The position numbers were made by a program, and so were the translations under genes. Source: Candidatus Aegiribacteria sp. MLS_C (GTDB taxonomy: Bacteria > Fermentibacterota > Fermentibacteria > Fermentibacterales > JCC-6). From it: DNA of 64,000 bases. Positions 1-64,000 of this stretch are shown piece after piece. The notes below the pieces were generated by a model. It had not been told where the DNA came from, ran no database searches, and was given only the letters and a program-made list of their open reading frames with translations. Position 1 is the first letter of the stretch, and each line of letters opens with the position of its first letter. Where the stretch lies: the NCBI GenBank assembly GCA_002030045.1, contig LQBI01000007.1, positions 25,443-89,442 of the forward strand, in the 5' to 3' direction.

Positions 1-2
1 TC

Positions 3-326
3 CAGACCTACGACCAGATGCCGGAGCCCAAGTACGCGGTAGGGTTCGGTTCGTGTCCCATAAACGGCGGAATGTACTGGGACTCCTACAACACCATAAA
101 GCACCTGGACAAGTACATACCCATAGACGGCTGGATAGCGGGATGCATGCCCCGTCCCGAGGCGATATTCGTTGCGGTGACCCATCTCTGGACCCTGATA
201 GACAAGGACATGGCGGACGGCTACAAGAGGTACAGGAAGCACTACGCCGCCTACAGGGCCAACCAGGAGAAGGCCCTGCCGGGTCTTGACTGGCCGCCGC
301 TCTTTCCCCTGGAGGGTTCCGAATGA
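3..326 (+). CDS. nuoB: NADH-quinone oxidoreductase subunit B (NuoB), C-terminal part
   Basis: This is the 3' end of a NuoB/PSST-type subunit; the reading frame is already open at the window edge, so the N-terminus lies outside. In the family this subunit holds iron-sulfur cluster N2, the last electron carrier before quinone. Visible signatures are PEPKYAVGFGSCPINGG and GCMPRPEAI, which carry the two downstream cluster-ligand cysteines. The stop overlaps the nuoC start as ATGA, typical of translational coupling. A hydrogenase small subunit (EchC/HycG type) looks similar here, but the following NuoD lacks NiFe ligands, so complex I is the better call. Confidence 0.88.
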   Translation, partial: QTYDQMPEPKYAVGFGSCPINGGMYWDSYNTIKHLDKYIPIDGWIAGCMPRPEAIFVAVTHLWTLIDKDMADGYKRYRKHYAAYRANQEKALPGLDWPPLFPLEGSE

Positions 327-844
327 GGGATATGGGGACACTGCTTGAACAGCTGACCTCGACTTTCGACGGGGTCCGGGCAAGACTGGACGATGACGGC
401 AGGATGAGGCTGGAGGCGGAAAAGGAATCGGTGATGTCCCTCCTCAGCTTCCTGAGGGATTCAGGTTTTGACTTCCTTCAGATGGTTTCCTGCGTGGACT
501 GGATCGACCGCGGCAGTATGGAGCTGGTGTACGTTCTCTCCAGTTATCCCTCCACGGATGGCGGGAGCGGGGACCTCCTCTACTGCATCCTCAAGGTGGA
601 GCTGCCCAGGGACCGGGCACGGACGGTCTCTGTGATACCGCTCTACGAATGCGCGGAACCGTACGAGAGGGAGATACATGAGCTGTTCGGGGTCGACTTC
701 CACGGCCATCCCCGTCTCACGCCGCTTTTGCTGGAGCGGGAATATCCGGTCCCGCCCTTCAGGAAGGACTTCGACACCAGGAAGTACGTGAGCGATTTCT
801 TCGACAGCATCCCTCCTGTGGAAGAGGAGGGAGGAGCACAATGA
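323..844 (+). CDS. nuoC: NADH-quinone oxidoreductase subunit C (NuoC, 30 kDa)
   Basis: A 173-residue protein matching the 30-kDa subunit of complex I, part of the peripheral arm that sits beside NuoD. The diagnostic family block is near residues 112-150: an YEREIHELFGVDFHGHP segment followed by a proline-rich PPFRKDF motif. The length is normal for a stand-alone NuoC rather than a NuoCD fusion. ATGA overlaps at both ends tie it to nuoB and nuoD. A second in-frame ATG nine bases downstream (332) could also be the start. Confidence 0.9.
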   Translation: MRDMGTLLEQLTSTFDGVRARLDDDGRMRLEAEKESVMSLLSFLRDSGFDFLQMVSCVDWIDRGSMELVYVLSSYPSTDGGSGDLLYCILKVELPRDRARTVSVIPLYECAEPYEREIHELFGVDFHGHPRLTPLLLEREYPVPPFRKDFDTRKYVSDFFDSIPPVEEEGGAQ

Positions 845-1938
845 GAGAACTCGAACTTTACTTCGGTCCCCAGCACCTTGGCATGGTGGGCAACTTCAGC
901 ATAACCCTCCAGGTGGAGGGCGACAGGGTGGTGAAGGCCGATGCCAACCCGGGATTCCTGCACAGGGGCTTCGAGAAGCTCATGGAGCAGAGGAGCTGGA
1001 TAAAGAACTTCCCCATGGTGTGCAGGATGAACGTGGTGGAGCCGGACTCCATGGAGATGATATACGCCATGGGTGTGGAGAAGCTGGCGGGAATAGAGGT
1101 CCCGGAGCGGGCCCAGTTCGTTCGGAGCATCTACCTGGAGCTGGCAAGGGTCGGATCCCACCTTTTCGGGCTCTGGGCCTACGCCAACATGCTGGGGTTC
1201 GACACGGTTGCCCAGTGGGCCATGTACCACAGGGACCTTGTCCTGGACCTCTTCGAGGAGCTGACCGGAGGCAGGGTCTACCACATCTACATCTGGCCGG
1301 GAGGCGTAAGGCGGGACTTCCCCGCCGGCTTCGAGAAGAGGATGGTGGAGACCCTACATTCCATAGGCGGTTGCGTGCCCGACTACGACGACACCTTCTT
1401 CAACAACTCCCTCTTCCGCAGCCGGGCATCGGGAGTGGGTACCGTGACCAGGGAACAGGCCCTGAGGATGGGCGGCAGCGGACAGGTCCTGCGGGCCACC
1501 GGCGTACCCTTCGACGTACGCAAGGCCGAGCCCTACGCCGCCTATTCCAGTGTGCCGTGGGAAGTGCCCACCAGGGAGAAGGGCGATGCCTACTCCCGTA
1601 TATGGGTAGTTCGTGACGAGATGATAGAGAGCGTCCACATGATCTTCAAGCTGCTTGACTCCATGCCGGGAGGCAGCGTCTACACGCGGATACCGAATCC
1701 CTTCAAGTGGCGCATCCCCGAGGGGGATGCCTACGTGCGCTGTGAATCTTCAAGGGGAGAGCTGGGACTGTACCTGGTGAGCGACGGGGGCGACAAGCCC
1801 TACAGGGCCCACTTCAGGACGCCCTCCTACCCCCACGGGCTCACCGTGCTGGAACACGCCCTGGAAGGGGCGAACATATCCGATGTGGGGAACATCATGA
1901 TAAGTCTTTACGTGGTCGCTCCGGAAATTGACAGGTGA
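841..1938 (+). CDS. nuoD: NADH-quinone oxidoreductase subunit D (NuoD, 49 kDa)
   Basis: A 365-residue complex I 49-kDa subunit. In the family it forms the quinone-binding cavity with NuoB. The N-terminus has the conserved PQHLGMVG (usually PQHPG) and FLHRGFEKL blocks, and residues near 100 read ARVGSHLFGLWAYANMLG. The paired CxxC motifs that hold nickel-iron in related hydrogenases are absent at both ends: the N-terminal region keeps one cysteine in NFPMVCRMN, and the C-terminus ends VVAPEIDR. This argues for an electron-transfer complex rather than a group 4 hydrogenase. It overlaps nuoC by 4 bases. Confidence 0.9.
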   Translation: MRELELYFGPQHLGMVGNFSITLQVEGDRVVKADANPGFLHRGFEKLMEQRSWIKNFPMVCRMNVVEPDSMEMIYAMGVEKLAGIEVPERAQFVRSIYLELARVGSHLFGLWAYANMLGFDTVAQWAMYHRDLVLDLFEELTGGRVYHIYIWPGGVRRDFPAGFEKRMVETLHSIGGCVPDYDDTFFNNSLFRSRASGVGTVTREQALRMGGSGQVLRATGVPFDVRKAEPYAAYSSVPWEVPTREKGDAYSRIWVVRDEMIESVHMIFKLLDSMPGGSVYTRIPNPFKWRIPEGDAYVRCESSRGELGLYLVSDGGDKPYRAHFRTPSYPHGLTVLEHALEGANISDVGNIMISLYVVAPEIDR

Positions 1939-1960
1939 ATGATGCGCGGGGGTGTCGACA

Positions 1961-3811
1961 ATGGCTAGACCGAGTCTGCTGAAGCCCTTCAGGGCGGTGA
2001 GGTTCCTGTTCAGGAAACCGAGGACGCTCAGGTACCCCTTCCAGCTCAAGGAGCCGGCCGCAAGGTACAGGGGTTTCCACCTGAACGACTGGGACCTCTG
2101 CACGGGGTGCGGGAACTGCGCCGACATATGTCCCAACGAGGCCATCGAGATGGTTCCTCAGCCCGACCTGATCCCGGAACCCGGGACCAAGAACGAGAGG
2201 CCGCGCCTCGATTACGGGAGGTGCTGTTTCTGCGGGCTCTGCGTCGACATATGCCCGCCGGCCTCCCTGAGGCTCTCCCGGGACTACTTCCACATACATT
2301 TCGATCCCGGCACCTTTGTCTTCACTCCCAGGGACGAGAAGACAGACGACAGTAACTTCGTGCCGGACGAGGGCTACTCGGTGCTGAAGGCCAGCCTCAG
2401 CCACAGGAAGAGGGATTACGAGGGGTTCAGCTCCGACCTGGACTACGCGCTCTTCGACCCTCAGCGGGTGGAGATGCCTGAGCTGCCGCCGGAGGAGAGG
2501 AAGAAGTCGTTCATAGAACAGGTGCTCGGCTACAGCAGGGAGCAGGCGGTCAGAGAGGCCGAGAGATGCCTGGAATGCCGTCTCTGCGAGGAGGCCTGTC
2601 CTGCGGGACTGAGAATATCCGAGTACGTGGAGGCCATCTACAGGGACGAACCGGAGGAATCTCTGAGGATAATCCTGGAGGACAATCCGATACCTTCCAT
2701 CTGCGGCAGGATCTGCATGAAGCACTGCGAGGACGCCTGTTCTCTCAGGTTCAGGGGTGAATCCGTGGCCATAAGGTGGCTCAAGAGGTTCGCGGCGGAT
2801 TCGGTGCGCAGCTTCCGTGACGCCCTGGAGGCCTCTCCCGGCGAACCGACAGGTAGGAGGATAGCGGTGGTGGGCGCGGGTCCCAGCGGCCTGTCGGCCG
2901 CCTACTTCCTGAGGCTCCTGGGACACGGGGTCACCGTGTTCGACGAGAGGGAGGCGGGAGGCGGAATAATCAGGACAGGGCCTCCGCGGTACAGGCTGCC
3001 CATGGAGAGCATAGACAGGGACGTGGACTACATAGCCTCGCTTGGAGTGGAGTTCCGCTTCAACACCAGAGTGGGCAGGGATATCCGGTTCGCCGACCTG
3101 CAGAATGATTTCGATGCGGTCTTCATAGGGACCGGCTATACCATCAGCCGCTCCACGAGGGTGGAGAACGCCGACAGGTGCCTGCTGGCGCTGGATTTCC
3201 TGGAGAGGAACAAGACCGGTGACCCGGTGAAGGTGACGACGGAAGTCATAGTCATAGGCGGAGGCAACGTGGCCATGGACGTGGCACGGGAGGCTCTGAG
3301 GCTCCAGTACATCCAGCACCCCGGCGTCGAATGCAGCGTGAAGACGGTTTCCCTGGAGGACTGGGACCAGATGCCCGCCACCGAGGAGGAGATCCGGGAA
3401 GCCCGTGAGGAGGGAATAGTCTTCAATCCGGCCTGGGGTCCGGACATGGTCCTGCTGGACGGCGGCGGCGGCATCATCGGACTGCAGTGCAAGAAGGTCA
3501 GGTCTGTATTCGACGGCGAGGGCCGCTTCGCACCCACCTTCTACGAAGAGCAGAAGATGGTCATTCCCGGGTCCATGATTATCGAGGCCATCGGCCAGGG
3601 AGCGGACCTGTCCTTCATTCCGGAGGAGCTGCTGAAGGACCTGGAGTACACTCCTAGAAGGAAGGTCAGCGTGGATGAGAACGGCATGACCTCCATCAGA
3701 GGGATCTTCGCCGGAGGCGACATCGTCAACGTCAACATGGACGCCGTCACGGCCATCCGGGACGCCAGGACCGCCGCCGAGGGAATCGACAGGTGGCTCG
3801 CCGGCAGGTAA
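1961..3811 (+). CDS. NuoI-type ferredoxin fused to GltD/NfnB-like FAD-NAD(P) oxidoreductase
   Basis: A 616-residue fusion. Residues about 1-110 look like NuoI: FRKPRTLRYPFQ, then two 4Fe-4S motifs, CTGCGNCADICP (about 47) and CCFCGLCVDICP (about 87). Residues about 195-290 form a GltD-type iron-sulfur domain (CLECRLCEEACP, then NPIPSICGRICMKHCE). The rest is a two-dinucleotide-binding flavoprotein with GAGPSGLSAAYF near 305 and a second Rossmann motif GGGNVAMDVA near 433. Inferred role: it feeds NAD(P)H electrons to the complex I peripheral arm. ATG 1961 was chosen over GTG 1952 because GGGGG lies 8 bases upstream of it. It follows nuoD by 22 bases. Confidence 0.85.
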   Translation: MARPSLLKPFRAVRFLFRKPRTLRYPFQLKEPAARYRGFHLNDWDLCTGCGNCADICPNEAIEMVPQPDLIPEPGTKNERPRLDYGRCCFCGLCVDICPPASLRLSRDYFHIHFDPGTFVFTPRDEKTDDSNFVPDEGYSVLKASLSHRKRDYEGFSSDLDYALFDPQRVEMPELPPEERKKSFIEQVLGYSREQAVREAERCLECRLCEEACPAGLRISEYVEAIYRDEPEESLRIILEDNPIPSICGRICMKHCEDACSLRFRGESVAIRWLKRFAADSVRSFRDALEASPGEPTGRRIAVVGAGPSGLSAAYFLRLLGHGVTVFDEREAGGGIIRTGPPRYRLPMESIDRDVDYIASLGVEFRFNTRVGRDIRFADLQNDFDAVFIGTGYTISRSTRVENADRCLLALDFLERNKTGDPVKVTTEVIVIGGGNVAMDVAREALRLQYIQHPGVECSVKTVSLEDWDQMPATEEEIREAREEGIVFNPAWGPDMVLLDGGGGIIGLQCKKVRSVFDGEGRFAPTFYEEQKMVIPGSMIIEAIGQGADLSFIPEELLKDLEYTPRRKVSVDENGMTSIRGIFAGGDIVNVNMDAVTAIRDARTAAEGIDRWLAGR

Positions 3812-4050
3812 TGGAAGCTGGCCCATGCGGTAACTGACGGTCTGCTCAGGGAACAGGTCCATCGTCTTCAGAACGTAGCAGGCATGTTGAGCGTTCAATT
3901 CACGTTGCCCGTGAGCGGATGCACTGTGCGGAAACCCGGTGTGCTGAGCGGGAATGGATGTATATTCGGTCCCGTGACCGGGATTTGCTCCTGTATGTAT
4001 CATCCCGGCCGTACAATAAGGATCCTGTCAGGATCATGAGAGGTGGTACG

Positions 4051-4704
4051 ATGGGAACTGCAGCCAGGACAGCCGGTGCCATCATCCTGCTTGCGACGGT
4101 CTCCTCCGCGGCATACGCCGATTCCCCCCTGACGTCCACTCCCTTCCACGAGGCTTACATGGACCTGCCGGTGATCAACAGGCACGTCGGGAGCGTCATG
4201 AACAGGGACATATACGGTATCCTCCGTTCCGAAGAGTACCCGATTCATGTGAAGGCGGCGCTTATCAACGCCATGGGGTGGGACTTCGGGGGGCAGAGCA
4301 ACGCGGCGCTGTTCATGTTCTACTTCATGGAGGACACGGGTCTGGATGCCGTCGTGCCGGAGGACATGACCGGTGAGGAGCTTCTGCTTCTGGCCTACAT
4401 GGTGAGCATGGACGACTACTTCACCATGAGCCCCATAGAGACCGATGGGGAGGGGGTACTGGGAATGTCCGGCGCGGACCTGGCCAGGCTTGCGGCCGAG
4501 AGGGTGCCCGAGGACTTCACCGTGCGGTTGATCAGCGCCCTGATACTGTCGCAGGAGGCCATGGGCCACGACTGGGGAAAGGTCTTCGAGCTTTGCGATT
4601 CAGTCATGAGGGAGGACCTGGACCGGAACATGCGCGGCGACGCCATCGGTATCATAATGGACTACATAAGCCTCTACTACGACTATTCCAGGGGGATCCA
4701 ATGA
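4051..4704 (+). CDS. Secreted protein of unknown function, probable N-terminal part of a frameshifted gene
   Basis: A 217-residue product with a clear signal peptide (hydrophobic residues 6-20, cleavage likely after AYA). The remainder is helical and acidic with no recognised domain. ATG 4051 was chosen because GAGAGGTGG lies just upstream and the signal peptide begins there. The frame stops soon after a run of five G (4691-4695). The next frame reads on without a stop into the following ORF, so this and 4730-5374 may be one gene of about 440 codons split by a one-base insertion. No function is assigned. Confidence 0.6.
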   Translation: MGTAARTAGAIILLATVSSAAYADSPLTSTPFHEAYMDLPVINRHVGSVMNRDIYGILRSEEYPIHVKAALINAMGWDFGGQSNAALFMFYFMEDTGLDAVVPEDMTGEELLLLAYMVSMDDYFTMSPIETDGEGVLGMSGADLARLAAERVPEDFTVRLISALILSQEAMGHDWGKVFELCDSVMREDLDRNMRGDAIGIIMDYISLYYDYSRGIQ

Positions 4705-4729
4705 CGCTGCCTCCGGTAGCAGGCTCATC

Positions 4730-5374
4730 ATGTTCCGGGAGGTGTTTTTTCCCGGCGTGGAGGATGACATGATCCAGGTCCTGTGCATCGCGATGGTGCT
4801 GACGGTTCCCCACGACGATTTCCTCGACGAGCTTGACGAGCAGTACCGGAGCATGGTCATGGAGATCATTCCGAGCGACTACGGTTCCGTCGGAACGGGG
4901 ACCCTGATGGAGGAAGCGGCGGTGATCGCGGGCAGCGTCTATTCCACGGGAGCCGGGGCGATCCACGACCTTGCCGTCGAACTCACGGCTATGCTCCCGG
5001 CGGTGGACCAGGGAATACTGGACGGCATGGTCCAGAGGGATGGGGTGGACATCCAGGCCCTGGGGCTGATGCGCCTGCTGGCCGAGCAGGGTACCGGCGA
5101 TCTCGACGGATACCTCTATCTGCTCCGTTTCTGGGACCCGGCCATCGCCGCAGGCTATACCAAATCCATCATGCTGGCCAGGTCCCTGCCACCCGGGGAG
5201 TACGGCGGAAGGACCATCGCGGAGAGGCTGGTGCCGGACCGCTACTACTATCTCGACGGTGACTACGCGTCACCTGTGATAGCCATCGTGTCTCTCCGGG
5301 ACCTCTTCACCGTCAAGCTCGTACTGCAGGAGTCCGGATGCTTCCTCCCGGTCCGTTTCATCTGGTACGAGTGA
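4730..5374 (+). CDS. Protein of unknown function, probable C-terminal continuation of the 4051 gene
   Basis: A 214-residue frame without a signal peptide, transmembrane segment or recognised domain. Its first ATG has no good ribosome binding site. The same frame is open upstream back to the G5 run at 4691-4695, giving RGSNDAASGSRL before the ATG. Composition (acidic, Met- and Leu-rich, helical) resembles the upstream gene. Either it is a separate gene, or together they are one frameshifted or mis-sequenced secreted protein. Confidence 0.5.
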   Translation: MFREVFFPGVEDDMIQVLCIAMVLTVPHDDFLDELDEQYRSMVMEIIPSDYGSVGTGTLMEEAAVIAGSVYSTGAGAIHDLAVELTAMLPAVDQGILDGMVQRDGVDIQALGLMRLLAEQGTGDLDGYLYLLRFWDPAIAAGYTKSIMLARSLPPGEYGGRTIAERLVPDRYYYLDGDYASPVIAIVSLRDLFTVKLVLQESGCFLPVRFIWYE

Positions 5375-5520
5375 TGCGGGCCGGTGCCGTGAACCGCGCG
5401 GGGAGGACCGATCTAGCCGTCGTATTCCATTGCCGCCGGAATTCCTGAGCCTTCCGGTATACCATTGCCGCGGGTGCATCAATTTTGCATCTTGTGTCTG
5501 CCCGCAGAGTCTCGAGAACT

Positions 5521-5550
5521 TTTTCACCGGTCTTCGTGTTGTGTTATAAG
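5521..5550 (+). promoter_or_regulatory. Candidate sigma-70-type promoter for the C25 peptidase gene
   Basis: TTTTCA at 5521-5526 and TATAAG at 5545-5550 are separated by 18 bases, in the AT-richer part of the 220-bp gap before the ATG at 5595. The -35 match is weak, so this is tentative. Confidence 0.3.
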
Positions 5551-5594
5551 TATGCAATTCATTCGGAACCCAATTACAGACCCTGGAGGTCGAA

Positions 5595-7793
5595 ATGCTC
5601 AGAGTGATGATTACCTGTTCGCTCCTTGCGTCTTTCGCATTCGCGGAAGTACTCTATCGATCCGGGGAGCAGGTGGAACCGGCCCTGTACCTGGGCACTG
5701 ACGGCGAGGGCATTCTCGTCGAGTTCAACTTGCCCGCGCTGACCGCGGAGGAGCTGGTCGTGGGTGAATACGGTCCGGGCACCGTGATGAGGATCCCCGG
5801 AGAGGGAGTAGGAATGCCCGTAGGCGCTCCGGACCTCCCGGTGATCCGGCGGATGGTCCTGTTGCCCAATACAGGCGACGTCTCGATCGAGATCGTGTCC
5901 TCCGAATGCACCTCTCTCGGTATCTACGACATTCCTCCGTTCCAGGAGTTCCCCATCAGGAGCGGCGGAGCCGCCCCCTACAGGATAGACGACGGCATAT
6001 ACTCGAGTTCGGATCTGTATCCATACCAGCCGGTGGTCCTGGACAGGATAAGCATCCTCAGGGACATCAGGGTGGCCTGGGTTTACTTCTCACCGGTGCA
6101 GTACGATCCCGTGACCGGCCAGACTTTGCTCAACACATCGGTCACCGCCAGGCTCGTGGTCTCCGGCAGCGGCGAGAACGAGATATACAGGCCCTTCAGG
6201 GGCTACACCAGGAGCTTCATGCCCCTGTACGAGCAGGTGCTGGGCTTCCAGGGCGGAGGCACCGACGTCATCGACGGCTCCTACCTGGTCATCGGGCCCC
6301 AGGAGGGGATCGACCTGGTCTCCGGCCTTGTGGAATGGAAGAGGCAGAAGGGCCTGGAGGTCTTCATAGGCACCGTCCCAGAGATAGGCGGGACGGCCGC
6401 CGAGATAGACGACTACATAGAGGACGCCTACAACACATGGCCGAACCCTCCCGAATGGGTGCTGCTGGTGGGCGACGAGTACAACGTGCCGGTCTACTAC
6501 TCCAGCGGCACCGCGGCCGACAACCAGTACGGGGTCATCGGCACCGGATACGACCCCAGCGTCCACATCGGAAGGCTCTGCTCAGACACCGGCGACCTCC
6601 CCTACGTGGGCTGGAAGATAGAGGCCTACGAGAACGATCCCTTCGAGCCGGATCCCAGCTGGTTCCAGTACGCCATAAGCATCGGCTCGACTGATTTCCA
6701 GGATCCCTGGATGTCCTGGAGGTACGAACAGATATTCGAGGCTCACGGCATGCCCACCACGCTCTACTGCAACAACACCTCCTACGGCGGCATACCGCCT
6801 ACCATAGCCCTGATATCCGCCGACGTGAACAGCGGTATCTCCCTGCTCAGCTACATCGGCCACGGAAGCACCCAGTCCTGGGGCACAACCGGCTTCAGCA
6901 ACAGCGATGTTGCCGCGCTTTCCAACGACCGCAGGCTGCCGTGGATAAGCTCCATAGCCTGCTACAACTCAGAGTTCCAGGGAGGCACGACCTGTTTCGG
7001 CGAGGCCTGGATGAACGAGGGGGACGTAAACGACCCGAAGGGAGCCATAGGCTTCATGGGTGCCACCACCGGCAGCCCGGTGGGTCCCACCGACTCCCTG
7101 GCCCTCTACCAGTTCCGCGGGTACTTCGAAGAGGAAATGTACCACATGGGCGCCGCCTTCGACTACGGCAAGATCATGGCCTACTACATCTTCGGCTGCC
7201 CGGAGATGGACATCTTCTGCACTACCGGACCGCTGGTGCATCTCGCCGTCGACCACCCCGACTGCATCGAACCCGGTCCCTGGACGGTGACCGTGACCGC
7301 CGACGGCGTTCCCGTGGAAGGCGCCCTGGTTGGAATAGTCCAGGACACCACCTTCCTCGAGAGCGGCTACACGGACGCTTCAGGTGCGGCAGCCCTGGAT
7401 ATCCCCGCCATTCCCGGCACCGACTGGGTGACGGTCACGGCCACGGCCCACAACCTCTACCCGTGGGTCGGTTCCGTTCCGGTATCCGGCCTGGGTGTCG
7501 AGGAGGGAACGAACCCCGGCGTGTTCAGTCTGTCCGTGGGACCCAACCCGTTCTCCTCGGCGGCCACATTCAGCTACACCCTGCCGGTGTCAGGCCGAAT
7601 GTCGCTGGACGTCTACGACCTCACCGGCAGGCTGGTGACAAGCGTGGTCTCCGGAGAGCAGCCGGCTGGATCCCATTCCGTACAGTGGCAGGGAACCGGT
7701 GACGGCGGAAGTCCTGTACCGGGAGGAATGTACCTTGTGAGGCTCACGGCAGGCGGCGAGGCGCTTAACAGGTCCTGCGTCCTGATCCGCTGA
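5595..7793 (+). CDS. Gingipain-like C25 family cysteine peptidase with FlgD-like C-terminal sorting domain
   Basis: A 732-residue secreted protease. It has a signal peptide (residues 1-17), a propeptide-like beta region to about 210, then a C25 caspase-fold catalytic domain. The catalytic pair is readable: His in LLSYIGHGSTQSW (about 420) and Cys in SSIACYNSEFQ (about 455). An Ig-like domain follows, and the last 85 or so residues form a FlgD-like module (VGPNPFSSAATF, VYDLTGRLV, GGMYLVRL) of the type used for type IX secretion or surface anchoring. GGAGG just upstream supports the ATG. A strong terminator follows, so the gene appears monocistronic. A paralogue lies at 19527. Confidence 0.87.
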   Translation: MLRVMITCSLLASFAFAEVLYRSGEQVEPALYLGTDGEGILVEFNLPALTAEELVVGEYGPGTVMRIPGEGVGMPVGAPDLPVIRRMVLLPNTGDVSIEIVSSECTSLGIYDIPPFQEFPIRSGGAAPYRIDDGIYSSSDLYPYQPVVLDRISILRDIRVAWVYFSPVQYDPVTGQTLLNTSVTARLVVSGSGENEIYRPFRGYTRSFMPLYEQVLGFQGGGTDVIDGSYLVIGPQEGIDLVSGLVEWKRQKGLEVFIGTVPEIGGTAAEIDDYIEDAYNTWPNPPEWVLLVGDEYNVPVYYSSGTAADNQYGVIGTGYDPSVHIGRLCSDTGDLPYVGWKIEAYENDPFEPDPSWFQYAISIGSTDFQDPWMSWRYEQIFEAHGMPTTLYCNNTSYGGIPPTIALISADVNSGISLLSYIGHGSTQSWGTTGFSNSDVAALSNDRRLPWISSIACYNSEFQGGTTCFGEAWMNEGDVNDPKGAIGFMGATTGSPVGPTDSLALYQFRGYFEEEMYHMGAAFDYGKIMAYYIFGCPEMDIFCTTGPLVHLAVDHPDCIEPGPWTVTVTADGVPVEGALVGIVQDTTFLESGYTDASGAAALDIPAIPGTDWVTVTATAHNLYPWVGSVPVSGLGVEEGTNPGVFSLSVGPNPFSSAATFSYTLPVSGRMSLDVYDLTGRLVTSVVSGEQPAGSHSVQWQGTGDGGSPVPGGMYLVRLTAGGEALNRSCVLIR

Positions 7794-7811
7794 CAGTATT
7801 CCTGGACCACA

Positions 7812-7837
7812 GGGGCGCATACCGCTGCGCCCCTTTT
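7812..7837 (+). terminator. Rho-independent terminator after the C25 peptidase gene
   Basis: GGGGCGCA (7812-7819) pairs perfectly with TGCGCCCC (7826-7833) around a 6-base loop and is followed by TTTT. Confidence 0.85.
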
Positions 7838-7852
7838 CCGTTGGGGGACATT

Positions 7853-8656
7853 ATGCTCTTGCCCGCGATCGGTATCATAGGCTGCATGGGTGGCTTCATG
7901 GAATACGCAGGAAGCCTTCTGGAGACGCCACCCGGCACCATCCTCCGCAGCGACTCGGCAGTGACCCCCGAGGAGATGCTGTCCGCTCTCTCAGAAGCGG
8001 ACGTGGTCTTCCTGGGGGAGAAGCACGACGACCCGCTGGCCCACAGGTGGGAACTCTTCATCTGGACGCGCCTGGCCGGGTCCGACAGGGCACTGGCGCT
8101 GGAGATGTTCGAGACCGACGTGCAGGAGCTGCTTGACGGCTACCTTTCCGGCGGAGTCACACGGGAGGAGTTCCTGGAGGGGAGCAGGCCCTGGAGCAAC
8201 TACGCAACGGATTACTCGCTGATGGTGGAGTACGCCAGGCTCAAGGGGTACAGGGTCATAGCCGCCAACGTGCCCAGGCGATTCGCCTCGGACGTGGCCA
8301 GGGATGGGTGGGACGCTCTGTCCGATGAGGAATGGTTCAGGGAGGTTACGGTGGATTCCTCCGACTCCGGCTACAGGGAGCGTTTCCTGGAAACCATGGG
8401 TATCGTCGGGGGGCAGATGCACGAGATGCCCATGGACCCCATGAACATGTACAGGGCGCAGAGCCTCAAGGACGCGGTAATGGCCCGATCAGTCGATGGC
8501 GAGAGGTGCGTCTTCGTCTGCGGGAGCTTCCACAGCGACTACAGGTCCGGCATTCCCGACCAGCTGGCCGGAGGTACCACCTTTCTGACCGTCAGGATGC
8601 TTACGGATGGGGAGGAGTACTCACCGGAGCTGGCGGACTTCGTGATAGTGCCGTGA
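7853..8656 (+). CDS. ChaN-like haem/iron-regulated protein (PF04187 type)
   Basis: A 267-residue protein of the ChaN-like family, whose characterised members are haem-binding or erythromycin-esterase-like envelope proteins. The family signature LGEKHDDPLAH lies near residues 50-60, and a later VFVCGSFHSDY supplies the second conserved histidine. The N-terminus is a short hydrophobic leader with a cysteine in GIIGCMGG that could be a weak lipobox. ATG 7853 was chosen because GGGGG sits 5 bases upstream; TTG 7841 is in frame but poorly placed. The stop overlaps the next start (GTGA). Confidence 0.75.
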   Translation: MLLPAIGIIGCMGGFMEYAGSLLETPPGTILRSDSAVTPEEMLSALSEADVVFLGEKHDDPLAHRWELFIWTRLAGSDRALALEMFETDVQELLDGYLSGGVTREEFLEGSRPWSNYATDYSLMVEYARLKGYRVIAANVPRRFASDVARDGWDALSDEEWFREVTVDSSDSGYRERFLETMGIVGGQMHEMPMDPMNMYRAQSLKDAVMARSVDGERCVFVCGSFHSDYRSGIPDQLAGGTTFLTVRMLTDGEEYSPELADFVIVP

Positions 8657-9117
8657 CTCGCGTAAAAGACGGCAGGGTGGCACCTGCAGCGGTACTCCTG
8701 CTCCTTTTCGCAGCGGCTGCTCCGGCCGACCTCTTCGTCTGGACACCGGCCGGGGTCGATACCCTCATTCCGCTTGGCGGAGAATTCCCCGTACTCTATG
8801 TACTGAGCCAGTCCATGGGCTACGGGTATTCCGTCCACCTTGCGCTGGTGGACCATATGGGCACCGGTCTGCCTGACTCCTTCTGCGTATTCGGTGAGGT
8901 GCTGGTGGAACCGGACGACTACCTCGACACCCTTGAAGCATGCGGCCTGCAGCCTCTGCTCGAGGGCCCCTTGCCTGTCCTGGACATGGAACGTTCCGGG
9001 CTGCCCGACACTCTTGAGCTGCTGCTGGTGGACTTCCCGTTCCGGGCGGAACCGGATACGGCCATCGGCCTCTGGATACTGACCGATGGCCGGTATATCC
9101 GTATGGAGGGACCCTGA
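8653..9117 (+). CDS. Secreted protein of unknown function
   Basis: A 154-residue product starting at a GTG that overlaps the preceding TGA by four bases, indicating translational coupling to the ChaN-like gene. Residues 10-26 form a strong alanine/leucine-rich signal peptide ending APAD. The mature part is short, acidic and probably beta-rich, with no family I recognise. Function unknown; the coupling suggests an envelope role shared with its neighbour. Confidence 0.6.
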   Translation: MTRVKDGRVAPAAVLLLLFAAAAPADLFVWTPAGVDTLIPLGGEFPVLYVLSQSMGYGYSVHLALVDHMGTGLPDSFCVFGEVLVEPDDYLDTLEACGLQPLLEGPLPVLDMERSGLPDTLELLLVDFPFRAEPDTAIGLWILTDGRYIRMEGP

Positions 9118-9275
9118 GACACGGTAGATTACCGCCAGGCGATGCCGTACTTTTGCTCAGTTGAGTTTATCCTGCGGAAGCAGGCCTGTTCCGAGGGACT
9201 CCTGCCGTCGTATGGGGAACCTGTTCGTGACGCGTTCCAGGCGGCGGACACGGACCGTGCGAGCATGCATCATGA

Positions 9276-9305
9276 TTGACCGCTGTGTCCTTTTCCGGGT
9301 ATCTT
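9276..9305 (+). promoter_or_regulatory. Candidate sigma-70 promoter for the M15 peptidase gene
   Basis: TTGACC (9276-9281), 18 bases, then TATCTT (9300-9305), in a 249-bp gene-free interval. Transcription would start about 55 bases before the ATG at 9367. I see nothing else in this interval. Confidence 0.5.
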
Positions 9306-9366
9306 TCCAGTGTAAATGCGCCTTCACGGCCGACGGGTTTCCTATGGCCCCAAATCCATTGGAGGT

Positions 9367-10035
9367 ATGAGGACAGTGTTTCTTCTGCTGGCCGCTCTGG
9401 CCGTTCCCGGTGTTCAGACGGAGGGAACAGCCTCGTCGGAGGAATGGTTCCCGATGACCTTCGAGGAGTCTCTGGAAGGGGTCAGCGAGGACTGCCCCGG
9501 GTGGATAACGGACAACCAGGTACTTATGGACGTGGCATTCGTGGGATTCGACGGGGAAGTGCACTTCGGACAGCTTGTCGTGGATGCCCGGGTCGTGGTC
9601 GATCTGCAGCTGGTGTTCACTCAGATGCTGCTTACTGGATTCCCCCTTGAGTCGGTGGTCCCGATATGCGAGTACGGCTGGGACGACGGTCTATCCATGG
9701 CAGACAACAACACATCGGGCTTCAACTACAGGACCGTGGCCGGCACCGACAGACTTTCCCGCCACGCCTACGGCCTGGCCATAGACATAAACCCGGTACA
9801 GAACCCGTACTGCACCGGCGACAGGATATCTCCGGCCGGGGCGGTCCACGATCCTTCCGTTTCCGGTACGCTCTATGCCGGGCATCCCGTGGTGCTGCTC
9901 TTCAAGGAGCTGGGATGGAGATGGGGAGGGGACTGGACCGAGAAGGACTACCAGCATTTCGACCTGCAGATCAAGCCGATGGCTCTGGAAGGCGTTGAAC
10001 ACCGCCGTTGCTGGCCTCCATGGAGGGTATTATGA
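9367..10035 (+). CDS. M15-family D-alanyl-D-alanine / L,D-peptidase, secreted
   Basis: A 222-residue exported zinc peptidase acting on peptidoglycan stem peptides (VanY/endolysin M15C type). A signal peptide spans residues 1-15. The metal motif HxxxxxxD is seen as RHAYGLAIDIN, and the third ligand region as KDYQHFDLQ near the C-terminus. ATG 9367 directly follows GGAGGT, and upstream in-frame codons do not add a better signal peptide. The end overlaps the next gene by 4 bases. Confidence 0.82.
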   Translation: MRTVFLLLAALAVPGVQTEGTASSEEWFPMTFEESLEGVSEDCPGWITDNQVLMDVAFVGFDGEVHFGQLVVDARVVVDLQLVFTQMLLTGFPLESVVPICEYGWDDGLSMADNNTSGFNYRTVAGTDRLSRHAYGLAIDINPVQNPYCTGDRISPAGAVHDPSVSGTLYAGHPVVLLFKELGWRWGGDWTEKDYQHFDLQIKPMALEGVEHRRCWPPWRVL

Positions 10036-11447
10036 AGATCATCGCAGCTTTGCCCTTTTTTCTCCTTGTATATTCCGCACCTGCCCTTGCAGTGAACGGT
10101 GACGGTCTCGAGGCTCGAGTGGAACTCTGCTACGCTACCTCGGTGAACATGCCGGAGACGGAGTTCGGTCCCGAGAACGTGTTCGACGGGGACACCGCCA
10201 CCTGCTGGGCCACCATGCCCGGGGCAGCTCCGGACGAAGGGCTTTTCTTCTCCTTCGTCGAGCCGAAAACGATCAGCACCATAATGGTGGACCTGGTTCC
10301 GGCGGGGGACGGTTACGAGGGGATAGAGACATACCAGATCTACGTCAACGGCCTGGAGGGCGGAACCTACTCGGGAAGCGACGCTCCCGTCTGGATCAGT
10401 ACTCGTGTGAAATCGTTGTTCATCAGGATAAACACGACGGATTCCATGCAATTGGACGTCGATGGGATCCGGTATACCGGGGACCTGCCTGTGGGCATAA
10501 GGGAGGTCACAATGACGGTGGAGGTATCAGAAGCGGGAGATCTCGCCCCTTTGAGGATCGTCCCCATCGGCAGAGCGGCGGGAAGCGTAAGGGCCAGTTC
10601 GAGCCTCGAGCCCGAGGAGGCCTACTCGCCGGATTTCCTTTTCGATTCACGTCCGGCCTTCGGCTGGGCCGACGGCAATGAAGAGGATACCGGGGAGGGG
10701 GAGAACCTGGTCTTCACACTGGACGAGCCCGTGAGAATAGAGCAGCTGAGGATATGGAACGGCTACCAGAGGTCCGAGACGCATTTCCTGCACAACGAGA
10801 GGGCCTCCCGTATCTCCTTCGGGACCTGCCTGGAGAATCCCGGAGTGTACCGGCTGGAGGATTCGATGGAGCCCCAGGTGGTGACCCTTGACCATCCTCT
10901 CGAGGGCGACTGCTTCGAGCTGGACTTTCTGGATGTCTATTCAGGCGAAGTCTACCGGGACCTGGTCATCAGCGAGTTCCGTTTCTTCGACGGCGAGAAC
11001 TGGTTCATACTCGATACCGGGACCAGCGAGGAGCGCAAGTTCGCCATACTGGAATGGGCCGAAGGCGCCGAGTTCGGGAGGATTCTGGACCGGCAGCTCT
11101 ACCTCGGCGCCATGGAGAACGGCGACAGCTGGGAACCCCATGCACAGACACTGGTGCTGCGTTCCAACGGGAGTTTCATAGTCTGGATGGAGGACTACTG
11201 GGTCGACGGCGAGGAACACATGTACGCCGACGGCAACTGGCAGGTCATCGACGGCAGCACGGTCCGCATCTTCGGCCGTCTGCAGAGGGTATCCAGGACC
11301 GGTATGGAACCCTACGACCCCTACGCCGGTTCCTGGCCCGACCAGGGACAGGATACGCAGCGTCTCACCGTCTTCAGCGACACGCTCCGCATGAGCGGGA
11401 ACACGGTCTCCAGCGACAGGGGCCTCTTCCAGGACTTCAGTTTCTAG
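10032..11447 (+). CDS. Secreted discoidin-like carbohydrate-binding protein
   Basis: A 471-residue exported protein: signal peptide at residues 1-20 (cleavage after ALA), then a region resembling the discoidin-like NADase-type glycan-binding domain (FGPENVFDGDTATCWAT), repeated in diverged form near residue 200 (SPDFLFDSRPAFGWADG). The C-terminal third (from about 330) is a separate domain with short beta repeats. Inferred: surface glycan binding. The ATG overlaps the end of the M15 gene and GGAGGG is upstream, suggesting co-expression with cell-wall hydrolysis. Confidence 0.65.
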   Translation: MKIIAALPFFLLVYSAPALAVNGDGLEARVELCYATSVNMPETEFGPENVFDGDTATCWATMPGAAPDEGLFFSFVEPKTISTIMVDLVPAGDGYEGIETYQIYVNGLEGGTYSGSDAPVWISTRVKSLFIRINTTDSMQLDVDGIRYTGDLPVGIREVTMTVEVSEAGDLAPLRIVPIGRAAGSVRASSSLEPEEAYSPDFLFDSRPAFGWADGNEEDTGEGENLVFTLDEPVRIEQLRIWNGYQRSETHFLHNERASRISFGTCLENPGVYRLEDSMEPQVVTLDHPLEGDCFELDFLDVYSGEVYRDLVISEFRFFDGENWFILDTGTSEERKFAILEWAEGAEFGRILDRQLYLGAMENGDSWEPHAQTLVLRSNGSFIVWMEDYWVDGEEHMYADGNWQVIDGSTVRIFGRLQRVSRTGMEPYDPYAGSWPDQGQDTQRLTVFSDTLRMSGNTVSSDRGLFQDFSF

Positions 11448-11459
11448 GGGAGACAGTCA

Positions 11460-13052
11460 TTGTCCCGCGAACCGCTCGGGCCGCGGTACCTCCCGGTGCT
11501 GCTCCTGCTCCTCGCCGTTTCCGCCGGGTCCGGTCTGCTTGCAGTTCTGCGGAGCGACCATCCCACCGGCTGGGACGGCTACTACTACCTGGTGCAGGTC
11601 CGGACCCTGCTCTCGGAGGGCGAAATGCACTCGCCGGAGTACTCCCCCGTCTACATACCGATGATCCTCTTCCGGCTGCTGACCGGCAGCTGCCTGTGGG
11701 CCTTCAGGCTCACGGCGGTGCTGGCGCGGGTGCTCTTCGTGCTGTCGGTCTTCGTTCTTTCACGGACCCTCGTAAGGTCGTGGGGAGGAGGGGGGGATGA
11801 ACCTGCGTTAACGGCCCTGGCCGCGGCTGCGATGGCGGTCATGAGCCCTTCGCTGGATTTCTTCTCCGCACAGTTCCCCAAGAACCTGCTGGGCTTCTGT
11901 CTTCTGCTGTTCTTCGCCTCTTCGGTCATCGTCCTGTCCGGCCGGTGGCAGAGGGGGGCTTTCAGGGTTAACGCACCGGGTCTTTCGGTCTCCCTGCTCC
12001 TTTTCGCCGCCACGTTCCTGACACACCGCTTCTCCGCGGTGCTGGCAGTGGCCTTCATGCTGCTGTACCTTGTTCCCCCGGTCTTCCGTGGTTCCGAAAG
12101 ACGGATTCCCGCCGTGGCGACGGCAGCAGCTGCTCTGCTCCTCGCCGTCCTGACGGTCCTCTCCGGCAGGATTCCCCTGGCACCCTCGCTGCGGGACCTG
12201 GAGAGGGTTACAGGGGACCTGTCGGCCTCACCCTCCCTGGTACCCCTGGAATTCGTGCGAAGCTTCGGCAGTTTCAGGATGTCCCTTCCCTGGCTGCTGG
12301 AGACCGGGGCAGCATCCCTGGCACCCGTGCTGTCCGCGGTACTCCTGCTGATCCCCGCGGTTCGGGACAGGGTCCGTCCGGGCGGGGGATACGCCTCGGT
12401 GCTTGTTCTGTCGATGGTGGGGCTGTTCCCATTCCTGGAGTTCTCCCTGACGGGTCTTGCGTACAGGCTCCTTTTCGCAACACTCCTGCTCTTCCCCTTG
12501 GTATGCCTTCCGTGGCTGGTCGGGACGGTGCGGTTCCTGCGCCGGAGATCAGGAGGAAGGGTCCTTCCGGCGGTGGGACTCACGGCTGTCCTGGCCGGTA
12601 TGTCGTTCCTGACGGCTCCGTCGTACGACCCGGTTCTCCACGACCCGCCCTACGACCGCTACGAGGAGATCTCTGACAGGGTGGCTGAACTCCTTTCCGG
12701 CAGTGACTTCGAGCTTGTGGTCGCTCACCGTTCTCTGGCGGAGGTCATTACCTTCAGGCACGGTATCGACGCCCTGCCATGGGCCCCTGAGGAGAGGTTC
12801 ACACGGGAAAGGGTATGGCGTGTCACCGCGGGGGTGATGAGGGGGGAGTTCGCCTGGTATCTGGGGAGCGGAGCCATGGACAGTCTGTACCGGAGGCTGC
12901 CAGGGGACTACGCACTGCTGCGGGAGGACGCGTGGGAGAGCTTCCTCGAAGGGATAGCGGGCGATCCTGCCCTGCTGGAGGCGGTGGGGACCTGGAGGAA
13001 TCCCATGGACGTGAGACCCGGGTACCTGGTGGGAGACTCCTCCAGGAAATGA
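11460..13052 (+). CDS. Polytopic membrane protein, GT-C glycosyltransferase-like
   Basis: A 530-residue protein with about 11-12 hydrophobic segments. The loop after the first one has HPTGWDGYYYLVQVR, resembling the acidic first-loop motif of GT-C (GT39/GT83-like) lipid-linked sugar transferases. A soluble C-terminal domain starts near residue 400. It starts with TTG preceded by GGGGAG and follows the discoidin-like gene by 12 bases. Glycosyltransferase activity is inferred from topology and the acidic loop only. Confidence 0.55.
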   Translation: MSREPLGPRYLPVLLLLLAVSAGSGLLAVLRSDHPTGWDGYYYLVQVRTLLSEGEMHSPEYSPVYIPMILFRLLTGSCLWAFRLTAVLARVLFVLSVFVLSRTLVRSWGGGGDEPALTALAAAAMAVMSPSLDFFSAQFPKNLLGFCLLLFFASSVIVLSGRWQRGAFRVNAPGLSVSLLLFAATFLTHRFSAVLAVAFMLLYLVPPVFRGSERRIPAVATAAAALLLAVLTVLSGRIPLAPSLRDLERVTGDLSASPSLVPLEFVRSFGSFRMSLPWLLETGAASLAPVLSAVLLLIPAVRDRVRPGGGYASVLVLSMVGLFPFLEFSLTGLAYRLLFATLLLFPLVCLPWLVGTVRFLRRRSGGRVLPAVGLTAVLAGMSFLTAPSYDPVLHDPPYDRYEEISDRVAELLSGSDFELVVAHRSLAEVITFRHGIDALPWAPEERFTRERVWRVTAGVMRGEFAWYLGSGAMDSLYRRLPGDYALLREDAWESFLEGIAGDPALLEAVGTWRNPMDVRPGYLVGDSSRK

Positions 13053-13076
13053 CGATTCGGTGTTTCCGTGTATATT
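13049..13076 (+). promoter_or_regulatory. Candidate promoter for the ABC exporter genes
   Basis: ATGACG (13049-13054), 16 bases, then TATATT (13071-13076), overlapping the end of the membrane-protein gene. The TATATTC hexamer recurs upstream of other genes in the window. Confidence 0.4.
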
Positions 13077-13107
13077 CTGGCCCTGTCGTTCGAGAGGGGT
13101 TTATGAG

Positions 13108-13884
13108 TTGATAGAGGTACGCGACCTGGTCAAGACCTTCAGGCTCACCCGCAGGCAGCGCAGGGAGGAGGGCTGGCCGAAGGACGTCCGCGAGATAAGG
13201 GCGGTCGAAGGCGTCAGCTTCACCTGCAGGCCGGGCAGGATATTCACGCTGCTGGGGCCCAACGGCGCCGGCAAGACCACCGTCCTCAGGATTATAGCCA
13301 CCCTCATGGAGCCCGATTCGGGCAGCATAAGCGTCTGCGGATTCGATACCGTCGAGCAGCCGGGCAATGTCAGGGCCAGGATCGGATTCCTTACCGGCAG
13401 CACCCGTCTCTACGACCGGCTCACGGTTTCGGAACTGATCAGGTACTACGCCGACCTCCACGGAATGGAGGCGGACCACTACAGGAAACGCAGGGACGAG
13501 CTGTTCGACATGCTGGACATGCACGAGATAGCCGGCAGGAGGATCGGAAAGCTCTCCACAGGCATGAAGCAGAAGGTCTCCATCGTCAGGACCGTGATAC
13601 ACGATCCAGAGGTCATGATATTCGACGAGCCCACGGTGGGCCTGGACGTGATCACCTCCCGCAGCATCATAGAACTGATCCACAGCTGCAAAGAAAGGGG
13701 AAGGACGGTCATCTTCTCCACCCACATCATGAGCGAGGTGAGCAGGCTCTCCGACGACCTGGCCATACTCCACAGGGGCAGGCTGCTCTACAACGACACG
13801 TACGAATCCTTCACCGGGGGCATGAAGACTCCGTCGGTTGAGGAGGAGTTCGTAAGGGTACTGGTCGGGGAGGTGGAGGAATAG
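13108..13884 (+). CDS. ABC transporter ATP-binding protein, NatA-like
   Basis: A 258-residue ABC-2 exporter ATPase. Walker A is LLGPNGAGKTTV, the signature motif is KLSTGMKQKVSI, Walker B is VMIFDEPTVGLD, and the switch histidine is in FSTHIMSEV. The start was set at TTG 13108 because GAGGGGT lies about 9 bases upstream and the family usually begins LIEVRDLVK; upstream residues would be junk. The permease follows with stop and start regions overlapping. The substrate is unknown; the similarity is to NatAB-type sodium or multidrug exporters. Confidence 0.85.
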   Translation: MIEVRDLVKTFRLTRRQRREEGWPKDVREIRAVEGVSFTCRPGRIFTLLGPNGAGKTTVLRIIATLMEPDSGSISVCGFDTVEQPGNVRARIGFLTGSTRLYDRLTVSELIRYYADLHGMEADHYRKRRDELFDMLDMHEIAGRRIGKLSTGMKQKVSIVRTVIHDPEVMIFDEPTVGLDVITSRSIIELIHSCKERGRTVIFSTHIMSEVSRLSDDLAILHRGRLLYNDTYESFTGGMKTPSVEEEFVRVLVGEVEE

Positions 13885-15074
13885 GCATCGCATTCACGAT
13901 CTTCCGCAAGGAACTGAAGGACTCCCTCCGGGACCGCAGGACCCTCTTCATGCTGGTGGTCCTTCCCATGCTGATGTTCCCTGTTCTGATCGGGCTCACA
14001 TCCAGTTTCATAGCCTCCCACGAGGCCCGGGCCCATGAGAGGACCATGACCGTGGCGGTCTTCATGCAGGGCAACCGGCCGGGATTCGCCGATTTCCTGG
14101 AGGGGAGCGAGTCGGTGCAGATATTACCTGTAGAGGACCTGGACGAGGCCAGGGAGCTTGTGCGGAGCGACAGTCTGGACGCGGTGATAGTCTTCGAGGA
14201 GGATTTCGACAGAGTTGTCCGGGACCTGGGCACCGGCGGCGTCGAACTGTGCATCAAGCTCACGGAGGACAGCGAGATAGAGCGGGGAAGGCTGCTGGAC
14301 GCACTGTCGGCCTACGGCGACACGCTCCGGGAGGAGAGGTTCCGTTCGCTTGACCTGGAAGTATCCGTCTGCCAGGTGCTGGAGGTGGACACGGTGAACA
14401 TGGCCACAGTGCGGGAGAGGTTCGCCGACGTGGCCGGCGGAATACTGCCCTACATGTTCGTGATCTTCTGCTTCATGGGAGCTATGTACCCGGCAATCGA
14501 CCTGGCCGCCGGTGAGAAGGAGAGGGGGACCCTGGAGACGCTGCTGACCTCTCCGGTGAACAGGATGCAGATACTGGTGGGCAAGGTGGGCGTGGTGATA
14601 CTCACCGGCATCACCTCGGCGGCGGTCTCCTTCGTTGGTCTCTACGCCGGTGTGAGGTACATGGGATCGATACCCCCGGAGCTCTTCCACCTGCTACTGT
14701 CGATACTCAGACCTGGAACGGTGCTGTTCCTCCTGACCCTGCTCCTGCCCCTTACCGTTTTCTTCGCGTCGCTTCTTTTGTCGCTGTCCTTCACCGCAAG
14801 GTCGTACAAGGAGGCGCAGAGCAAGCTCGGTCCCCTGATGCCGGTGATAATCATCCCCGCATTCATAGGCATGCTCCCGGGAATAGGCTTCAACGCGCTC
14901 ACGGCGGTGATACCTGTGCTCAACGTCACGCTGGCTACGAAGCAGGTAATCGCGGGACATGCGGACCCCCTGCTGATAGGCCTGGTCTACGCATCTCTGG
15001 TCCTGTACGCGGCACTTGGGCTGTTCATATGCTCCAGGGTCTTCTCAAGGGAGAGCGTCATTTTCGGAAGCTGA
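13881..15074 (+). CDS. ABC-2 type permease, NatB-like
   Basis: The membrane partner of the ATPase above. The first helix lies around RRTLFMLVVLPMLMFP, preceded by the family-typical RKELKDSLRDRR. A periplasmic domain spans about residues 60-200, and five or more helices follow, with the ABC-2 block EKERGTLETLLTSPV. The frame contains no ATG, GTG or TTG between its upstream stop at 13839 and ATG 13950, which falls inside the first helix. I therefore place the start at ATA 13881 (ATAG overlapping the ATPase stop, GGAGG just before); ATC 13887 is an alternative. Confidence 0.75.
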   Translation: MGIAFTIFRKELKDSLRDRRTLFMLVVLPMLMFPVLIGLTSSFIASHEARAHERTMTVAVFMQGNRPGFADFLEGSESVQILPVEDLDEARELVRSDSLDAVIVFEEDFDRVVRDLGTGGVELCIKLTEDSEIERGRLLDALSAYGDTLREERFRSLDLEVSVCQVLEVDTVNMATVRERFADVAGGILPYMFVIFCFMGAMYPAIDLAAGEKERGTLETLLTSPVNRMQILVGKVGVVILTGITSAAVSFVGLYAGVRYMGSIPPELFHLLLSILRPGTVLFLLTLLLPLTVFFASLLLSLSFTARSYKEAQSKLGPLMPVIIIPAFIGMLPGIGFNALTAVIPVLNVTLATKQVIAGHADPLLIGLVYASLVLYAALGLFICSRVFSRESVIFGS

Positions 15075-15087
15075 TCTTTCAGCGACC

Positions 15088-16116
15088 TCAGGAAATGTGG
15101 AACATGGATTTCCTTATCTCGCCCTTATCAAGCTCCAGCCTGCGCCATCCGCTATGGTCGTTCAGGCCCTGCCAGCGCCGCTCTTCCGTTATGTAGTGCC
15201 AGTCCTTGTCCACCTGGTAGTACAACTGAAGGTCCCGTGTCTCTATGATGTTGACTATCTCGTTGTTGTGGTAGCGGTTGGCGTCGAAATCGGTTATGGC
15301 GTTCTGGCCCATCTCGGAGTACACCTCGTTGAGGTCCAGCAGCAGGTCGTGGATCCTGGAGTCCATGTCCACGGCGTTCAGGCCCACCGCCCTGGCCTCC
15401 CTGGCTATGATGGGGTAGTCGTGGGATGGATACCATGAGTTCAGCGCGTGTGATATCCTCTCGATGGTGCCTTCGTCCTCGATATGGAAGCTGAGTATGT
15501 CCCTGGAAAGCTTCACGGAAAGGGAGTTGGACCTGTCGGCGTCCCCTATCACCAGGGGATGTATGTACTGGTAGAGCGACTGGTAGGGGTTCCCGGACTG
15601 TGAGTCCTTCTCGTCGCGCCAGAGCTTGATAACCCTGTTCATTGCGTCCAGGGATACCGCCACCCTGTTGTTGTCACGGTCCAGGGGAGAGAGTTTGTGT
15701 GTTATTGATGTATCCACCGCCGTGAGGTAGGCCATGGGTCCCATTATTATCCTGTCGGCTCCCAGGGCGATCATGGTGGCGGCCGAGGCGCATTCCAGCG
15801 GGATGAGGGCCACCAGCTCCTCGCAGTACATCCGCAGAAGGCTCACTATTCGAAGGCTCGCCTGCCCGTTGCCGCCGTTGGACTTGAGGAAGATGTAGAG
15901 CCTGTTCCTCTTGCCGGTGCGCTCCAGCATCTGGTAGAAACCCATGACGTCGTTGCCGCAGACGCTTCCGTCGGGATTGTTCCAGTAGGTGATGAGATCC
16001 CCGTCCAGCATTCCGTCGATCTCCTTGATAAGCTCCTGTGTCTGGTCGAAGAGCACCGGCGGCTGCTTCAGGACGGGACCATCGACACTGTTCTGCTGAG
16101 AATCGCTGCCGTTCAA
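15088..16116 (-). CDS. SDH-family Clp-fold serine proteinase
   Basis: A 342-residue cytoplasmic protein of the SDH_protease (PF01972) group, related to SppA/ClpP folds. The core has LYIFLKSNGGNGQAS (oxyanion strand) and ECASAATMIALGADRI, where Ser111 is the likely nucleophile. No signal peptide or transmembrane segment is seen, unlike SppA. A GAGAGGGGAT ribosome site precedes the ATG. It converges on the ABC permease gene with a 13-bp gap holding a short hairpin. The substrate is unknown. Confidence 0.75.
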   Translation of the reverse strand: MNGSDSQQNSVDGPVLKQPPVLFDQTQELIKEIDGMLDGDLITYWNNPDGSVCGNDVMGFYQMLERTGKRNRLYIFLKSNGGNGQASLRIVSLLRMYCEELVALIPLECASAATMIALGADRIIMGPMAYLTAVDTSITHKLSPLDRDNNRVAVSLDAMNRVIKLWRDEKDSQSGNPYQSLYQYIHPLVIGDADRSNSLSVKLSRDILSFHIEDEGTIERISHALNSWYPSHDYPIIAREARAVGLNAVDMDSRIHDLLLDLNEVYSEMGQNAITDFDANRYHNNEIVNIIETRDLQLYYQVDKDWHYITEERRWQGLNDHSGWRRLELDKGEIRKSMFHIS

Positions 16117-16263
16117 TTGGATCCCCTCTCCATGGATGCGGTTGCTAATGACGAACGAAGTAATATAGAGGACTCGGCCTGCGAAAGTGAATCAACTCAA
16201 GCGGTGAACAACCTGAAGCAGGTGAATCATCTCATGCCGTTGATTCGCCGCTTTCCCGGGCCG

Positions 16264-17058
16264 TTACTGTTCCGGATTCGAATGGAAGCTCCAAGTTGAT
16301 GCGTCGCGTTCTTCGTATGTGCCGGGGTCATCGGGAGGGTAGTGAATTCCGCTCATTGAATAGATCGCCTCCGCGCGCAGGGACGTGAGTCTCCGTCCGC
16401 CGTGGAAGGGTCCCTCGTAGAGGAACTCTACATACCCGATGAAAGGGATGTGACTGCTGAAAAAGCCGGGATGCTCCTGCTCTAGCCATCGGCAGGCGGC
16501 GTCCTCGTCGCTCTTCCATGGGACTTCCATTTCGGCGTATTCCGCGATGAGTTCGGAGTAGGCGTCCGTTTCCAGGGCCGGGACTCGCAGGTAAACGTAG
16601 AAGTTGCTGCCGGGTTGATCCGGGCGGGTCGCCGCGGGATCCGTTCCATGATTGAGAACTTGCCAGCTCGACCAGTTGTTCATGTCCGCCGAGTACCTGA
16701 CGTAAATGTCTCCCCGGTACGGCGTGATGGTCTGGCCGTTGTCCAGGACCACCTCACCGGGAGCCGGAATCAGGGCGACTGATAAATGAACTGCTGCAGG
16801 GGCCCTCCATGAAAGCCCGAGAGCCATGGGCCGTGTCCGGACCCAGCCGTTTCTGATGGATTGCGGGTCCCCGTCCCATCCGAGCCCTTCCGCAGTAATG
16901 GTGATTATTTCCGGATCCGACCAGGAGGCCAGTTCGATTGCTTCTGCATGGTTTGAAAGGTCGATCTCAAGTGTCTTGAGATCGATGATGGACGGCACCG
17001 CAGTTCCGGCAGTCACCACAAGCAGCACCGCTGCTCCGAGGAAGGCTTCCCTTTTCAT
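16264..17058 (-). CDS. Secreted protein of unknown function
   Basis: A 264-residue product with a signal peptide (hydrophobic residues 8-20, probable cleavage near AVP). The mature region looks like a beta-sandwich binding domain (GDIYVRYSADMNNWSSW, FYVYLRVPA) followed by a small mixed domain. No catalytic motif is recognised. GAAAGGGAAC lies upstream of the ATG. It is in the same orientation as the protease gene but 147 bp away, so co-transcription is uncertain. Confidence 0.6.
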   Translation of the reverse strand: MKREAFLGAAVLLVVTAGTAVPSIIDLKTLEIDLSNHAEAIELASWSDPEIITITAEGLGWDGDPQSIRNGWVRTRPMALGLSWRAPAAVHLSVALIPAPGEVVLDNGQTITPYRGDIYVRYSADMNNWSSWQVLNHGTDPAATRPDQPGSNFYVYLRVPALETDAYSELIAEYAEMEVPWKSDEDAACRWLEQEHPGFFSSHIPFIGYVEFLYEGPFHGGRRLTSLRAEAIYSMSGIHYPPDDPGTYEERDASTWSFHSNPEQ

Positions 17059-17310
17059 GACGGTTCCCTTTCACCTGGTTCGGATCACTGGATCATACCG
17101 GAATCAGTTCCTTGACGATACACCGCCGCGGGGGGGAGTATTCCCTTTTGCTGCAGGTGACGGTCGGTCCTGGAGCGCGGAGTTTCAGTCGTCAGACGTT
17201 TCTCATCTGCTCGCCATGGGACCGGAGTACGAGATGAGAGCAGTCCGCTGCTCCGGTGGACGTAACTGTGTTCGTGCTGAAGTCCCGGTCAGGTGCCTGT
17301 GTCCGGAGTA

Positions 17311-18021
17311 TCATGACCTGCTGATGAGATCTTTTTCCCGTTCCTCTATCATATCGAGCATCTCGTCCCCGCCTGCAGCCGACAGGAGCTCTTCGATGAA
17401 CCGGTCCGAGCGCAGCATCCTGCTCAGTCTGGCCAGCACGTGAAGATGTTCGTTGGCTTCGGGAAATACAAGTAGGAAGAAGAGTGCGGTAAGCCTGCCG
17501 TGTTCCTCGCCGAAGGGGAGAGGGTGGGGAGGTCGGAAGAGCATCAGAAGGCTCTGCTCTACGTAGAGCTGTTTCACGTTCAGGGGATGTGTCAGGGCCA
17601 CTCCGCACCGAAGGGCCGTGCTGCAGGCCTCCTCCCTTCGGATCAGCTGGTCCAGCAGGGCCTTCTCGTCGTAAATAGCGCCTGTGGATACCGCCTCGGC
17701 GGCCATGGTCCTCAGCATGCTGGACCCGGTGCCCACCCTGGGAGGGAACACTATTCGGCCGAAGAGCTTGTCGGTGACGAGAAGCCGGGAGGGATCAAGG
17801 CCGATGGTCTCCGCGTTGGACTGTTCCGCCGCCGCCAGCTTCTCCGCGGCAAGGCTGCCGAACTCCCTCGTGAGCCATTCCATTATGTCGCTGCGGAGAT
17901 AGCATCGCCTGCCCTGGCGAAGGACAGTCCTGAGCCCTGCCTTCTCCACCTCTCTGGAGGCCTCCTTCAGGCCCATCCCAAGGCACCTGGCCGTATCCGT
18001 CAGCGTCAGATAGTCCTCCAT
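17311..18021 (-). CDS. HTH domain fused to PTS EIIA (fructose/nitrogen type) regulatory protein
   Basis: A 236-residue protein. Residues 5-52 match an excisionase/MerR-like winged HTH (LTLTDTARCLGMGLKEA, then RRCYLRSDIMEWL). Residues about 84-232 form an EIIA type 2 domain with the phosphorylatable histidine in GVALTHPLNV (His145). No EIIB or EIIC lies nearby, so it is more likely a PtsN-like regulator than a sugar transporter. The 252-bp gap to the upstream minus gene contains nothing else I can support. Confidence 0.72.
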   Translation of the reverse strand: MEDYLTLTDTARCLGMGLKEASREVEKAGLRTVLRQGRRCYLRSDIMEWLTREFGSLAAEKLAAAEQSNAETIGLDPSRLLVTDKLFGRIVFPPRVGTGSSMLRTMAAEAVSTGAIYDEKALLDQLIRREEACSTALRCGVALTHPLNVKQLYVEQSLLMLFRPPHPLPFGEEHGRLTALFFLLVFPEANEHLHVLARLSRMLRSDRFIEELLSAAGGDEMLDMIEEREKDLISRS

Positions 18022-18217
18022 GTCCCTTCAGTCTATCTTTTGGGAGGACCGGTTATCCTCCCGCCCATTTCCTGCGGGGATTTACGGAAGGACAATATAC
18101 CCTGTTCCGCGGTCCGTCAAAACTGTTCCCCCTGGCATCATCAGCTTCCGACTCCGAACTTGCCCCAGGCTTACAGTGATCCCGCTGTGTTTCGTAAAGT
18201 GTAACCGGTTCGCATGC

Positions 18218-18260
18218 CATTGACTGGGAGTTTCCAGAAACACATTGACCGGGAGTCTCC
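18218..18260 (+). repeat. Two direct repeats overlapping a promoter -35
   Basis: CATTGACTGGGAGTTTCC (18218-18235) and CATTGACCGGGAGTCTCC (18243-18260) match at 16 of 18 positions with a 25-bp period. The second copy contains the -35 hexamer used for the downstream gene. It may be a duplicated promoter element or an operator pair. Confidence 0.55.
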
Positions 18261-18273
18261 GTCAGCCTAGATT
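18245..18273 (+). promoter_or_regulatory. Sigma-70-type promoter for the 18309 gene
   Basis: TTGACC (18245-18250), 17 bases, then TAGATT (18268-18273); GGGGGG ribosome site and ATG 18309 follow. The spacing is good. Confidence 0.55.
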
Positions 18274-18308
18274 CATTTCATCTTTTCAAACATGAATAGG
18301 GGGGTTGA

Positions 18309-19322
18309 ATGAAACTGCTCGTATTTTTCCTTCTGGCCGCGTCAGTCGCGGTCTGTACCGCCGATCCCGTGGTCGACCGGACGCTTGACGCACCTGCCGG
18401 CGATATCACCGGCCTCGGGTTAGGAGGCGGCTACCTCCGGGCCCTGGACAGGACCTCGGAGACCGTTTACAGGATGGACCCGGTCACCGGAGCCGTGAGC
18501 CTTTCATGGGCGGTGACCCAGACCGGGACTAGGATACCCACGGGACTTACATTCCTGAACGACTGCGTGTTCGTTGCGGCCGGCACTGCCACCGGTACCG
18601 CCGCCTGCGCCTACAGATACTCGTCCTCCGGTAGTTACGTAAGCTGCTTCTCGCAGGACTGTTGAGGCAGCGGCCCGGACCAGGAGGTTTCTGGTCTTGC
18701 CACCAACGGTACATACCTTTACGGGGCCGGCATCGACTCCTATACCATGAACGAGACCGTGGAGAGGTACAGCTACACAGGCTCGCAGCAGGCTGGTCCG
18801 AACCTCTTCCAGCCCGTAGGGCTCCCGGTCTTCTTCGACATCTGATACATGCAGGATGACATCCGGTTCGACTGCAACGACGCGGATTCTCCGGTTAAGG
18901 CCTTCAACACCGGCGGTGCTCTCACCGACTGCATCCGGAACACGGTCATACCTGCGGCCCGCGGTCTCGCTTTCGAGAGCGACCAGTTCATGCGGGTGAG
19001 CAACATGTACGAAGACAGGATATACAGGATTAACCTGAATCCAACCGGTACAGCCGAAGGCGGCTGCGGGACCTCGGTATCGCTCTGCAGCGACATCAAC
19101 CCCTTCAGTTCCGTGGTGACCGTAACCGGGACCGGTCTTACACCCGATGCGTTCCTGGAGGTCTACGACATGGCCGGCAGGGCGGTCATCAGCGCGCCCT
19201 TCTGCGGTTCCTTCACCTGGGCAGCGACTTCGAGTGCAGGTAAACCCGTTCCGGCTGGAGCCTACATTGCCGTCGTCAGGGACGGAGAAAGCTTCGAAAG
19301 CCTGAGAATAGTCAGGCTCTGA
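18309..19322 (+). pseudogene. Secreted FlgD-tailed protein interrupted by two in-frame TGA codons
   Basis: A single 337-codon frame with two internal TGA codons (18663-18665 and 18843-18845). The parts read as one protein: signal peptide (residues 1-18), a propeller-like region (GLGLGGGYLRALDR; YRMDPVTGAVSLSW), then a FlgD-like C-terminus (EVYDMAGRAV, GAYIAVVRDGE). Sequence between and after the TGAs keeps normal coding character with no frameshift. Either two nonsense mutations or readthrough/recoding is possible. A 7-bp hairpin with a 7-base loop begins 11 bases after the first TGA; the second TGA lacks a comparable one. Promoter and ribosome site are intact. Confidence 0.65.
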
Positions 19323-19341
19323 AGCGGAAGGTCCTCAGGCC

Positions 19342-19375
19342 AAGGGACCCCGGGCACCGGACGGCCGGGGCCCTT
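19342..19375 (+). terminator. Terminator-like hairpin after the 18309 gene
   Basis: AAGGG-A-CCCCGG (19342-19353) pairs with CCGGGGCCCTT (19365-19375), 11 bp with a single bulge. There is no U tract, so it may be a processing or Rho-assisted site. Confidence 0.45.
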
Positions 19376-19526
19376 CCCTGCCGGTGTCATGAACTGCTTG
19401 ACAGCGGCAGCTCAGGCGGAGTATGCTCCTATGTCAAAGTATTGATTACAATGGTATTAGGTATGCGGTTCCCTACTGCTGTCCTGGCGAATAACCATCA
19501 CCGGTTCAATGAGAGAAGGTCGTTCC

Positions 19527-21938
19527 ATGAAGAGGCTGTCTTTCCTGGCCATGTTATTCCTGCTGCCCGCGGCTGTACTGGCGGGCAGCATGACGGTGAA
19601 CATTCCCTTCGATCCCTCCGAGGTCTCGGTCTCGGAAAGGGGACCCGTCACATCCGTGGTGCATCCCATGGGATACGTCACGTACACGCCTGGGCTGCCC
19701 TGCCTTCCGTTCCTTCCGGTAAGGGTAGCCCTTCCCACCGGATGCAGGGCCACCGGAATCACCGTCCTCGAGGAGAGCTACTCCACACTGGACGGTACCA
19801 GGTACGTGGCACCCTCGTCCGGCTGCTTCCCTCTCTCCAGGCCCGATCTTGCAGTCCCCGCGGAAGCCGATCCTCACGTGTACAGCCGGGACGGTTTCTT
19901 TCCCGAACGGCCGGTGATGATAAACGGTTCCAGTGTTCTCTGGGGAATACCGATAGCCTACATGACCGTATTTCCCGCCAGGTGGAACCCGGTGAGCGGC
20001 GAGCTGGAACTGCTTGACCACCTGCTGATCGAGGTGGAGTACGAGGAGGACCAGTCGGTCCGGCTGGTGCAGAGACGAACCGGGACCAGCGAGGAAAGGG
20101 CCATGGAGATGGTCCGCGGGATCGTCGTGAACCCATCCGACGTGTCCCCCTCCGGCGCCGTAATCGTCGAACCCAGGGAACTGGAGTACGGCCAGTACGT
20201 GATAGTGACCCATCCGGACTACGAAGCCGCCTTGGACGACCTGGCCGCCTGGAAGACCTCCAAGGGAATACCGGCCAGGATCTACACCACGACCTGGGTG
20301 GAGCAGAACTATTCCTTCTGGGATCTTCCCCAGGACATTAGGGCCTTCCTCACCGACTGCCGTGACGAGGGCGCAGACTACGTACTCATAGTTGGCGATG
20401 ACGACATGGTCGCCTGCAGGGACGCCCGGATCGCCACCTTCGGGTACCTGGAGGACGCCCCGTCCGACCTCTACTTCTCCGACATCAACGACACCGCTCC
20501 CGGCGCTGACCTGTGGGACACCAACTACAACCACATCTGGGGGGAACCCGCCGACAGCATAGACTACCATCCCGACCTCTGGGTGGGCAGGGCCAGCGTG
20601 AACTCGGTTTCGGAAGCCGAACTCTGGGTACAGAAGGCACTGTTCTACGAGCACATGACTAGCTGGCCGGGAATGACCGACTACTTCGACACGGCTCCGG
20701 TGGAGATGCGTATCGGCCACAGCACCCAGCTGCTATTCTCGCCCCCGTACTACGGCGCGGTGAGCGCCGAGATCATCTCCGGCTACGTACCGCCGGAGTG
20801 GGAGATTGAGAAGTGCTACGAGATGACGGGCAACAACAGCCACGCCATAACCGATGCTATGTTCAACGCGGGGCCCCACCACGCCTATGTGGCTGCCCAT
20901 GGAAGCCAGACCAGCTTCTCGGTACCGGGGGGCAGCTATACCACAGGCGACGTCATGGGTTTGACCAACATCTCCGACCAGGGCAGCGTGGCCATAATAA
21001 GCGCTATATGCTGTCTCACCGGGCACCTTGACGGCTCAGAGTGCTTCACCGACGCCTGGCAGGCCAGTCCCCAGGGCGGAGGCTTCGCCATGATGAACGC
21101 CCGGGAAGGCTGGGGTCACTACGGCGATCCGGGAATGGGTCCCAGCGAGAGGATCTGCGAGAAGTTCTACTACAGGTACCTCATCGAGGGCTACTACGAG
21201 CTGGGAATGGCCCACCTGACCGCCAAGGACTACTTCACACCGCCCTCCGCCTTCGTTGACAGTTTCGACCTCGACGGCAACGAGGAGGAAACCCTGGACT
21301 GGTGCCTGAAGGTCTACAACCTCTTCGGCGACCCGGAGCTGCCCATGTGGACTCTGGAGTCCATGGACCTGTCCGTAAGCCATCCTGCGGGCATCAACCA
21401 GGCAGGCGTGGTACATGTGGAGGTTACCAGCGGTGGCGGTCCCCTTCAGGACGCCAGGGTGTGTCTTCAGAAGGGCGACTGGCAGACCGGGGACATATAC
21501 GAGGTTGCTTACACCGACGGTTCCGGCGCTGCCGACATATACGTGAACCCGGCTTCGACCGGCACCATGGACATCCACGTGTGGGCCCACAACCACGACA
21601 CCTATTCCGGAGCCATCGCGGTAACCGGGGTAGGGGTGGAAGAGGCACCGATACCGGTCTGGAGCAACGGACTTGACCCGATAGCTCCCAGCCCCGCAGC
21701 AGGCAGCGCCCTGGTCCGCTTCAGCCTTGCCGCTCCCGGACATGCCAGGGTGGACGTGTTCGACATCTCCGGAAGGATAGTGGCGACCCTCGCCTCGGAA
21801 GAGCTTGCTGCTGGAGCCCACAGTCTGGTATGGAACCTGGAGGACGGTTCAGGCAGGCCGGTACCGGCAGGTCTCTACCGTATCAGGCTGTCCTCGGGCT
21901 CCTTCGTGGAAAGTGCCGGAATGGTGGTTATCAGGTAG
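19527..21938 (+). CDS. Gingipain-like C25 family cysteine peptidase with FlgD-like C-terminal domain
   Basis: An 803-residue secreted protease paralogous to the one at 5595. It has a signal peptide (residues 1-18, cleavage after VLAG), a propeptide, then a C25 domain with catalytic His in AYVAAHGSQTSF (about 456) and Cys in IISAICCLTGHL (about 494). The last 80 or so residues form a FlgD-like module (RVDVFDISGRIVATL; PVPAGLYRIRL). ATG 19527 was preferred over 19509 because AGAGAAGG lies before it and the signal peptide starts there. A perfect hairpin follows the stop. Confidence 0.87.
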   Translation: MKRLSFLAMLFLLPAAVLAGSMTVNIPFDPSEVSVSERGPVTSVVHPMGYVTYTPGLPCLPFLPVRVALPTGCRATGITVLEESYSTLDGTRYVAPSSGCFPLSRPDLAVPAEADPHVYSRDGFFPERPVMINGSSVLWGIPIAYMTVFPARWNPVSGELELLDHLLIEVEYEEDQSVRLVQRRTGTSEERAMEMVRGIVVNPSDVSPSGAVIVEPRELEYGQYVIVTHPDYEAALDDLAAWKTSKGIPARIYTTTWVEQNYSFWDLPQDIRAFLTDCRDEGADYVLIVGDDDMVACRDARIATFGYLEDAPSDLYFSDINDTAPGADLWDTNYNHIWGEPADSIDYHPDLWVGRASVNSVSEAELWVQKALFYEHMTSWPGMTDYFDTAPVEMRIGHSTQLLFSPPYYGAVSAEIISGYVPPEWEIEKCYEMTGNNSHAITDAMFNAGPHHAYVAAHGSQTSFSVPGGSYTTGDVMGLTNISDQGSVAIISAICCLTGHLDGSECFTDAWQASPQGGGFAMMNAREGWGHYGDPGMGPSERICEKFYYRYLIEGYYELGMAHLTAKDYFTPPSAFVDSFDLDGNEEETLDWCLKVYNLFGDPELPMWTLESMDLSVSHPAGINQAGVVHVEVTSGGGPLQDARVCLQKGDWQTGDIYEVAYTDGSGAADIYVNPASTGTMDIHVWAHNHDTYSGAIAVTGVGVEEAPIPVWSNGLDPIAPSPAAGSALVRFSLAAPGHARVDVFDISGRIVATLASEELAAGAHSLVWNLEDGSGRPVPAGLYRIRLSSGSFVESAGMVVIR

Positions 21939-21957
21939 GATAAGCCGTAATGAGGAG

Positions 21958-21987
21958 ACCGGGGGGCGGTTGATACCGCTCCCCGGT
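21958..21987 (+). terminator. Strong intrinsic hairpin after the second C25 gene
   Basis: Thirteen uninterrupted pairs (21958-21970 with 21975-21987, one G-T) around a TGAT loop. The following U tract is weak (TTGTG). Confidence 0.7.
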
Positions 21988-22082
21988 TGTGCTTCAGCCG
22001 GCATTGCCGTGAAGGTTTCGAAGGATAGGGTCAGGTTCTTCTTATCGTGTCCACCCGGTAGCCGGAATGACCGAGAAGGCTG

Positions 22083-22214
22083 AATCCTCCGCCGGCAGAG
22101 ATGGATCTTCCTGCCGCACGCCGTGCAGTCGAGCGAATGCACCATGGCGTTCACCGGGACGAAGGATTCGCAGCCGGGACAGGTCAGTCCCGCCTCGATG
22201 CATATGCCGATCAT
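22083..22214 (-). pseudogene. Truncated zinc-ribbon protein gene
   Basis: On the minus strand a good ribosome site (GAGGGGAAC) precedes an ATG reading MIGICIEAGLTCPGCESF and then CTACGRKIHL, a treble-clef or zinc-ribbon pattern with two CxxC pairs. After about residue 40 the sequence stops looking like protein (basic, low-complexity) and runs through the hairpin at 21958 into the end of the C25 gene. This looks like the 5' end of a gene whose remainder is lost. The rest of the 21939-22371 interval holds only the hairpin. Confidence 0.4.
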
Positions 22215-22371
22215 TGTTCCCCTCTCTTCGGAATTCCACGAACACTTGTTTACTATATCCTGCCATATCTATCCGGTACAGCCGGTGGAAAGAGGGCTGG
22301 TCATCGCACATGCGTGTATGCTATTATCATTCCCATGATGTTATACCGCACGAGGAAAGGCTGTAGTTTGC

Positions 22372-23139
22372 ATGGACTATGAGCAGAAATACTCTATAAT
22401 AGGGATCGACTGCTCCACTCAGCCTGCCAGGACCGGTCTGGTCTTCGCAAGGTACCACAACCGGAGGATCGATCTGGTCCATCACATCAACGCCGGTGAC
22501 ATTGACGACTACAGCCCGCTGCCCGACCACAGATGGTATCCGCTGGCGAAGCTTTGCCAGGACTGGATAGGGGAGGGGGACAACGTCCTGTTCTGCATGG
22601 ATTCGCCGCTGGGCTGGCCGGACACCATGCGTGAGGTTCTGCCCGGGCACATGGCAGGTGAACTGCTTGGAGCCGAATCGAAGGACCTCTTCAACAGGGC
22701 GACCGACCTGTTCATAGACGAGACCATACAGAAACGCCCGCTGGAGGTGGGTGCCAACCTGATAGCAAGGACAGCTGCGGCGGCTCTGGAACTCCTCACG
22801 ACACTGAGGGTCATGTTGAGGATGGACCTTCCGCTCCTTTGGGAACAGGGTCCCCTGGAACGGTCCGGTGTGATAGAGGTGTACCCGGTGGCCACCATAA
22901 TCGGCAGGGTGGGTGCCGGCACCAAACTGAACTTCAAGACCAAGAGCGACATCCTGCTCCCCATACTCGAGATGGATTTCGGACTGGAGTCAATAGACCT
23001 TCTGGCAGGTTCCGACGACCACATGCTGGACGCGGCGATGTGCGTGCTGGCCGGGGCGGACTTCATCGAGAAACGATGTCACAGCCCGAAGGATTTCGAG
23101 AAGGCGAAGAGAGAGGGCTGGATATGGTTCTCCAGTTGA
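22372..23139 (+). CDS. DUF429 family protein, predicted RNase H-like nuclease
   Basis: A 255-residue cytoplasmic protein with the DUF429 pattern: IIGIDCSTQPARTG at the start (first acidic residue of an RNase H-like fold), FCMDSPLGWP near 78, VYPVATI near 168 and DDHMLDAAMCVLAG near 222. The biochemical role of the family is not settled; nuclease activity is inferred from the fold. ATG 22372 has AGGAAAGG about 12 bases upstream. Confidence 0.7.
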   Translation: MDYEQKYSIIGIDCSTQPARTGLVFARYHNRRIDLVHHINAGDIDDYSPLPDHRWYPLAKLCQDWIGEGDNVLFCMDSPLGWPDTMREVLPGHMAGELLGAESKDLFNRATDLFIDETIQKRPLEVGANLIARTAAAALELLTTLRVMLRMDLPLLWEQGPLERSGVIEVYPVATIIGRVGAGTKLNFKTKSDILLPILEMDFGLESIDLLAGSDDHMLDAAMCVLAGADFIEKRCHSPKDFEKAKREGWIWFSS

Positions 23140-23182
23140 TACGGAGAGCAGTATCTTCGAAATCCTGCAGGAGGTATTGCGC

Positions 23183-24646
23183 ATGAGATTCCCTGTAGAG
23201 ACTCTGACTCTGCTGATGCTGACAGGAGCGATGGAGGCCCAGGCACCGGACACCCTGTGGACGGAGACCTTCGGAGGCAGCCTCGAGGAACACTGCTACG
23301 ACTGTGTTCTAACGTCCGACGGCGGTTTCGCCATGGTCGGTTTCACAAGTTCCGCCGGGGCCGGGGAGGACGATGTCTGGCTGGTTAGGACCGACTCCTC
23401 CGGCAACATGCTATGGCAGCAGACCTACGGAGGAACCAGCGACGACCGGGGATACTCCCTCGCCCAGACATCGGACGGAGGTTTCATCCTGGGTGGATGG
23501 ACCTTCAGTTTCGGCGCCGGAATGGCCGATATATGGCTCATCAAGACCGACGGGAACGGCAACCTGGAATGGGACCGGGAGTTCGGGACAACCAGCGGCT
23601 TCGAGAGGTGCTATCCCGTAATCCAGACCTCCGACGGATCGTACGTGATTGCCGGGGAAACCGACAATAACGGCACGACTTACAGCGACATCTGGCTCCT
23701 GAAGACGGACGGCGACGGTGATATCCTGTGGGACAGCACCTTCGGAGGCGCAAGGGACGATTTCGGTCTGGACGTCATTGAGATGGACAGCGGGGATTAC
23801 GCGGTTGCCGGATGGACCTGCTACGTGAACGGGACCTGCGACCTGAAGCTCTTCACCACCGACCAGAACGGTGTCCTTGTGGACGAATCCCTGATAGGAG
23901 GTGCCGGAACAGATCAGTGCAGGGCGCTGACCCAGCTCCCGGACGGCGATCTCATGGTGGTCGGCGAGACCAACTCGACGGCGTCAGGTCTCTTCGACGC
24001 ATGGCTGGTGAGGGCGGATCAGGAGTGCAACCTGGTCTGGGAGAATACATACGGGAGCGACGGGCAGGACGATTTCGGCAACGACATCTGCATACTGTCC
24101 GACGGGAACGTCGCCGTGTGCGGTCTTACCAAGCCATCTGGCGGGATCAATGAGGACCTGTGGCTCTTCCTCACCGATACCGCGGGATCACAGCAGTGGC
24201 ATACCACCTTCGGCGGTTCGGGATCCGAGACCGGCGAGGCTATTGTGGAGACCGACGACGGAGGCGTGGCCGTTGCCGGCTGCACCGGATCCTTCGGAGC
24301 CGGTTCCACCGATTTCTGGCTTCTGAGGACCGAGGGGTTCCAGTCCGTGGGACAACAGCAGGCATCTTCCGGATGCCTGCAGGTCCTCTCGGCCGCTCCG
24401 AACCCCTTCACGTGCTCCTGCAGGGTGACTGTCGGCTGTGCTGAAGCGGTTGATGCAGAGGTGTTCTCGATTGACGGAAGGCTGGTGCGCGAACTGCAAA
24501 GCGCTCCGGTAGCTCCGGGTACCTGGGAGATCCGCTGGGACGGTACGGCTCTCGGGGGAGACCCCGTTCCGCCGGGCGTGTACATCCTGAGAATGGTGAC
24601 GGACGGTGGCGCAGCTTCCGTCAAGCTCTACAGAATGCTGATGTAG
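23183..24646 (+). CDS. Secreted beta-propeller repeat protein with FlgD-like C-terminal domain
   Basis: A 487-residue exported protein with a signal peptide at residues 1-17. It carries about seven repeats of roughly 50-55 residues built on SDGGFxxxG, then DxWLxKTDxxGNxxW, then TFGG, which resemble the delta-60-type propeller repeats of FCB bacteria. The C-terminal 80 or so residues form the FlgD-like module (NPFTCSCRVTV, VFSIDGRLV, PPGVYILRM). ATG 23183 lies 8 bases after AGGAGGT; TTG 23177 is too close. A degraded relative is at 32918. Confidence 0.75.
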   Translation: MRFPVETLTLLMLTGAMEAQAPDTLWTETFGGSLEEHCYDCVLTSDGGFAMVGFTSSAGAGEDDVWLVRTDSSGNMLWQQTYGGTSDDRGYSLAQTSDGGFILGGWTFSFGAGMADIWLIKTDGNGNLEWDREFGTTSGFERCYPVIQTSDGSYVIAGETDNNGTTYSDIWLLKTDGDGDILWDSTFGGARDDFGLDVIEMDSGDYAVAGWTCYVNGTCDLKLFTTDQNGVLVDESLIGGAGTDQCRALTQLPDGDLMVVGETNSTASGLFDAWLVRADQECNLVWENTYGSDGQDDFGNDICILSDGNVAVCGLTKPSGGINEDLWLFLTDTAGSQQWHTTFGGSGSETGEAIVETDDGGVAVAGCTGSFGAGSTDFWLLRTEGFQSVGQQQASSGCLQVLSAAPNPFTCSCRVTVGCAEAVDAEVFSIDGRLVRELQSAPVAPGTWEIRWDGTALGGDPVPPGVYILRMVTDGGAASVKLYRMLM

Positions 24647-24667
24647 CGTCAGAACGGAGTGTGGCCG

Positions 24668-25204
24668 ATGAAGAAATGGCCGCTGTTAGCTTTCCTGCTG
24701 ATTGCCCTTCCAGCAGGCGCCTCCGCCGGTACCGTGGATGAGGTGAGGGCTTTCTACAACGAAGTGAAGGAGGATCTGGACGGGTATTACCTTACCGAGG
24801 TCGTGGTGAACCGGGACTACCTGATGTACCCGGCGCTGGGCAACTACCAGGAGACGCTAAGGTTCTACTGGAGGAGCGAGGCCGGGTTCGACAGGCTCGT
24901 TCTTGCAACATGGTCCTCCGAGTGGGCGGCGCACACTGAGTACGGCGAGGTGCTGTACCGTGTTGACGAGGTCAATGAGGGCGACCCGGAAGTGGTCGCA
25001 TTCCAGTTCGTAGCCTTCGACAACTACGATGAGTACGGCGCCGAGAGCCGATGGTACTACGACGAAGGCCTCCTGGTTGAGGCCTCCGGAATCAGCCGCA
25101 GCCCCGAGGGCGAAGTACGGTTCGTCCCCGAGGCGGGCGAGGAGAGATCCTACGGCCACAACCACGAGGAACTTCTGGAGATGTTCATTTCGATACACCA
25201 TTGA
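24668..25204 (+). CDS. Secreted protein of unknown function (paralogue A)
   Basis: A 178-residue exported protein with signal peptide (residues 1-20, cleavage after ASA). The mature part is acidic and aromatic-rich with no recognised family. It shares an aligned core with the next gene: YPALGNYQETLRFYW here against YPAVGHYQETVTFHW there, and a C-terminal LLEMFISIH against MLELFRLIH. ATG 24668 fits GGAG spacing better than GTG 24659. It follows the propeller gene by 21 bases, probably in one transcript. Confidence 0.6.
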   Translation: MKKWPLLAFLLIALPAGASAGTVDEVRAFYNEVKEDLDGYYLTEVVVNRDYLMYPALGNYQETLRFYWRSEAGFDRLVLATWSSEWAAHTEYGEVLYRVDEVNEGDPEVVAFQFVAFDNYDEYGAESRWYYDEGLLVEASGISRSPEGEVRFVPEAGEERSYGHNHEELLEMFISIHH

Positions 25205-25236
25205 TCATCTGGACAGCCCTGTCATGAGGGAGGAAC

Positions 25237-25806
25237 ATGACACCTCACGGGTTCAGAATGATGCCTGTCATCATGCTTGCGGGAACCCTGATCGCCGGCG
25301 GTGTACCGGACATACTGGATCTTTACGAACAGGTAACTGACCGTCTCGACGACGAATACGGCATTTACAGGACCGTACTTTCCGTCAACACCGAGGATGC
25401 CATCTACCCCGCCGTCGGCCATTACCAGGAGACTGTCACATTCCACTGGGCCTCCGAGGGCGGCTACTCATGGCCGCTGCTGGCTGTATGGACCGATGAG
25501 CAAGCCAATGCCTCGATATACGGTGAGATACTCTTCGAACACTCTTTTCCGGAGATCGAGTCAGGTCAGGACCAGGCCGTATACCAGTACGTCTTCCACC
25601 ATGACTGGAACGGCGACGGAACCAGCTATACGTGGTACTGGTCGGACGGCCTGCCTCTGCAGAGCACAGGTCTCACAGTCACTGCGGAGGGCGATACCCT
25701 GGAGTTCACGCCCGAAAGTCCCGGGAGCTACTGGTTCTGCAGAACATCGAAGTACATGCTGGAACTCTTCCGACTCATACACGGCCGGTCGGGGCCGTTG
25801 AGGTGA
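25237..25806 (+). CDS. Secreted protein of unknown function (paralogue B)
   Basis: A 189-residue exported protein, 32 bases after its paralogue and co-oriented. The signal-like segment covers residues 8-22. Conserved positions with paralogue A include the YP(A)xGxYQET block, a YGEILFE strand, the WYWSDGLPLQSTG turn and a C-terminal helix. This points to tandem duplication followed by strong divergence. GGGAGGAAC precedes the ATG. No function is assigned. Confidence 0.6.
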   Translation: MTPHGFRMMPVIMLAGTLIAGGVPDILDLYEQVTDRLDDEYGIYRTVLSVNTEDAIYPAVGHYQETVTFHWASEGGYSWPLLAVWTDEQANASIYGEILFEHSFPEIESGQDQAVYQYVFHHDWNGDGTSYTWYWSDGLPLQSTGLTVTAEGDTLEFTPESPGSYWFCRTSKYMLELFRLIHGRSGPLR

Positions 25807-25866
25807 GGAATATATCCCGGTAACAGGTGTATCACAGCAGGCATTTCAATGTGGAAGGAGTGCGAT

Positions 25867-26595
25867 ATGAGGTACCTGTGCGGAGTATTGCTCATGGCGG
25901 CCCTGGCGCTTGCCACCGGGGGTTGCGGGAAGGAAGAGGCCGAGTACTACGGCACCGTGAGCGTAACCGGCAGCGGCGCAGCCTACGGTGAGGCGGATGT
26001 CGCGTCCATAGTCTTCGGTGTGGACATCATCGAGGAAGATCCCGGAGTTGCCGTCGACAGGGCGGCGGAACTGATGGACCGGGCATTCGCCGCAGCACTT
26101 GAGCAGGGCGTGGCCGAGGAGGATATGAAGACCACTTCCTACAGCCTCTGGGCGGAGGAGCAGTACGACTACGCCACCTATGTGTACAGCGGTGACGTGA
26201 ACTACCATGTGACCCACTACGCTCAGGTCGAAGTGAGGGATCTCGAACGGGTCGGAGAGGTTCTCTCCGAGCTGGTGAATTCTGGGTCGAACACGATTCA
26301 GAGCGTCAGCTTCAGGGTGGAAGACAGCCGGTCCCTGGTGGAGGACGCCAGGTCGTCGGCTATGGAGAACGCGAGGACTAAGGCCGAGCAGCTGGCTGCC
26401 GAGCTTGGTATGGAAGTGGGGGAAGCCACCTACGTGAGTGAGTACATGGACTATTACTATCCCATGTCAGGAGCGGCGGATTTCACTACCGTCAGCAGGG
26501 GCGAGACGGCTCCTTCGATATCCGCTGGAGCGCAGAGCGTATCCCTCAGCGTCCAGGTTACCTTCGAGCTGAAGCAGCCCCCGGGATCTCTGTAA
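25867..26595 (+). CDS. SIMPL-domain (DUF541) lipoprotein
   Basis: A 242-residue lipoprotein: the lipobox ATGGCGK lies near residue 19. The SIMPL domain is recognisable from VTGSGAAYGEADVASIVFGV, then an AVDRAAELMDRAF helix, DMKTTSYSLW, and SARSSAMENARTKAEQLA-like helical blocks. SIMPL proteins are periplasmic or outer-membrane factors of poorly defined function (BP26/YggE type). ATG 25867 was chosen for the GGAAGGAG upstream and the lipoprotein signal. Confidence 0.78.
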   Translation: MRYLCGVLLMAALALATGGCGKEEAEYYGTVSVTGSGAAYGEADVASIVFGVDIIEEDPGVAVDRAAELMDRAFAAALEQGVAEEDMKTTSYSLWAEEQYDYATYVYSGDVNYHVTHYAQVEVRDLERVGEVLSELVNSGSNTIQSVSFRVEDSRSLVEDARSSAMENARTKAEQLAAELGMEVGEATYVSEYMDYYYPMSGAADFTTVSRGETAPSISAGAQSVSLSVQVTFELKQPPGSL

Positions 26596-26654
26596 AGAGT
26601 ATATTCCTCCGTTTCGAACAGACCTTTGCAGGAATTGGATCGGAGGAAAACCAC

Positions 26655-26945
26655 ATGTCGAACTCCTGGGATGGTGTCCTGGAGACTGAGGAGTACAGGA
26701 CGACCCTGGCCAGGGCCGAGGCCCTGGCCTCCGACAACTTATGGATACTGAACCCTGACAACGAGCGGGTCGAGAAGGTGGTCGGTCTCATGACAATGAA
26801 CTACACCGGAACCGGCGAGTACTACTGCCCCTGCAAACAGAGCCACCCGCTCGACCCGGAGAGGGACACGGTCTGTCCATGCCCGGAACTCCGCCAGGAG
26901 ATACGCGATACGGGACACTGCTTCTGCCGGCTCTTCTACCGCTGA
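26655..26945 (+). CDS. Ferredoxin-thioredoxin reductase catalytic subunit-like protein
   Basis: A 96-residue protein with three paired cysteine motifs, CPC (58-60), CPC (74-76) and CFC (89-91), in the order and context of FtrB (YYCPCKQSHPL, CPCPEL, GHCFCRLFY). In the family these hold a 4Fe-4S cluster next to a redox-active disulfide that reduces thioredoxin. The plant-type CHC is CFC here and the spacings are shorter, as in FTR-like proteins of anaerobes. No alpha subunit is adjacent. TCGGAGG precedes the ATG. Confidence 0.78.
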   Translation: MSNSWDGVLETEEYRTTLARAEALASDNLWILNPDNERVEKVVGLMTMNYTGTGEYYCPCKQSHPLDPERDTVCPCPELRQEIRDTGHCFCRLFYR

Positions 26946-27070
26946 TGTCCCATTTTCGTGCCGGGCCTGGATAATGGGACATTATCAAATAATCTCAGCC
27001 TCAGATTGGGTTTCTGTCCGTAACTGGTTTTCGATGTCACTTTTTCCAGGCCCGGCACCAGAATGGGACA
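26946..27070 (+). repeat. Palindromic repeat element (copy 1), 25-bp inverted arms
   Basis: Arms at 26946-26970 and 27046-27070 are reverse complements at 23 of 25 positions (TGTCCCATTTTCGTGCCGGG on the left). Each end also carries a smaller palindrome, TGTCCCATT/AATGGGACA (26946-26954 with 26973-26981) and a degraded one at 27035/27062. The same modules recur at 36905-37020. It has no coding capacity and lies between the FTR-like gene and the leader RNA promoter. Confidence 0.7.
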
Positions 27071-27080
27071 TTTTTCAGGG

Positions 27081-27108
27081 TTGTCAATTTATTAGGTGGG
27101 CGTATATT
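27081..27108 (+). promoter_or_regulatory. Strong sigma-70-type promoter for the structured leader RNA
   Basis: TTGTCA (27081-27086), 16 bases, then TATATT (27103-27108). It predicts a transcript start near 27115, right at the first RNA hairpin. The -35 block TTGTCAATT is shared with the promoter at 40761. Confidence 0.65.
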
Positions 27109-27115
27109 CCTTGCC

Positions 27116-27330
27116 GAAGCTGCTGCTTCAAATCCAGCAACTCCAACGCCGATCCTCAGGTCGGCACAGACGAAAGGAGGTACAATGAGCAATTTGCGTA
27201 ACCGGCAGGGGTGTCGGGCTACCTAGCCTCCTTAGCTCTTCACACTACATCTTAGCAGGACGGCAGGGGTAACCGCGCAGCGCCTGAGTCGCGTTGTACC
27301 CAGGGTATGGGTGCCCCTGCCGGTTTCTTA
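27116..27330 (+). ncRNA. Candidate structured leader or small RNA with alternative pairings
   Basis: About 215 nt between a promoter and a terminator-like end. Readable stems: GAAGC/GCTTC at the 5' end; GCCGATC/GGTCGGC with CTCA loop (about 27150-27167); GGTA..CGCG with CGCG..TACC around 27269-27300. CCGGCAGGGG (27202-27211) and CGGCAGGGG (27261-27269) both pair with CCCCTGCCGG (27314-27323), which is followed by TTTCTTATT, so two exclusive folds exist. AAGGAGG (27174-27180) pairs perfectly with CCTCCTT (27227-27233). It does not show the hallmarks of tmRNA, SRP RNA or 6S RNA. It could be an attenuator for the gene at 27412 or an independent sRNA. Confidence 0.55.
27185..27226 (+). CDS. Possible 13-residue leader peptide in the structured RNA
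   Basis: AAAGGAGG is followed five bases later by ATG and a 13-codon frame, MSNLRNRQGCRAT, ending in TAG. It has three arginine codons (CGT, CGG, CGG) although AGG is the usual Arg codon in this genome. The stop is followed immediately by the anti-Shine-Dalgarno CCTCCTT, and the frame covers the first GGCAGGGG arm, so ribosome occupancy would change the fold. Translation is unproven. Confidence 0.35.
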   Translation: MSNLRNRQGCRAT

Positions 27331-27411
27331 TTAAAGGGTTGTATGAGTGTACATAAAGCCTGCATATCGCCCTTCTGACGGGCGGGGCTCGGTGGTCAGC
27401 ATGGAGGGTTT

Positions 27412-30354
27412 ATGGAAGAGATACTTTATCGCGAACTTCGGGATTTGGACATCGACGGGGTCACTCGAATGTGGCGGGAGAGCCTGGATGGCTGGCCGCC
27501 GGGATTCTTCGGCGGGTCCGGAATAACAGCAGAGACTGTGCGCAGGGAGGAGAGGAGTTCGAACAAGCTCTTCACAATCCTCGCGCTGTTCGGCGACAGG
27601 GTCGTGGGATACTGCCTGGTGAGCCCCTACGGCGGTGAGCCGGATGCCTCCTACGTGAACCTGGTAAACGTGGTGCCCGACATGCACGGAAGGGGCATAG
27701 GCAAGGCCCTTCTACTTGACGCTGTGGCTCGATCGTCCGAGCTGGGCCTTTACAGGATTGACCTGCATACCTGGCCGGCCAACATGAAGGCGGTCCCGCT
27801 CTACAAGAAGACCGGTTTCTTCTGGGTACCGGACACCAGCGTTTATATGCAGAACTACATGCCTTTTCTCCTGGGAATGAACGAGTTCAGGGATTTCCTG
27901 GAAGGTGAGGACTGGTACAGTTGCCTGCGCAGGGAGCTTACTGAGGAGCAGGATCGGCAGCGTACCGATTCCGGAAGGGATGTCTTCACCTACTGGTTCA
28001 GGATGGGCGACCGGGAGTTCCTGGCCGAGTTCGACAGGAGCGGCAGGATACTGTCCAGACTGGAGTACCCCGGTTTAAGGGCCTGCATCGAGGTGGACGA
28101 CGGAAGGGACTACTTCGTCGGCCGCCAGTACACCGTGGAAATATCGGGCCATGGTTTCGACACCGCTGGCGTGGAAGTGGAATACAGCCATTCCATACGC
28201 TGCAGCGGGATCCGTGACGGAAGGCTGAACATGGAGCCCCTTGCCGTCAGGGTCGAGAAGAGCCCCTACGAGATCGCTGACAGGCTCAGGGTGGAACTCC
28301 CGGACGGACTTCCCGCGCTGGGTCTGGGAGTATGCGGTTCCGAGGAGGTCAGGCTCGCATCTCCACCGTTCCTCTACCTGGCTCCGGGCAGCAGTGAAGT
28401 ATCCTTCGAACTCAGGAAGCTTTCAGGCAGGACCTCCGTCATCCTCAGCTGGTCGGTGGAGGGAAGGTCCGGGCAGCATGAGCTGGATCTGTCGGCCGAT
28501 ACCTACCAGAGCTTCACTCTACAGCTGCCGGAACTCTGTCGCGGAGTGCACCTGATGACCCTTCGTCTCGGGGAGTCCTCCCATTCGGAGACCGTGGTGC
28601 TGATAGTGGGTTCCCACACCGGTCCTCCCGAAACGGTTGACACCAGGGGCAGCGCCCTGGTCCTGGGAGGGGACATGGTTCTCTCCTTCAACAGGAAGGG
28701 TGGCAGAACCAGTGTCTGGGTACCCGGCGCAGGTGGAAAGCCCGAGAGACTGGGAAGCTTCTTCATCTGTGCCGGTCCACCGGTCTCGTGGAACTCCGAT
28801 CTTCCCCGGCAGACCTATGAGCTAGAACTCGGAGAGGGCCAGGTCACCGGAAGCGCCTCATGGCCCTCAAGACCGGGGATGACTCACTTCGTGAACGTGA
28901 GGCTTGACCGGGAGGGATTCATCGAGACCTGCTCGCGGGTTCACAACGGATCGACGGAGCCCAGGACGGCCATGTTCAGCGCCGACAGCGGCTGGGCAGA
29001 GTGCTTCGAGCCCAGGACGGACCTCCTTCCCATGCCCGACGGGCTGATGGCTGAGCAGAGAGTGTACAATCAGGTGCCCGACTGGGCCGAGGACCTTACA
29101 TCCTCCACTTCCGGACTGGCGGCCCCCTGGACTGGTGTCACCGGGGGGTGCGGTTCGGCCATGAATTACTTCCCCGGCTGGACGGAGCTGGAACACGACA
29201 TGCCCGGCACCGGGCAGGAGACCATCCCTCAGGGGGGATCCCTCGTTTCTCCGCCTTTCATGATACTGTTTTCGAAGGGCGGTGTGAAGCATCTCCTGGC
29301 CAGGGCCGGGAACCTCGGCTGGAAGACCGGCGGATGGGACCGCAGGATACCCTTCTTCCGGCACGATCTCGAGCCGGTCATGGGGTCGGGAGCCGAGTTC
29401 ACGCTGGGCCATCCGCTCCACGGCGGGAGGACCGGATCCCTGGAGATCGACGGTGAGAGGAAAGCCGGCGGCGAGGTAAGGACGGGCCACGGGCTGTCGG
29501 CGAAACTCGAGGGGAAGGGTCGCGTCAGGGTCGGACTCTCGCTGGCCGGAAGGTCCATGGAGTACCCCGTGTTCCTCGTTCAGAAGAATTCCTCGGTTGA
29601 TAGAGCCGGAGAACCCCCGGGCGAGCTGCTGCTGACGAATGACAGGGTCAGGGCGGTCATCGATCCCCGGGCCTGCGGACAGGTCCATTCGCTGGAGATG
29701 GACGGGACCGAGTACCTGTTCTCGTCGCATCCGGTACCCTCGGAGTTCTGCTGGGAGAAACCATGGTTCGGCGGTATCGTACCCAGGGTCTCCGGTACCA
29801 GGGGTCACCCATACCCGCTTCAGGATTCGGTTCCCTTGGTCGAGGAATACACCAGGGAACATGCCGGTCTGAGCGAAAGGGGGTGGAGGATGTCCTGGCG
29901 CATCGACAGGCGGCATTACGGCTCGCTGTCGCTCACCTGGACCGTCAGTCTGTTCCCCTCGGTGCCTCTGCTCAGGACACTGCTTGAACTGGATGCGACG
30001 GCGGGTGCCTTCCATCCAGGCGAGCTTGACTTCCGTGGATTCCTGGCCCCCGGCGGCAGCCGTGACGGTGCACTTCTGACCTGTGACAGTTTTCCCGCCC
30101 TTGTCCAGGGAAGGGACCATGCGGGAGCCTGGACGGACATGGGGAAGTGGGCCCGGGTGGCCAGGGGGAACGCTTTCGTAGAGGGATACTCCCTGGGAGA
30201 AGGCGTCTTCTTCTGTGAGGACTATGGCAGGCATGGATGCCACCTATCCGTGATCGGGACCCACGACAGACCCAGGAGGATGGAGATGCTCTGGCTGTTC
30301 GGTTCAGTGCGGGAGGATGACGATCTGGCCCGGATCGTCAGGGCCCACAGATAG
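27412..30354 (+). CDS. GNAT acetyltransferase fused to a large beta-rich domain
   Basis: A 980-residue cytoplasmic protein. Residues 1-160 are a GNAT fold with acetyl-CoA motif VVPDMHGRGIGKALLLDAV (HGRGIGKA at 92-99). The remaining 800 or so residues have no confident assignment; they contain Ig-like stretches (about 220-420) and a sandwich region (about 430-970) whose layout (GFIETCSRVHNGS; RAVIDPRACGQVHSLEMDG) recalls galactose-mutarotase or glycosidase-like folds. No signal peptide is present. TGGAGGG lies 5 bases before the ATG. The structured RNA is directly upstream and a 12-bp terminator directly downstream, so it is transcribed alone or with the leader. Confidence 0.7.
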   Translation: MEEILYRELRDLDIDGVTRMWRESLDGWPPGFFGGSGITAETVRREERSSNKLFTILALFGDRVVGYCLVSPYGGEPDASYVNLVNVVPDMHGRGIGKALLLDAVARSSELGLYRIDLHTWPANMKAVPLYKKTGFFWVPDTSVYMQNYMPFLLGMNEFRDFLEGEDWYSCLRRELTEEQDRQRTDSGRDVFTYWFRMGDREFLAEFDRSGRILSRLEYPGLRACIEVDDGRDYFVGRQYTVEISGHGFDTAGVEVEYSHSIRCSGIRDGRLNMEPLAVRVEKSPYEIADRLRVELPDGLPALGLGVCGSEEVRLASPPFLYLAPGSSEVSFELRKLSGRTSVILSWSVEGRSGQHELDLSADTYQSFTLQLPELCRGVHLMTLRLGESSHSETVVLIVGSHTGPPETVDTRGSALVLGGDMVLSFNRKGGRTSVWVPGAGGKPERLGSFFICAGPPVSWNSDLPRQTYELELGEGQVTGSASWPSRPGMTHFVNVRLDREGFIETCSRVHNGSTEPRTAMFSADSGWAECFEPRTDLLPMPDGLMAEQRVYNQVPDWAEDLTSSTSGLAAPWTGVTGGCGSAMNYFPGWTELEHDMPGTGQETIPQGGSLVSPPFMILFSKGGVKHLLARAGNLGWKTGGWDRRIPFFRHDLEPVMGSGAEFTLGHPLHGGRTGSLEIDGERKAGGEVRTGHGLSAKLEGKGRVRVGLSLAGRSMEYPVFLVQKNSSVDRAGEPPGELLLTNDRVRAVIDPRACGQVHSLEMDGTEYLFSSHPVPSEFCWEKPWFGGIVPRVSGTRGHPYPLQDSVPLVEEYTREHAGLSERGWRMSWRIDRRHYGSLSLTWTVSLFPSVPLLRTLLELDATAGAFHPGELDFRGFLAPGGSRDGALLTCDSFPALVQGRDHAGAWTDMGKWARVARGNAFVEGYSLGEGVFFCEDYGRHGCHLSVIGTHDRPRRMEMLWLFGSVREDDDLARIVRAHR

Positions 30355-30358
30355 AATG

Positions 30359-30391
30359 ACGGGACGCGGCATCAAAAAGGCTGTGTCCCGT
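30359..30391 (+). terminator. Intrinsic terminator after the GNAT fusion gene
   Basis: ACGGGACGCGGC (30359-30370) pairs over all 12 positions (two G-T) with GCTGTGTCCCGT (30380-30391) around a 9-base A-rich loop; a short T run follows. Its A-rich loop and position could also serve the convergent gene. Confidence 0.7.
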
Positions 30392-30467
30392 TTCAGCGGG
30401 TTTTCATGAGGGCATTCGAAGGCTATCGGGCATTCTCCCGACCTGAAGCCACTGATCCGGTAACGGA

Positions 30468-31427
30468 CTACGGACAGAACCTGCACGCTGCGAAGCTCCT
30501 GGAATCCTTGGCCTCCCTCCAGCCTGAGGCCCTCCGCCATGCTTCCTCTGAAGGTCTGTCCTCCCTCGGTCCGTCACCTGTCAGGAAAGGGCACGGAAGC
30601 AATGTGCCTCCAGCCGTGAGGAAAACGCAGCCGGCAAGGGGACATCCCCTGGGTTCACGGACGAGTACCGGCCGGCCTTCAGGTGAGAGCGTGTAAGGAG
30701 AGGATGGATGTCCAAGCGCCAGGTTCTCAACCCTGCCGATCGATTGACCCTCCGGATCGTATCGGCCGAAGACGACCTGTCTTCTCTTCCAGCCATTGAG
30801 TACAGCCAGTTCCTCGAATGCTTCTCCATCCCTCTCGGATGATTTCCACAGCGTAAGAACGACCTCCACCATGGCTGGGGAGCGCCTGCGGAGGGTGTCG
30901 ATGGCATCCATTACATCATCGAAGCTGTCTCTGTCCCTCAGCGGCTTCCATGACGCCTCCGTAGCCGCCGGGATCGACACTATCCATCTGTCGACTTTCA
31001 TCCCGGCGATCCCGCCTGTCAATCCCAGACCTATCGTGCTTATGGACGTCATCATGCACCGTTCCGCGGCTGCGGCCACCAGTTCCTGCAGCAGCGGGGA
31101 TGCCAGTGGATCTGAATGTCTTCCCGTGAAATGCACCGTAACAGGTTTCGAAGGAGCCGAATCCAGCCATTCCTCAAGGAGGGTGGGCGCCATTACCGCC
31201 GGTACCTCAGGCCTGACGCAGCCGGTACAATGCCCGGTACAGCCCTGGGTGGGTTCAACCATTATCCCCCTGGGCATGCCTTTCACTCTGCAACCTGTGG
31301 CGGTGATGAGGAGTTTGAGGGGCCAGATCGGTCCCCTCCTCTTCAGGACCGTCAGGGCGGTAGCGGCGGTTCTCAGCATCCTCTGCCTTTCCACGGGGGA
31401 CTTGGTTCGGGAATGTATTGATAACAT
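30468..31427 (-). CDS. Radical SAM protein
   Basis: A 319-residue radical SAM enzyme. The cluster motif CTGHCTGC (Cys63, 67, 70) sits in GIMVEPTQGCTGHCTGC, and the domain continues through a VTVHFTGRHSDPL strand. The C-terminus has extra cysteines (GCPLAGCVFLTAGG, LLPCPF, AACRFCP) like an auxiliary SPASM-type cluster domain. ATG 31427 was chosen (AGGGAAC upstream); ATG 31457 is possible but has no ribosome site. No peptide substrate or partner gene is visible nearby, so the reaction is unknown. Confidence 0.75.
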   Translation of the reverse strand: MLSIHSRTKSPVERQRMLRTAATALTVLKRRGPIWPLKLLITATGCRVKGMPRGIMVEPTQGCTGHCTGCVRPEVPAVMAPTLLEEWLDSAPSKPVTVHFTGRHSDPLASPLLQELVAAAAERCMMTSISTIGLGLTGGIAGMKVDRWIVSIPAATEASWKPLRDRDSFDDVMDAIDTLRRRSPAMVEVVLTLWKSSERDGEAFEELAVLNGWKRRQVVFGRYDPEGQSIGRVENLALGHPSSPYTLSPEGRPVLVREPRGCPLAGCVFLTAGGTLLPCPFLTGDGPREDRPSEEAWRRASGWREAKDSRSFAACRFCP

Positions 31428-31509
31428 GCCTCTGGTTCCCTGAACAGTAGCTTCCATTCGCTCAGGAAGGCTTATACGTTTCGCATCACTTGCATGGAGG
31501 GGAGTCGTT

Positions 31510-32060
31510 GTGGCTGGATGCAAGTGGATGATCCTCGCGCCTCTGTTCCTGGTTATCATCACCGCCTGCGGAGATGGCGGGGATGCCGAACTGTCGGCGT
31601 CCCCAGCTTCCGAGGATATCAGGATCCCCTTGATCGTGGATCCCATCGGTTTCGCCCTCCTCGGCGACGGCGGGATATGCGTCATCGATCCCTGGAGGGG
31701 CGGATTCCTCACCTGGAACGCCGACCATTCGTCCCAGGTCTCGGGGTTGAGTGCACAGACAACACCCCTGCTCTCTGCCGGGGACTTGACGATTCCGGGT
31801 TCGTCGCCGGACAGGCGGGTTACGTGAACGTCTACGGGGTCATCAGGGCGCATGTCCGAATGCTCAGGTACGATCTTCGGCGGGAACCTTCGCATGTCTG
31901 CATTGAGACAGGTGAAATCATCATACCAGATGGTTCAGAAGCCGCCCGCCTTCCCGTCCGGTTCCACCACCGGCAGTCCAGTCTCGCCTCGTTCCAGCTG
32001 GGTGCTGTCCTGCCATTGCCAAGGAAGACTACCCTGAGGAAGTTCCGTATCGTCCTGTAG
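31510..32060 (+). pseudogene. Decayed lipoprotein gene (propeller-like)
   Basis: A good ribosome site (GGAGGGGAG) precedes GTG 31510, giving a lipoprotein signal with lipobox VIITACG and then a region resembling a six-bladed propeller start (GFALLGDGGICVIDPW). The frame is lost near 31790; coding-like sequence resumes in another frame (DDSGFVAGQAGYVNVYGV) up to 32060, and a third frame also has short coding-like pieces. At least one frameshift is needed to join them. Confidence 0.5.
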
Positions 32061-32188
32061 TCGTCCTCCTCCGGGAAGGGTCTGCCCGGAGCTCCACTTC
32101 GACACCTCCGTTCACAGGGTCATCAGTATTATAATCCTGCAGGTCAGAGCTGCTGTTCCGGGACCTGTTCAACCGGGGGGATGCTTGC

Positions 32189-32602
32189 ATGAAGCTTTTG
32201 CCGGTCGCAACGACCGTTCTGGTGTCGATTCTCCTGATATCCTGCGGTAGAAGGATACTTCCGTCCCATGAGCTGGTCCTTGACAGGGTTGATTCCCTGG
32301 AAACCGGTTTCTCTGGAGGTGTGCTCAGTATCGGTATACAGAGCAGTTTCGGTATCGGTTCCTGTATCCTGGAGTTCTCCGGGGAGGTTGCAGCGGATTC
32401 GCTGAGGGTGAGCCTGGAGTACGGAGAAGGGCTTGGGTATTCCATGTGCGAATACCTGGATGTCGTCGCCGGCAGTGGGACGTGTGATGCCGATACCCTC
32501 TTCAACGGTTCGGTCAGACTGGAGGCAGGATCGATGACGCTGCCTCTTGAGGGACCGGTGGATTCGGTATCGGTGACCTGGATAGATTACTACCGGTCCT
32601 GA
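32189..32602 (+). CDS. Small lipoprotein of unknown function
   Basis: A 137-residue lipoprotein with lipobox LLISCG at residues 16-21 and an acidic, beta-rich mature part (LSIGIQSSFGIG, VSLEYGEGLGY). It appears intact although it sits between two decayed genes. A GGGGGG run lies about 8 bases upstream of the ATG. No family is recognised. Confidence 0.55.
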   Translation: MKLLPVATTVLVSILLISCGRRILPSHELVLDRVDSLETGFSGGVLSIGIQSSFGIGSCILEFSGEVAADSLRVSLEYGEGLGYSMCEYLDVVAGSGTCDADTLFNGSVRLEAGSMTLPLEGPVDSVSVTWIDYYRS

Positions 32603-32917
32603 GCCGTCCGGAGGACTGCCCGCCCCGCCGGGTTTGCCGGTTCCTGCCGGTCATCCTTTGAATACCCGCAGACGCATTCTGAAGAAGGGTCCGAAGAACT
32701 GCCGGAAAGGATCATCTGAATATACCGGTCTGCTTTCTCGTCGTGCCGAAGAGCTTCCCGGGTTCCATGGAGCTTTCTTGCAGCAGGCCGACAGGGTCTG
32801 AACGAACGTCGGGAACGTTGCTGGAGGGTCTTACCCTTGACAGCCCCTACCGTAGAGTCCTGCGGGCGTCGAGCCATTTCAGGTCATGGACTGATCATCG
32901 GGAGGGGAGAGTGACAA
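32603..32917 (+). other. Non-coding interval between the small lipoprotein and a pseudogene
   Basis: I find no gene, clear promoter or repeat here. Short GC-rich inverted segments near 32615-32660 (CCGCCGGG, TGCCGG) are not terminator-like enough to call. It lies inside a patch of decayed genes, so it may be an eroded gene with no remaining signal. Confidence 0.4.
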
Positions 32918-33530
32918 ATGAGGGTACTGATACCGTTTCCTGTCGTTCTTCTGGGTACCGCACCGGTGGTACCGGGTATTGATATCGATGACACTTTCGG
33001 ATCCCTGCTGCCGGAACAGGCTTTCTTCTCCCCGGACACGGGGGACGGGGGGCTCCTGGTCCCTCGACATGTCAATGATGGCCGACGGCACACTCATGAT
33101 GGCGGGTTACGGGTCCTCCGGAAGGAATGGCTGCGACATCTTGGTGGGAAGGATGGACGTGGAGGGTAAACTGCCGGGTTCCCGGACCTTCGGCGGCGAG
33201 AACGACGACATTTCCTTCTCAACGGTATCATCCATAGATGGTCCTGTGATAGCTTGAAGTACCGCGTCCACGCCTGCCGCGAGGAACGATCTGCTGATCA
33301 TGTGCTTGTCTCCCGAGGGGAACGAGATCTGGTCCCTGAATCACGGCGGACAGGGGAACGAAGCTGCCGAGAACATAACAGATGCCCCCGGTGGTGGTTT
33401 CTACGTGTCCGGCTATACTTCCATCAGGGGTTCGGGTGACACGGGCATCCTGGTACTCGGGGTTGAAGGGTCAGGACAGCTTCACTGAGAAGGCGGTGTA
33501 TGACCTGGCCGGCTCGAATAAGCACCGTCT
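32918..33530 (+). pseudogene. Decayed secreted propeller-repeat gene related to 23183
   Basis: Begins as an intact signal peptide (MRVLIPFPVVLLGTAP) then IDIDDTFGSLLP. The frame breaks in G-rich runs near 33047-33058, after which a shifted frame gives typical repeat units (MMADGTLMMAGYGSSG, DILVGRMDVEG, RTFGGENDD). That frame hits TGA at 33256-33258, exactly where the repeat family has glycine (VIA-G-ST), then continues (DLLIMCLSPEGNEIW, GGGFYVSGYTS) and shifts again near 33470. At least two frameshifts and one nonsense codon indicate decay. The interval from 33531 to the next gene has no supported feature. Confidence 0.65.
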
Positions 33531-33738
33531 TCGGCCGGATTCATCTATTGAGAGGTCGAAGAGCGTCGGTATCGGGCCAGTTTATTCCGCATGTCCCCGC
33601 CGGGTCATGGAATGCTGCATCATTTGCGACAACAACGGGTCCGGGTATGGTACGCCGTATCACATCGACCTGATTGACAGCGCGGACGGGGTTTGAATAT
33701 TCTCACAGTTCCGATACCGATCACCGCGAAGGGGTCCC

Positions 33739-36700
33739 ATGGAAATCTCACCAGAGGTTCTTGACAGGTTCGGAATACCAAGGGTCTCCTCCCTATCCTT
33801 CATCGACGACCTCACAGGGCTCCCAAATCGGAGATTCCTCCGCAGGGTACTCGACAAGCTGATAGACACCGGAAGTCCGTTCTGCGTCCTGTTTATCGAC
33901 CTGGACAGTTTCAAGCAGGTTAATGATTCAGCGGGACACGAGGAGGGGGACCGCCTCCTCCGAAGGCTGGGGGAGCTTCTGAGGGACTCCCTGCGGAAAA
34001 GGGACCTTGTCGCACGCTATGGGGGGGACGAGTTTGTGGTGATCCTGTCCTCCGGCGAGCGGGAAGAAGGAATTCTGGTGGCCGAGAAGGTGATCGAATC
34101 GATCGAGAGGGAGCTTGGTTCCCTGTGGGGTGTATCAGCCAGCATAGGCATCGCCTGCTATCCGGAACACACGATGGTGGCCAGTGATCTCATATCCATG
34201 TCTGACAACGCCATGTATTGCGCTAAGACCTCCGGCAGGTCGTGCTGGCGGTTGGCTTCCCCCGAGAGCAGCAGCGTATTCTGGCACGAGGATGTGTTCC
34301 TGGCGAGGAACCGTGAACTCGACAGGGCCACGGAGATACTGAGGGACCCTGACCGGAACTCCCTCCTCCTGATTACCGGCAGGATGGGATCGGGGAAGAC
34401 CTCCTTCCTGGGTGTCGTCGGGGAGAAGTTCGAGGACAGGAGAGTTCTCAGGATCGAAGGTCGACCGGAGCTGTCCGAAATACCATGGGCGGCACTGTCA
34501 ACCTCCATCAGGAAGCATGCGCCCGATTTCCCTGGAGTGCGCATGTCCAGCCTCTGGTCGAACCTGCTTGGAAGGCTTATGCCCGATGTATTCGGCGAAT
34601 CCGATCTCAGGGACAGCATAATGGACCGTTTCGCACTTCTGGACGCCTTCTCCAGGCTCCTGCAGGGCTGGGCGCCTGTGCTGTGCCTGGTCGACAACGC
34701 CCAGTGGCTGGACAGAGATACGGTTTCGATGCTGAGCTATGCGCTGCAGACTGGTGTTGTATCGGGCTTCTCCGTATGTGCCGCAGTCCTCGAGGAGGAT
34801 GATGACGGCGGTGGAGAGGTAGCGGAACTGCTGCGAAGGATACCCTTCGCACGGGAGATAGAGATGGGACCGATGTCATTGTTCCAGACATCGGAACTGA
34901 TCAAGGGCAGGCTGGGCGTTTCAAGGGAAGTTGATGAGTTTGCGGGTACGGTCCATAGATTTTCCGGCGGTAATCCGCTGTTCGCCTGCGAGTACATAAG
35001 GACCATACTGGATTCGGGCATGCTCAAGGTCGATGACGGAAAACTGCTGCCCTTCGCCCAGCCGGCCTCAGTTCCGGATCGAATAAGGAACATAGTCACC
35101 AGGAAGATAAGAACGCTGGGTTCCGAGACCAGGAAGCTGCTCCAGCAGGCTTCGGTCATCAGGAAGGAACCTCTGGAGCTGGACCTGCTCGAAGAAATGT
35201 CAGGAAAGACGGAGGGTGAGGTCCTGAGTTCCCTGGATGAGGGTAAGCGCAGTGGAATTCTGAGGACGGGTCCGGAAGACTCCATGTCCTTCTACTTCAC
35301 GAACGAAGCCTTCAGGGAACAGGTTTACTCCAGCGCGGGAAGCCGGACCGTCACAGGTTACCATGCGCATGTGGCCGAAAGGAGGATTAGGGAAGAAGAC
35401 CATCTGAATGCGGGCTATCACCTGAACAGGGCGGGAAGGAACCTGGAGGCCCTGGATATCTACCGGGAGGGCGCCGAAGCATATCTGCGAAAGGGACTTC
35501 CCGGCGCGGCAGTCTCATGCCTGGAGCAGGCGGACAGGCTCAGCCGCGAAATACCGGAAGCAAAGCTCTCCTTAAGCGAACTCTGTGATTTCAAGTACGA
35601 TCTGCTGAACGCCTACAGACTCGCCGGGGACTGGAAGAAAACCGGAGAGATATCACTCCAGCATGCATCCCTGGCCGAAGAACTGGGACGGACGAAAAAG
35701 GCTTTGTCCAGCAGGATCCTGGCCGCCGACTGCCATAGGATGGACGGCAGGTATGTGGATGCTCTGGTCGAGCTTGAAAAACTGGAACCCGGTCTGGAAG
35801 GTCTGTTTCTGGTGGACCTGCTGACAAGGGAAGCGGACAGTCTGAGCCGACTGGGAATGGCCGGGAAGGCGATGGAAAGACTGGACAGGGCCGAAGCCAT
35901 CCTCGAGAGTGAGACCGGGGACACGTCCGTTGCCAGAGCGGACACCCTGCATCAAAGGCTCATCGTCACGATATCGGTGGAGAGAATGGACGGGATCGAT
36001 GGACTCATCCGCGAAAACCTCGCGGTAGCAGAGAGGAATACCTGGATACCCTGGTGGAACTTCTACGACATAGCCGAGACGTACCTCCTCGCCGGGGAAC
36101 CGGGGTACGCGGTGGAGGTTTTCCGAAAGGCACTGGACAGAGCGGAACTGACCGCCTCCCTGCACGGTATCATGCTGATCAAGGCCGAAATGGCGGATGC
36201 CCTGTTCCATGACCTTCGTCTGGAGGCGGCGTCCGGTATCCTTGATGAGGTCGAGGATCTCGCACGAAGGTTCGGAGAACTCAAGGTCCTGGATGATGCA
36301 ACCCTCATAAGGGTGGAACTCTCCATGGAGACCGGTAACCTTGGACTTGCAAGGAACGGAGTGAACGGACTACTGTGCAGGCGTCCGGAGGACCCCGCAG
36401 CCGCAGTTGTGAACTCTTTCCTGCTGGAACAGGAGAATGATCTGGAGGGTTCTCTCGAAGAGATTCGAAGAACCCTTGATCTCCTGCAGGGCAGCAGCAT
36501 GAGTTCCATAATCGATACTTCGGTCATGACAACTCTGGACGAGATAAGACTTCAGGAAGCATGGACCTCTTCTCTCATGGAAGGTTCCGACTTCGAGGCA
36601 ATTATTCGCGGAATGATGCCCGGTCTCAATCGCAGGGCATCCTGCAGGGCCGCTGGACTCCTTGCCGGCTGGCTTCATGAGAGAGGCAGGACCGAAGAGG

Positions 36701-36840
36701 CGGAGGAGATCATCTCGAAGGCGCTGAATAACCCGGACTGGAGCAGGATGAGACTGTTCCGTTACCGGAACCTGATAATCCGGTCCCAGTGGGACATAGA
36801 AGCGGCTGAGGAAGCCCACGGGCTGATACGGGACTCCTGA
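33739..36840 (+). CDS. GGDEF - AAA ATPase - TPR signalling protein
   Basis: A 1033-residue cytoplasmic protein. Residues about 20-170 form a diguanylate cyclase domain with intact RYGGDEF (about 93-99) and an RxxD inhibitory site (RKRD) five residues before GGDEF. Residues about 185-480 form an AAA_16/STAND-like ATPase: Walker A TGRMGSGKTS, Walker B LCLVDNAQWLD. The rest is a helical repeat region resembling TPRs (AGYHLNRAGRNLEALDIYREG; KAMERLDRAEAILE). The architecture mirrors adenylate cyclase-AAA-TPR proteins with a c-di-GMP synthase in the catalytic place. It stands alone; no membrane segments are seen. Predicted c-di-GMP output gated by the ATPase/TPR sensor is inference. Confidence 0.82.
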   Translation: MEISPEVLDRFGIPRVSSLSFIDDLTGLPNRRFLRRVLDKLIDTGSPFCVLFIDLDSFKQVNDSAGHEEGDRLLRRLGELLRDSLRKRDLVARYGGDEFVVILSSGEREEGILVAEKVIESIERELGSLWGVSASIGIACYPEHTMVASDLISMSDNAMYCAKTSGRSCWRLASPESSSVFWHEDVFLARNRELDRATEILRDPDRNSLLLITGRMGSGKTSFLGVVGEKFEDRRVLRIEGRPELSEIPWAALSTSIRKHAPDFPGVRMSSLWSNLLGRLMPDVFGESDLRDSIMDRFALLDAFSRLLQGWAPVLCLVDNAQWLDRDTVSMLSYALQTGVVSGFSVCAAVLEEDDDGGGEVAELLRRIPFAREIEMGPMSLFQTSELIKGRLGVSREVDEFAGTVHRFSGGNPLFACEYIRTILDSGMLKVDDGKLLPFAQPASVPDRIRNIVTRKIRTLGSETRKLLQQASVIRKEPLELDLLEEMSGKTEGEVLSSLDEGKRSGILRTGPEDSMSFYFTNEAFREQVYSSAGSRTVTGYHAHVAERRIREEDHLNAGYHLNRAGRNLEALDIYREGAEAYLRKGLPGAAVSCLEQADRLSREIPEAKLSLSELCDFKYDLLNAYRLAGDWKKTGEISLQHASLAEELGRTKKALSSRILAADCHRMDGRYVDALVELEKLEPGLEGLFLVDLLTREADSLSRLGMAGKAMERLDRAEAILESETGDTSVARADTLHQRLIVTISVERMDGIDGLIRENLAVAERNTWIPWWNFYDIAETYLLAGEPGYAVEVFRKALDRAELTASLHGIMLIKAEMADALFHDLRLEAASGILDEVEDLARRFGELKVLDDATLIRVELSMETGNLGLARNGVNGLLCRRPEDPAAAVVNSFLLEQENDLEGSLEEIRRTLDLLQGSSMSSIIDTSVMTTLDEIRLQEAWTSSLMEGSDFEAIIRGMMPGLNRRASCRAAGLLAGWLHERGRTEEAEEIISKALNNPDWSRMRLFRYRNLIIRSQWDIEAAEEAHGLIRDS

Positions 36841-36904
36841 TCTCCGGAGCGCTCCTGAAACCGTCATACTGTAATGAAGTCGATATCAACACTCCGGCAA
36901 CGCA

Positions 36905-37020
36905 AATGTTCCGTTTTCCGGGCCAGGAGCATGCTTCCGCCCGGAATCGATGCAGGAATGTCCCATTTTCCGGGCCCGGCACGAGCTTCCGGCCGGCACC
37001 GGAATGGGACATTTTCGGAA
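36905..37020 (+). repeat. Palindromic repeat element (copy 2)
   Basis: TGTCCCATT (36959-36967) and AATGGGACA (37003-37011) are inverted arms around a GC-rich core with CCGGGCCCGGCACG and GCCGGCACCGG. A diverged half-unit AATGTTCCGTTTTCCGGGCC begins at 36905 and matches the 36957-36976 unit at 17 of 20 positions. The same modules form copy 1 at 26946-27070. It is intergenic and non-coding. Confidence 0.65.
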
Positions 37021-37096
37021 TGGAACTTTTCCGTTATTCTTGGAGTAGCCCATGCAGACCCGATAATTCCAGAACCTGACAGAGGAGGATTGACCA

Positions 37097-37735
37097 ATGA
37101 AGAAAAAGGCTGCTCTGACTTTCCTCTCGATCCTTGCGGTATCAGTCGCAGGATGCAGCATCGACGATCCGCTCACTCTGCTCAGGTGCAGGTTCAGGGT
37201 CGAGAATACCGAGGATTTCGCCCTGGCCGGGATCCTGCTGGACGATCTGGAATCCCTGTCAGCGTCCCAGGTTGCGGAGCTTGTCTCCCTGTGGGCCTCG
37301 GGCAGCTTACCCGTGGATTTCACCCTCAATATAGGCATCTTCAATCCCAACGACGGCTCCACAGGTCCGGACATCATTCCGGTATCCCTCACCGAGTTCG
37401 TCTGGGACCTCTATCTCGATACCGATCCCGAAGACGGTTTCGACACCACCTGGGTAGCTTCCGGGACTCTGGCACAGCCCCTGGAGATACCGGGTTCCGG
37501 GGAGACCGTCCTTCTGCCGCTGGACATCAGCTTCGACGCAGTTGCGCTCATGAGCGAACTGGGCGCGCTGCAGTTCATAGACCTGGCTCTGGCGATAGGA
37601 GGAATAGACTCGGGTCTCAGGGACGACGACCACCTGGGCAGGATACTGGTGGTGGGGGTCCCGACCATATCCACCCCCGTGGGGCCGATGACATACTCCG
37701 GTGCCCTGAACATCAATCTGGACTGGGTGGACTGA
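37097..37735 (+). CDS. LEA14-like (WHy domain) lipoprotein
   Basis: A 212-residue lipoprotein with lipobox SVAGCS at residue 20. The mature part matches the LEA14/WHy-type single beta-sandwich: paired strands FRVENTEDFALAGI and LNIGIFNPND, and a late VGPMTYSGALNINLDW strand. The family is linked to desiccation or stress tolerance in plants and is of unknown role in bacteria. GAGGAGG lies 7-8 bases before the ATG. Confidence 0.65.
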   Translation: MKKKAALTFLSILAVSVAGCSIDDPLTLLRCRFRVENTEDFALAGILLDDLESLSASQVAELVSLWASGSLPVDFTLNIGIFNPNDGSTGPDIIPVSLTEFVWDLYLDTDPEDGFDTTWVASGTLAQPLEIPGSGETVLLPLDISFDAVALMSELGALQFIDLALAIGGIDSGLRDDDHLGRILVVGVPTISTPVGPMTYSGALNINLDWVD

Positions 37736-37747
37736 GGTCCCGGTCTC

Positions 37748-37776
37748 TTGCCCGTTGATGGCCTCGTTTGTATTAT
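37748..37776 (+). promoter_or_regulatory. Promoter of the tRNA-Cys gene
   Basis: TTGCCC (37748-37753), exactly 17 bases, then TATTAT (37771-37776), which places the start about 8 bases before the mature tRNA 5' end. Confidence 0.6.
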
Positions 37777-37791
37777 TGACCTCCATCAAGA

Positions 37792-37866
37792 GGCGGCGTA
37801 GCCAAGTGGGAAGGCAGAGGACTGCAAATCCTCCATTCATCGGTTCGAATCCGATCGCCGCCTCCA
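37792..37866 (+). tRNA. tRNA-Cys (GCA anticodon)
   Basis: A complete cloverleaf. Acceptor GGCGGCG pairs with CGCCGCC, the anticodon stem GAGGA/TCCTC encloses loop CTGCAAA with anticodon GCA, and the T arm is ATCGG-TTCGAAT-CCGAT. The discriminator base is U, the cysteine identity determinant, and the 3' CCA is encoded. It lies just upstream of a CXXC-rich redox operon; cysS is 12.5 kb away in the same window. Confidence 0.95.
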
Positions 37867-37888
37867 GCTCTTTTCCCGATTGGTCGAC

Positions 37889-38032
37889 ATGAGAAGGATC
37901 CCGATCTGGCTCAGCATAGCTCTGGTAGTTTCAGCTTCGGCCATGACCGTGTCGGGTTACATCTGGGGCGATCCACTGGTGATATGGCAGAAGGCGGCAA
38001 GCATATGTCTCGAGTGCATCGGGGTAGGGTGA
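37889..38032 (+). CDS. CD1871A-family CXXC-motif microprotein
   Basis: A 47-residue protein, MRRIPIWLSIALVVSAS then a tail QKAASICLECIGVG. One N-terminal helix spans residues 5-24, and the C-terminal WQKAxxICLECIGxG motif is the signature of the small CD1871A-type family found in anaerobes. Its CxxC probably faces the exterior and works with the neighbouring NapH-like iron-sulfur membrane protein and TlpA-like thioredoxin. It sits 22 bases after the tRNA and 16 before the next gene. Confidence 0.7.
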   Translation: MRRIPIWLSIALVVSASAMTVSGYIWGDPLVIWQKAASICLECIGVG

Positions 38033-38048
38033 CGGGACCGACCGGGGA

Positions 38049-38924
38049 ATGACCGTTCGGGAGAGGTACAGGAAGTCGGTCCAGCTGGGGACCCTGGTCC
38101 TTACCAATCTGTACCTTCAGGGCTGGATCCAGGGGACCATCTTCACGGGCAGGTCCAAGGTGTTCCCGATCCCGGGCCTCCACTGCTATTCCTGTCCCTC
38201 CAGCGTACTCACCTGCCCGGTGGGTTCCATGCAGAACATCCTGTCCTACGAAGGATTCCTGGGCGGCCTGTCTACGGGACGGCCCGACGCGGTCATCCTG
38301 CTTGGAATAGTGGGCTTCCTGCTGGTCCTTGGCTTCCTGGCCGGCAGGTTCGCCTGCGGCTGGTTCTGTCCCTTTGGTCTTCTCCAGGACCTGCTGTACC
38401 GCATACCGTCCCCCAAGTTCGGGATCCCCTCATCCTGGCGGGACGCCAAATATGCAGTTCTCCTGATATTCGTCATATTGCTGCCCCTCACCCTCAGGAC
38501 CGTACCCGGGGCCGGCGGCGACCCGTGGTTCTGCAAGGCCGTCTGTCCCGCCGGGACCCTCACCGCAGGAATACCCCTGGTTCTGCACGATGGAGGGGAG
38601 ACGCTGCAGACAGGCTTCCTGTTCACCTGGAAGACCGTTGTCATGGTGCTTGTCCTGTTGTGGGCAGTGACCACCAAAAGGGTTTTCTGCAGGGTCATCT
38701 GTCCGCTGGGCGCCTTCTGGGGTCTGGCGGGAAGGGTGTCGGTATTCAGAATGAGGGTGGACAGCAGCTGCATAAGGTGCGACAGATGCCGGGATGTCTG
38801 CCCGGTGGACATAGCCATATACAAAGAACCGGATTCGGCGGAGTGCATAAGGTGCGGGAGATGCATCGACATCTGTCCCGTGGGCGCCATCCATCATGAC
38901 ACGAGGAGGGGGGACGCTGAATGA
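38049..38924 (+). CDS. NapH-like membrane 4Fe-4S protein
   Basis: A 291-residue integral membrane protein with about four helices and NapH/CcoG-like cysteine motifs: LHCYSCPSSVLTCPVG near 48, CGWFCPFG near 102, CKAVCPAG near 163 and CRVICPLG near 219. Two classical 4Fe-4S sites follow near the end (CIRCDRCRDVCP, CIRCGRCIDICP). It probably moves electrons across the membrane to or from the extracytoplasmic CXXC and TlpA partners. The ATG follows CGGGGA, and the stop overlaps tlpA by 4 bases. Confidence 0.82.
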   Translation: MTVRERYRKSVQLGTLVLTNLYLQGWIQGTIFTGRSKVFPIPGLHCYSCPSSVLTCPVGSMQNILSYEGFLGGLSTGRPDAVILLGIVGFLLVLGFLAGRFACGWFCPFGLLQDLLYRIPSPKFGIPSSWRDAKYAVLLIFVILLPLTLRTVPGAGGDPWFCKAVCPAGTLTAGIPLVLHDGGETLQTGFLFTWKTVVMVLVLLWAVTTKRVFCRVICPLGAFWGLAGRVSVFRMRVDSSCIRCDRCRDVCPVDIAIYKEPDSAECIRCGRCIDICPVGAIHHDTRRGDAE

Positions 38925-39739
38925 CCCCCCGCTACGGGAGAGTGTCTGACTACCTCTGGATACTCATCGTCGCAGGCTTAATCTATCCGGTGGTCAGGTA
39001 TTCGACCGGTCCTTCATTGAATGCCGGACCCGTTGAACAGGGTCCGCTGCTCGTGGGGCTTCCGGCACTGGACAGCCTGCTGGAGGATTCCAGGGGAAGG
39101 CCGGTGCTGATGAACTTCTGGGCTACCTGGTGCACCCCCTGCATCGGCGAGCTTCCCGGCATCGATAACGTCTACCGCTCCATGCAGGGCGAGGCCTGCG
39201 CCGTGGCGGTCGACATCGGCGACCCCAGGCTCGAGACGGTACTGGACTTCAGGGAGGACATGTCCCTGTCCATGCCCGTAGTATGGCTGGACGAGAATGA
39301 CGCTGCGATCCTCAAGGGAAGGTGGGACCTTCCCGATGTGCTTCCGGTGAGCATCGTGCTGGATGCCGAGGGAACCGAGACCGTAAGGGTGGCCGGTGTC
39401 AGGGACGAGAGTTTTTTCCTGGAGGCCCTGTCCGGGATCGTTCCGGAGGACACTGCTTCGACCGGCACGACTTCCGATGACCGGCTCCATATAAACCTCG
39501 TGGGAACCCCCGGCGATTCCATGACCGCCGCTCTGATGGACCTCTCGCTGGAACTCGCAGGCGAGGATGGAGTCGATTTCTTCGATCCGGCGGCACCGGC
39601 CGACAGCGCCATGATGATGGAACTCCACCTTCCGTTCACAGGTGTTCCATACGCCCAGCCCTGCATCGGTTCCGCATGCGGCAGGATCTCGAGGACACCG
39701 GAGGAGCTGGTCCTGACCGTGGGCTCCCTGGCAAATTGA
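38921..39739 (+). CDS. TlpA-like membrane-anchored thioredoxin
   Basis: A 272-residue protein with an N-terminal anchor (residues 11-25) and a thioredoxin domain at about 40-170 carrying the WCTPC active site (Cys71, Cys74) after VLMNFWAT. The C-terminal 95 or so residues are an extra domain with two cysteines (QPCIGSACGR). It likely reduces or exchanges disulfides outside the cytoplasm. ATGA coupling to the NapH-like gene and TTGA coupling to the next gene place it mid-operon. Confidence 0.82.
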   Translation: MTPRYGRVSDYLWILIVAGLIYPVVRYSTGPSLNAGPVEQGPLLVGLPALDSLLEDSRGRPVLMNFWATWCTPCIGELPGIDNVYRSMQGEACAVAVDIGDPRLETVLDFREDMSLSMPVVWLDENDAAILKGRWDLPDVLPVSIVLDAEGTETVRVAGVRDESFFLEALSGIVPEDTASTGTTSDDRLHINLVGTPGDSMTAALMDLSLELAGEDGVDFFDPAAPADSAMMMELHLPFTGVPYAQPCIGSACGRISRTPEELVLTVGSLAN

Positions 39740-40746
39740 GAAAACCCGCCGTATCCGTCCTGCTTCCCTTCAGCAATGACGCAGAGTACCTGGACGGTGC
39801 TCTGGAGTCGCTCTCCTGCCAGACGATGGAGGACTTCGAGGTGCTGATGGTGGACGACGGTTCATTCGATGGCTCGAAAGCCATAGCCGCCGACAGGTGC
39901 CGGTCCGACGGCAGGTTCAGGATCCTCCGGAACACCGGCATCGGCCTTGTGGACGCCCTGAACTCAGGACTCTCAGAATGCCTGGGAGAATGGGTGGCCA
40001 GAATGGACGCCGACGATGTCTGCGAGCCCGGGAGACTGGATGAGCAGCTGCGGGAAGCCATGGCCAGGGGCCCGGGAACTGTTGTGACCTGCAGGGTCAG
40101 GTGTTTTCCCGAGGATGGAATAACCGACGGGTACAGGTCGTACGAGGAATGGATCAACAGCCTGGTGTCGCCCGAGGAAATCCAGAGGAACATCTTCGTG
40201 GAGAGTCCTGTACCGCATCCCACTGCATTCTACCACAGGGAGAGGGTGATCTCCGAAGGAGGCTACATGGAGCGCATTCTGCCGGAGGACTACGAACTGT
40301 GGCTTCGACTTTGGAGCAGGGGATACCGCTTCAGCAGGGTCCCCCTGGTCCTTCTCAGGTGGAGGGACAGGCCGGACAGGTTCTCGAGGCATTCACCCGC
40401 CTATTCCCTCACGAACTTCTACCGGCTGAAGGCCAGATATCTCCGATACGTGCCCTGCATGGCCGGGAGGAGGGTGTTCGTGGCCGGAGGAGGGCAGACA
40501 GCGCGCAGGCTGGGAAAATGCCTGCAGGAGAATGGTTTCTTCATAGAGGCTTTCCTTGTCCCCGGCCCCCCGGGGTCGCGCTCCCGGCTGCGGGGCAGAC
40601 CGGTACTGGACACCTCGGTCCTGGAGAACAGGCGGGGAATACCGGTTGTCATAGCTTCAAGGGAGCCCGGGGCCAGGAAAAGGATCGCAGACCTGCTGAC
40701 CGGAATGGGACTCAGGGAGTGGCACGATTTCCTGGCCTGCGCGTGA
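39736..40746 (+). CDS. Family 2 glycosyltransferase
   Basis: A 336-residue GT2 enzyme. Residues 1-215 form the GT-A fold: VSVLLPFSNDAEYLDGAL, VDDGSFDGS and the DxD-type MDADDVCEP, with a downstream EDYELWLRLW acceptor/base motif. The C-terminal 110 or so residues form a small Rossmann-like domain (RRVFVAGGGQTARRLG), possibly a second nucleotide-binding unit. It starts with TTG overlapping the tlpA stop. The acceptor is unknown; no polysaccharide cluster surrounds it. Confidence 0.75.
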   Translation: MRKPAVSVLLPFSNDAEYLDGALESLSCQTMEDFEVLMVDDGSFDGSKAIAADRCRSDGRFRILRNTGIGLVDALNSGLSECLGEWVARMDADDVCEPGRLDEQLREAMARGPGTVVTCRVRCFPEDGITDGYRSYEEWINSLVSPEEIQRNIFVESPVPHPTAFYHRERVISEGGYMERILPEDYELWLRLWSRGYRFSRVPLVLLRWRDRPDRFSRHSPAYSLTNFYRLKARYLRYVPCMAGRRVFVAGGGQTARRLGKCLQENGFFIEAFLVPGPPGSRSRLRGRPVLDTSVLENRRGIPVVIASREPGARKRIADLLTGMGLREWHDFLACA

Positions 40747-40760
40747 GGGGGCCGGGTATT

Positions 40761-40787
40761 TTGTCAATTCAACTTTTAGGATATATT
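40761..40787 (+). promoter_or_regulatory. Promoter of the STAS-kinase-STAND phosphatase operon
   Basis: TTGTCA (40761-40766), then TATATT (40782-40787) at 15 bases, or TATTAA (40784-40789) at 17. TTGTCAATT is identical to the -35 block of the leader RNA promoter at 27081. Confidence 0.5.
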
Positions 40788-40838
40788 AAACAGCGAGGGT
40801 TTTCAGATCGTGACCAAAACACTTCCGGGAGGTTGAAA

Positions 40839-41180
40839 TTGAAGATCAAAGAGGAGATGAAAGGCGATGTGGTGGTCATAGGTCTTTCAGGAAAGGTTAT
40901 CGGTGGTCCCGAGCTGGTGGAGGTCAAGGACGCCTTCCAGAAAGCCGTCGACCAGGGACACAGCAAGGTCCTCCTCGATCTGGGCAAGGTCAGCTGGATG
41001 GACAGTTCCGGTCTCGGAGTGATCGTCTCGGGTCACACGACCCTCTCCAGGGCCGGTGGAGCGCTGAAGATCCTCAATGCCACGAAGAAGATCCATGAGC
41101 TTTTCATAATAACCAAGCTGATAACCATCTTCGATACCTACACTGACGAGCAGGAAGCGCTGAAGAGCTTTGGAGACTGA
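40839..41180 (+). CDS. STAS-domain anti-sigma factor antagonist
   Basis: A 113-residue SpoIIAA/RsbV-type protein. The phospho-acceptor motif is LGKVSWMDSSGLGVIVSG, with the serine pair at DSSG; the N-terminal strand is GDVVVIGLSGKV. In the family the unphosphorylated form sequesters the kinase and frees its target. Start TTG 40839 is used because GGGAGG lies upstream and the family needs this first strand; ATG 40857 would remove its lead-in. It is the first gene of a three-gene partner-switching operon. Confidence 0.88.
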   Translation: MKIKEEMKGDVVVIGLSGKVIGGPELVEVKDAFQKAVDQGHSKVLLDLGKVSWMDSSGLGVIVSGHTTLSRAGGALKILNATKKIHELFIITKLITIFDTYTDEQEALKSFGD

Positions 41181-41182
41181 CC

Positions 41183-41596
41183 GTGCTACCCATTGAGATT
41201 CGCTTTCCCAGCGATCCGTCGGTACTGGAGCCGGTGCAGCAGATAATCGAAGCTGTTGGAAGGTCGGCCGACGTGGAGGAGGACGAGCTGTCCTCACTTT
41301 CCGTAGCGGTTGTGGAACTGGTGAAGAACGCAATGGAGCACGGGAACGGGAACGATCCCGACAAGATGGTGACTGTCAGCTTCAGCATTTTCCCCAACAG
41401 AATACGGTTCCTGATAGACGATGAGGGCACTTGGGAACCGGAGAAGGCCCTGGGCTTCAATCCGGGCGAGGGGGACGAACTCCTTTCCACGAGGGGGCGC
41501 GGCATACTCATCTCCCGCAATCTGGCCAAATGGGTCGAATTCGGACTTACTCCGGAAGGAAAGACCAGGGTAACGCTGATCTGGCCCATTGCCTGA
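41183..41596 (+). CDS. HATPase serine kinase (RsbW/SpoIIAB-like)
   Basis: A 137-residue GHKL ATPase. The N box is VVELVKNAMEHGN, the G1-like box IDDEGTWEP, and the G2-like box LLSTRGRGILISRNLA. It is predicted to phosphorylate the STAS protein encoded two bases upstream and to hold a partner (sigma factor or other effector). No sigma factor gene is adjacent. GTG start. Confidence 0.85.
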   Translation: MLPIEIRFPSDPSVLEPVQQIIEAVGRSADVEEDELSSLSVAVVELVKNAMEHGNGNDPDKMVTVSFSIFPNRIRFLIDDEGTWEPEKALGFNPGEGDELLSTRGRGILISRNLAKWVEFGLTPEGKTRVTLIWPIA

Positions 41597-41611
41597 AGGT
41601 AACCGTTCCAA

Positions 41612-44600
41612 GTGAACAGCTTTACTCTATCGGTGGTTTTCGAGGGCAGGGAACTGCCCGGCGGTATCGAGAGCGTTCTCCGGGCCGACGTACAGCAGCT
41701 GGTACCGCCCAGGTGGGCCGATTCCCTCCTGATCACCGAACCCGGGAACGGTATTCCCGACGGCCTTATCCTGGTGGTGAACGGTAAACTCTCGCCCAGG
41801 CTTCGGAGCCACTACTACCGCTGCTTCAGGCACGGCGTGCCGGTCACCGCGCTCTGCTACCGCAGGGAACCCGAGGACGACGCCGTTGTAAAGGCGCTTT
41901 CGGCGGCCGACCGCTGCTGGAGCTTCATGTCGGTGAACGACGGCCGTGAGCGGATCAGGACCAGTGTGCAGGAATGGCTCAAAGGACTCAACCGGGAATC
42001 TTTCCCCTACCCCGAGGGCCGTGACCTCATAGACTCCTACGGTGACGTCGAGGTACTCGAGGTGGACAGCGATTCCCTGGAGAAGGCCCGGGAGGTCTTT
42101 GTCCGCAGGGGTTTCGTCTGCCTCAGCGGACCACTGGGCGCCGGCAAGACCACCATTGCCCGCAAGCTCCTCGGTGAGGCCTTCGCCTCGGGTCTCAATC
42201 CTGTCGAGATGATCACCAGGGACCTGGATTTCCGTGAAGTGGTACGCCTGCTTACGGGTCCGGAGGACTGCGCCGTGTTCCTCGACATCGATACTCTGAG
42301 GCGTCTGGTGGGCATCTACCCGTCCCGCCTCTGGTCGCTGGTGATATCCCTCATGATAAGGGCCACCGAGACCAGGCACAGGCTCATACTCGCCACCTCC
42401 TCGACGGAGATCGCCGGAATATTCGCCGGCCACGACGACGCCCACGTGAACCTGCCGGAACCATCCAGGGAGAGACGGTGGAGGCTGGAGGAGGGCAGGC
42501 AGGCTCTGGAATGGTTCAGGGAGATGGATTCCCTGGACAAGGCCGAACTGCTCCTCATGGCGGCTTTCGACCCCCTGGTGGCAGAGGCCGTCTTCAAGAG
42601 GGTCCTGTTCCGGCTCCTGGACCGGCTCATGGTCCAGGAGCGCAAGCGGTTCCCGACCAGTGAAGAGCTTGAGGACTTCTATCTGAGGAGCATGGCTTCC
42701 CGAGGGATCGCTCCCTTCCGCAGGATCAGTGGAAAGGGGGAAGTGTACCTCGCCGTGAGCGATTCGGTGAAGATGTGGGCCATCGACCAGGGCATCAGGG
42801 AGCTTCTCGAGAAGGATTCCCCGGTCATCAGGGCTTTCATCGATACGCTGATGGAGAACGAGGAGCCCAACATCAGGAGGGCCGGCTACTTCCTCGCGGG
42901 CTTCTACGGAAGCCTCTCCGACGAGGTCAAGGCGAAACTGCTCCTGCATATAGCATCGGAGAAGACCCGTCTCGTGCTTCAGGATGTTCTCAACACGCTG
43001 CTCAGCCGCCGGGAGGACCTGGACGATTCCATAGTCAGCATGTTCGGTGTGATGATGGCAAGGGGCAGCGGGGAGGTGAGGGAATCGGTAGCTGAGACAC
43101 TGGGCCGGAAGTGGGTCCTGGAGTCCCGAAGGCTCCGGGGCATCGTGGAACAGGCCGCAGAGGACCCCGAGCCCTCCGTAAGAGGCAGGTTCCTGGAGGG
43201 CCTCACTATGTGGGGGATTTCCGGAAGGGGCATGGAGATGTACAGGTCCTTCCTCGAGGATGATTCCTTCGAGGTCCGGCGGGACCTGATGCTCCACCTG
43301 GGAAGCGAGTTCCCACAGCTTGATGCAAAGGAGCTGGCCGTCCTCAACGATGTGCTGGAAAAGGGCGACCCGCGTCATATGACCAGCCTTATAATGGGGC
43401 TCCTGGACAGGAAACCTGAGGATTTCAATCAGGTGTTCAACGACCTGCTGTGGGTGCTCATGGAGAGGCTTCCACCCGGCGGCAAGGGACAGCTTGCATG
43501 GAGGATAGGCGCCAGGCTCAGGTTCTTCAGTCCCGAAGTCAGGGCTTCTCTGAGGAGCGACCTCAGCGAGGAGGACACGCTCCTTGTCACGAGATGCATG
43601 CTTATGAACTACTCGTTCCTTTTCGAGGAGGAGAAGAGGACCCTCTGGGAACTCGCAGGGGAGAGGACAGCCAGGAACAGGGAGTTCGCCAGCATGGTCC
43701 TCCGATACTACAACATCATGGAGGAGGAAATGAGGGACAGGCTCCTCCGCAGCGTTCTGGAATCCGACAGACCCGAGGGCAGGGACGCCCTGAGCCAGCT
43801 TGTATGCCTAGGCAGGACCGATCTCACGGAGGCTTCGGCCAGACTGGCCGCCAGCATTCTGAAGAGCAGCGATTTCGAGAAGAGGGCGGCGCTGCCCTTC
43901 TTTCTGCTCTGGAACATGGAAGACCTCGGCGGTACGGCGGAAGACTGCCTCGGATCACTGGTAAGGGATCCCTCGTCCTACGTCAGGAGAAGACTGGCTT
44001 CTTCGATCAGGGACCTGGGCGGTGAAGACGGGTTTTTCACGGAACTACTCGATTCGCTGGCATCTGACGAGAAGCGGGCGGTGAGGGCCGAGGTGGCGCT
44101 CTGCCTGGGCGAGCTGGAGAAGGCGGATTCCCCCGAGGTGAGCCAGGTCCTGGCCTGCCTGCTGCGGGATGAAGATACCTTTGTACGTCTCAGCGGTCTT
44201 TCCGGTCTGCTTAACAACGTGATGGTCTCCCGGGACAAACTCAGGCCCATCATGCTCTCGGCGCTTTCAGACCCGGCTCCCGATGTCAGGATCGAGGCTA
44301 TCAAGGGACTTCGGCGGCGCCCCGACCTCCAGTCTGCGGAGGGCGTGGACGGAATTCTTGCGGACCGTTTCGCCGACCCCGACAGGAACGTGCGCATGGA
44401 GGTGGTACGCCTGGTGACAGATACTCCAGGGCTGCTGGGTTCCGAGGTGATAAGGAAGAGGATGCCGGACATCCTCCTGGACAGGCTCTCCACGGGACAC
44501 GCCATTTCCGAGGAACTCAACATGGCAAGGAAGATACAGCTCGATCTACTGCCCGACCGCCCTCCAACCCCCGACAAGTGCGACATAGAGATATTCTACA

Positions 44601-45226
44601 GACCCGCCAGGGAGGTAGGCGGCGATTATTTCGACTTCTTCCAGCTGCCGGACCGCAACCTTGGCCTGGCCATAGCGGACGTGGCGGGCAAGGGGATCCC
44701 GGCGGCTCTCACCATGGCCGGCCTGAAAGGCAACCTGAAAGCATACGTCCAGAGCATCTATTCGATCAGCGAGATCATGCAGAAGGTCAACGAGTCGTCG
44801 GTGCTGGGAGAGGGGGATCCCATTATGACCGGACTCTTCTACGGCGTTCTGGACACCGATTCGGGAACCCTCACGTACGTCAACGCAGGCCACAATCCCC
44901 CTCTCCTTCTCAAGAGGGACGGTGCAACGAGGTGGCTGGACAGGGGCGGCCTTATTCTGGGACTGTCGAGCGGGGCCAGGTACGAGCACGAATCCGTTGG
45001 AGTCGATTCGGGAGATGTCCTGGTGCTGTACACCGACGGCCTGACGGAGGCCATGGACCATTCGGGCAGGGAGTTCGGGACCGAAAGGCTGATGAGCGTG
45101 GTCCGCGAGAACAGGGACCTATCAGCCCACCAGATCTCCAGCGGCATTCTCGAGGCAGTCAACGGTCATGCCGGAGAACTGTCCCAGAGCGACGACCAGA
45201 CACTGGTAGTGCTGAAGTACAGATGA
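41612..45226 (+). CDS. STAND-type NTPase - HEAT repeat - SpoIIE/RsbU phosphatase fusion
   Basis: A 1204-residue cytoplasmic protein. Residues 1-130 form an alpha/beta unit resembling TIR or DUF4062-like Rossmann domains (GLILVVNGKL; HGVPVTALCYRRE). Residues about 145-380 are a P-loop NTPase like STAND/nSTAND3, with Walker A LSGPLGAGKTTIA (173-181) and Walker B CAVFLDID (220-227). Residues about 400-950 are HEAT-like helical repeats (DPAPDVRIEAIKGLRRR; DPDRNVRMEVVRLV). Residues about 965-1204 are a PP2C phosphatase of RsbU type: switch helix EELNMARKIQLDLLP, EVGGDYFDFF, IADVAGKGIPAAL, YTDGLTEAMD and SDDQTLVVLK, all metal ligands present. It is predicted to dephosphorylate the STAS partner on NTPase/HEAT sensing. 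GTG start, 15 bases after the kinase. Confidence 0.85.
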   Translation: MNSFTLSVVFEGRELPGGIESVLRADVQQLVPPRWADSLLITEPGNGIPDGLILVVNGKLSPRLRSHYYRCFRHGVPVTALCYRREPEDDAVVKALSAADRCWSFMSVNDGRERIRTSVQEWLKGLNRESFPYPEGRDLIDSYGDVEVLEVDSDSLEKAREVFVRRGFVCLSGPLGAGKTTIARKLLGEAFASGLNPVEMITRDLDFREVVRLLTGPEDCAVFLDIDTLRRLVGIYPSRLWSLVISLMIRATETRHRLILATSSTEIAGIFAGHDDAHVNLPEPSRERRWRLEEGRQALEWFREMDSLDKAELLLMAAFDPLVAEAVFKRVLFRLLDRLMVQERKRFPTSEELEDFYLRSMASRGIAPFRRISGKGEVYLAVSDSVKMWAIDQGIRELLEKDSPVIRAFIDTLMENEEPNIRRAGYFLAGFYGSLSDEVKAKLLLHIASEKTRLVLQDVLNTLLSRREDLDDSIVSMFGVMMARGSGEVRESVAETLGRKWVLESRRLRGIVEQAAEDPEPSVRGRFLEGLTMWGISGRGMEMYRSFLEDDSFEVRRDLMLHLGSEFPQLDAKELAVLNDVLEKGDPRHMTSLIMGLLDRKPEDFNQVFNDLLWVLMERLPPGGKGQLAWRIGARLRFFSPEVRASLRSDLSEEDTLLVTRCMLMNYSFLFEEEKRTLWELAGERTARNREFASMVLRYYNIMEEEMRDRLLRSVLESDRPEGRDALSQLVCLGRTDLTEASARLAASILKSSDFEKRAALPFFLLWNMEDLGGTAEDCLGSLVRDPSSYVRRRLASSIRDLGGEDGFFTELLDSLASDEKRAVRAEVALCLGELEKADSPEVSQVLACLLRDEDTFVRLSGLSGLLNNVMVSRDKLRPIMLSALSDPAPDVRIEAIKGLRRRPDLQSAEGVDGILADRFADPDRNVRMEVVRLVTDTPGLLGSEVIRKRMPDILLDRLSTGHAISEELNMARKIQLDLLPDRPPTPDKCDIEIFYRPAREVGGDYFDFFQLPDRNLGLAIADVAGKGIPAALTMAGLKGNLKAYVQSIYSISEIMQKVNESSVLGEGDPIMTGLFYGVLDTDSGTLTYVNAGHNPPLLLKRDGATRWLDRGGLILGLSSGARYEHESVGVDSGDVLVLYTDGLTEAMDHSGREFGTERLMSVVRENRDLSAHQISSGILEAVNGHAGELSQSDDQTLVVLKYR

Positions 45227-45342
45227 CCGGTGGTGCTCAAGTAAATATGACCGGCGGTGCTCAAGTAAGTATGACCGGTGGTGCTGAAGTAAAGATGATC
45301 GGTGGTGCTGAAGTAAAGATGACTGGTGGTGCTTAAGTAAAG
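45223..45342 (+). repeat. Five 24-bp tandem repeats joining a stop codon to the next start codon
   Basis: Units at 45223, 45247, 45271, 45295 and 45319, each starting ATGA and built on ATGACCGGTGGTGCTGAAGT plus AAAG, with 1-3 differences per unit. A sixth, diverged unit (19 of 24 matches) is the last 24 bases of coding sequence just before (45199-45222). The array ends exactly at the ATG of the SAM hydrolase gene. In one frame it encodes MTGGAEVK-type octapeptides (37 codons, stop at 45334-45336). Confidence 0.9.
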
Positions 45343-46116
45343 ATGAGACGCACGGTATACCTCCTTTCGGACTTCGGGGAATCGGATACCTATGTGGGGC
45401 AGATGAAGGCTGTGCTGGATTCCCTGGCTCCCTACGGAACGGGAATGATCGACCTGACCCATGAAGTGGAGCGCGGATCGGTCACCGAGGGCGCCTTCCA
45501 CCTCCGGGCAGCGGCGCCTTTCCTGCCAGCAGGTTCGGTGGTGCTGGCAGTGGTCGATCCCGGAGTGGGTACGGACAGGAGGGGACTGGCGGTCATATCC
45601 CGGGGTGTACACTTCGTCGGTCCGGACAACGGGCTCTTCGGCCTCCTGGAAGTGGAGAAAGCGTGGGAGCTGCCTCCGCCGCCTTCGGGATCGAGCCGCA
45701 CCTTCCACGGAAGGGATCTCTTCGCGCCGTCCGCGGCGAGGATACTCCTGGACCCGGGCTGGACCGGTTCCCTCCGGCCTTTGTGCCCGTCCACCATGGT
45801 CGGTACCGGTGTGGAGCTTCCCTCGCTCAGGGATGGAGGGCTGGAGGTGACCGTGATCCATACGGACCGATTCGGGAACGTGGTGCTCTGGATGGACCCC
45901 GATGAATACGAAGACCTGGTACCCTCCGGCGTGGTGCTTCCCGACGGCGGGGAACGGTCACTGACACCGGCGGCGACCTATGGCACCAGCCGGGGACTGC
46001 TCTACCTGAGGGGCAGCCAGGGGTTCATGGAACTGGCCTTCAGCGGCGGCAGCGCAGCAGGAGTCCTGGGCATCTCTCCCGGGGACAGGATCGTGTTGAG
46101 GTTGAGCAGGGCATGA
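45343..46116 (+). CDS. SAM hydroxide adenosyltransferase (DUF62 type)
   Basis: A 257-residue enzyme of the family that splits S-adenosylmethionine to adenosine and methionine using hydroxide. Family blocks are present: LSDFGESDTYVGQMK, AVVDPGVGTDRRGLA, GPDNGLFG, and RTFHGRDLFAPSAARI; the catalytic Asp/Arg/His positions lie in these. The start ATG directly abuts the 24-bp array and has no Shine-Dalgarno sequence, only GAAGTAAAG. The stop overlaps the GH57 start as ATGA. Confidence 0.87.
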   Translation: MRRTVYLLSDFGESDTYVGQMKAVLDSLAPYGTGMIDLTHEVERGSVTEGAFHLRAAAPFLPAGSVVLAVVDPGVGTDRRGLAVISRGVHFVGPDNGLFGLLEVEKAWELPPPPSGSSRTFHGRDLFAPSAARILLDPGWTGSLRPLCPSTMVGTGVELPSLRDGGLEVTVIHTDRFGNVVLWMDPDEYEDLVPSGVVLPDGGERSLTPAATYGTSRGLLYLRGSQGFMELAFSGGSAAGVLGISPGDRIVLRLSRA

Positions 46117-47267
46117 AGTACATCAGCCTGCTGCTGCACGTGTACCAGCCGCCTACGCAGGACATCCGCCTGGTGGAACGTATAGACAGGGAGTGCTACC
46201 GTCCCCTTTCCGGGCTGCTCGCCTCCTCCGGGCACGGGGTCGGTCTCAACATTTGCTATTCCCTCACCGAGCACCTGGAGAGGCTGGGTTCCCCCACGCT
46301 GGAAAGGCTGTCCTCCGCGGTGGACCTGGAGTTCACAGACTCCGGAGCCTACCATCCCATATTCCCCCTCGTCGACCGTGAAGATGTTGTGAGACAGCTC
46401 AGGCTCAACAGGGAAGGGAATTCCAGGGTGCTCGGAAGCGTCTACGCACCATCCGGAGTATTCCCTCCCGAGATGGCCTATTCAGAAGCTCTGCCCGCGG
46501 TGTTCCGTAGCCTGGGGTACTGCTGGACGGTCACCGACGACCTCCCCTGGGCGTCATCCGGCAGAAAGGTGCCCTGCGACAGCATCCCCGTTTCCCGGGG
46601 AGTTTCCGTGCTCCTGCGCAGCAATTTCTGGAGCAACAGGATCTCCTTCCACGGTGAGGACGGAAGTAAGACGGCTGACGAGATCCTGAGCGGAATGAGG
46701 AAATGGACAGGGGAGGGGGACGCATACCTGCTTATAGCAATGGACGGAGAGACATTCGGGCATCACCGCAGGGGGGCCGTCGAGAACTTCCTGGCCCCTT
46801 TCCTGGAGAGGATCGAAGTTAACCCTGACATGGAACTCGTGACTCCGGGAAGGCTTCCGGACATATTTCCGGAACTGCCCGTACCCGTGCCGTCGGGCAG
46901 CTGGTCCACCACGGCGCCGGACATGGCCAGAGGAGTTCCGTGGCCGCTGTGGGACGACCCGGACAACCGGATACATGCACATCTCTGGAAACTGCTTCGG
47001 GAGGTGAGGGCCGCGGCACGGTCCTGTACTTCGGAGAGGGTTGCCAAACATGCGGATAAGATGTTATACTCGTGCCCGTTTTGGTGGGCTTCGGAAGGAA
47101 GGTTCGATGCACTTCAGGTCCGCCGGGGCCTGATGGCCGTTCTCGAGACCGCCAGGGCCGTGTACGACGAGACCGGTGACCGCGGAATGCTGGACAGCGC
47201 GCTCACATCCGCATTCACAGTACCGGTGGTAACCGGAGAGGATATTGCAGATGCCCAAGAAGGATAG
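46113..47267 (+). CDS. Glycoside hydrolase family 57 protein
   Basis: A 384-residue GH57-type (beta/alpha)7 enzyme. The N-terminal LLLHVYQPP is the classical first motif; GVFPPEMAYSEA (near 117) places the catalytic glutamate nucleophile and LIAMDGETFGHHR (near 210) the aspartate acid/base. It probably acts on alpha-glucans (amylase, branching or related); which one cannot be told. No signal peptide. It overlaps the SAM hydrolase gene by 4 bases and the zinc-ribbon gene by 17. Confidence 0.82.
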   Translation: MKYISLLLHVYQPPTQDIRLVERIDRECYRPLSGLLASSGHGVGLNICYSLTEHLERLGSPTLERLSSAVDLEFTDSGAYHPIFPLVDREDVVRQLRLNREGNSRVLGSVYAPSGVFPPEMAYSEALPAVFRSLGYCWTVTDDLPWASSGRKVPCDSIPVSRGVSVLLRSNFWSNRISFHGEDGSKTADEILSGMRKWTGEGDAYLLIAMDGETFGHHRRGAVENFLAPFLERIEVNPDMELVTPGRLPDIFPELPVPVPSGSWSTTAPDMARGVPWPLWDDPDNRIHAHLWKLLREVRAAARSCTSERVAKHADKMLYSCPFWWASEGRFDALQVRRGLMAVLETARAVYDETGDRGMLDSALTSAFTVPVVTGEDIADAQEG

Positions 47268-47451
47268 GACCTTTGCCGCGAAACTGGCCCACGAGGCCAG
47301 GACGCTTCACAAGACCGACTGCCCCGTCTGTGGCAAGGAACTCGTACCGGTGGTCCTCTACGCCGCAAGGTACAACGAAGACGGACACTGGAGACCTCAG
47401 CGCCGCAGGGTCAAGGTCTGCGACTGCAACAGGGAAGAGATCTACGGTTAA
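47251..47451 (+). CDS. Small zinc-ribbon protein
   Basis: A 66-residue basic protein with DCPVCGKELVPVVLY and VKVCDCNREEIYG, giving CxxC and CxC pairs for one zinc ribbon. Its start lies inside the GH57 gene in another frame, with GGAGAGG about 10 bases upstream. Its conserved-looking motifs and tight packing support a real gene. Function unknown; nucleic acid or ribosome association is only a guess. Confidence 0.65.
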   Translation: MPKKDRTFAAKLAHEARTLHKTDCPVCGKELVPVVLYAARYNEDGHWRPQRRRVKVCDCNREEIYG

Positions 47452-47465
47452 ACAGGTACCGCAGC

Positions 47466-48353
47466 ATGGGTACATCCGGGGCTCTACTCCTCACGGCCGG
47501 TTTCGGCACGAGGGCAGAGCCCCTTTCTCTTGTCCGGCCGAAATGCCTTCTCCCATGGGGGGAAACCACTGTACTCGGTTTCCTGGCGGAAAGGGCGGCT
47601 GCGCTGGATCCCGGCCTCATAGCCCTGAACGCCTCACGTTGTCCCGAGCTTGTACTCTCGGCGCTGGACCAGGTGTGGCCGAGGGATAGATGTCGCTTAT
47701 ATTTCGAGGAAAGGCCGCTGGGTACTGCCGCGACGCTGTCCAGGCACTGCGGGCTGCTGTCCTCCGGTACATGGATGCTGGGGAATACCGACATGGTGAT
47801 ACCGGAACTGGACCTTCACGCGATGCTGAGAAGACACAGGGAGAGCGGTGCGGCGTGGACGGCGCTGACGGGTGTGTTACCTGCTGGAGGGGATTACCGC
47901 CCCCTTCATGCGGACCGTTGCGGAAGGTTCGGACATGGCGGGGAGACCGGTACTCACTACCTGGGTATCAGCTTCATAGAGCCTTCGGTCTCCAGGCTCG
48001 CCATGGAGACGCAGTGCAGCGGAGGGCTCTTCACGGAACTTGCGCCCCTTGCGGCCGGGAAATGCGGGGACCTCCTGGTCTTCCATCATGAAGGCCGGTG
48101 GCTGGACATGGGCAGGATGGAGCGTCTCAGGGAGAACATCCTCAGCGGAGGCAGTTTCGTTCATCCCACGGCCTGCATCTCCAGCGACGCGGTCCTCAGC
48201 GGATCATATCACATAGGAAGGGGCTGCATGCTTGGTGGCGGGACCGAACTTCATGACAGCGTGATGCTGGAGGGTTCGACGCTGGAAAGCGGCAGGCTTG
48301 AGAGTACCATACTTTCCTGGTACTGCAGCAGCCCGGAAGGAAAACCAAGGTGA
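47466..48353 (+). CDS. Sugar nucleotidyltransferase, MurU-like
   Basis: A 295-residue nucleotidyltransferase with signature ALLLTAGFGTRAEPLSLVRP then KCLLPW, and a metal motif LGNTDMVI. A left-handed beta-helix-like tail (HPTACISSDAVLSGSYHIG) is appended. Next to an AmgK-type kinase it fits N-acetylmuramate-1-phosphate uridylyltransferase of the peptidoglycan recycling shunt; glucose-1-phosphate or mannose-1-phosphate transferases are alternatives. The stop overlaps the kinase start (GTGA). Confidence 0.72.
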   Translation: MGTSGALLLTAGFGTRAEPLSLVRPKCLLPWGETTVLGFLAERAAALDPGLIALNASRCPELVLSALDQVWPRDRCRLYFEERPLGTAATLSRHCGLLSSGTWMLGNTDMVIPELDLHAMLRRHRESGAAWTALTGVLPAGGDYRPLHADRCGRFGHGGETGTHYLGISFIEPSVSRLAMETQCSGGLFTELAPLAAGKCGDLLVFHHEGRWLDMGRMERLRENILSGGSFVHPTACISSDAVLSGSYHIGRGCMLGGGTELHDSVMLEGSTLESGRLESTILSWYCSSPEGKPR

Positions 48354-49351
48354 AGGCGATGTCACCGGAGCTGGCGTCCTGGCTGCGCGGCCGGACGGAC
48401 GACAGCGTAACAGTGAAGAGACTGCACGGTGACGTATCCGGAAGGCTCTTCTGGAGGGTCTTCACGGGGAACGGTACGCATGTCCTGATGGACAGCGGCA
48501 AGATACCGGTCTGGCCATGGATCGACATACACGAACTACTGAGGGCCAACGGTTTCAGGGTCCCCGCCATAAGGGAGATCGATACCCGGCGTGGATGGGT
48601 TCTTCAGGAGGACCTGGGCAGCCGCAGGCTTCTGGACGTTGACGACGGTCAGTACATGAAGCTCCTGGACGAGGCCTCGGACATAATCGTCGCCATGCAG
48701 CGGAGACTGGACGGAAGGACCTGCGCCGATTCCATAGCCGGCAGGAGGAGCTTCACACCGGCTTTCTTCATGGCGGAACTGGAGAACACCCTGGAAACCC
48801 TCTTCTTCAGGCTCCTGGGAGTGCCGATGAACGAACTCCTGGAGCTTCAGAGGGAGATGAGGACCCTATGCGAGAGCATCGATCCCTCAAGCGTCTTCGT
48901 CCACAGGGACTTCCACAGTTCCAACCTCATGGTGGTTGACGGCAGGCTGGTCATGGTCGACTGGCAGGACGCCAGGTTCGGCCCGCCCGCCTACGACATA
49001 GTGAGCCTTGTTCGGGACAGTTACCGCGATCCCGGTCACGTCTGGGAGGACAGGGCCAGGAAATTCACGCTGGCCAAGGGGAACATGAACATGTTCCAGA
49101 TAGCAAGGACCGCATGCCAGAGGAGTCTGAAGGCCACAGGCACCTTCAGTTTCCATTACAGGAAAACCGGGGATACAAGATACCTGGGTTACATCCCCAG
49201 GACCCTGAGATACCTGGCGGACTACGCACGTATATGTCCGCAGCTCGACGGCCTGGTGAGGAAGACCTACAGAACACTGGACAAGTATCACGGCGAGATA
49301 GACCTGAGGGATTTCAGGTCCGCCAACATTCCCGAAGTCCGGAGCAGATGA
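48350..49351 (+). CDS. Anomeric sugar kinase, AmgK-like (aminoglycoside phosphotransferase fold)
   Basis: A 333-residue APH-fold kinase. The catalytic loop is VFVHRDFHSSNLMV (near 184), the metal motif VDWQDARFGPPAYDIVSLV (near 203), and the lid region VKRLHGDVSGRLFWRV. AmgK phosphorylates the anomeric carbon of MurNAc or GlcNAc; its product is the MurU substrate. The GTG start overlaps the MurU-like gene, which strongly supports the pairing. Confidence 0.75.
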   Translation: MKAMSPELASWLRGRTDDSVTVKRLHGDVSGRLFWRVFTGNGTHVLMDSGKIPVWPWIDIHELLRANGFRVPAIREIDTRRGWVLQEDLGSRRLLDVDDGQYMKLLDEASDIIVAMQRRLDGRTCADSIAGRRSFTPAFFMAELENTLETLFFRLLGVPMNELLELQREMRTLCESIDPSSVFVHRDFHSSNLMVVDGRLVMVDWQDARFGPPAYDIVSLVRDSYRDPGHVWEDRARKFTLAKGNMNMFQIARTACQRSLKATGTFSFHYRKTGDTRYLGYIPRTLRYLADYARICPQLDGLVRKTYRTLDKYHGEIDLRDFRSANIPEVRSR

Positions 49352-49355
49352 GATA

Positions 49356-50372
49356 ATGAGCGGATCGCACCAAAAAAGGATACTCACCGGGGACAGGCCC
49401 ACGGGTCCCCTCCATCTGGGCCATTATGTGGGTTCTCTGCAGAACAGGGTCAGGCTCCAGCACCGGTACGACACCTTCATAATAGTCGCCGACGTGCAGA
49501 CCCTCTCCACCAATTTCGACCATCCGGAGAACCTTCCGGCGGACGTCCGCCAGGTTGCCCTGGACAACCTGGCAGTCGGTCTCGACCCCGATTCGGCAAG
49601 CATATTCGTGCAGAGCATGGTGCCCCAGATAGCCGAGCTGACAGTCTACTTCTCGATGTTCATTACTGTGAACCGGCTCAAGCACAATCCGACAATCAAG
49701 ACCGAGGCCGGTCAGTACGGCTTCGAGGACAACATGACCTACGGTTTCCTGGGGTATCCCGTAAGCCAGGCTGCGGACATCCTCTTCTGCAGGGCGGACC
49801 TGGTCCCGGTGGGGGAGGACCAGCTTCCTGTGGTGGAGGTTTCGAGGTTCACCGCCCGGCGTTTCAACGAACTCTACGATACGGTCTTCCCCGAGCCTGA
49901 GGGCCTCAGCGGCGATACGGCCAGGCTGGTGGGCCTGGACGGTCAGGCGAAGATGTCAAAGTCCCTGGGGAACTGCATCTATCTCAGCGATACAACGGAG
50001 GCGGTCCGCACCAAGGTTATGTCGGCGGTGACCGATCCCGCCAGAATACACAGGGACGATCCGGGGCATCCGGAGATCTGCACCATCTTTTCGTACCACT
50101 GCGCCTTCAACGGCGGCGAGTCAGCCGACATCGGGGAACGGTGCCGCGCGGGGACCATCGGGTGCGTGGCATGCAAGAAGAGGATGGTCCAGGTGATAGA
50201 GGAGCTGCTGGAACCGATACGCATGAGGCGCGCGGAGTTCCAGAGGCCCGGCATGGTCGACGAGATCCTTATGGCCGGGACCGAGAGGGCCAGGACCGAG
50301 GGCGGCAGGACCATGGACATGGTCAGGATGGCCATGCACATAGACTACTTCGAGGAGCGTGACCGGCAGTGA
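49356..50372 (+). CDS. trpS: Tryptophanyl-tRNA synthetase
   Basis: A 338-residue class I synthetase, normal bacterial length. HIGH-equivalent: RPTGPLHLGHYVGSL; KMSKS motif: KMSKSLGN; Trp pocket region EDQLPVVEVSRF. ATG 49356 lies 4 bases after the AmgK stop. The end overlaps cysS by 4 bases. Confidence 0.95.
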   Translation: MSGSHQKRILTGDRPTGPLHLGHYVGSLQNRVRLQHRYDTFIIVADVQTLSTNFDHPENLPADVRQVALDNLAVGLDPDSASIFVQSMVPQIAELTVYFSMFITVNRLKHNPTIKTEAGQYGFEDNMTYGFLGYPVSQAADILFCRADLVPVGEDQLPVVEVSRFTARRFNELYDTVFPEPEGLSGDTARLVGLDGQAKMSKSLGNCIYLSDTTEAVRTKVMSAVTDPARIHRDDPGHPEICTIFSYHCAFNGGESADIGERCRAGTIGCVACKKRMVQVIEELLEPIRMRRAEFQRPGMVDEILMAGTERARTEGGRTMDMVRMAMHIDYFEERDRQ

Positions 50373-51799
50373 AGCTCTACAACAGCCTGACCCGCAGCCT
50401 GGAGGAGTTCGAACCCCTGGACCCGCCGTATGCGGGAGTCTACGTCTGCGGCCCCACTGTCTACGGGCACAGCCACCTTGGACACGGGAAGACATACGTC
50501 TCCTTCGACGTGCTGATAAGGTACCTGCGCCACCTTGGGTACAGGGTGAGGTACGTACAGAACATAACAGACGTGGGACACCTGACCGACAATGCCGATT
50601 CAGGCGAGGACAAGATCGAGAAACAGGCCAGGCTGGAGAAGCTTGAACCCATGGAGATAGCGGAGAAATACACCAGGTCGTATTTCGAGGACATGGACGC
50701 GCTGAACGTCCTGCGGCCGGATATCTCCCCGAGGGCATCCGGCCACGTGCCCGAGCAGATAGAACTCGTGAGGACGCTGCTGCGGAAGGGACATGCCTAC
50801 GAGGTGGACGGTTACGTCTACTTCTCCGTGGAGAGTTTCCCCGAGTACGGAAAACTCTCCGGCCGAAGGCCCGAAGAGCTTATGGCCGGAACCAGGGTGG
50901 AGATCGACGAGGGCAAGAGGGACCCTAGGGATTTCGCCCTGTGGAAGAAGGCCGGCCCCGACCACATCCTCAGGTGGAACTCTCCCTGGGGCTGGGGCTA
51001 TCCCGGCTGGCACCTGGAGTGTTCTGCCATGGCCATGAGGTACCTGGGCGATACCGTGGACATTCACGGCGGAGGCCTGGAGAACATATTCCCCCATCAC
51101 GAGTCGGAGATCGCCCAGAGCGAGTGCGCCACCGGCAGGCAGTTCGTCAGGTACTGGCTTCACAACAACATGCTTACCGTGGACGGGCAGAAGATGGGCA
51201 AGAGCCTTGGCAACTGGATACTCCTCAAGGACCTCTTCGAGAAGTTCCATCCCATGGTGGTCAGGCTCTACATCCTGAGGAGCCACTACAGGAGCCAGCT
51301 GGACTTCACCGATACGGGTATGGGATCTGCGCTGAGCGGGTTCCGAAGACTGGCCGCGTTCAGGTCGAGGCTCGGAGAACCGGAGGGGGAGGATGGAGCG
51401 CCTTCGGAGGATACGGTCGGTATGCTGCGGGAGGCCGAAACCGTTTTCATGCGTTCGATGGACGACGACCTCAACACTCCGGGAGCGCTTGCCGCCATCT
51501 TCGACATGGTAAGGGCGGGGAACTCAATACTCGATGGGAACGATCGTCCAGCCGACAGGAAGGCCATGGCCGGCGCCATGGACCTCATGGCGGAGGATAT
51601 CCTGGGCCTGGACATCAGGGGCTGGTCGGCATCTTCTGACGATACTTCGGAGCTCTGCGGCATCCTCGCCGAGGCCAGGGGGACACTCCGCAGAAGCAGG
51701 CTCTTCGAGGCAGCCGACAGGATGCGGGATCGTCTGGAGGAGATAGGCTACACCGCCAGGGACCTTCCCGACGGAGGGAGCGAGATCACGAGGAGGTGA
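50369..51799 (+). CDS. cysS: Cysteinyl-tRNA synthetase
   Basis: A 476-residue class I synthetase. HIGH region: YVCGPTVYGHSHLGHG; zinc ligands: the Cys of that motif plus WHLECSAMA and HHESEIAQSE; KMSKS: KMGKSLGNW. GTG start overlapping the trpS stop. The matching tRNA-Cys is at 37792. It is the last gene of the operon that began at 45343. Confidence 0.95.
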   Translation: MKLYNSLTRSLEEFEPLDPPYAGVYVCGPTVYGHSHLGHGKTYVSFDVLIRYLRHLGYRVRYVQNITDVGHLTDNADSGEDKIEKQARLEKLEPMEIAEKYTRSYFEDMDALNVLRPDISPRASGHVPEQIELVRTLLRKGHAYEVDGYVYFSVESFPEYGKLSGRRPEELMAGTRVEIDEGKRDPRDFALWKKAGPDHILRWNSPWGWGYPGWHLECSAMAMRYLGDTVDIHGGGLENIFPHHESEIAQSECATGRQFVRYWLHNNMLTVDGQKMGKSLGNWILLKDLFEKFHPMVVRLYILRSHYRSQLDFTDTGMGSALSGFRRLAAFRSRLGEPEGEDGAPSEDTVGMLREAETVFMRSMDDDLNTPGALAAIFDMVRAGNSILDGNDRPADRKAMAGAMDLMAEDILGLDIRGWSASSDDTSELCGILAEARGTLRRSRLFEAADRMRDRLEEIGYTARDLPDGGSEITRR

Positions 51800-51825
51800 G
51801 GGCCCGGTCACTGGTCCCCGGTCCC
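51800..51825 (+). terminator. Possible bidirectional terminator between convergent genes
   Basis: GGGCCCGG (51800-51807) pairs at 7 of 8 positions with CCGGTCCC (51818-51825) around a 10-base loop that includes the stop codon of the minus-strand gene. A pyrimidine-rich CCCCTTTCCCTCTT follows. Confidence 0.4.
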
Positions 51826-52806
51826 GCCCCTTTCCCTCTTGGACCTTATCCGGTCGGAGAGTATCGATTCGATGAGCCTGCGGTTGTGGGATGCCGTGTC
51901 CGCAAGGGAGGCGAAGAGGAATAGAAGTACCGAGAAGGTTATCAGGAAAAGCCCTCCCAGACCTACCGCGGTGAAGGGCGATATACGACCCACCAGTATC
52001 CACCTGGTGAGGACGAACAGGTCGGCGGCGATTCCCGTGATGAAGAGGACCAGGGCCGGGATGCCGTAGAACTTCCAGGGCCTGTGGTCGTGTGAAATTG
52101 AGTACATGGCCGCCAGGGACAGGAATGCGTACCTCCAGAGGCTGCGGGCCACCCTTGAATCGCCGTGGGGCCGCCGGCCGAGTACCCTTACCGGCACTTC
52201 CATGATGGAAAGCCCCTTGCTGGCCAGGTCTATTATAACCTCCTGGGTGTACGTGAACCTGCTGAAGCTGGAGAGCTTCTCCAGGGCAGCCGGACCGTAG
52301 GCCCTGAATCCGCAGGTTGCGTCGTCGATGTCGATGCCCGACAGCCTGCTCACCAGGCGGGCGACCCTCCTGTTGCCCCATACCTTTATTCCCGGCATGT
52401 CGGGCAGGAGCCCCCGGTCCGAGAACCTGCTGGCGGTGACGAAATCCGCCCTGCCTTCCAGCACCGGTCCAAGCAGCAGGGGTATGTGGGCGGGGTCGAA
52501 CTGGCCGTCGCTGTCTATGGTTACCATCGCGCGGTAGCCGTGTTCCCTTGCGTATTCCAGGGAGGTCCTGAAAGCCTCGCCCAGGCCCAGGTTCCTGCCG
52601 TGGGAGACCACCCTGGAACCCGCCTTCCCGGCCCTCTCGGCGGTGGAGTCCGTAGAGCCGTCGTCCACGGTCAGGATGTCTATCCCTGCACCGAAGGACT
52701 CCCGGGGTATTCCGGACACGACCTGGAATACCGTCGTCTCCTCGTTGAAGGCCGGAAGGGCCACCAGCACGTCAGCCTTTCTTTCCATGAGCGGAAGATA
52801 TACCAT
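51808..52806 (-). CDS. Membrane-anchored GT2 glycosyltransferase (dolichol-phosphate-mannose-synthase-like)
   Basis: A 332-residue protein: residues 10-230 are GT2 (VLVALPAFNEETTVF, TVDDGSTDSTAE, TIDSDGQFDP), followed by two C-terminal helices (about 248-270 and 280-310). The pattern matches polyprenyl-phosphate glycosyltransferases. It is divergent from a GT-C-like protein 57 bp away, which could use the lipid-linked sugar it makes. ATG 52806 is used; ATG 52788 (residue 7) is also possible. Confidence 0.8.
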   Translation of the reverse strand: MVYLPLMERKADVLVALPAFNEETTVFQVVSGIPRESFGAGIDILTVDDGSTDSTAERAGKAGSRVVSHGRNLGLGEAFRTSLEYAREHGYRAMVTIDSDGQFDPAHIPLLLGPVLEGRADFVTASRFSDRGLLPDMPGIKVWGNRRVARLVSRLSGIDIDDATCGFRAYGPAALEKLSSFSRFTYTQEVIIDLASKGLSIMEVPVRVLGRRPHGDSRVARSLWRYAFLSLAAMYSISHDHRPWKFYGIPALVLFITGIAADLFVLTRWILVGRISPFTAVGLGGLFLITFSVLLFLFASLADTASHNRRLIESILSDRIRSKRERGGTGDQ

Positions 52807-52863
52807 GACCGGGGCCGCGGACAGTCCCTTGCCGAAGAGCCGGTTTTGTATTCTTATTCACCG

Positions 52864-54615
52864 ATGACGGTCTTGGTCTATGCTATCTTTCTTCCGGTGG
52901 CGGCACTTTCCATCAGCGGATGGGGATCGCTGGCGCTGCCCCGCGAGGGCGAGTGGTCCCGGAGGTTCGGGGCGGGTACACTGACGGTCTTCTTCCTGAC
53001 CGCCGCCGCCGGATGGTCCGGTGTCCTCGTCCCCGTGGTCCTGTGGACGTTCCTGGCAGCCGGGCTTCTTCTCTGGGCGATATACGGACGGTTCGGAATG
53101 CCGAGAAAGACGATTCTTCTCATCCTCTCCGGGCTTCCGGTGATCCCGCTGGTGATGCTTCCGCCGGCATCGAGGGATGCGCTGATCCACCACCTCTACC
53201 AGGCCAGGCTGTGGCTGGACGCCGGCAGGATAGTAAGACCGGAATGGAGCGGCTTCTTCAGCTACCCCTACCTGACGGAGACACTCTACGCGCTGACCGG
53301 AGGGACCTTCGGCTTCAGGTTCGCAAGAGCGGTGAGCTTCCTGGGGTTCCTTGCCGCCTGTTCGGTGCCCTTCACCTGGTTCCTGTCCAGGGGAAGGAAG
53401 CGTGAAGCGCTCTTCTCGCTCCTGGTGCTCCTGAGCGTGCCTGAACTCTTCAGGAACGCTTCCTGGAGCTACTCGGACTCCTTTCTCGTCTTCTTCGCGC
53501 TCCTTTCCTACAGGGAGATGACCGGACCGGGCGGCAGGCCCGTGATGGCCGTGGTCTGGGGGGCGGCTGCAGCATGCTGCAAGTACAACGGCATGCTGGT
53601 CCTGGTTTCAATCCTGGTCCTGCTTCCCTACTATTTCCGCGGCATCTCGAGAAAGGCACTGGCGGCGTCGCTGCTGGCCGCCCTCTTCGTCTGCGGCTGG
53701 TGGGCCCTGCCCAATCTGCTGCAGTGGGGTAATCCCGTTTACCCGCTGATGGAGGGCCTCTTCGGTCCTGAAGCGCAGACAGGCTCGAGGGAAGCCGGCT
53801 ATTTCGCCAGCGCCGGGTTCGGGACCTCGCTGCACGGTCCCCTGGATTACCTGCTGCTGCCCGTGAGGATGTCGATCCACGGCAGGTGGGACGACCCGGT
53901 CCACTTCGACGGGGCCAGCGGACCCCTTCTGCTGGCCGGGGCCATAATGGCTCTCCCCGTCCTCAGGGGCAAGCGGAGGAAGTTCATGCTTCCGATCCTG
54001 TACCTGCTGCTGGCACTGGCTTTCAAGGGGCAGGCGGTCAGGACCCGGTACATGCTTCCCGGGCTGGCTATGCTGGCCTTCCCTGTCTCCGAGACCCTTA
54101 CCAGTCTGACCGACCGTTCCAGGAGCAGTCTCGTAAGGACCTCCACCGCTGCGCTGACCTCCGTGTGCATTGTCTGGTCGGGAGTGATGCTGGCAGGGCT
54201 TTACGTGGACCAGAGACCCTTCGATCTCCCTCCGGACGGGGATTACCTGGAAAGGGAACTGCCCCATCACCGGTTCTTCGAGGAGTGCGACCGTTTCGTC
54301 TCACCGGATGATACCACAATGATGATCAATATAGGCAGGGTCTTCTACTATCCCGGGCACGCTGTCTTCGACGAGCACAGGGCTCCGCTCGAACTGGTCC
54401 GGATGTTCTGGGCAGGAATGGACTCGGAAGATGTATCGGACTCACTCAGCAGGGCGGGGATCGATCTGGTCGCCGCCGACATGTTCCTGACTTCGATCAA
54501 CGTCCCGCCCGTGCTGGAGGGGGAGGAACTGGAGAACTGGCGGGAATTCGTCTCCCTCGGACTGGAACCCCTCCTGACGGTGGACAGCTACGTCCTTTTC
54601 AGGCTGCGCCGGTGA
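52864..54615 (+). CDS. Polytopic GT-C-like glycosyltransferase
   Basis: A 583-residue membrane protein with about 12 helices. After the third helix, LPPASRDALIHHLYQARLWL provides the acidic/His first-loop motif usual for GT-C (GT39/83) enzymes using lipid-phosphate sugars. The C-terminal 120 or so residues form a soluble domain. ATG 52864 is where hydrophobic coding starts; the open frame upstream is antisense to the GT2 gene. The 57-bp gap is a likely divergent promoter region, though no clear hexamers are seen. Confidence 0.65.
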   Translation: MTVLVYAIFLPVAALSISGWGSLALPREGEWSRRFGAGTLTVFFLTAAAGWSGVLVPVVLWTFLAAGLLLWAIYGRFGMPRKTILLILSGLPVIPLVMLPPASRDALIHHLYQARLWLDAGRIVRPEWSGFFSYPYLTETLYALTGGTFGFRFARAVSFLGFLAACSVPFTWFLSRGRKREALFSLLVLLSVPELFRNASWSYSDSFLVFFALLSYREMTGPGGRPVMAVVWGAAAACCKYNGMLVLVSILVLLPYYFRGISRKALAASLLAALFVCGWWALPNLLQWGNPVYPLMEGLFGPEAQTGSREAGYFASAGFGTSLHGPLDYLLLPVRMSIHGRWDDPVHFDGASGPLLLAGAIMALPVLRGKRRKFMLPILYLLLALAFKGQAVRTRYMLPGLAMLAFPVSETLTSLTDRSRSSLVRTSTAALTSVCIVWSGVMLAGLYVDQRPFDLPPDGDYLERELPHHRFFEECDRFVSPDDTTMMINIGRVFYYPGHAVFDEHRAPLELVRMFWAGMDSEDVSDSLSRAGIDLVAADMFLTSINVPPVLEGEELENWREFVSLGLEPLLTVDSYVLFRLRR

Positions 54616-54708
54616 GGCAGCCGCCGCAGATACGAACTTACCTGTCTGTTAATATTAAAGTGAATTGTCAAGGACGGCAAAGATCTCTTCAGGGCAACGT
54701 ACCGGCGC

Positions 54709-55008
54709 CTAGTCCTCCAGGGAGTCCAGTATCCTGTTCAGGAGCACCTTCTCGTCGTTGATGTTGTCCAGGTCTATGGGGAGTGTCGAGAGGGCATCGA
54801 TGTATGCCCGTATTATGGTGGCCTTCGTAATCCTCTGAGACCTGTGGTGTCTGTCCCTGTTCTGCGTAACGGTCCTGGCTATCCTGGTGAGGAGTTCCTC
54901 CTGGTCGGGCCTGACCGGAACGGTGAGCCTGACGGTGGGTTCCTCGTGGTCCTGGATGTCGGATATCCGCGATATCAGCCTGGATGCGCTCTTCGGATCA
55001 GTTTCCAT
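54709..55008 (-). CDS. Small putative DNA-binding protein (ribbon-helix-helix-like)
   Basis: A 99-residue protein. TVRLTVPVRPDQEELLTRIA followed by a helix and ITKATIIRAYIDALSTL resembles the strand-helix-helix order of RHH regulators with an extended first helix. ATG 55008 was chosen because GGAGGTTGAAATG is a near-perfect ribosome site; the frame is open further upstream but without coding character. It is a lone gene between the membrane protein and pilus operon. RHH assignment is inference. Confidence 0.55.
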   Translation of the reverse strand: METDPKSASRLISRISDIQDHEEPTVRLTVPVRPDQEELLTRIARTVTQNRDRHHRSQRITKATIIRAYIDALSTLPIDLDNINDEKVLLNRILDSLED

Positions 55009-55026
55009 TTCAACCTCCGGGTGAGG

Positions 55027-55055
55027 AAGATACAGGGTTTGACAATGGCAGTCAA
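55027..55055 (-). promoter_or_regulatory. Promoter of the small RHH-like gene
   Basis: On the minus strand TTGACT (55055-55050), 17 bases, then TATCTT (55032-55027). The start would be only about 10-15 bases before the ATG, so the leader is very short. Confidence 0.5.
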
Positions 55056-55269
55056 GTGAAGTATGAAATTCCATAGTTATGAATTTAGGGTATTGACGCA
55101 GGGTCCGAAACATGGTAAAGTTCGAATTAAGAAGATGAAGGGCGGGAATTTTGGAACATTGCGCTGATCGTGAATGCCCTATAAATTATTCATGTCGCAC
55201 TGATAATATCGCCGGAAGGGTGATGGAATATTAAATGAGGTCGAAGGGCCACCTGAAGAAAGGAAGATA

Positions 55270-57087
55270 ATGTTCATCTTCGGAAGATCAGGCGGGGGAT
55301 CTGTTGGTCTTGATATCGGAAGCCATTCTATCAAGGCTGTCCAGTTGACGGGGTCCAGCAAGGCACTCACCCTCTCCAGCTATGCCATTCAGGAACTCTC
55401 TCCTGGGACCATAGTGGACGGCGAGGTCGTCAACCGAGAACACCTGATAGATACGGTGCACGATGTCATCCGGCAGGCCGGCATCAAAACCAGCGTCAAG
55501 AGCATACACAGCGCCGTATCCGGGAGGAGCGTCATCGTAAGACGGATCCCGATGGAGAAGATGTCGGAGCAGGATGCCCGGCAGGCCATACAGTGGGAGG
55601 CCGAGCAGCACATCCCGTTCCGGATCGACGAGGTCAGTCTCGATTTCAAGATCATAAACCCCGAGATCGCACCGGGGCAGATGGAAGTCCTCCTGGTGGC
55701 CGCCAAGAAGGAAGTGGTCGACCTCCACAGGGGAATACTCCAGGGCGCCGGGCTCAAGCCGTCCACAGTCGAACTCGAGCAGTTCTCGCTACAGCGAGTC
55801 TACCAGCACGCCTACAAACCCGCTGCCGACGAATGCGCCACAATACTCAACATAGGCGCCGAGGTCACCAACATGGTGGTGGTCAGGAACGGTCTTCCAA
55901 GCTTCAACCGTGACCTCTCCATAGGCGGCTCGAGGTTCATCGAGGCTCTCCAGAGGTCCCTGGGTCTGGAGTACGATGTAGCCCTGGGCGTCCTCAAGGG
56001 CAACGTCCCCGAAGGGATATCCTCCGACGAGGTCCACGCAGCCATCGGCAAGGTCATAGAGGAACTCTCCACCAGCATCAGGCGTTCCTTCATCACCTAC
56101 CAGGCATCCGGTGAGAACACCCGCATAGACAAAATGTTCATAAGCGGAGGCTGCGCCCTCATGCCGGGGCTCGCATCGATACTCAGCGAGCAGCACGGGC
56201 TCCCTGTTGAGCACCTGCAGCCCTTCAGGAACATCACCATCCCGGAGGACGTGATCTCCGACAGCGAGGTCGACTCCCTGGGAGCGATCCTGGCGGTCTG
56301 TACCGGGCTCGCCCTTCGCGACTACGAACCCAGTCTGGTGGACATCAACATACTGGAGGAGCCGGAAGGCAAGAAGAAGAAAGCAGCTGCGGCACCGGCC
56401 GAGGCCAGGTCAACCGCGCTCCTCACGGTGCTGGCCATCATTCCCTTCATAGCCCTGATAGCCGGAGGCGTACTTGCCTACATGGACTACCAGGACCTGA
56501 AGGACAGGGAAGTCGAGCTCAACCAGGAGATCCAGCAGGTCCAGGAGCAGATCGCTCAGCTGGGGATCCAGCTGGACCAGCAGGCTGAGGCCGAGAGGCT
56601 CGAGGCTGCTGTGGAGAGGAAGAGACAGCAGATTGTCGACCTCTCCCTCGACCAGAAATACACCGTCTACGTAGTGGAGTACCTCTGCAGGTCGCTGTAT
56701 CCCGAGGTCATCACCCCTGGCACCAGGATCGACAAGGGAATATATCTCACCAGCATGGTGGTCATGCCGGAACAGGTGAGCATAGCCGGCGTTGCCAAGA
56801 CCTGGGGCGACATCATCGAATTCCAGCAGCAGGTGGTGGAGATAATGCCCGACGGCAGAACACCGCTCTTCACGCTTGACGAATACGGGCAGACCTACAC
56901 CCTTGCTTCCGACCAGGCCAGGACGGGCAGCAGGAGGTACAATTTCGAGATGGTGATAGGAGTGAATTCGAACTCCCTGGCTCCGCTGGTGGGTGAGTTC
57001 GCCGGTGAGTCCAGGGAATTTACGGGAGCGACCGAGGAACCGGGCGGGACCGAAAGCAGTCCTGAGCAGACAGGGGAGGAATCATGA
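55270..57087 (+). CDS. pilM: Type IV pilus assembly protein: PilM-PilN fusion
   Basis: A 605-residue fusion. Residues 1-360 are PilM, an actin-like cytoplasmic ATPase: GLDIGSHSIKAVQL, IQWEAEQHIPF, LNIGAEVTNMVVV, FISGGCALMPGL. Residues about 375-590 are PilN-like: one membrane helix (about 378-400), a coiled coil (REVELNQEIQQVQEQIAQL), then a periplasmic ferredoxin-like domain. PilM normally binds the PilN N-terminal cytoplasmic tail, so the fusion makes that contact covalent. AGGAAG precedes the ATG. First gene of the pilus operon; it overlaps the next gene by 4 bases. Confidence 0.85.
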   Translation: MFIFGRSGGGSVGLDIGSHSIKAVQLTGSSKALTLSSYAIQELSPGTIVDGEVVNREHLIDTVHDVIRQAGIKTSVKSIHSAVSGRSVIVRRIPMEKMSEQDARQAIQWEAEQHIPFRIDEVSLDFKIINPEIAPGQMEVLLVAAKKEVVDLHRGILQGAGLKPSTVELEQFSLQRVYQHAYKPAADECATILNIGAEVTNMVVVRNGLPSFNRDLSIGGSRFIEALQRSLGLEYDVALGVLKGNVPEGISSDEVHAAIGKVIEELSTSIRRSFITYQASGENTRIDKMFISGGCALMPGLASILSEQHGLPVEHLQPFRNITIPEDVISDSEVDSLGAILAVCTGLALRDYEPSLVDINILEEPEGKKKKAAAAPAEARSTALLTVLAIIPFIALIAGGVLAYMDYQDLKDREVELNQEIQQVQEQIAQLGIQLDQQAEAERLEAAVERKRQQIVDLSLDQKYTVYVVEYLCRSLYPEVITPGTRIDKGIYLTSMVVMPEQVSIAGVAKTWGDIIEFQQQVVEIMPDGRTPLFTLDEYGQTYTLASDQARTGSRRYNFEMVIGVNSNSLAPLVGEFAGESREFTGATEEPGGTESSPEQTGEES

Positions 57088-57503
57088 GAAGTTACGTTTT
57101 CACGGCAGCGGTTATGCTCGTCCTGATCGCCGCCGGGTGCAACCCGGTGGGCATGGACGACACCAGGTGCTACGTCCTGGGAAGGATATTCGAGGATGCT
57201 TCCCATACCACCGGTGCTGAGGACGTCGGAGTCTTCACGATGGGTACCCAGGAGTCCTACACGACGATGACCAACGAGAACGGTGACTTCTTCATCGAGA
57301 TCCAGCTCTACCCCGAAGTGGGCACCGAGCAGGGAGGGACGTCCGGCTCGGTCACCTTTGGGCTGCAGGCAACCTACACGGGCGGGCCCGGTACTATCCA
57401 GTACATCTACGGCAACGAGGACGAGTTCGAGTTCACCCTCTTCGGAGGAGACACGCTCAACGTGTACGACATCGACCTCACGATGTTCAAACCGGTGAGC
57501 TGA
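57084..57503 (+). CDS. Lipoprotein within the pilus operon
   Basis: A 139-residue lipoprotein with lipobox LIAAGC at residue 19. The mature domain looks like a carboxypeptidase-regulatory-type beta-sandwich (TMTNENGDFFIEIQLYP). ATGA coupling to pilMN and position before pilO suggest a pilus or outer-membrane accessory role, not seen in standard pilMNOPQ operons. Confidence 0.6.
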   Translation: MRSYVFTAAVMLVLIAAGCNPVGMDDTRCYVLGRIFEDASHTTGAEDVGVFTMGTQESYTTMTNENGDFFIEIQLYPEVGTEQGGTSGSVTFGLQATYTGGPGTIQYIYGNEDEFEFTLFGGDTLNVYDIDLTMFKPVS

Positions 57504-57544
57504 TGATCCCGATGGGATATAGGAAAATAAAGGGGGGTTGAGAT

Positions 57545-58102
57545 ATGAACGCCTATCTTAGAGACCCCAGGTTCTATGTGATGATAGTCGGTATCATCCT
57601 GGTCGCGGCATTGATATATCTGTATCCCAGGGAGATCTCAGGAGATATCAAGCAGAGGATCGAAGAGGCCGAGCAGAACCTGGAGATGGAACAGGCGGAG
57701 CTGGCGTCGCTGCAGGCGGGAACGGCTTCGGACCTGGCCATACTTGAGCAGGAGATAAACCGCCTGAACCAGCAGCTGACGGAACTGGACAGGTACCTTC
57801 CCAGGAGCTACGACCAGGACGAGGTACTGTCCATGCTCACGGAGAACGCCGAGAACAGCGGACTGCAGATATACGAGCTGACGCCGCTGCCTCCCAGCAC
57901 CCAGGGAGACTTCCTGGTGTACGCGTGGCAGATACACCTCACCGGGCGCTTCCACAGGCTCGGTGTCTTCCTGGACCAGCTGACCCAGCAGATGATGATA
58001 ACCTCCGTGACCGATCTCACGGTCATTCAGAGGAAGGCTTCCGACGGAAGCTACGACAATATGGAGGCGAACTTCACAGTATCCGCCTTCGTGCAGCCAT
58101 AG
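57545..58102 (+). CDS. pilO: Type IV pilus inner-membrane platform protein PilO
   Basis: A 185-residue protein of typical PilO length: one N-terminal helix (residues 10-26), a coiled coil (about 35-75, AEQNLEMEQAELASLQAG), then a ferredoxin-like domain ending TVSAFVQP. Position between PilN and PilP fits. GGGGGG lies 8 bases before the ATG. Confidence 0.8.
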   Translation: MNAYLRDPRFYVMIVGIILVAALIYLYPREISGDIKQRIEEAEQNLEMEQAELASLQAGTASDLAILEQEINRLNQQLTELDRYLPRSYDQDEVLSMLTENAENSGLQIYELTPLPPSTQGDFLVYAWQIHLTGRFHRLGVFLDQLTQQMMITSVTDLTVIQRKASDGSYDNMEANFTVSAFVQP

Positions 58103-58120
58103 GGGAGGGAGGATAGAGAG

Positions 58121-59533
58121 ATGACACTTAAGAGCAAGCTGACCTTCACAGCCCTCCTCGCATCGGCTGTGATCCTGATGCTGCCCGGCTGCGGCGACAG
58201 CGGCGGTCGGGAAGCGGCTTCCGCGGACCCCGGTACTTCGATCACCGTGGTCTCCGATCCCGATGTGCACGGCTGGATGGAGATGGCCCTCTCACAGGCT
58301 CCCCCCGTGATGGCGGAGACCGGTGAGAGCACAGCCTGGATGCTGTTCGACGGGGGTAACCTGCTTCGTTTCAGCACTCAGAGCGGGAGGTGGAATTCCT
58401 ACACTCTCGACGGTCTCGGCGAAGTGGTGGATTTCCAGCTCTGCGGCGATTCCCCGGTACTCCTTACGGAGGACCGGATCCACATCTTCGACGAGGAACA
58501 GGTCGAGACAGTTTCCGAGACTCTTCCCGAGGGGTTCGACCCGGTGGAGTTCTCGGTCAGCGGCGAGGACCTGGCGGTACTCGGAGCCGACGGCGGCATA
58601 GCCGTGATGAACGACGAGGGTTTCTCGGTCTACCGTCCCGAGGAACAGGTGGATCCTGCGGGTTTCCTGCAGAAGGTTGGTCCCGACTGGATCTACATGC
58701 TTCAGGGAGGCGGCCTGGTATTCTTCGACCCCACGATCGCCCTCTGGCAGTTCGAGGAATCCCCGGCAGGGGAAATGCTGACCTCCTCCAGCAACATCCT
58801 CTTCCTCGGGATGAACGACAGCATCCTCGTACGTACGGCCCCCGGCGAATGGACGTTCCATGCAGGCGGGAAGCTCTTTGACGGAGGGCTCGTCCTGAAC
58901 CCGACGGGTGTATCCTCCATAATGTCACCGGGTGACATCATAGCCGATTCCCCCGCCATCGCGCCGTCCAGCATGCTGGCGATGGAAGGTTTCCGCGAAC
59001 CCATATGGGCGATGGACGACCTTGGCATGACGGTGTACTCGAGCCTCGGTATGGTCGAGACGAGTCTCCCCTACTACGAGACACAGAGGGTTTCCTGCTC
59101 CATGGCCGGACAGGGTTCCGGCGGCATGCAGGGCAGCCCCGCCTCCGTCAGCGACATGATCCAGTCCGGAGGCGGCACTTTCAGGATCTACGAATCGGTA
59201 TCCATCAGGCCCGATCCGTTCACCGAGTTCTCAACGGAGACAAGGGACGCCAGGCGCGATCTCGAGACCATCTCCGTCGAGGAGTTCAGGCTTGTGGGCA
59301 TAACCCTCGATCCGGTGGGCGGCGACCAGGCAATGGTGGAAGATGGCATCGGAGTACCCTACGTGATCTACGAAGGTACTGTTCTGGCCAACAACTCCCA
59401 TGTTGCGGAGATCACAAGTAACGAAGTTATCGTGATACAGGATGTTATTGTTGATTACAGCGCTAGGGGCGGAGGGGAAACCACGATCCCGACGATCTAC
59501 TCTCTGCGTCTACATGAAGAAGGTGGTCTGTGA
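58121..59533 (+). CDS. PilP-like pilus lipoprotein with N-terminal propeller-like extension
   Basis: A 470-residue lipoprotein (lipobox LMLPGCG). The last 90 or so residues match PilP: RPDPFTEFSTETRD, VEEFRLVGITLDPVGGDQ, AMVEDGIGVPYVIYEGT. Residues about 40-330 are an added beta-repeat region (AWMLFDGGNLLRF, IYMLQGGGLVFFD) resembling a propeller. Standard PilP is about 170 residues, so this is an enlarged form linking the PilNO platform to the PilQ secretin. The stop overlaps the pilQ start. Confidence 0.75.
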   Translation: MTLKSKLTFTALLASAVILMLPGCGDSGGREAASADPGTSITVVSDPDVHGWMEMALSQAPPVMAETGESTAWMLFDGGNLLRFSTQSGRWNSYTLDGLGEVVDFQLCGDSPVLLTEDRIHIFDEEQVETVSETLPEGFDPVEFSVSGEDLAVLGADGGIAVMNDEGFSVYRPEEQVDPAGFLQKVGPDWIYMLQGGGLVFFDPTIALWQFEESPAGEMLTSSSNILFLGMNDSILVRTAPGEWTFHAGGKLFDGGLVLNPTGVSSIMSPGDIIADSPAIAPSSMLAMEGFREPIWAMDDLGMTVYSSLGMVETSLPYYETQRVSCSMAGQGSGGMQGSPASVSDMIQSGGGTFRIYESVSIRPDPFTEFSTETRDARRDLETISVEEFRLVGITLDPVGGDQAMVEDGIGVPYVIYEGTVLANNSHVAEITSNEVIVIQDVIVDYSARGGGETTIPTIYSLRLHEEGGL

Positions 59534-61281
59534 TGCGTCTGCTAACCGTATGTAGTCTCCTGCTGCTGCTTGCCTTGCCTGCGGCGGCATACAGGGTCAC
59601 CAATATCTCCGTGGCACCCAGCGGTGACCTGACACAGGTTACGATCACCGCCGACGGGGATATCTCGTACGAGCGGTTCCTGCTGACCGATCCCATGAGG
59701 ATAGTGCTGGACATGGGCGATGCCGTCCACGCACTCCCGGCCATGGACTTCTCCGTGGCCAGGGGCGGGGTGATGTCCATAAGGACCAGCCAGTACAAGG
59801 CTCCGCCGGATGGCATAGTCAGGATCATCATCGATGTGAACGGCGAGCTGGTCAACTACAACGCCAATCTGGAGGGCAGCCAGCTGGTTCTGGAGATACA
59901 GACAGATCCCGCAGGCGTCCCGTTCGCAGAGTGGGCAGCCTCCTCTGCTGCGGTCACCCCGGTGACCTCCGGCGGCAGCGTGGCCCCTCTCTCAGCTGCA
60001 GGATCCAGCCTCTCCGGGCAGACCATAATGTCCTCTTCAAGAGGGATACGCGTCAGCGAGAGCGGGCACCAGGTCGAGGACGGCTTCCCGGTGGAATGGA
60101 TCGGGACCGGCGGAAGGCGAATAACCATAGACGTGGTGGATGCCAACATCGAGACGGTGATGAGAGCTGTCTCCGACGTCAGCGGCATGAACATCATACT
60201 TCCGGAGGACTACACCGCCACAGTCACCGCCAGGCTCCAGAACGTCGGATGGAGGGACGCCCTCACCGCGATACTCCATTCACAGGGACTCGTGGCCAGC
60301 ATGCAGGGCAATGTCCTCAGGGTCATGCCCAGGGACGATTTCTACGATGAGATCAACCAGATGGCGACCACGAGGGCCGATCGCGAGAACCTGCAGGAAC
60401 TCCAGACGGAGATATTCGTCATCAGGTACGCAACGGCCAACAGCATAAGCAATGCCATCGGAACGGCCCTCTCCGAGAGAGGCCAGGTGTCGGTGGACGA
60501 CAGGACCAACTCCATCATAATAACCGACATCCCGTACAAGCTGGAGGAAGTGGGCAGAATGATGCCCATCCTCGACAGCCCCACGGCCCAGGTCATGATA
60601 GAGGCGAAACTGGTGGAGATAGACGCCAGCTACGCCCACGAGCTGGGTATCGACTGGTCCCTTGGCAATCTGAACAGGGCCAACGACATCACCAGGGCTG
60701 GAATGAGCACAAGCGGACTGGGAGTGGGAGACCGGACGGGAACGATATCCTTCAGCACCATCACCAACATGTTGGACGTCAACGCAGCACTGACGATGCT
60801 GGAATCCGAGAACCGCGCCCACATACTCTCGGAACCCAGGATCGCCATAATAGACAACATGACAGGCTCGGTGGTATCGGGGAAGGAGATCCCCCTCACC
60901 CTTCAGGATGAGAGCGGGAACACCTATATACAGCTCTACCAGGTGGGTGTAGAACTCACCGTCACGCCTCACATAAACGCCGACAACAACGTGACACTGG
61001 AGCTGCAGCCCACGGTCAGCGACCTGTCCGGCGAGGCGACCTCTGCCCAGCAGCCCATTATCCTGACCCAGAACGCCAACACGACGCTGATGATAGACGA
61101 CGGCGCCACGGCGGTGATAGGCGGGATCATGAGGAACAGGCAGACCACGGTAAGGAACTCCATTCCGATACTCGGTGCCATACCGCTGCTGGGAGACCTG
61201 CTCTTCTCGTACAACTCCGAGAGGGAGGAGAGCACCGAACTCGTCATCTTCGTGACGCCTCACATAATAAGGCCCTACTAG
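59533..61281 (+). CDS. pilQ: Type IV pilus secretin PilQ
   Basis: A 582-residue outer-membrane secretin: signal peptide (residues 1-19), AMIN domain (about 22-105, TNISVAPSGDLTQVTITAD), an STN/N0 domain (about 190-265, VVDANIETVMRAVSDVSGMN), an N1 domain (about 280-340) and the secretin core (from about 380) with VEIDASYAHELGIDW, VGVELTVTPHIN, and IPILGAIPLLGDLLF. Only one AMIN copy, so it is shorter than many PilQs. ATG 59533 overlaps the previous TGA; GTG 59530 is an alternative. Confidence 0.92.
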   Translation: MRLLTVCSLLLLLALPAAAYRVTNISVAPSGDLTQVTITADGDISYERFLLTDPMRIVLDMGDAVHALPAMDFSVARGGVMSIRTSQYKAPPDGIVRIIIDVNGELVNYNANLEGSQLVLEIQTDPAGVPFAEWAASSAAVTPVTSGGSVAPLSAAGSSLSGQTIMSSSRGIRVSESGHQVEDGFPVEWIGTGGRRITIDVVDANIETVMRAVSDVSGMNIILPEDYTATVTARLQNVGWRDALTAILHSQGLVASMQGNVLRVMPRDDFYDEINQMATTRADRENLQELQTEIFVIRYATANSISNAIGTALSERGQVSVDDRTNSIIITDIPYKLEEVGRMMPILDSPTAQVMIEAKLVEIDASYAHELGIDWSLGNLNRANDITRAGMSTSGLGVGDRTGTISFSTITNMLDVNAALTMLESENRAHILSEPRIAIIDNMTGSVVSGKEIPLTLQDESGNTYIQLYQVGVELTVTPHINADNNVTLELQPTVSDLSGEATSAQQPIILTQNANTTLMIDDGATAVIGGIMRNRQTTVRNSIPILGAIPLLGDLLFSYNSEREESTELVIFVTPHIIRPY

Positions 61282-61297
61282 AGTACAACAGGCCGGA

Positions 61298-61831
61298 GTG
61301 ATCAGGATCGGGCGGGGAAAGTGGAAAGGACACCTTCTCCGCCCTTCCTGCAGCTGCTGCAGGCCGACCTCCTCACTGGTAAGGGGCGCCTTCCTGGATA
61401 TCGCCGGAGAGCGGATGGTGTCGGGTGCTGTTGTATGGGACCTCTGCGCCGGTTCAGGCTCAGTTGGGATAGAAGCGCTGAGCTGGGGAGCTTCCCACTG
61501 CGTGTTCATCGATCGGGACCCTGAGTGCACCGCGTTCGTACGCGGTTTCCTGAGGGCGCACGACGCCAGGGAGTCGGCTACGGTTATCACCGGCGACCTG
61601 CGCAAGTATATTAGGCGCCTGGGAGACCGTCCCGGGCTTGTTTTCATAGACCCGCCCTATGCGATGAGCGGGCTCTACAGATGGATAGAGGACACTGACT
61701 GGTCCTCGGTACTGGCTCCGGGCGGGGGGGTATTCGTCGAGTACGGAGAGACTCCCCCGGCGGACATCCTGTGGAAGGTCCGCAGGTACGGCGACAGCTA
61801 CCTGAGGTACATGATCGGCGAAGGAGAATGA
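61298..61831 (+). CDS. rsmD: 16S rRNA (guanine966-N2)-methyltransferase RsmD
   Basis: A 177-residue Rossmann methyltransferase. N-terminal RIGRGKWKGHLL, SAM motif VWDLCAGSGSVGIEALSWGA, catalytic LVFIDPPYAM. GTG start 16 bases after pilQ; overlaps coaD by 4 bases, the usual rsmD-coaD pairing. Confidence 0.9.
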   Translation: MIRIGRGKWKGHLLRPSCSCCRPTSSLVRGAFLDIAGERMVSGAVVWDLCAGSGSVGIEALSWGASHCVFIDRDPECTAFVRGFLRAHDARESATVITGDLRKYIRRLGDRPGLVFIDPPYAMSGLYRWIEDTDWSSVLAPGGGVFVEYGETPPADILWKVRRYGDSYLRYMIGEGE

Positions 61832-62307
61832 CGATAGTCTATCCAGGCACCTTCGACCCGGCCACGCTGGGTCACATGGACATAATCCGCAGGGCGGGGA
61901 AGATATTCGGCGGCATCGAGGTCGCTGTGGTGAGGCGTTCGGGGAAGCAGCTCAGTTTCTCCATAGAGGAGAGGGTGGAGCTGATGAGGGGTTCCCTGGA
62001 GGAGGCGGGTCTATCAGGGATCAGCGTGACTTCGTTCGACTGTCTTCTCGTCGAGTACATGCGTTCCAGGGGGCTCACCACGTTCATCAGGGGTCTCAGG
62101 GCGAACTCCGACTTCGAGTACGAGTTCCAGATGCAGCTGATGAACAGGAGACTGGCTCCCGATATAACCGGTCTGTATCTTATGCCTTCCGAGGACAACA
62201 TGTACCTCTCCTCTACGCTCGTTAAGGAGATAGCGATGTACGGGGGAGACGTGAAGACACTCGTTACAGAATGCGTCAGGAAGGCCCTCGAAAGACGCTT
62301 CGGATGA
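61828..62307 (+). CDS. coaD: Phosphopantetheine adenylyltransferase
   Basis: A 159-residue enzyme of coenzyme A synthesis, normal length. Motifs: YPGTFDPATLGHMDII (HxGH-type), RGLRANSDFEYEFQM, and YLSSTLVKEIAMYGGDV. Start ATG 61828 follows AAGGAG and overlaps the rsmD stop. Confidence 0.95.
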   Translation: MTIVYPGTFDPATLGHMDIIRRAGKIFGGIEVAVVRRSGKQLSFSIEERVELMRGSLEEAGLSGISVTSFDCLLVEYMRSRGLTTFIRGLRANSDFEYEFQMQLMNRRLAPDITGLYLMPSEDNMYLSSTLVKEIAMYGGDVKTLVTECVRKALERRFG

Positions 62308-62343
62308 TAAGGTAACCGACCAGGGAAAGACGGTGTAGACTAC

Positions 62344-63504
62344 ATGCAATACTCCAGGAACATAGGTCACCTCTCTCCTTCCGCTACACTTCAGCTCAGC
62401 GCAAAGGCGAAGGAGATGCTGCAGTCGGGGCGGGATGTTGTCTCCCTGTCGGCAGGTCAGCCGGATTTTCCGACTCCGGCACCCATAGCCGAAGCCGCCT
62501 TCAGGGCGATAAGCGAGGGAAAGACCGGGTACACGGCAAGTTCCGGCATTCCCGAGCTCAGGAAGGCAGTGGCATCCGGCTATTCGGCCAGGAGGGGACT
62601 GGAATGGTCCCAGTCCGAGGTAATAGTCAGCTGCGGCGCAAAGTTCAGTCTTTCCATCCTTATAGCTTCGGCCATCAATCCGGGTGACAGGGTCCTGCTC
62701 CCAAGACCGTACTGGGTGAGCTATCCCGAGATGGTACTCACGTGGGGAGGGATACCCGTGTATCCCGAGGGAGACATCAATGGGGACTCGATAAGAAAGG
62801 CCGCCGCTGAAGGAGCGGTAGGAGTCCTGCTGAACTATCCATCCAACCCCTCAGGGTACGTCCCAACAGTCGAAGAGATGAGGAATATCGCCGACGCCGT
62901 TGCGGATACGGGGATTTGGGTGATATCGGACGACATATACGAGGACCTCTGCTACCTGGACTCAGGAACACCCCACATCCTGGACGTCAGGCCCGACCTG
63001 AAGGAGAGGACCGCCGTGGTATCCGGTGTGTCGAAGACCTATTCGATGACCGGATGGAGGATAGGTTACTGCCTGTGCAACGCTGAATGGTCAAGACTTG
63101 CAGGCATGCTTCAGGCGCATACCACCTCCAACCCCTGCTCCATCTCCCAGTGGGCCGCCCTGGCCGCCCTGGAGGGCAGTGCCGAAGCGCAGAGGGCAGA
63201 AATGCTTCAGGCATTCAGGAACCGCCGTGACCTGATATGTTCTTTACTTTCGAACGAAGAACGTTTACAATTTGAGAGACCGGAGGGAGCGTTCTACGTG
63301 TTTGCCAGGGTCCTGGTGGAAGGGACGCTTGACAGTGCGGAGTTCTGTGGAGAACTTCTCGAGAAGGAGGAACTTGCGATCATACCGGGTTCCGCTTTCG
63401 GCGCCGAGGGGTATATTAGAATATCCTTCGCGGCAAGTGATGAGGATATTCGGGAAGGTGTGAGGCGACTCGGAAGATTCCTGCGCGGGAGGTACGATAC
63501 ATGA
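62344..63504 (+). CDS. Class I PLP aminotransferase (aspartate aminotransferase-like)
   Basis: A 386-residue fold-type I aminotransferase of the AspB/AAT-Ib group. Visible: SAGQPDFPTP, GYTASSGIPELRKAV, LLNYPSNPSG, and the PLP lysine in SGVSKTYSMTGWRIGY; a terminal arginine region GYIRISFAAS binds substrate carboxylate. Substrate is most likely aspartate, but related prephenate or aromatic specificity cannot be excluded. The end overlaps the next gene by 4 bases. Confidence 0.9.
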   Translation: MQYSRNIGHLSPSATLQLSAKAKEMLQSGRDVVSLSAGQPDFPTPAPIAEAAFRAISEGKTGYTASSGIPELRKAVASGYSARRGLEWSQSEVIVSCGAKFSLSILIASAINPGDRVLLPRPYWVSYPEMVLTWGGIPVYPEGDINGDSIRKAAAEGAVGVLLNYPSNPSGYVPTVEEMRNIADAVADTGIWVISDDIYEDLCYLDSGTPHILDVRPDLKERTAVVSGVSKTYSMTGWRIGYCLCNAEWSRLAGMLQAHTTSNPCSISQWAALAALEGSAEAQRAEMLQAFRNRRDLICSLLSNEERLQFERPEGAFYVFARVLVEGTLDSAEFCGELLEKEELAIIPGSAFGAEGYIRISFAASDEDIREGVRRLGRFLRGRYDT

Positions 63505-63920
63505 TAGTCAGCTGTCCGAAATGCCACTCCAAGTACAACATTCCCGAGAAGAGGATAGGGGACTCTCCCAAGAGGTTTCGCTGCAGGAAGTGTTCAGAGG
63601 TGTTCATCATCAATCCTCCCGAGACCGACAAACCCGAGAAGAAGCAGTCAGTCCTGGAGGAAAGCAAGGAGGAGAGGGCTGCCAGGTTCGCCCGGGTCCT
63701 TGCCAGCGACATGCTCATCTACAACAAGGACCTCATCGAGGAAGCCCGCATGAAAGGCACCATCCCCGAGGTGATGGGACAGGAGATACAGAAGTCATGG
63801 GAACTCTGGAAGTCCCGTTTCCCCGAGGCTTTCGAGGCGAAACCCGAAATATTCAGCGACGCCCTCAACCAGTTCCTTGCGGATGGGGAAAAAGTATTCA
63901 GGGCGCAGGATTTCTCCTAG
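63501..63920 (+). CDS. MJ0042-type zinc-ribbon protein
   Basis: A 139-residue protein whose first 40 residues are the MJ0042/zinc-ribbon_5 domain (VSCPKCHSKYNIPEKRIG, then RCRKCSEVFII). The remainder is a helical domain (SKEERAARFARVLASDML; GQEIQKSWELWKSRF). In deltaproteobacteria and FCB members such N-terminal ribbons occur on regulators and envelope proteins; no membrane helix is seen here. The 80 bases after it to the window end show no feature. Confidence 0.75.
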   Translation: MIVSCPKCHSKYNIPEKRIGDSPKRFRCRKCSEVFIINPPETDKPEKKQSVLEESKEERAARFARVLASDMLIYNKDLIEEARMKGTIPEVMGQEIQKSWELWKSRFPEAFEAKPEIFSDALNQFLADGEKVFRAQDFS

Positions 63921-64000
63921 GCTGGCCCTGAAACCGGCTCATTATCAGTGCTGTATTCCCGAATTACCTAATGAGCAGTCGCATGAAGCAAGACTTCTCA

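Follow-up and report, generated by a model that had tools for sequence, protein, structure and literature searches.

The GNAT-fusion gene of this uncultured Fermentibacterota bacterium is preceded by a real and evolutionarily conserved leader RNA (positions 27109–27332 of the window, the whole 64,000-nt stretch of DNA that was analysed) whose fold is wrapped around a tiny protein-coding stretch, and which is probably an on/off switch for the gene. The reading we favour, with a probability of roughly 0.5, is that of a cis-acting, translation-gated transcription attenuator. From the features computed here, namely a conserved promoter, a leader open reading frame (ORF), stems P1–P4, complementarity for a loop-loop contact and for Shine-Dalgarno (SD):anti-SD pairing, a U-rich tail and association with a single gene clade (Table 1), we infer termination at the tail, control by a ribosome, the direction of that control and the role of a signal. 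RNA started from the promoter at 27081 would fold during its synthesis, with hairpin HP2 and the leader SD docking onto a four-way junction through an HP2–P3 kissing contact and through SD:anti-SD pairing. P1, whose 5' arm corresponds to leader-ORF codons 6–10, would then close the junction just before the U-rich tail, and transcription would stop (OFF). A ribosome on the leader ORF, occupying or stalled near its RQGCR end, would cover this 5' arm, and with P1 blocked the polymerase would read into the GNAT-fusion gene (ON). The inducing signal could be a stall caused by the nascent peptide or by a drug, or else a ligand of the folded RNA.

Table 1. Features of the leader RNA and the gene downstream, in window coordinates
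Feature	Positions	Strand	Evidence
Sigma-70-like promoter TTGTCA-N16-TATATT	27081–27108	+	10/12 matches
HP1, 5' hairpin GAAGC-UGCU-GCUUC	27116–27129	+	sequence
HP2, hairpin GCCGAU-CCUCAG-GUCGGC	27148–27165	+	96.6% of cells paired
SD of leader ORF, AAAGGAGG, perfect	27173–27180	+	sequence
Leader ORF MSNLRNRQGCRAT*, 13 codons	27185–27226	+	start, SD and stop in 16/16
P1 5' arm (copy 1), inside leader ORF	27200–27212	+	P1 95.6% of cells paired, 4 two-sided pairs
P2 arm, holding leader stop, anti-SD and copy 2	27213–27276	+	90–92% of cells paired, 2 two-sided pairs
Anti-SD CCUCCUU, complementary to leader SD	27227–27233	+	rank 2/17,497
Copy 2, CGGCAGGGGU, 3' strand of P2, optional partner of 3' segment	27261–27270	+	pairing with 3' segment not conserved
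P3 hairpin, conserved GAG in loop (UGAG 27285–27288)	27277–27297	+	4 two-sided pairs
P4 hairpin ACCCA...UGGGU	27298–27312	+	98.7% of cells paired, CG/UA exchanges
P1 3' arm (copy 3)	27313–27325	+	pairs with 27200–27212
U-rich tail after P1	27324–27332	+	sequence; enriched in homologues
GNAT acetyltransferase fused to ~800 residues of beta-rich domains	27412–30354	+	PF00583, residues 45–136

Evidence for the fold comes from an alignment of fifteen leaders, in which RNAalifold and the structure named here agree on a four-way junction, P1–P4, with zero unpaired nucleotides at the junction itself and 94.7% of cells paired overall. Two-sided changes fall in 12 pairs (37 cells), against 1–4 pairs and 1–5 cells with slid partners; none of 500 column shuffles reached the observed count. 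In P1, specifically, A-U is exchanged for G-C in five sequences, G-C for A-U in four and G-C for C-G in one. HP1 is retained with an altered stem sequence in most homologues, as judged by eye, and the CUCA of the HP2 loop (27155–27158) is invariant in 15/15 homologues.

A preliminary description, made from the letters alone, had proposed that the GNAT gene is preceded by a structured cis-regulatory RNA with a promoter leading into it, and had held that a lack of compensatory changes in homologues would speak against it; such changes are found, and they support the proposal. The consensus-like promoter, the two 5' hairpins, the repeated segment with its complementary 3' segment and the U-rich end to which it had pointed are likewise all present. 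The 9-mer CGGCAGGGGT occurs at 27203 and at 27261, and AACCGGCAGGGG (27200–27211) is perfectly complementary to CCCCTGCCGGTT (27314–27325). This arrangement exceeds chance: of 2000 dinucleotide shuffles made from the same 250 nt, 2 had a perfect 12-nt inverted repeat and 1 had a duplicated 9-mer followed downstream by its complement. Minimum free energy folding, which the description had suggested as a check, gave −84 kcal/mol for the leader RNA (z = −2.4). What it had missed is that copy 1 pairs with the 3' segment as P1, the closing stem of a four-way junction without gaps, and that copy 1 lies within a short SD-led ORF.

This ORF (DNA ATGAGCAATTTGCGTAACCGGCAGGGGTGTCGGGCTACCTAG, 27185–27226), which contains copy 1 of CGGCAGGGG, starts 4 nt after AAAGGAGG in the window, and the SD spacing is 4–8 nt in all 16 homologues. 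RQGCR is kept in 15 of the 16 leader peptides, the codons for Arg, Cys and Ala varying at their third positions. Only when read in frame 0 are codon differences conservative (mean BLOSUM 0.68; the other two frames give −0.44 and −0.96), a conservatism equalled by 16 of 500 column shuffles. A short ORF with its own SD, as predicted here, is what a leader-peptide attenuator calls for, and with the 5' arm of P1 lying inside it the position of a ribosome would, in the modelled structure, set the fold. Two observations on the peptide count against the attenuator reading. No run of regulatory codons was found in the leader peptides of the 16 homologues, and in one of them (G029) RQGCR is lost while P1 is kept by a compensatory change. 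Since the peptide motif was given up and the stem restored, the stem appears to be under stronger constraint than the peptide in G029, where the peptide sequence may not matter.

According to the preliminary description, the two copies compete for one segment. Its first half has held up, in that the 3' segment co-varies with copy 1, but copy 2 mostly does not follow, and belongs to P2. The copy2:copy3 helix has 86% of its cells paired with only 2 two-sided cells, and some homologues are unable to form it, including G029, in which copy 1, unlike copy 2, changed along with the 3' arm. Copy 1/copy 2 competition was rejected as a switch for lack of conservation. With copy2:copy3 as the pairing followed across the homologues, no clear antiterminator exclusive with the terminator is conserved, which counts against the attenuator reading. 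In unconstrained folding, copy1:copy3 (that is, P1) has a probability of at least 0.8 in 12 of 15 leaders and copy2:copy3 one of at most 0.09; when a mask the size of a ribosome covers the last part of the leader ORF, which excludes P1 in every homologue by construction, copy2:copy3 reaches at least 0.6 in 6 of 15. Gating by translation is favoured because P1 forms in most leaders without the mask and is lost under it, with copy2:copy3 forming in some of them. In the window under the mask, copy 2 can pair with the same 3' segment adjoining the same U-rich tail, and this masked form may itself still terminate.

Beyond the junction, 17,497 pairs of unpaired four-column windows were ranked for extra pairing. 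The first place went to a kiss between the HP2 and P3 loops (CUCA:UGAG, 95% Watson-Crick), which in the window amounts to 6 bp (CUCAGG 27155–27160 with CCUGAG 27283–27288), and the next to leader SD:anti-SD (85% Watson-Crick, 96.7% counting G-U), CCTCCTT standing directly 3' of the leader stop codon. In the folded RNA, both contacts would be expected to hide the region of the leader SD. Against the kiss, its pairs hardly vary, showing complementarity and no covariation, and an A-C mismatch occurs in 3 of 15 leaders. A resemblance to 16S h45 and its anti-SD (GUAACCG..AGGGG..CCUCCUU, noted by eye) was dropped as not conserved in the Sabulitectum sequences.

Such an architecture raises the tentative but serious possibility of a novel RNA class that senses a ligand or a nascent peptide, a pseudoknotted four-way junction folded around its own leader ORF, in which leader translation and the terminator fold would be mutually exclusive and which would control an acetyltransferase-fusion enzyme. 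That the RNA is a ligand-binding riboswitch is possible but doubtful; the pseudoknotted junction would then be a metabolite or ion aptamer whose ligand sets both P1/terminator formation and access to the leader SD, with the leader ORF in the expression platform. As predicted from sequence, the fold is conserved, aptamer-like and covarying, as a riboswitch should be, and its compactness, invariant loop positions and gap-free junction, the two long-range contacts of tertiary type and the single gene target all agree with this. However, a pure aptamer would have no need of the conserved ORF frame and RQGCR, the RNA is confined to one gene clade in one bacterial family, and the gene context points to no ligand. 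Nor is there an Rfam match. In Rfam 15, the leader RNA and its homologues gave zero family matches at the gathering score, and the leader RNA gave nothing relevant up to E 5, in line with the initial impression that no common bacterial RNA was matched.

Initiation and termination bear on the level at which control would be exerted. TTGNNN/TATATT-like hexamers 16–18 nt apart precede HP1 in 16/16 homologues, with 8–10 of 12 matches; the hexamers chosen automatically in G022 and in some g3 genomes are probably off register. No comparable promoter was found in the spacer between P1 and the gene in 14 of 15 leaders, and no site there is consistently conserved. The 8 nt after P1 hold a mean of 5.0 U in the homologues, where 2.85 would be expected from spacers. 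Three points count against attenuation here: the tails are weak in G020, G026 and G030; a simple terminator scan gave no hit, because the stem encloses a multibranch loop instead of forming a short hairpin; and P1, enclosing a loop of ~100–160 nt, is not a standard short terminator hairpin. A classic intrinsic terminator is seen only in the diverged G019 (L040:1150-1501), from another genus, while elsewhere the P1 stem is followed by the U-rich tail. In G019 a diverged and possibly homologous leader ORF, VIKRNLIRRGPAIS*, precedes a GNAT-fusion gene belonging to a clade without the leader RNA, and a textbook terminator (GCCGACC-N8-GGGUCGGC-AUUUUU) lies upstream of that gene.

Control purely at the level of translation, with no termination, is unlikely. 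In this scheme the anti-SD would toggle between the leader SD and the GNAT SD, or else leader translation would re-initiate at the GNAT start or unfold the RNA towards it. The conserved anti-SD right after the leader stop and the weak U tails of some homologues would suit such control, but P1 lies well before the GNAT start, the spacer is variable in length and sequence, inspection by eye showed no conserved pairing with the GNAT SD, and the U enrichment of the tail would be left unexplained. Translation-gated attenuation, in turn, is supported by the leader ORF in 16/16 homologues, the covariation of P1–P4, the two top-ranked contacts and the enriched U tail, as well as by the combination of diverged leader ORF and textbook terminator before the GNAT gene of G019, and by a spacer devoid of a consistently conserved promoter.

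DNA, protein and covariance searches (36 genomes of the family, 42 of the phylum) located the leader RNA in 16 Fermentibacteraceae genomes, with one further remnant, in the genera Aegiribacteria and Sabulitectum. Each genome has one copy, directly 5' of the GNAT-fusion gene, and none was found beyond Fermentibacteraceae. A pattern of ~18 specified bases run on an 84,980-species collection returned only Fermentibacteraceae and two other matches (Bacteroidales, Micromonospora), both of which the covariance model rejected, and viral contigs contained none; a tRNA search was run as a check that the genomes were searchable. In a tree built from the GNAT part, genes preceded by the leader RNA make up a single group (93/97), and a paralogue group without it follows a prs-like gene (an assignment made by eye from the flanks) in many genomes. 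The GNAT-fusion gene is broken early in G024 (L063, G024:C71), where leader RNA and leader ORF are intact, and is gone from G021, where only a remnant of the RNA persists, its P1 destroyed. The attenuator reading gains support because the RNA marks one gene clade and has decayed with loss of the gene in G021.

Its intact state in G024, together with its own promoter and U-rich end, could also indicate a separate small RNA, perhaps of dual function with a micropeptide, that merely adjoins the GNAT gene. This is improbable, however, as the RNA occurs away from the gene only as a remnant, decayed where the gene was lost, and otherwise once per genome beside the same gene clade, and as the GNAT gene would be left with no consistent promoter. 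Functionless hairpins, arising by chance or from the dispersed palindromic repeat just upstream (26945–27071), are already refuted by the covariation, with compensatory changes set against slide controls, and the leader RNA itself is single copy in the 2.98-Mb genome.

The product of the GNAT-fusion gene has 980 aa. No Pfam match was obtained in the ~800 residues after the GNAT domain, which are modelled as beta-sandwich domains (mean pLDDT 81), and a fold search of the fusion returned only generic beta-sandwich and LacZ-like matches of low TM. The minus strand at 30468–31895 encodes a radical SAM protein, convergent with the GNAT gene and with weak similarity to maturases of tungsten-cofactor oxidoreductases (TIGR04317, below cut-off). 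Just upstream of the locus, 26655–26945 encodes a 96-aa ferredoxin-thioredoxin reductase beta-chain-like protein (PF02943, E 1e-11). The palindromic repeat that follows it is REP/BIME-like, consists of two inverted ~38-nt copies (ATGTCCCATTTTCGTGCCGGGCC...TGGGACAT), and recurs at about ten further places in the genome and upstream of the leader RNA in G003.

With leader-peptide transcription attenuators, of the trp/his type and of the drug-stall type (e.g. yxjB of B. subtilis, PMC6851288), the leader RNA shares its promoter, a short ORF with a strong SD, the overlap of this ORF with an arm of the stem that leads up to a U-rich tract, and a single downstream target. Unlike these, it has neither a regulatory codon run nor a conserved antiterminator, and the junction closed by its putative terminator arm is four-way and includes a loop-loop contact. 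The ilvB-II motif of Corynebacterium, a conserved uORF/structured-RNA attenuator that emerged from a comparative search (PMC10272879), likewise joins a conserved structured RNA to a uORF before one gene. Gene, phylum, structure and peptide, however, are all different here. A leader ORF, SD1:anti-SD pairing and a downstream acetyltransferase gene are also features of the aac/aad integron leader. The latter has been described as an 'aminoglycoside riboswitch' (PMC7588185), a description disputed in PMC9410878. No similar structure or sequence was found between the two, and in the present case the surroundings are chromosomal genes, among which no integron context was seen, and the GNAT domain is fused to beta-rich domains. 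Lastly, the copy 2 region GGGGUAACCGCG superficially resembles the AGGGUGGNACCGCG of T-box leaders. The T-box idea, which came from AACCGCG, was rejected, as UGGN is absent and the region is part of P2; Rfam gave no T-box match for the leader RNA at E up to 5, and none for the homologues.

A limited literature search found no riboswitch paper for the phylum Fermentibacterota. The leader RNA is a covariation-supported cis-regulatory RNA, absent from Rfam, from an uncultured phylum, and combines an aptamer-like fold and a conserved micro-ORF. If confirmed, it would offer an example, open to experiment, in which translation gates a complex RNA fold, as well as a first hint at the cue to which the GNAT fusion responds.

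Follow-up and report, generated by a model that had tools for sequence, protein, structure and literature searches.

In the partner switches of Bacillus, RsbU/RsbV/RsbW and SpoIIE/SpoIIAA/SpoIIAB, a SpoIIE-family phosphatase is combined with a STAS antagonist and a HATPase kinase, and input enters through RsbT-binding, PAS or membrane domains. The solved PP2C structures closest to the phosphatase described here come from SiaABCD and RssB of Pseudomonas aeruginosa and Rv1364c of Mycobacterium tuberculosis, whose inputs are HAMP-, receiver- or PAS-type; these systems have different outputs and, unlike the fusion reported here, neither a STAND nor a HEAT part. Among the well-studied STAND ATPases, many act as immune or apoptotic switches whose effectors are destructive. 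The published ATPase-SpoIIE fusion nearest to ours is LIC12324 of Leptospira interrogans, a PK-AAA_16-GAF-SpoIIE protein (PMC5100919), which gives the general idea a precedent. It resembles our protein in uniting an AAA_16-type (STAND-like) ATPase with a SpoIIE phosphatase, but its NTPase is of another family, it carries kinase and GAF domains, and no HEAT repeats are listed for it. In Avs5 and SAMD9, as in our protein, repeats follow an nSTAND3 P-loop module on its C-terminal side; Avs5, however, is an anti-phage protein with an N-terminal SIR2 effector, whereas here a phosphatase lies at the C-terminus and is encoded in a partner-switch operon.

We analysed a window of 64,000 nucleotides from Candidatus Aegiribacteria sp. 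MLS_C (Candidatus Fermentibacterota). On its forward strand, positions 40839-45226 encode a STAS-domain antagonist of the SpoIIAA/RsbV type (113 residues; 40839-41180), a switch-protein kinase resembling RsbW/SpoIIAB (137 residues; 41183-41596) and a protein of 1204 residues whose whole gene spans 41612-45226, separated by 2 and 15 bases, in agreement with the positions and spacing given in an earlier note on this DNA. The STAS gene has a TTG start and the Shine-Dalgarno sequence GGGAGG. Its product matches Pfam STAS (E = 1.5e-12), scores above the cut-off for TIGR00377 (anti-sigma factor antagonist) and carries the phospho-serine motif WMDSSGLG, invariant in 29 homologues, within which Ser56 is the predicted phosphorylated residue by analogy with SpoIIAA/RsbV. 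The kinase matches HATPase_c_2 (E = 6.4e-22), and its N-box (E45, N49, H53) and RGRG motif are conserved in 29 homologues. The components and intact motifs are shared with the Bacillus switches; unlike them, this operon includes no sigma factor and its phosphatase has an nSTAND3-HEAT input. Upstream, a candidate promoter (TTGTCA, 15 nt, TATATT; approximately 40761-40787, forward strand) is plausible because its elements are kept among relatives: in the phylogenetic footprint TATATT is invariant (11/11) and TTGTCA occurs in 9/11, with a spacer of 16 nt in most relatives and 15 in the window. The promoter proposed previously thus gains support from the footprint and none from a strict sigma-70 consensus scan of the region, which found no promoter.

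The architecture of the large protein was delineated from Pfam matches, conservation and an AlphaFold2 model (pLDDT 85.8, pTM 0.69). Residues 1-124 (41612-41983) form an alpha/beta, Rossmann-like domain in the model and matched no Pfam family; a receiver identity was considered and rejected (hhalign probability 1.5%). Residues 150-285 (42059-42466) constitute a P-loop NTPase that matches nSTAND3 (PF20720) over residues 151-267 with E = 4.4e-8 and 33.4-35.7 bits against a curated cut-off of 27.2. The profile is matched by 25/25 homologues, scoring above cut-off in the operon's large protein in most genomes of the phylum, and the Walker A (G173-x4-G178-K179-T180) and Walker B (D225/D227) residues are invariant among the 25. 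Foldseek places SAMD9, Avs4 and Avs5 among its high-ranking matches. The fold alone is no proof of STAND membership, because in the VIA ranking Avs5 (Z 11.4) is interspersed among ordinary AAA+ proteins. The window protein falls below the cut-off of the classical NB-ARC profile (E = 0.058; 13.1 bits against 23.5), NACHT is absent among its listed matches (best E across members 0.0025), and a profile search of PDB sequences with the STAND half returned short P-loop-like matches only. Residues 1-410 were without match on plasmids. The claim that the P-loop domain is STAND-type is borne out by the nSTAND3 profile and the Foldseek ranking, and assignment to an unrelated kinase or AAA family devoid of STAND elements, the alternative the earlier note had named, does not agree with an nSTAND3 score above cut-off. 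C-terminal to the NTPase, residues 286-400 (42467-42811) are helical with a predicted winged-helix-like segment, an H-H-E-E-H pattern at approximately 350-400 in the models and an invariant PFRR.

An alpha solenoid of HEAT-like repeats follows (residues ~401-955; 42812-44476; Pfam HEAT_2/HEAT, with HEAT_2 at E = 3.4e-20), then a linker (residues ~956-984; 44477-44563) with a flexible start, where pLDDT is low at ~953-968, and a helix with the pattern EL..AR.IQ; 34% of its columns are invariant. As in RsbU, the helical linker precedes the phosphatase, and it is consistent with the linker-dimer mechanism published for RsbU-type phosphatases (PMC12143880). Residues 985-1204 (44564-45223) are a SpoIIE/RsbU-type PP2C phosphatase, with the Pfam SpoIIE match at 1013-1203 (E = 5.6e-45) and the expected metal ligands D1005, D1023, D1142 and D1195 invariant among homologues. 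Its model superimposes best on SiaA-PP2C (Z 26.6; rmsd 2.4 over 240 residues), followed by the RsbU domain of Rv1364c (Z 24.8) and RssB (Z 23.1). Conservation is highest in the linker and PP2C domain and lowest in the N-terminal and most HEAT regions. The earlier reading of STAS, HATPase, P-loop, HEAT-like and complete SpoIIE parts from the letters is confirmed by the Pfam matches.

Whole-genome searches covered 42 genomes of this little-known phylum, nearly all of which carry the three-gene switch. The fusion is full length in 30 of them, at 40-68% identity to the window protein, and occurs in pieces in eight more; its overall length is near-constant. A survey of the gene order, proposed in the earlier note, recovered STAS-HATPase-fusion in 29/29 loci having upstream DNA, and because of this order and the conservation at near-constant length chance is far exceeded. 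An assembly artefact joining a separate PP2C gene was rejected, given 30 full-length homologues in independent genomes: the STAND-HEAT-SpoIIE fusion is real and old. Orthologues of the STAS protein and the kinase occupy exactly the same 35 of the 42 genomes. The operon is vertically inherited, usually single-copy, and syntenic across the phylum among core chromosomal, housekeeping genes, outside any defence island. A scan of genome contigs gave four matches, all in Fermentibacteria/Aegiribacteria.

The account we consider the likeliest, with somewhat better than even confidence, is that the operon is the phylum's core partner switch, a single hub, and that the fusion serves it as a nucleotide-gated phosphatase encoded within the operon. 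This reading builds on the gene order, domains, intact catalytic motifs, conservation and the single free STAS/kinase pair: the genome has one free-standing STAS protein and one free-standing HATPase_c_2 kinase, against at least six SpoIIE proteins. It also draws on the identical 35-genome distribution of the STAS and kinase orthologues, on the PP2C fold, on the linker helix and on the high conservation of linker and PP2C domain. Two near-complete genomes that lack the operon, G013 and G040, contain no SpoIIE domain whatsoever, a co-loss seen in these two genomes only, which are 1.9 Mb and reduced in general. The kinase would phosphorylate the STAS protein at the predicted Ser56 and the C-terminal SpoIIE domain would remove the phosphate, after which the unphosphorylated STAS protein would bind the kinase and free its target. 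The phosphatase would be gated by the fused nSTAND3, predicted winged-helix-like and HEAT module, which nucleotide state and partner binding to the solenoid may rearrange; through the helical linker, this would bring the phosphatase domains into a dimer or into alignment, as happens in RsbU. The other SpoIIE phosphatases (membrane/GAF types) probably act on the same STAS protein, which would make the fusion one input to a shared hub, the cytosolic one fixed in the operon. We infer dephosphorylation, gating and this convergence as parts of the model. Against this account, oligomers of the NTPase domain would not obviously be able to join C-terminal phosphatases past a 550-residue solenoid. A bolder version would make the STAND NTPase the ATP-gated central sensor of the phylum's single switch, with nucleotide-driven nSTAND3-HEAT assembly joining SpoIIE domains and exerting inflammasome-like control of global transcription, possibly via the primary sigma factor; in our estimation it is unlikely.

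Phosphatases with HEAT scaffolds exist, for example with the PP2A A subunit. The NTPase and HEAT parts could likewise be a constitutive scaffold that places the phosphatase or tethers it to a complex, with a structural nucleotide and no NTP-dependent signalling. The HEAT part does match the PP2A A subunit in Foldseek, by generic fold only, and Foldseek/VIA alone cannot separate STAND from other AAA+ folds; yet Walker A and B are invariant over 25 homologues at ~40-70% identity, beyond what a structural nucleotide needs, though this is no proof, and we hold the scaffold to be improbable. An NLR-like immune or conflict sensor, in which the STAND-HEAT part recognises an invader protein and oligomerises so that a switch to stress or dormancy is thrown by the phosphatase, would draw on nSTAND3 being the NTPase of the anti-phage Avs5 proteins (PMC12931631) and on SAMD9, Avs4 and Avs5 being among the top Foldseek matches. 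We think this very unlikely: the locus is phylum-wide and syntenic between core genes, divergence of the sensor region is moderate and not exceptional, PADLOC returned no defence match beyond a weak generic HEAT-ARM hit (E = 6.2e-6), and the phosphatase is distal to the repeats at the C-terminus, whereas Avs/NLR effectors are usually N-terminal. Of the NLR-like interpretation offered earlier, in which ligand binding by the HEAT part would trigger NTP-dependent oligomerisation and a stress or sigma output, the STAND-type domain and the real fusion stand, while the housekeeping locus and C-terminal phosphatase disfavour a direct immune reading.

Instead of a sigma factor, the switch could also govern an enzyme such as a diguanylate cyclase, as SiaABCD does; this alternative, to which we give tentative credence, differs from the core-switch reading in output only and is compatible with it, so that confidence in the two overlaps. 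It accords with a phosphatase fold closest to SiaA and with the sigma factors of this genome, two RpoD-like and four ECF: the remark that none lies nearby was correct, as the six sigma-70 region-2 genes all lie on contigs other than the operon's, and none matched the operon in presence/absence pattern in a comparison of six genomes. On the other side, the STAS protein scores as an anti-sigma factor antagonist (TIGR00377), and Chlamydia shows that the primary sigma factor can be bound by an RsbW that has no alternative-sigma partner (PMC4552016). A sigma target was sought by presence/absence and gave no clean match: G013 lacks the second housekeeping-like sigma, but G040 keeps a diverged form of it. 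Class-wide co-loss likewise failed to nominate a diguanylate cyclase, since GGDEF domains persist where the switch is lost, which speaks against that output.

None of the open-licence literature we searched on SpoIIE with STAND, NACHT or HEAT parts describes this architecture. The STAND-SpoIIE combination is unusual and suggests a core regulatory switch under the control of a nucleotide-driven sensor. The predictions are directly testable, namely ATP-dependent phosphatase activity and one STAS hub serving several phosphatases. If the core-switch reading is true, RsbU-type phosphatases would gain an NTP-gated class of input, and a STAND sensor module would be at work in ordinary global regulation, with a reversible phosphatase output, phylum-wide and vertically inherited.

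The operon comprises genes for a STAS antagonist (40839-41180; Pfam STAS, 1.5e-12), an RsbW-like HATPase kinase (41183-41596; HATPase_c_2, 6.4e-22) and a 1204-residue fusion protein (41612-45226), separated by 2 and 15 bases, as the earlier note had described. The promoter it proposed fails a strict sigma-70 scan but is made plausible by an alignment of 11 relatives upstream of the STAS gene, in which TATATT is invariant and TTGTCA is present in nine, with a spacer of 16 nt in most relatives and 15 in the window. Within the fusion, Pfam identified nSTAND3 (residues 151-267, 4.4e-8, above the family cut-off), HEAT repeats and a complete SpoIIE domain (1013-1203, 5.6e-45), the latter two bearing out the repeat array and intact phosphatase read from the sequence. 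AlphaFold2 models (residues 5-1204, pLDDT 85.8, pTM 0.69; residues 1-410, pLDDT 84) predict an alpha/beta domain (1-124), a P-loop NTPase (150-285), a helical and winged-helix-like segment up to residue ~400 and an alpha solenoid (~400-955), after which a flexible stretch and a helix (EL..AR.IQ) lead into the PP2C fold. The PP2C part matches the structure of SiaA (Z 26.6, rmsd 2.4 over 240), as well as those of Rv1364c and RssB. For residues 1-410, the leading Foldseek matches include SAMD9, Avs4 and Avs5 filaments, while a second aligner placed Avs5 among general AAA+ proteins; the specific assignment of the P-loop domain to STAND, as first suspected, therefore rests on the nSTAND3 profile, which matches 25/25 fusion homologues (best E 1.3e-12). 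The Walker A/B residues and four PP2C aspartates of the fusion are invariant among homologues, as is the STAS motif WMDSSGLG; in the kinase, the core residues of the N-box are conserved. Across the fusion, conservation is highest in the linker and PP2C domain and lowest in the N-terminal domain and outer HEAT segments, as would be expected of an input region.

Database relatives were found only in MAGs of Candidatus Fermentibacteria/Aegiribacteria. Thirty of 42 phylum genomes carry the full-length fusion in an open frame of nearly constant length (the others at 40-68% identity to that of the window), and eight more hold pieces, most cut by contig ends; in one of these eight, G026, it is broken into several frames. 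The order STAS, HATPase, fusion recurs in all 29 loci having upstream DNA, and most retain the wider neighbourhood: genes for a 4Fe-4S membrane protein, a thioredoxin-like protein and a GT2 before the operon, and SAM hydroxide adenosyltransferase, GH57, nucleotidyltransferase, phosphotransferase, TrpRS/TyrRS-type and CysRS genes after it. Together, the 30 homologues, fixed order and conserved surroundings rule out an assembly fusion and speak for vertical inheritance of the operon as a core regulator. Separately, a 24-bp tandem repeat (45205-45346; 5.9 copies, 88% match) starts within the final codons of the fusion gene and runs up to the adenosyltransferase start codon. Each unit resembles the 3′ terminus of the fusion gene (GGTGGTGCTGAAGTAAAGATGA), which gives the impression that the stop/start junction was copied several times over; at another locus, L010, the two genes lie just 8 bases apart. 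Elsewhere, the window encodes two C25-family (gingipain-type) peptidases (5595-7793 and 19509-21938), whose propeptide and FlgD-like Ig domain suggest secreted proteases.

The operon STAS protein is the sole free-standing antagonist in this genome, the other STAS belonging, by eye, to an MlaE-like permease, and the HATPase is the sole free-standing switch kinase of its family above cut-off. Besides the fusion, the genome encodes about six SpoIIE-domain proteins, with inputs that appear by eye to be membrane, GAF-like, HTH or hemerythrin-like. STAS and HATPase orthologues occupy an identical set of 35 genomes. Among the seven lacking them, G031, G002 and G006 retain fusion pieces on broken contigs, G017 and G020 are just 61-66% complete, and G013 (98% complete) and G040 (92%) lack all three operon genes and any SpoIIE domain. 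Because the operon and every SpoIIE domain were lost together in G013 and G040, the distribution suggests, without proving, that all SpoIIE phosphatases act via this one STAS protein; alternatively, the co-loss reflects general genome reduction, both genomes being small (1.9 Mb). The 448-aa product of locus L007 (G000:C16:4308-7868) joins phosphatase and kinase-like domains in one chain: an HTH at the N terminus, XRE-like by eye, is followed by SpoIIE and then by HATPase_c_2 at the C terminus. Locus L006 (G000:C30:76891-80484) encodes a SpoIIE phosphatase with a putative hemerythrin/ferritin-like helical N-terminal domain, again by eye. At G015:C5:147596-149208, a second, diverged STAS (29% identity) adjoins a 1039-aa SpoIIE protein, apparently an extra partner-switch module, observed in that genome only.

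In partner switches, the kinase phosphorylates a serine of the STAS protein and the SpoIIE domain reverses this. By analogy, the operon kinase would phosphorylate its STAS partner, and the SpoIIE domain of the fusion would remove the phosphate. Activation of RsbU-type phosphatases comes about through pairing of helical linkers, which dimerises the phosphatase domains (PMC12143880). Since the nSTAND3-HEAT module would feed the helical linker ahead of the phosphatase, control probably comes from the nucleotide state and from a partner bound to the HEAT repeats; in contrast to Avs/NLR proteins, the output domain lies distal to the repeats. Some 4 kb upstream, the window encodes a second signalling enzyme with such an input, a 1033-aa GGDEF-AAA_16-TPR protein (33739-36840) in which a STAND-like ATPase and repeats are attached to a diguanylate cyclase.

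As to output, no sigma factor lies close to the operon, in agreement with the earlier note, sigma factor distribution in six genomes does not track it, and GGDEF proteins persist in genomes without it. SiaABCD controls a cyclase. In Chlamydia, RsbW binds the primary sigma factor (PMC4552016). Both types of output offer workable models for this switch, by analogy.

Published precedents exist for nSTAND3, in Avs5 (PMC12931631), and for the fusion of AAA_16 to SpoIIE, in Leptospira (PMC5100919); our search of the open-licence literature turned up no account of an nSTAND3-HEAT-SpoIIE protein, nor of partner switching in Fermentibacteria. We rate the switch itself as of known type, and its input module as what is new.
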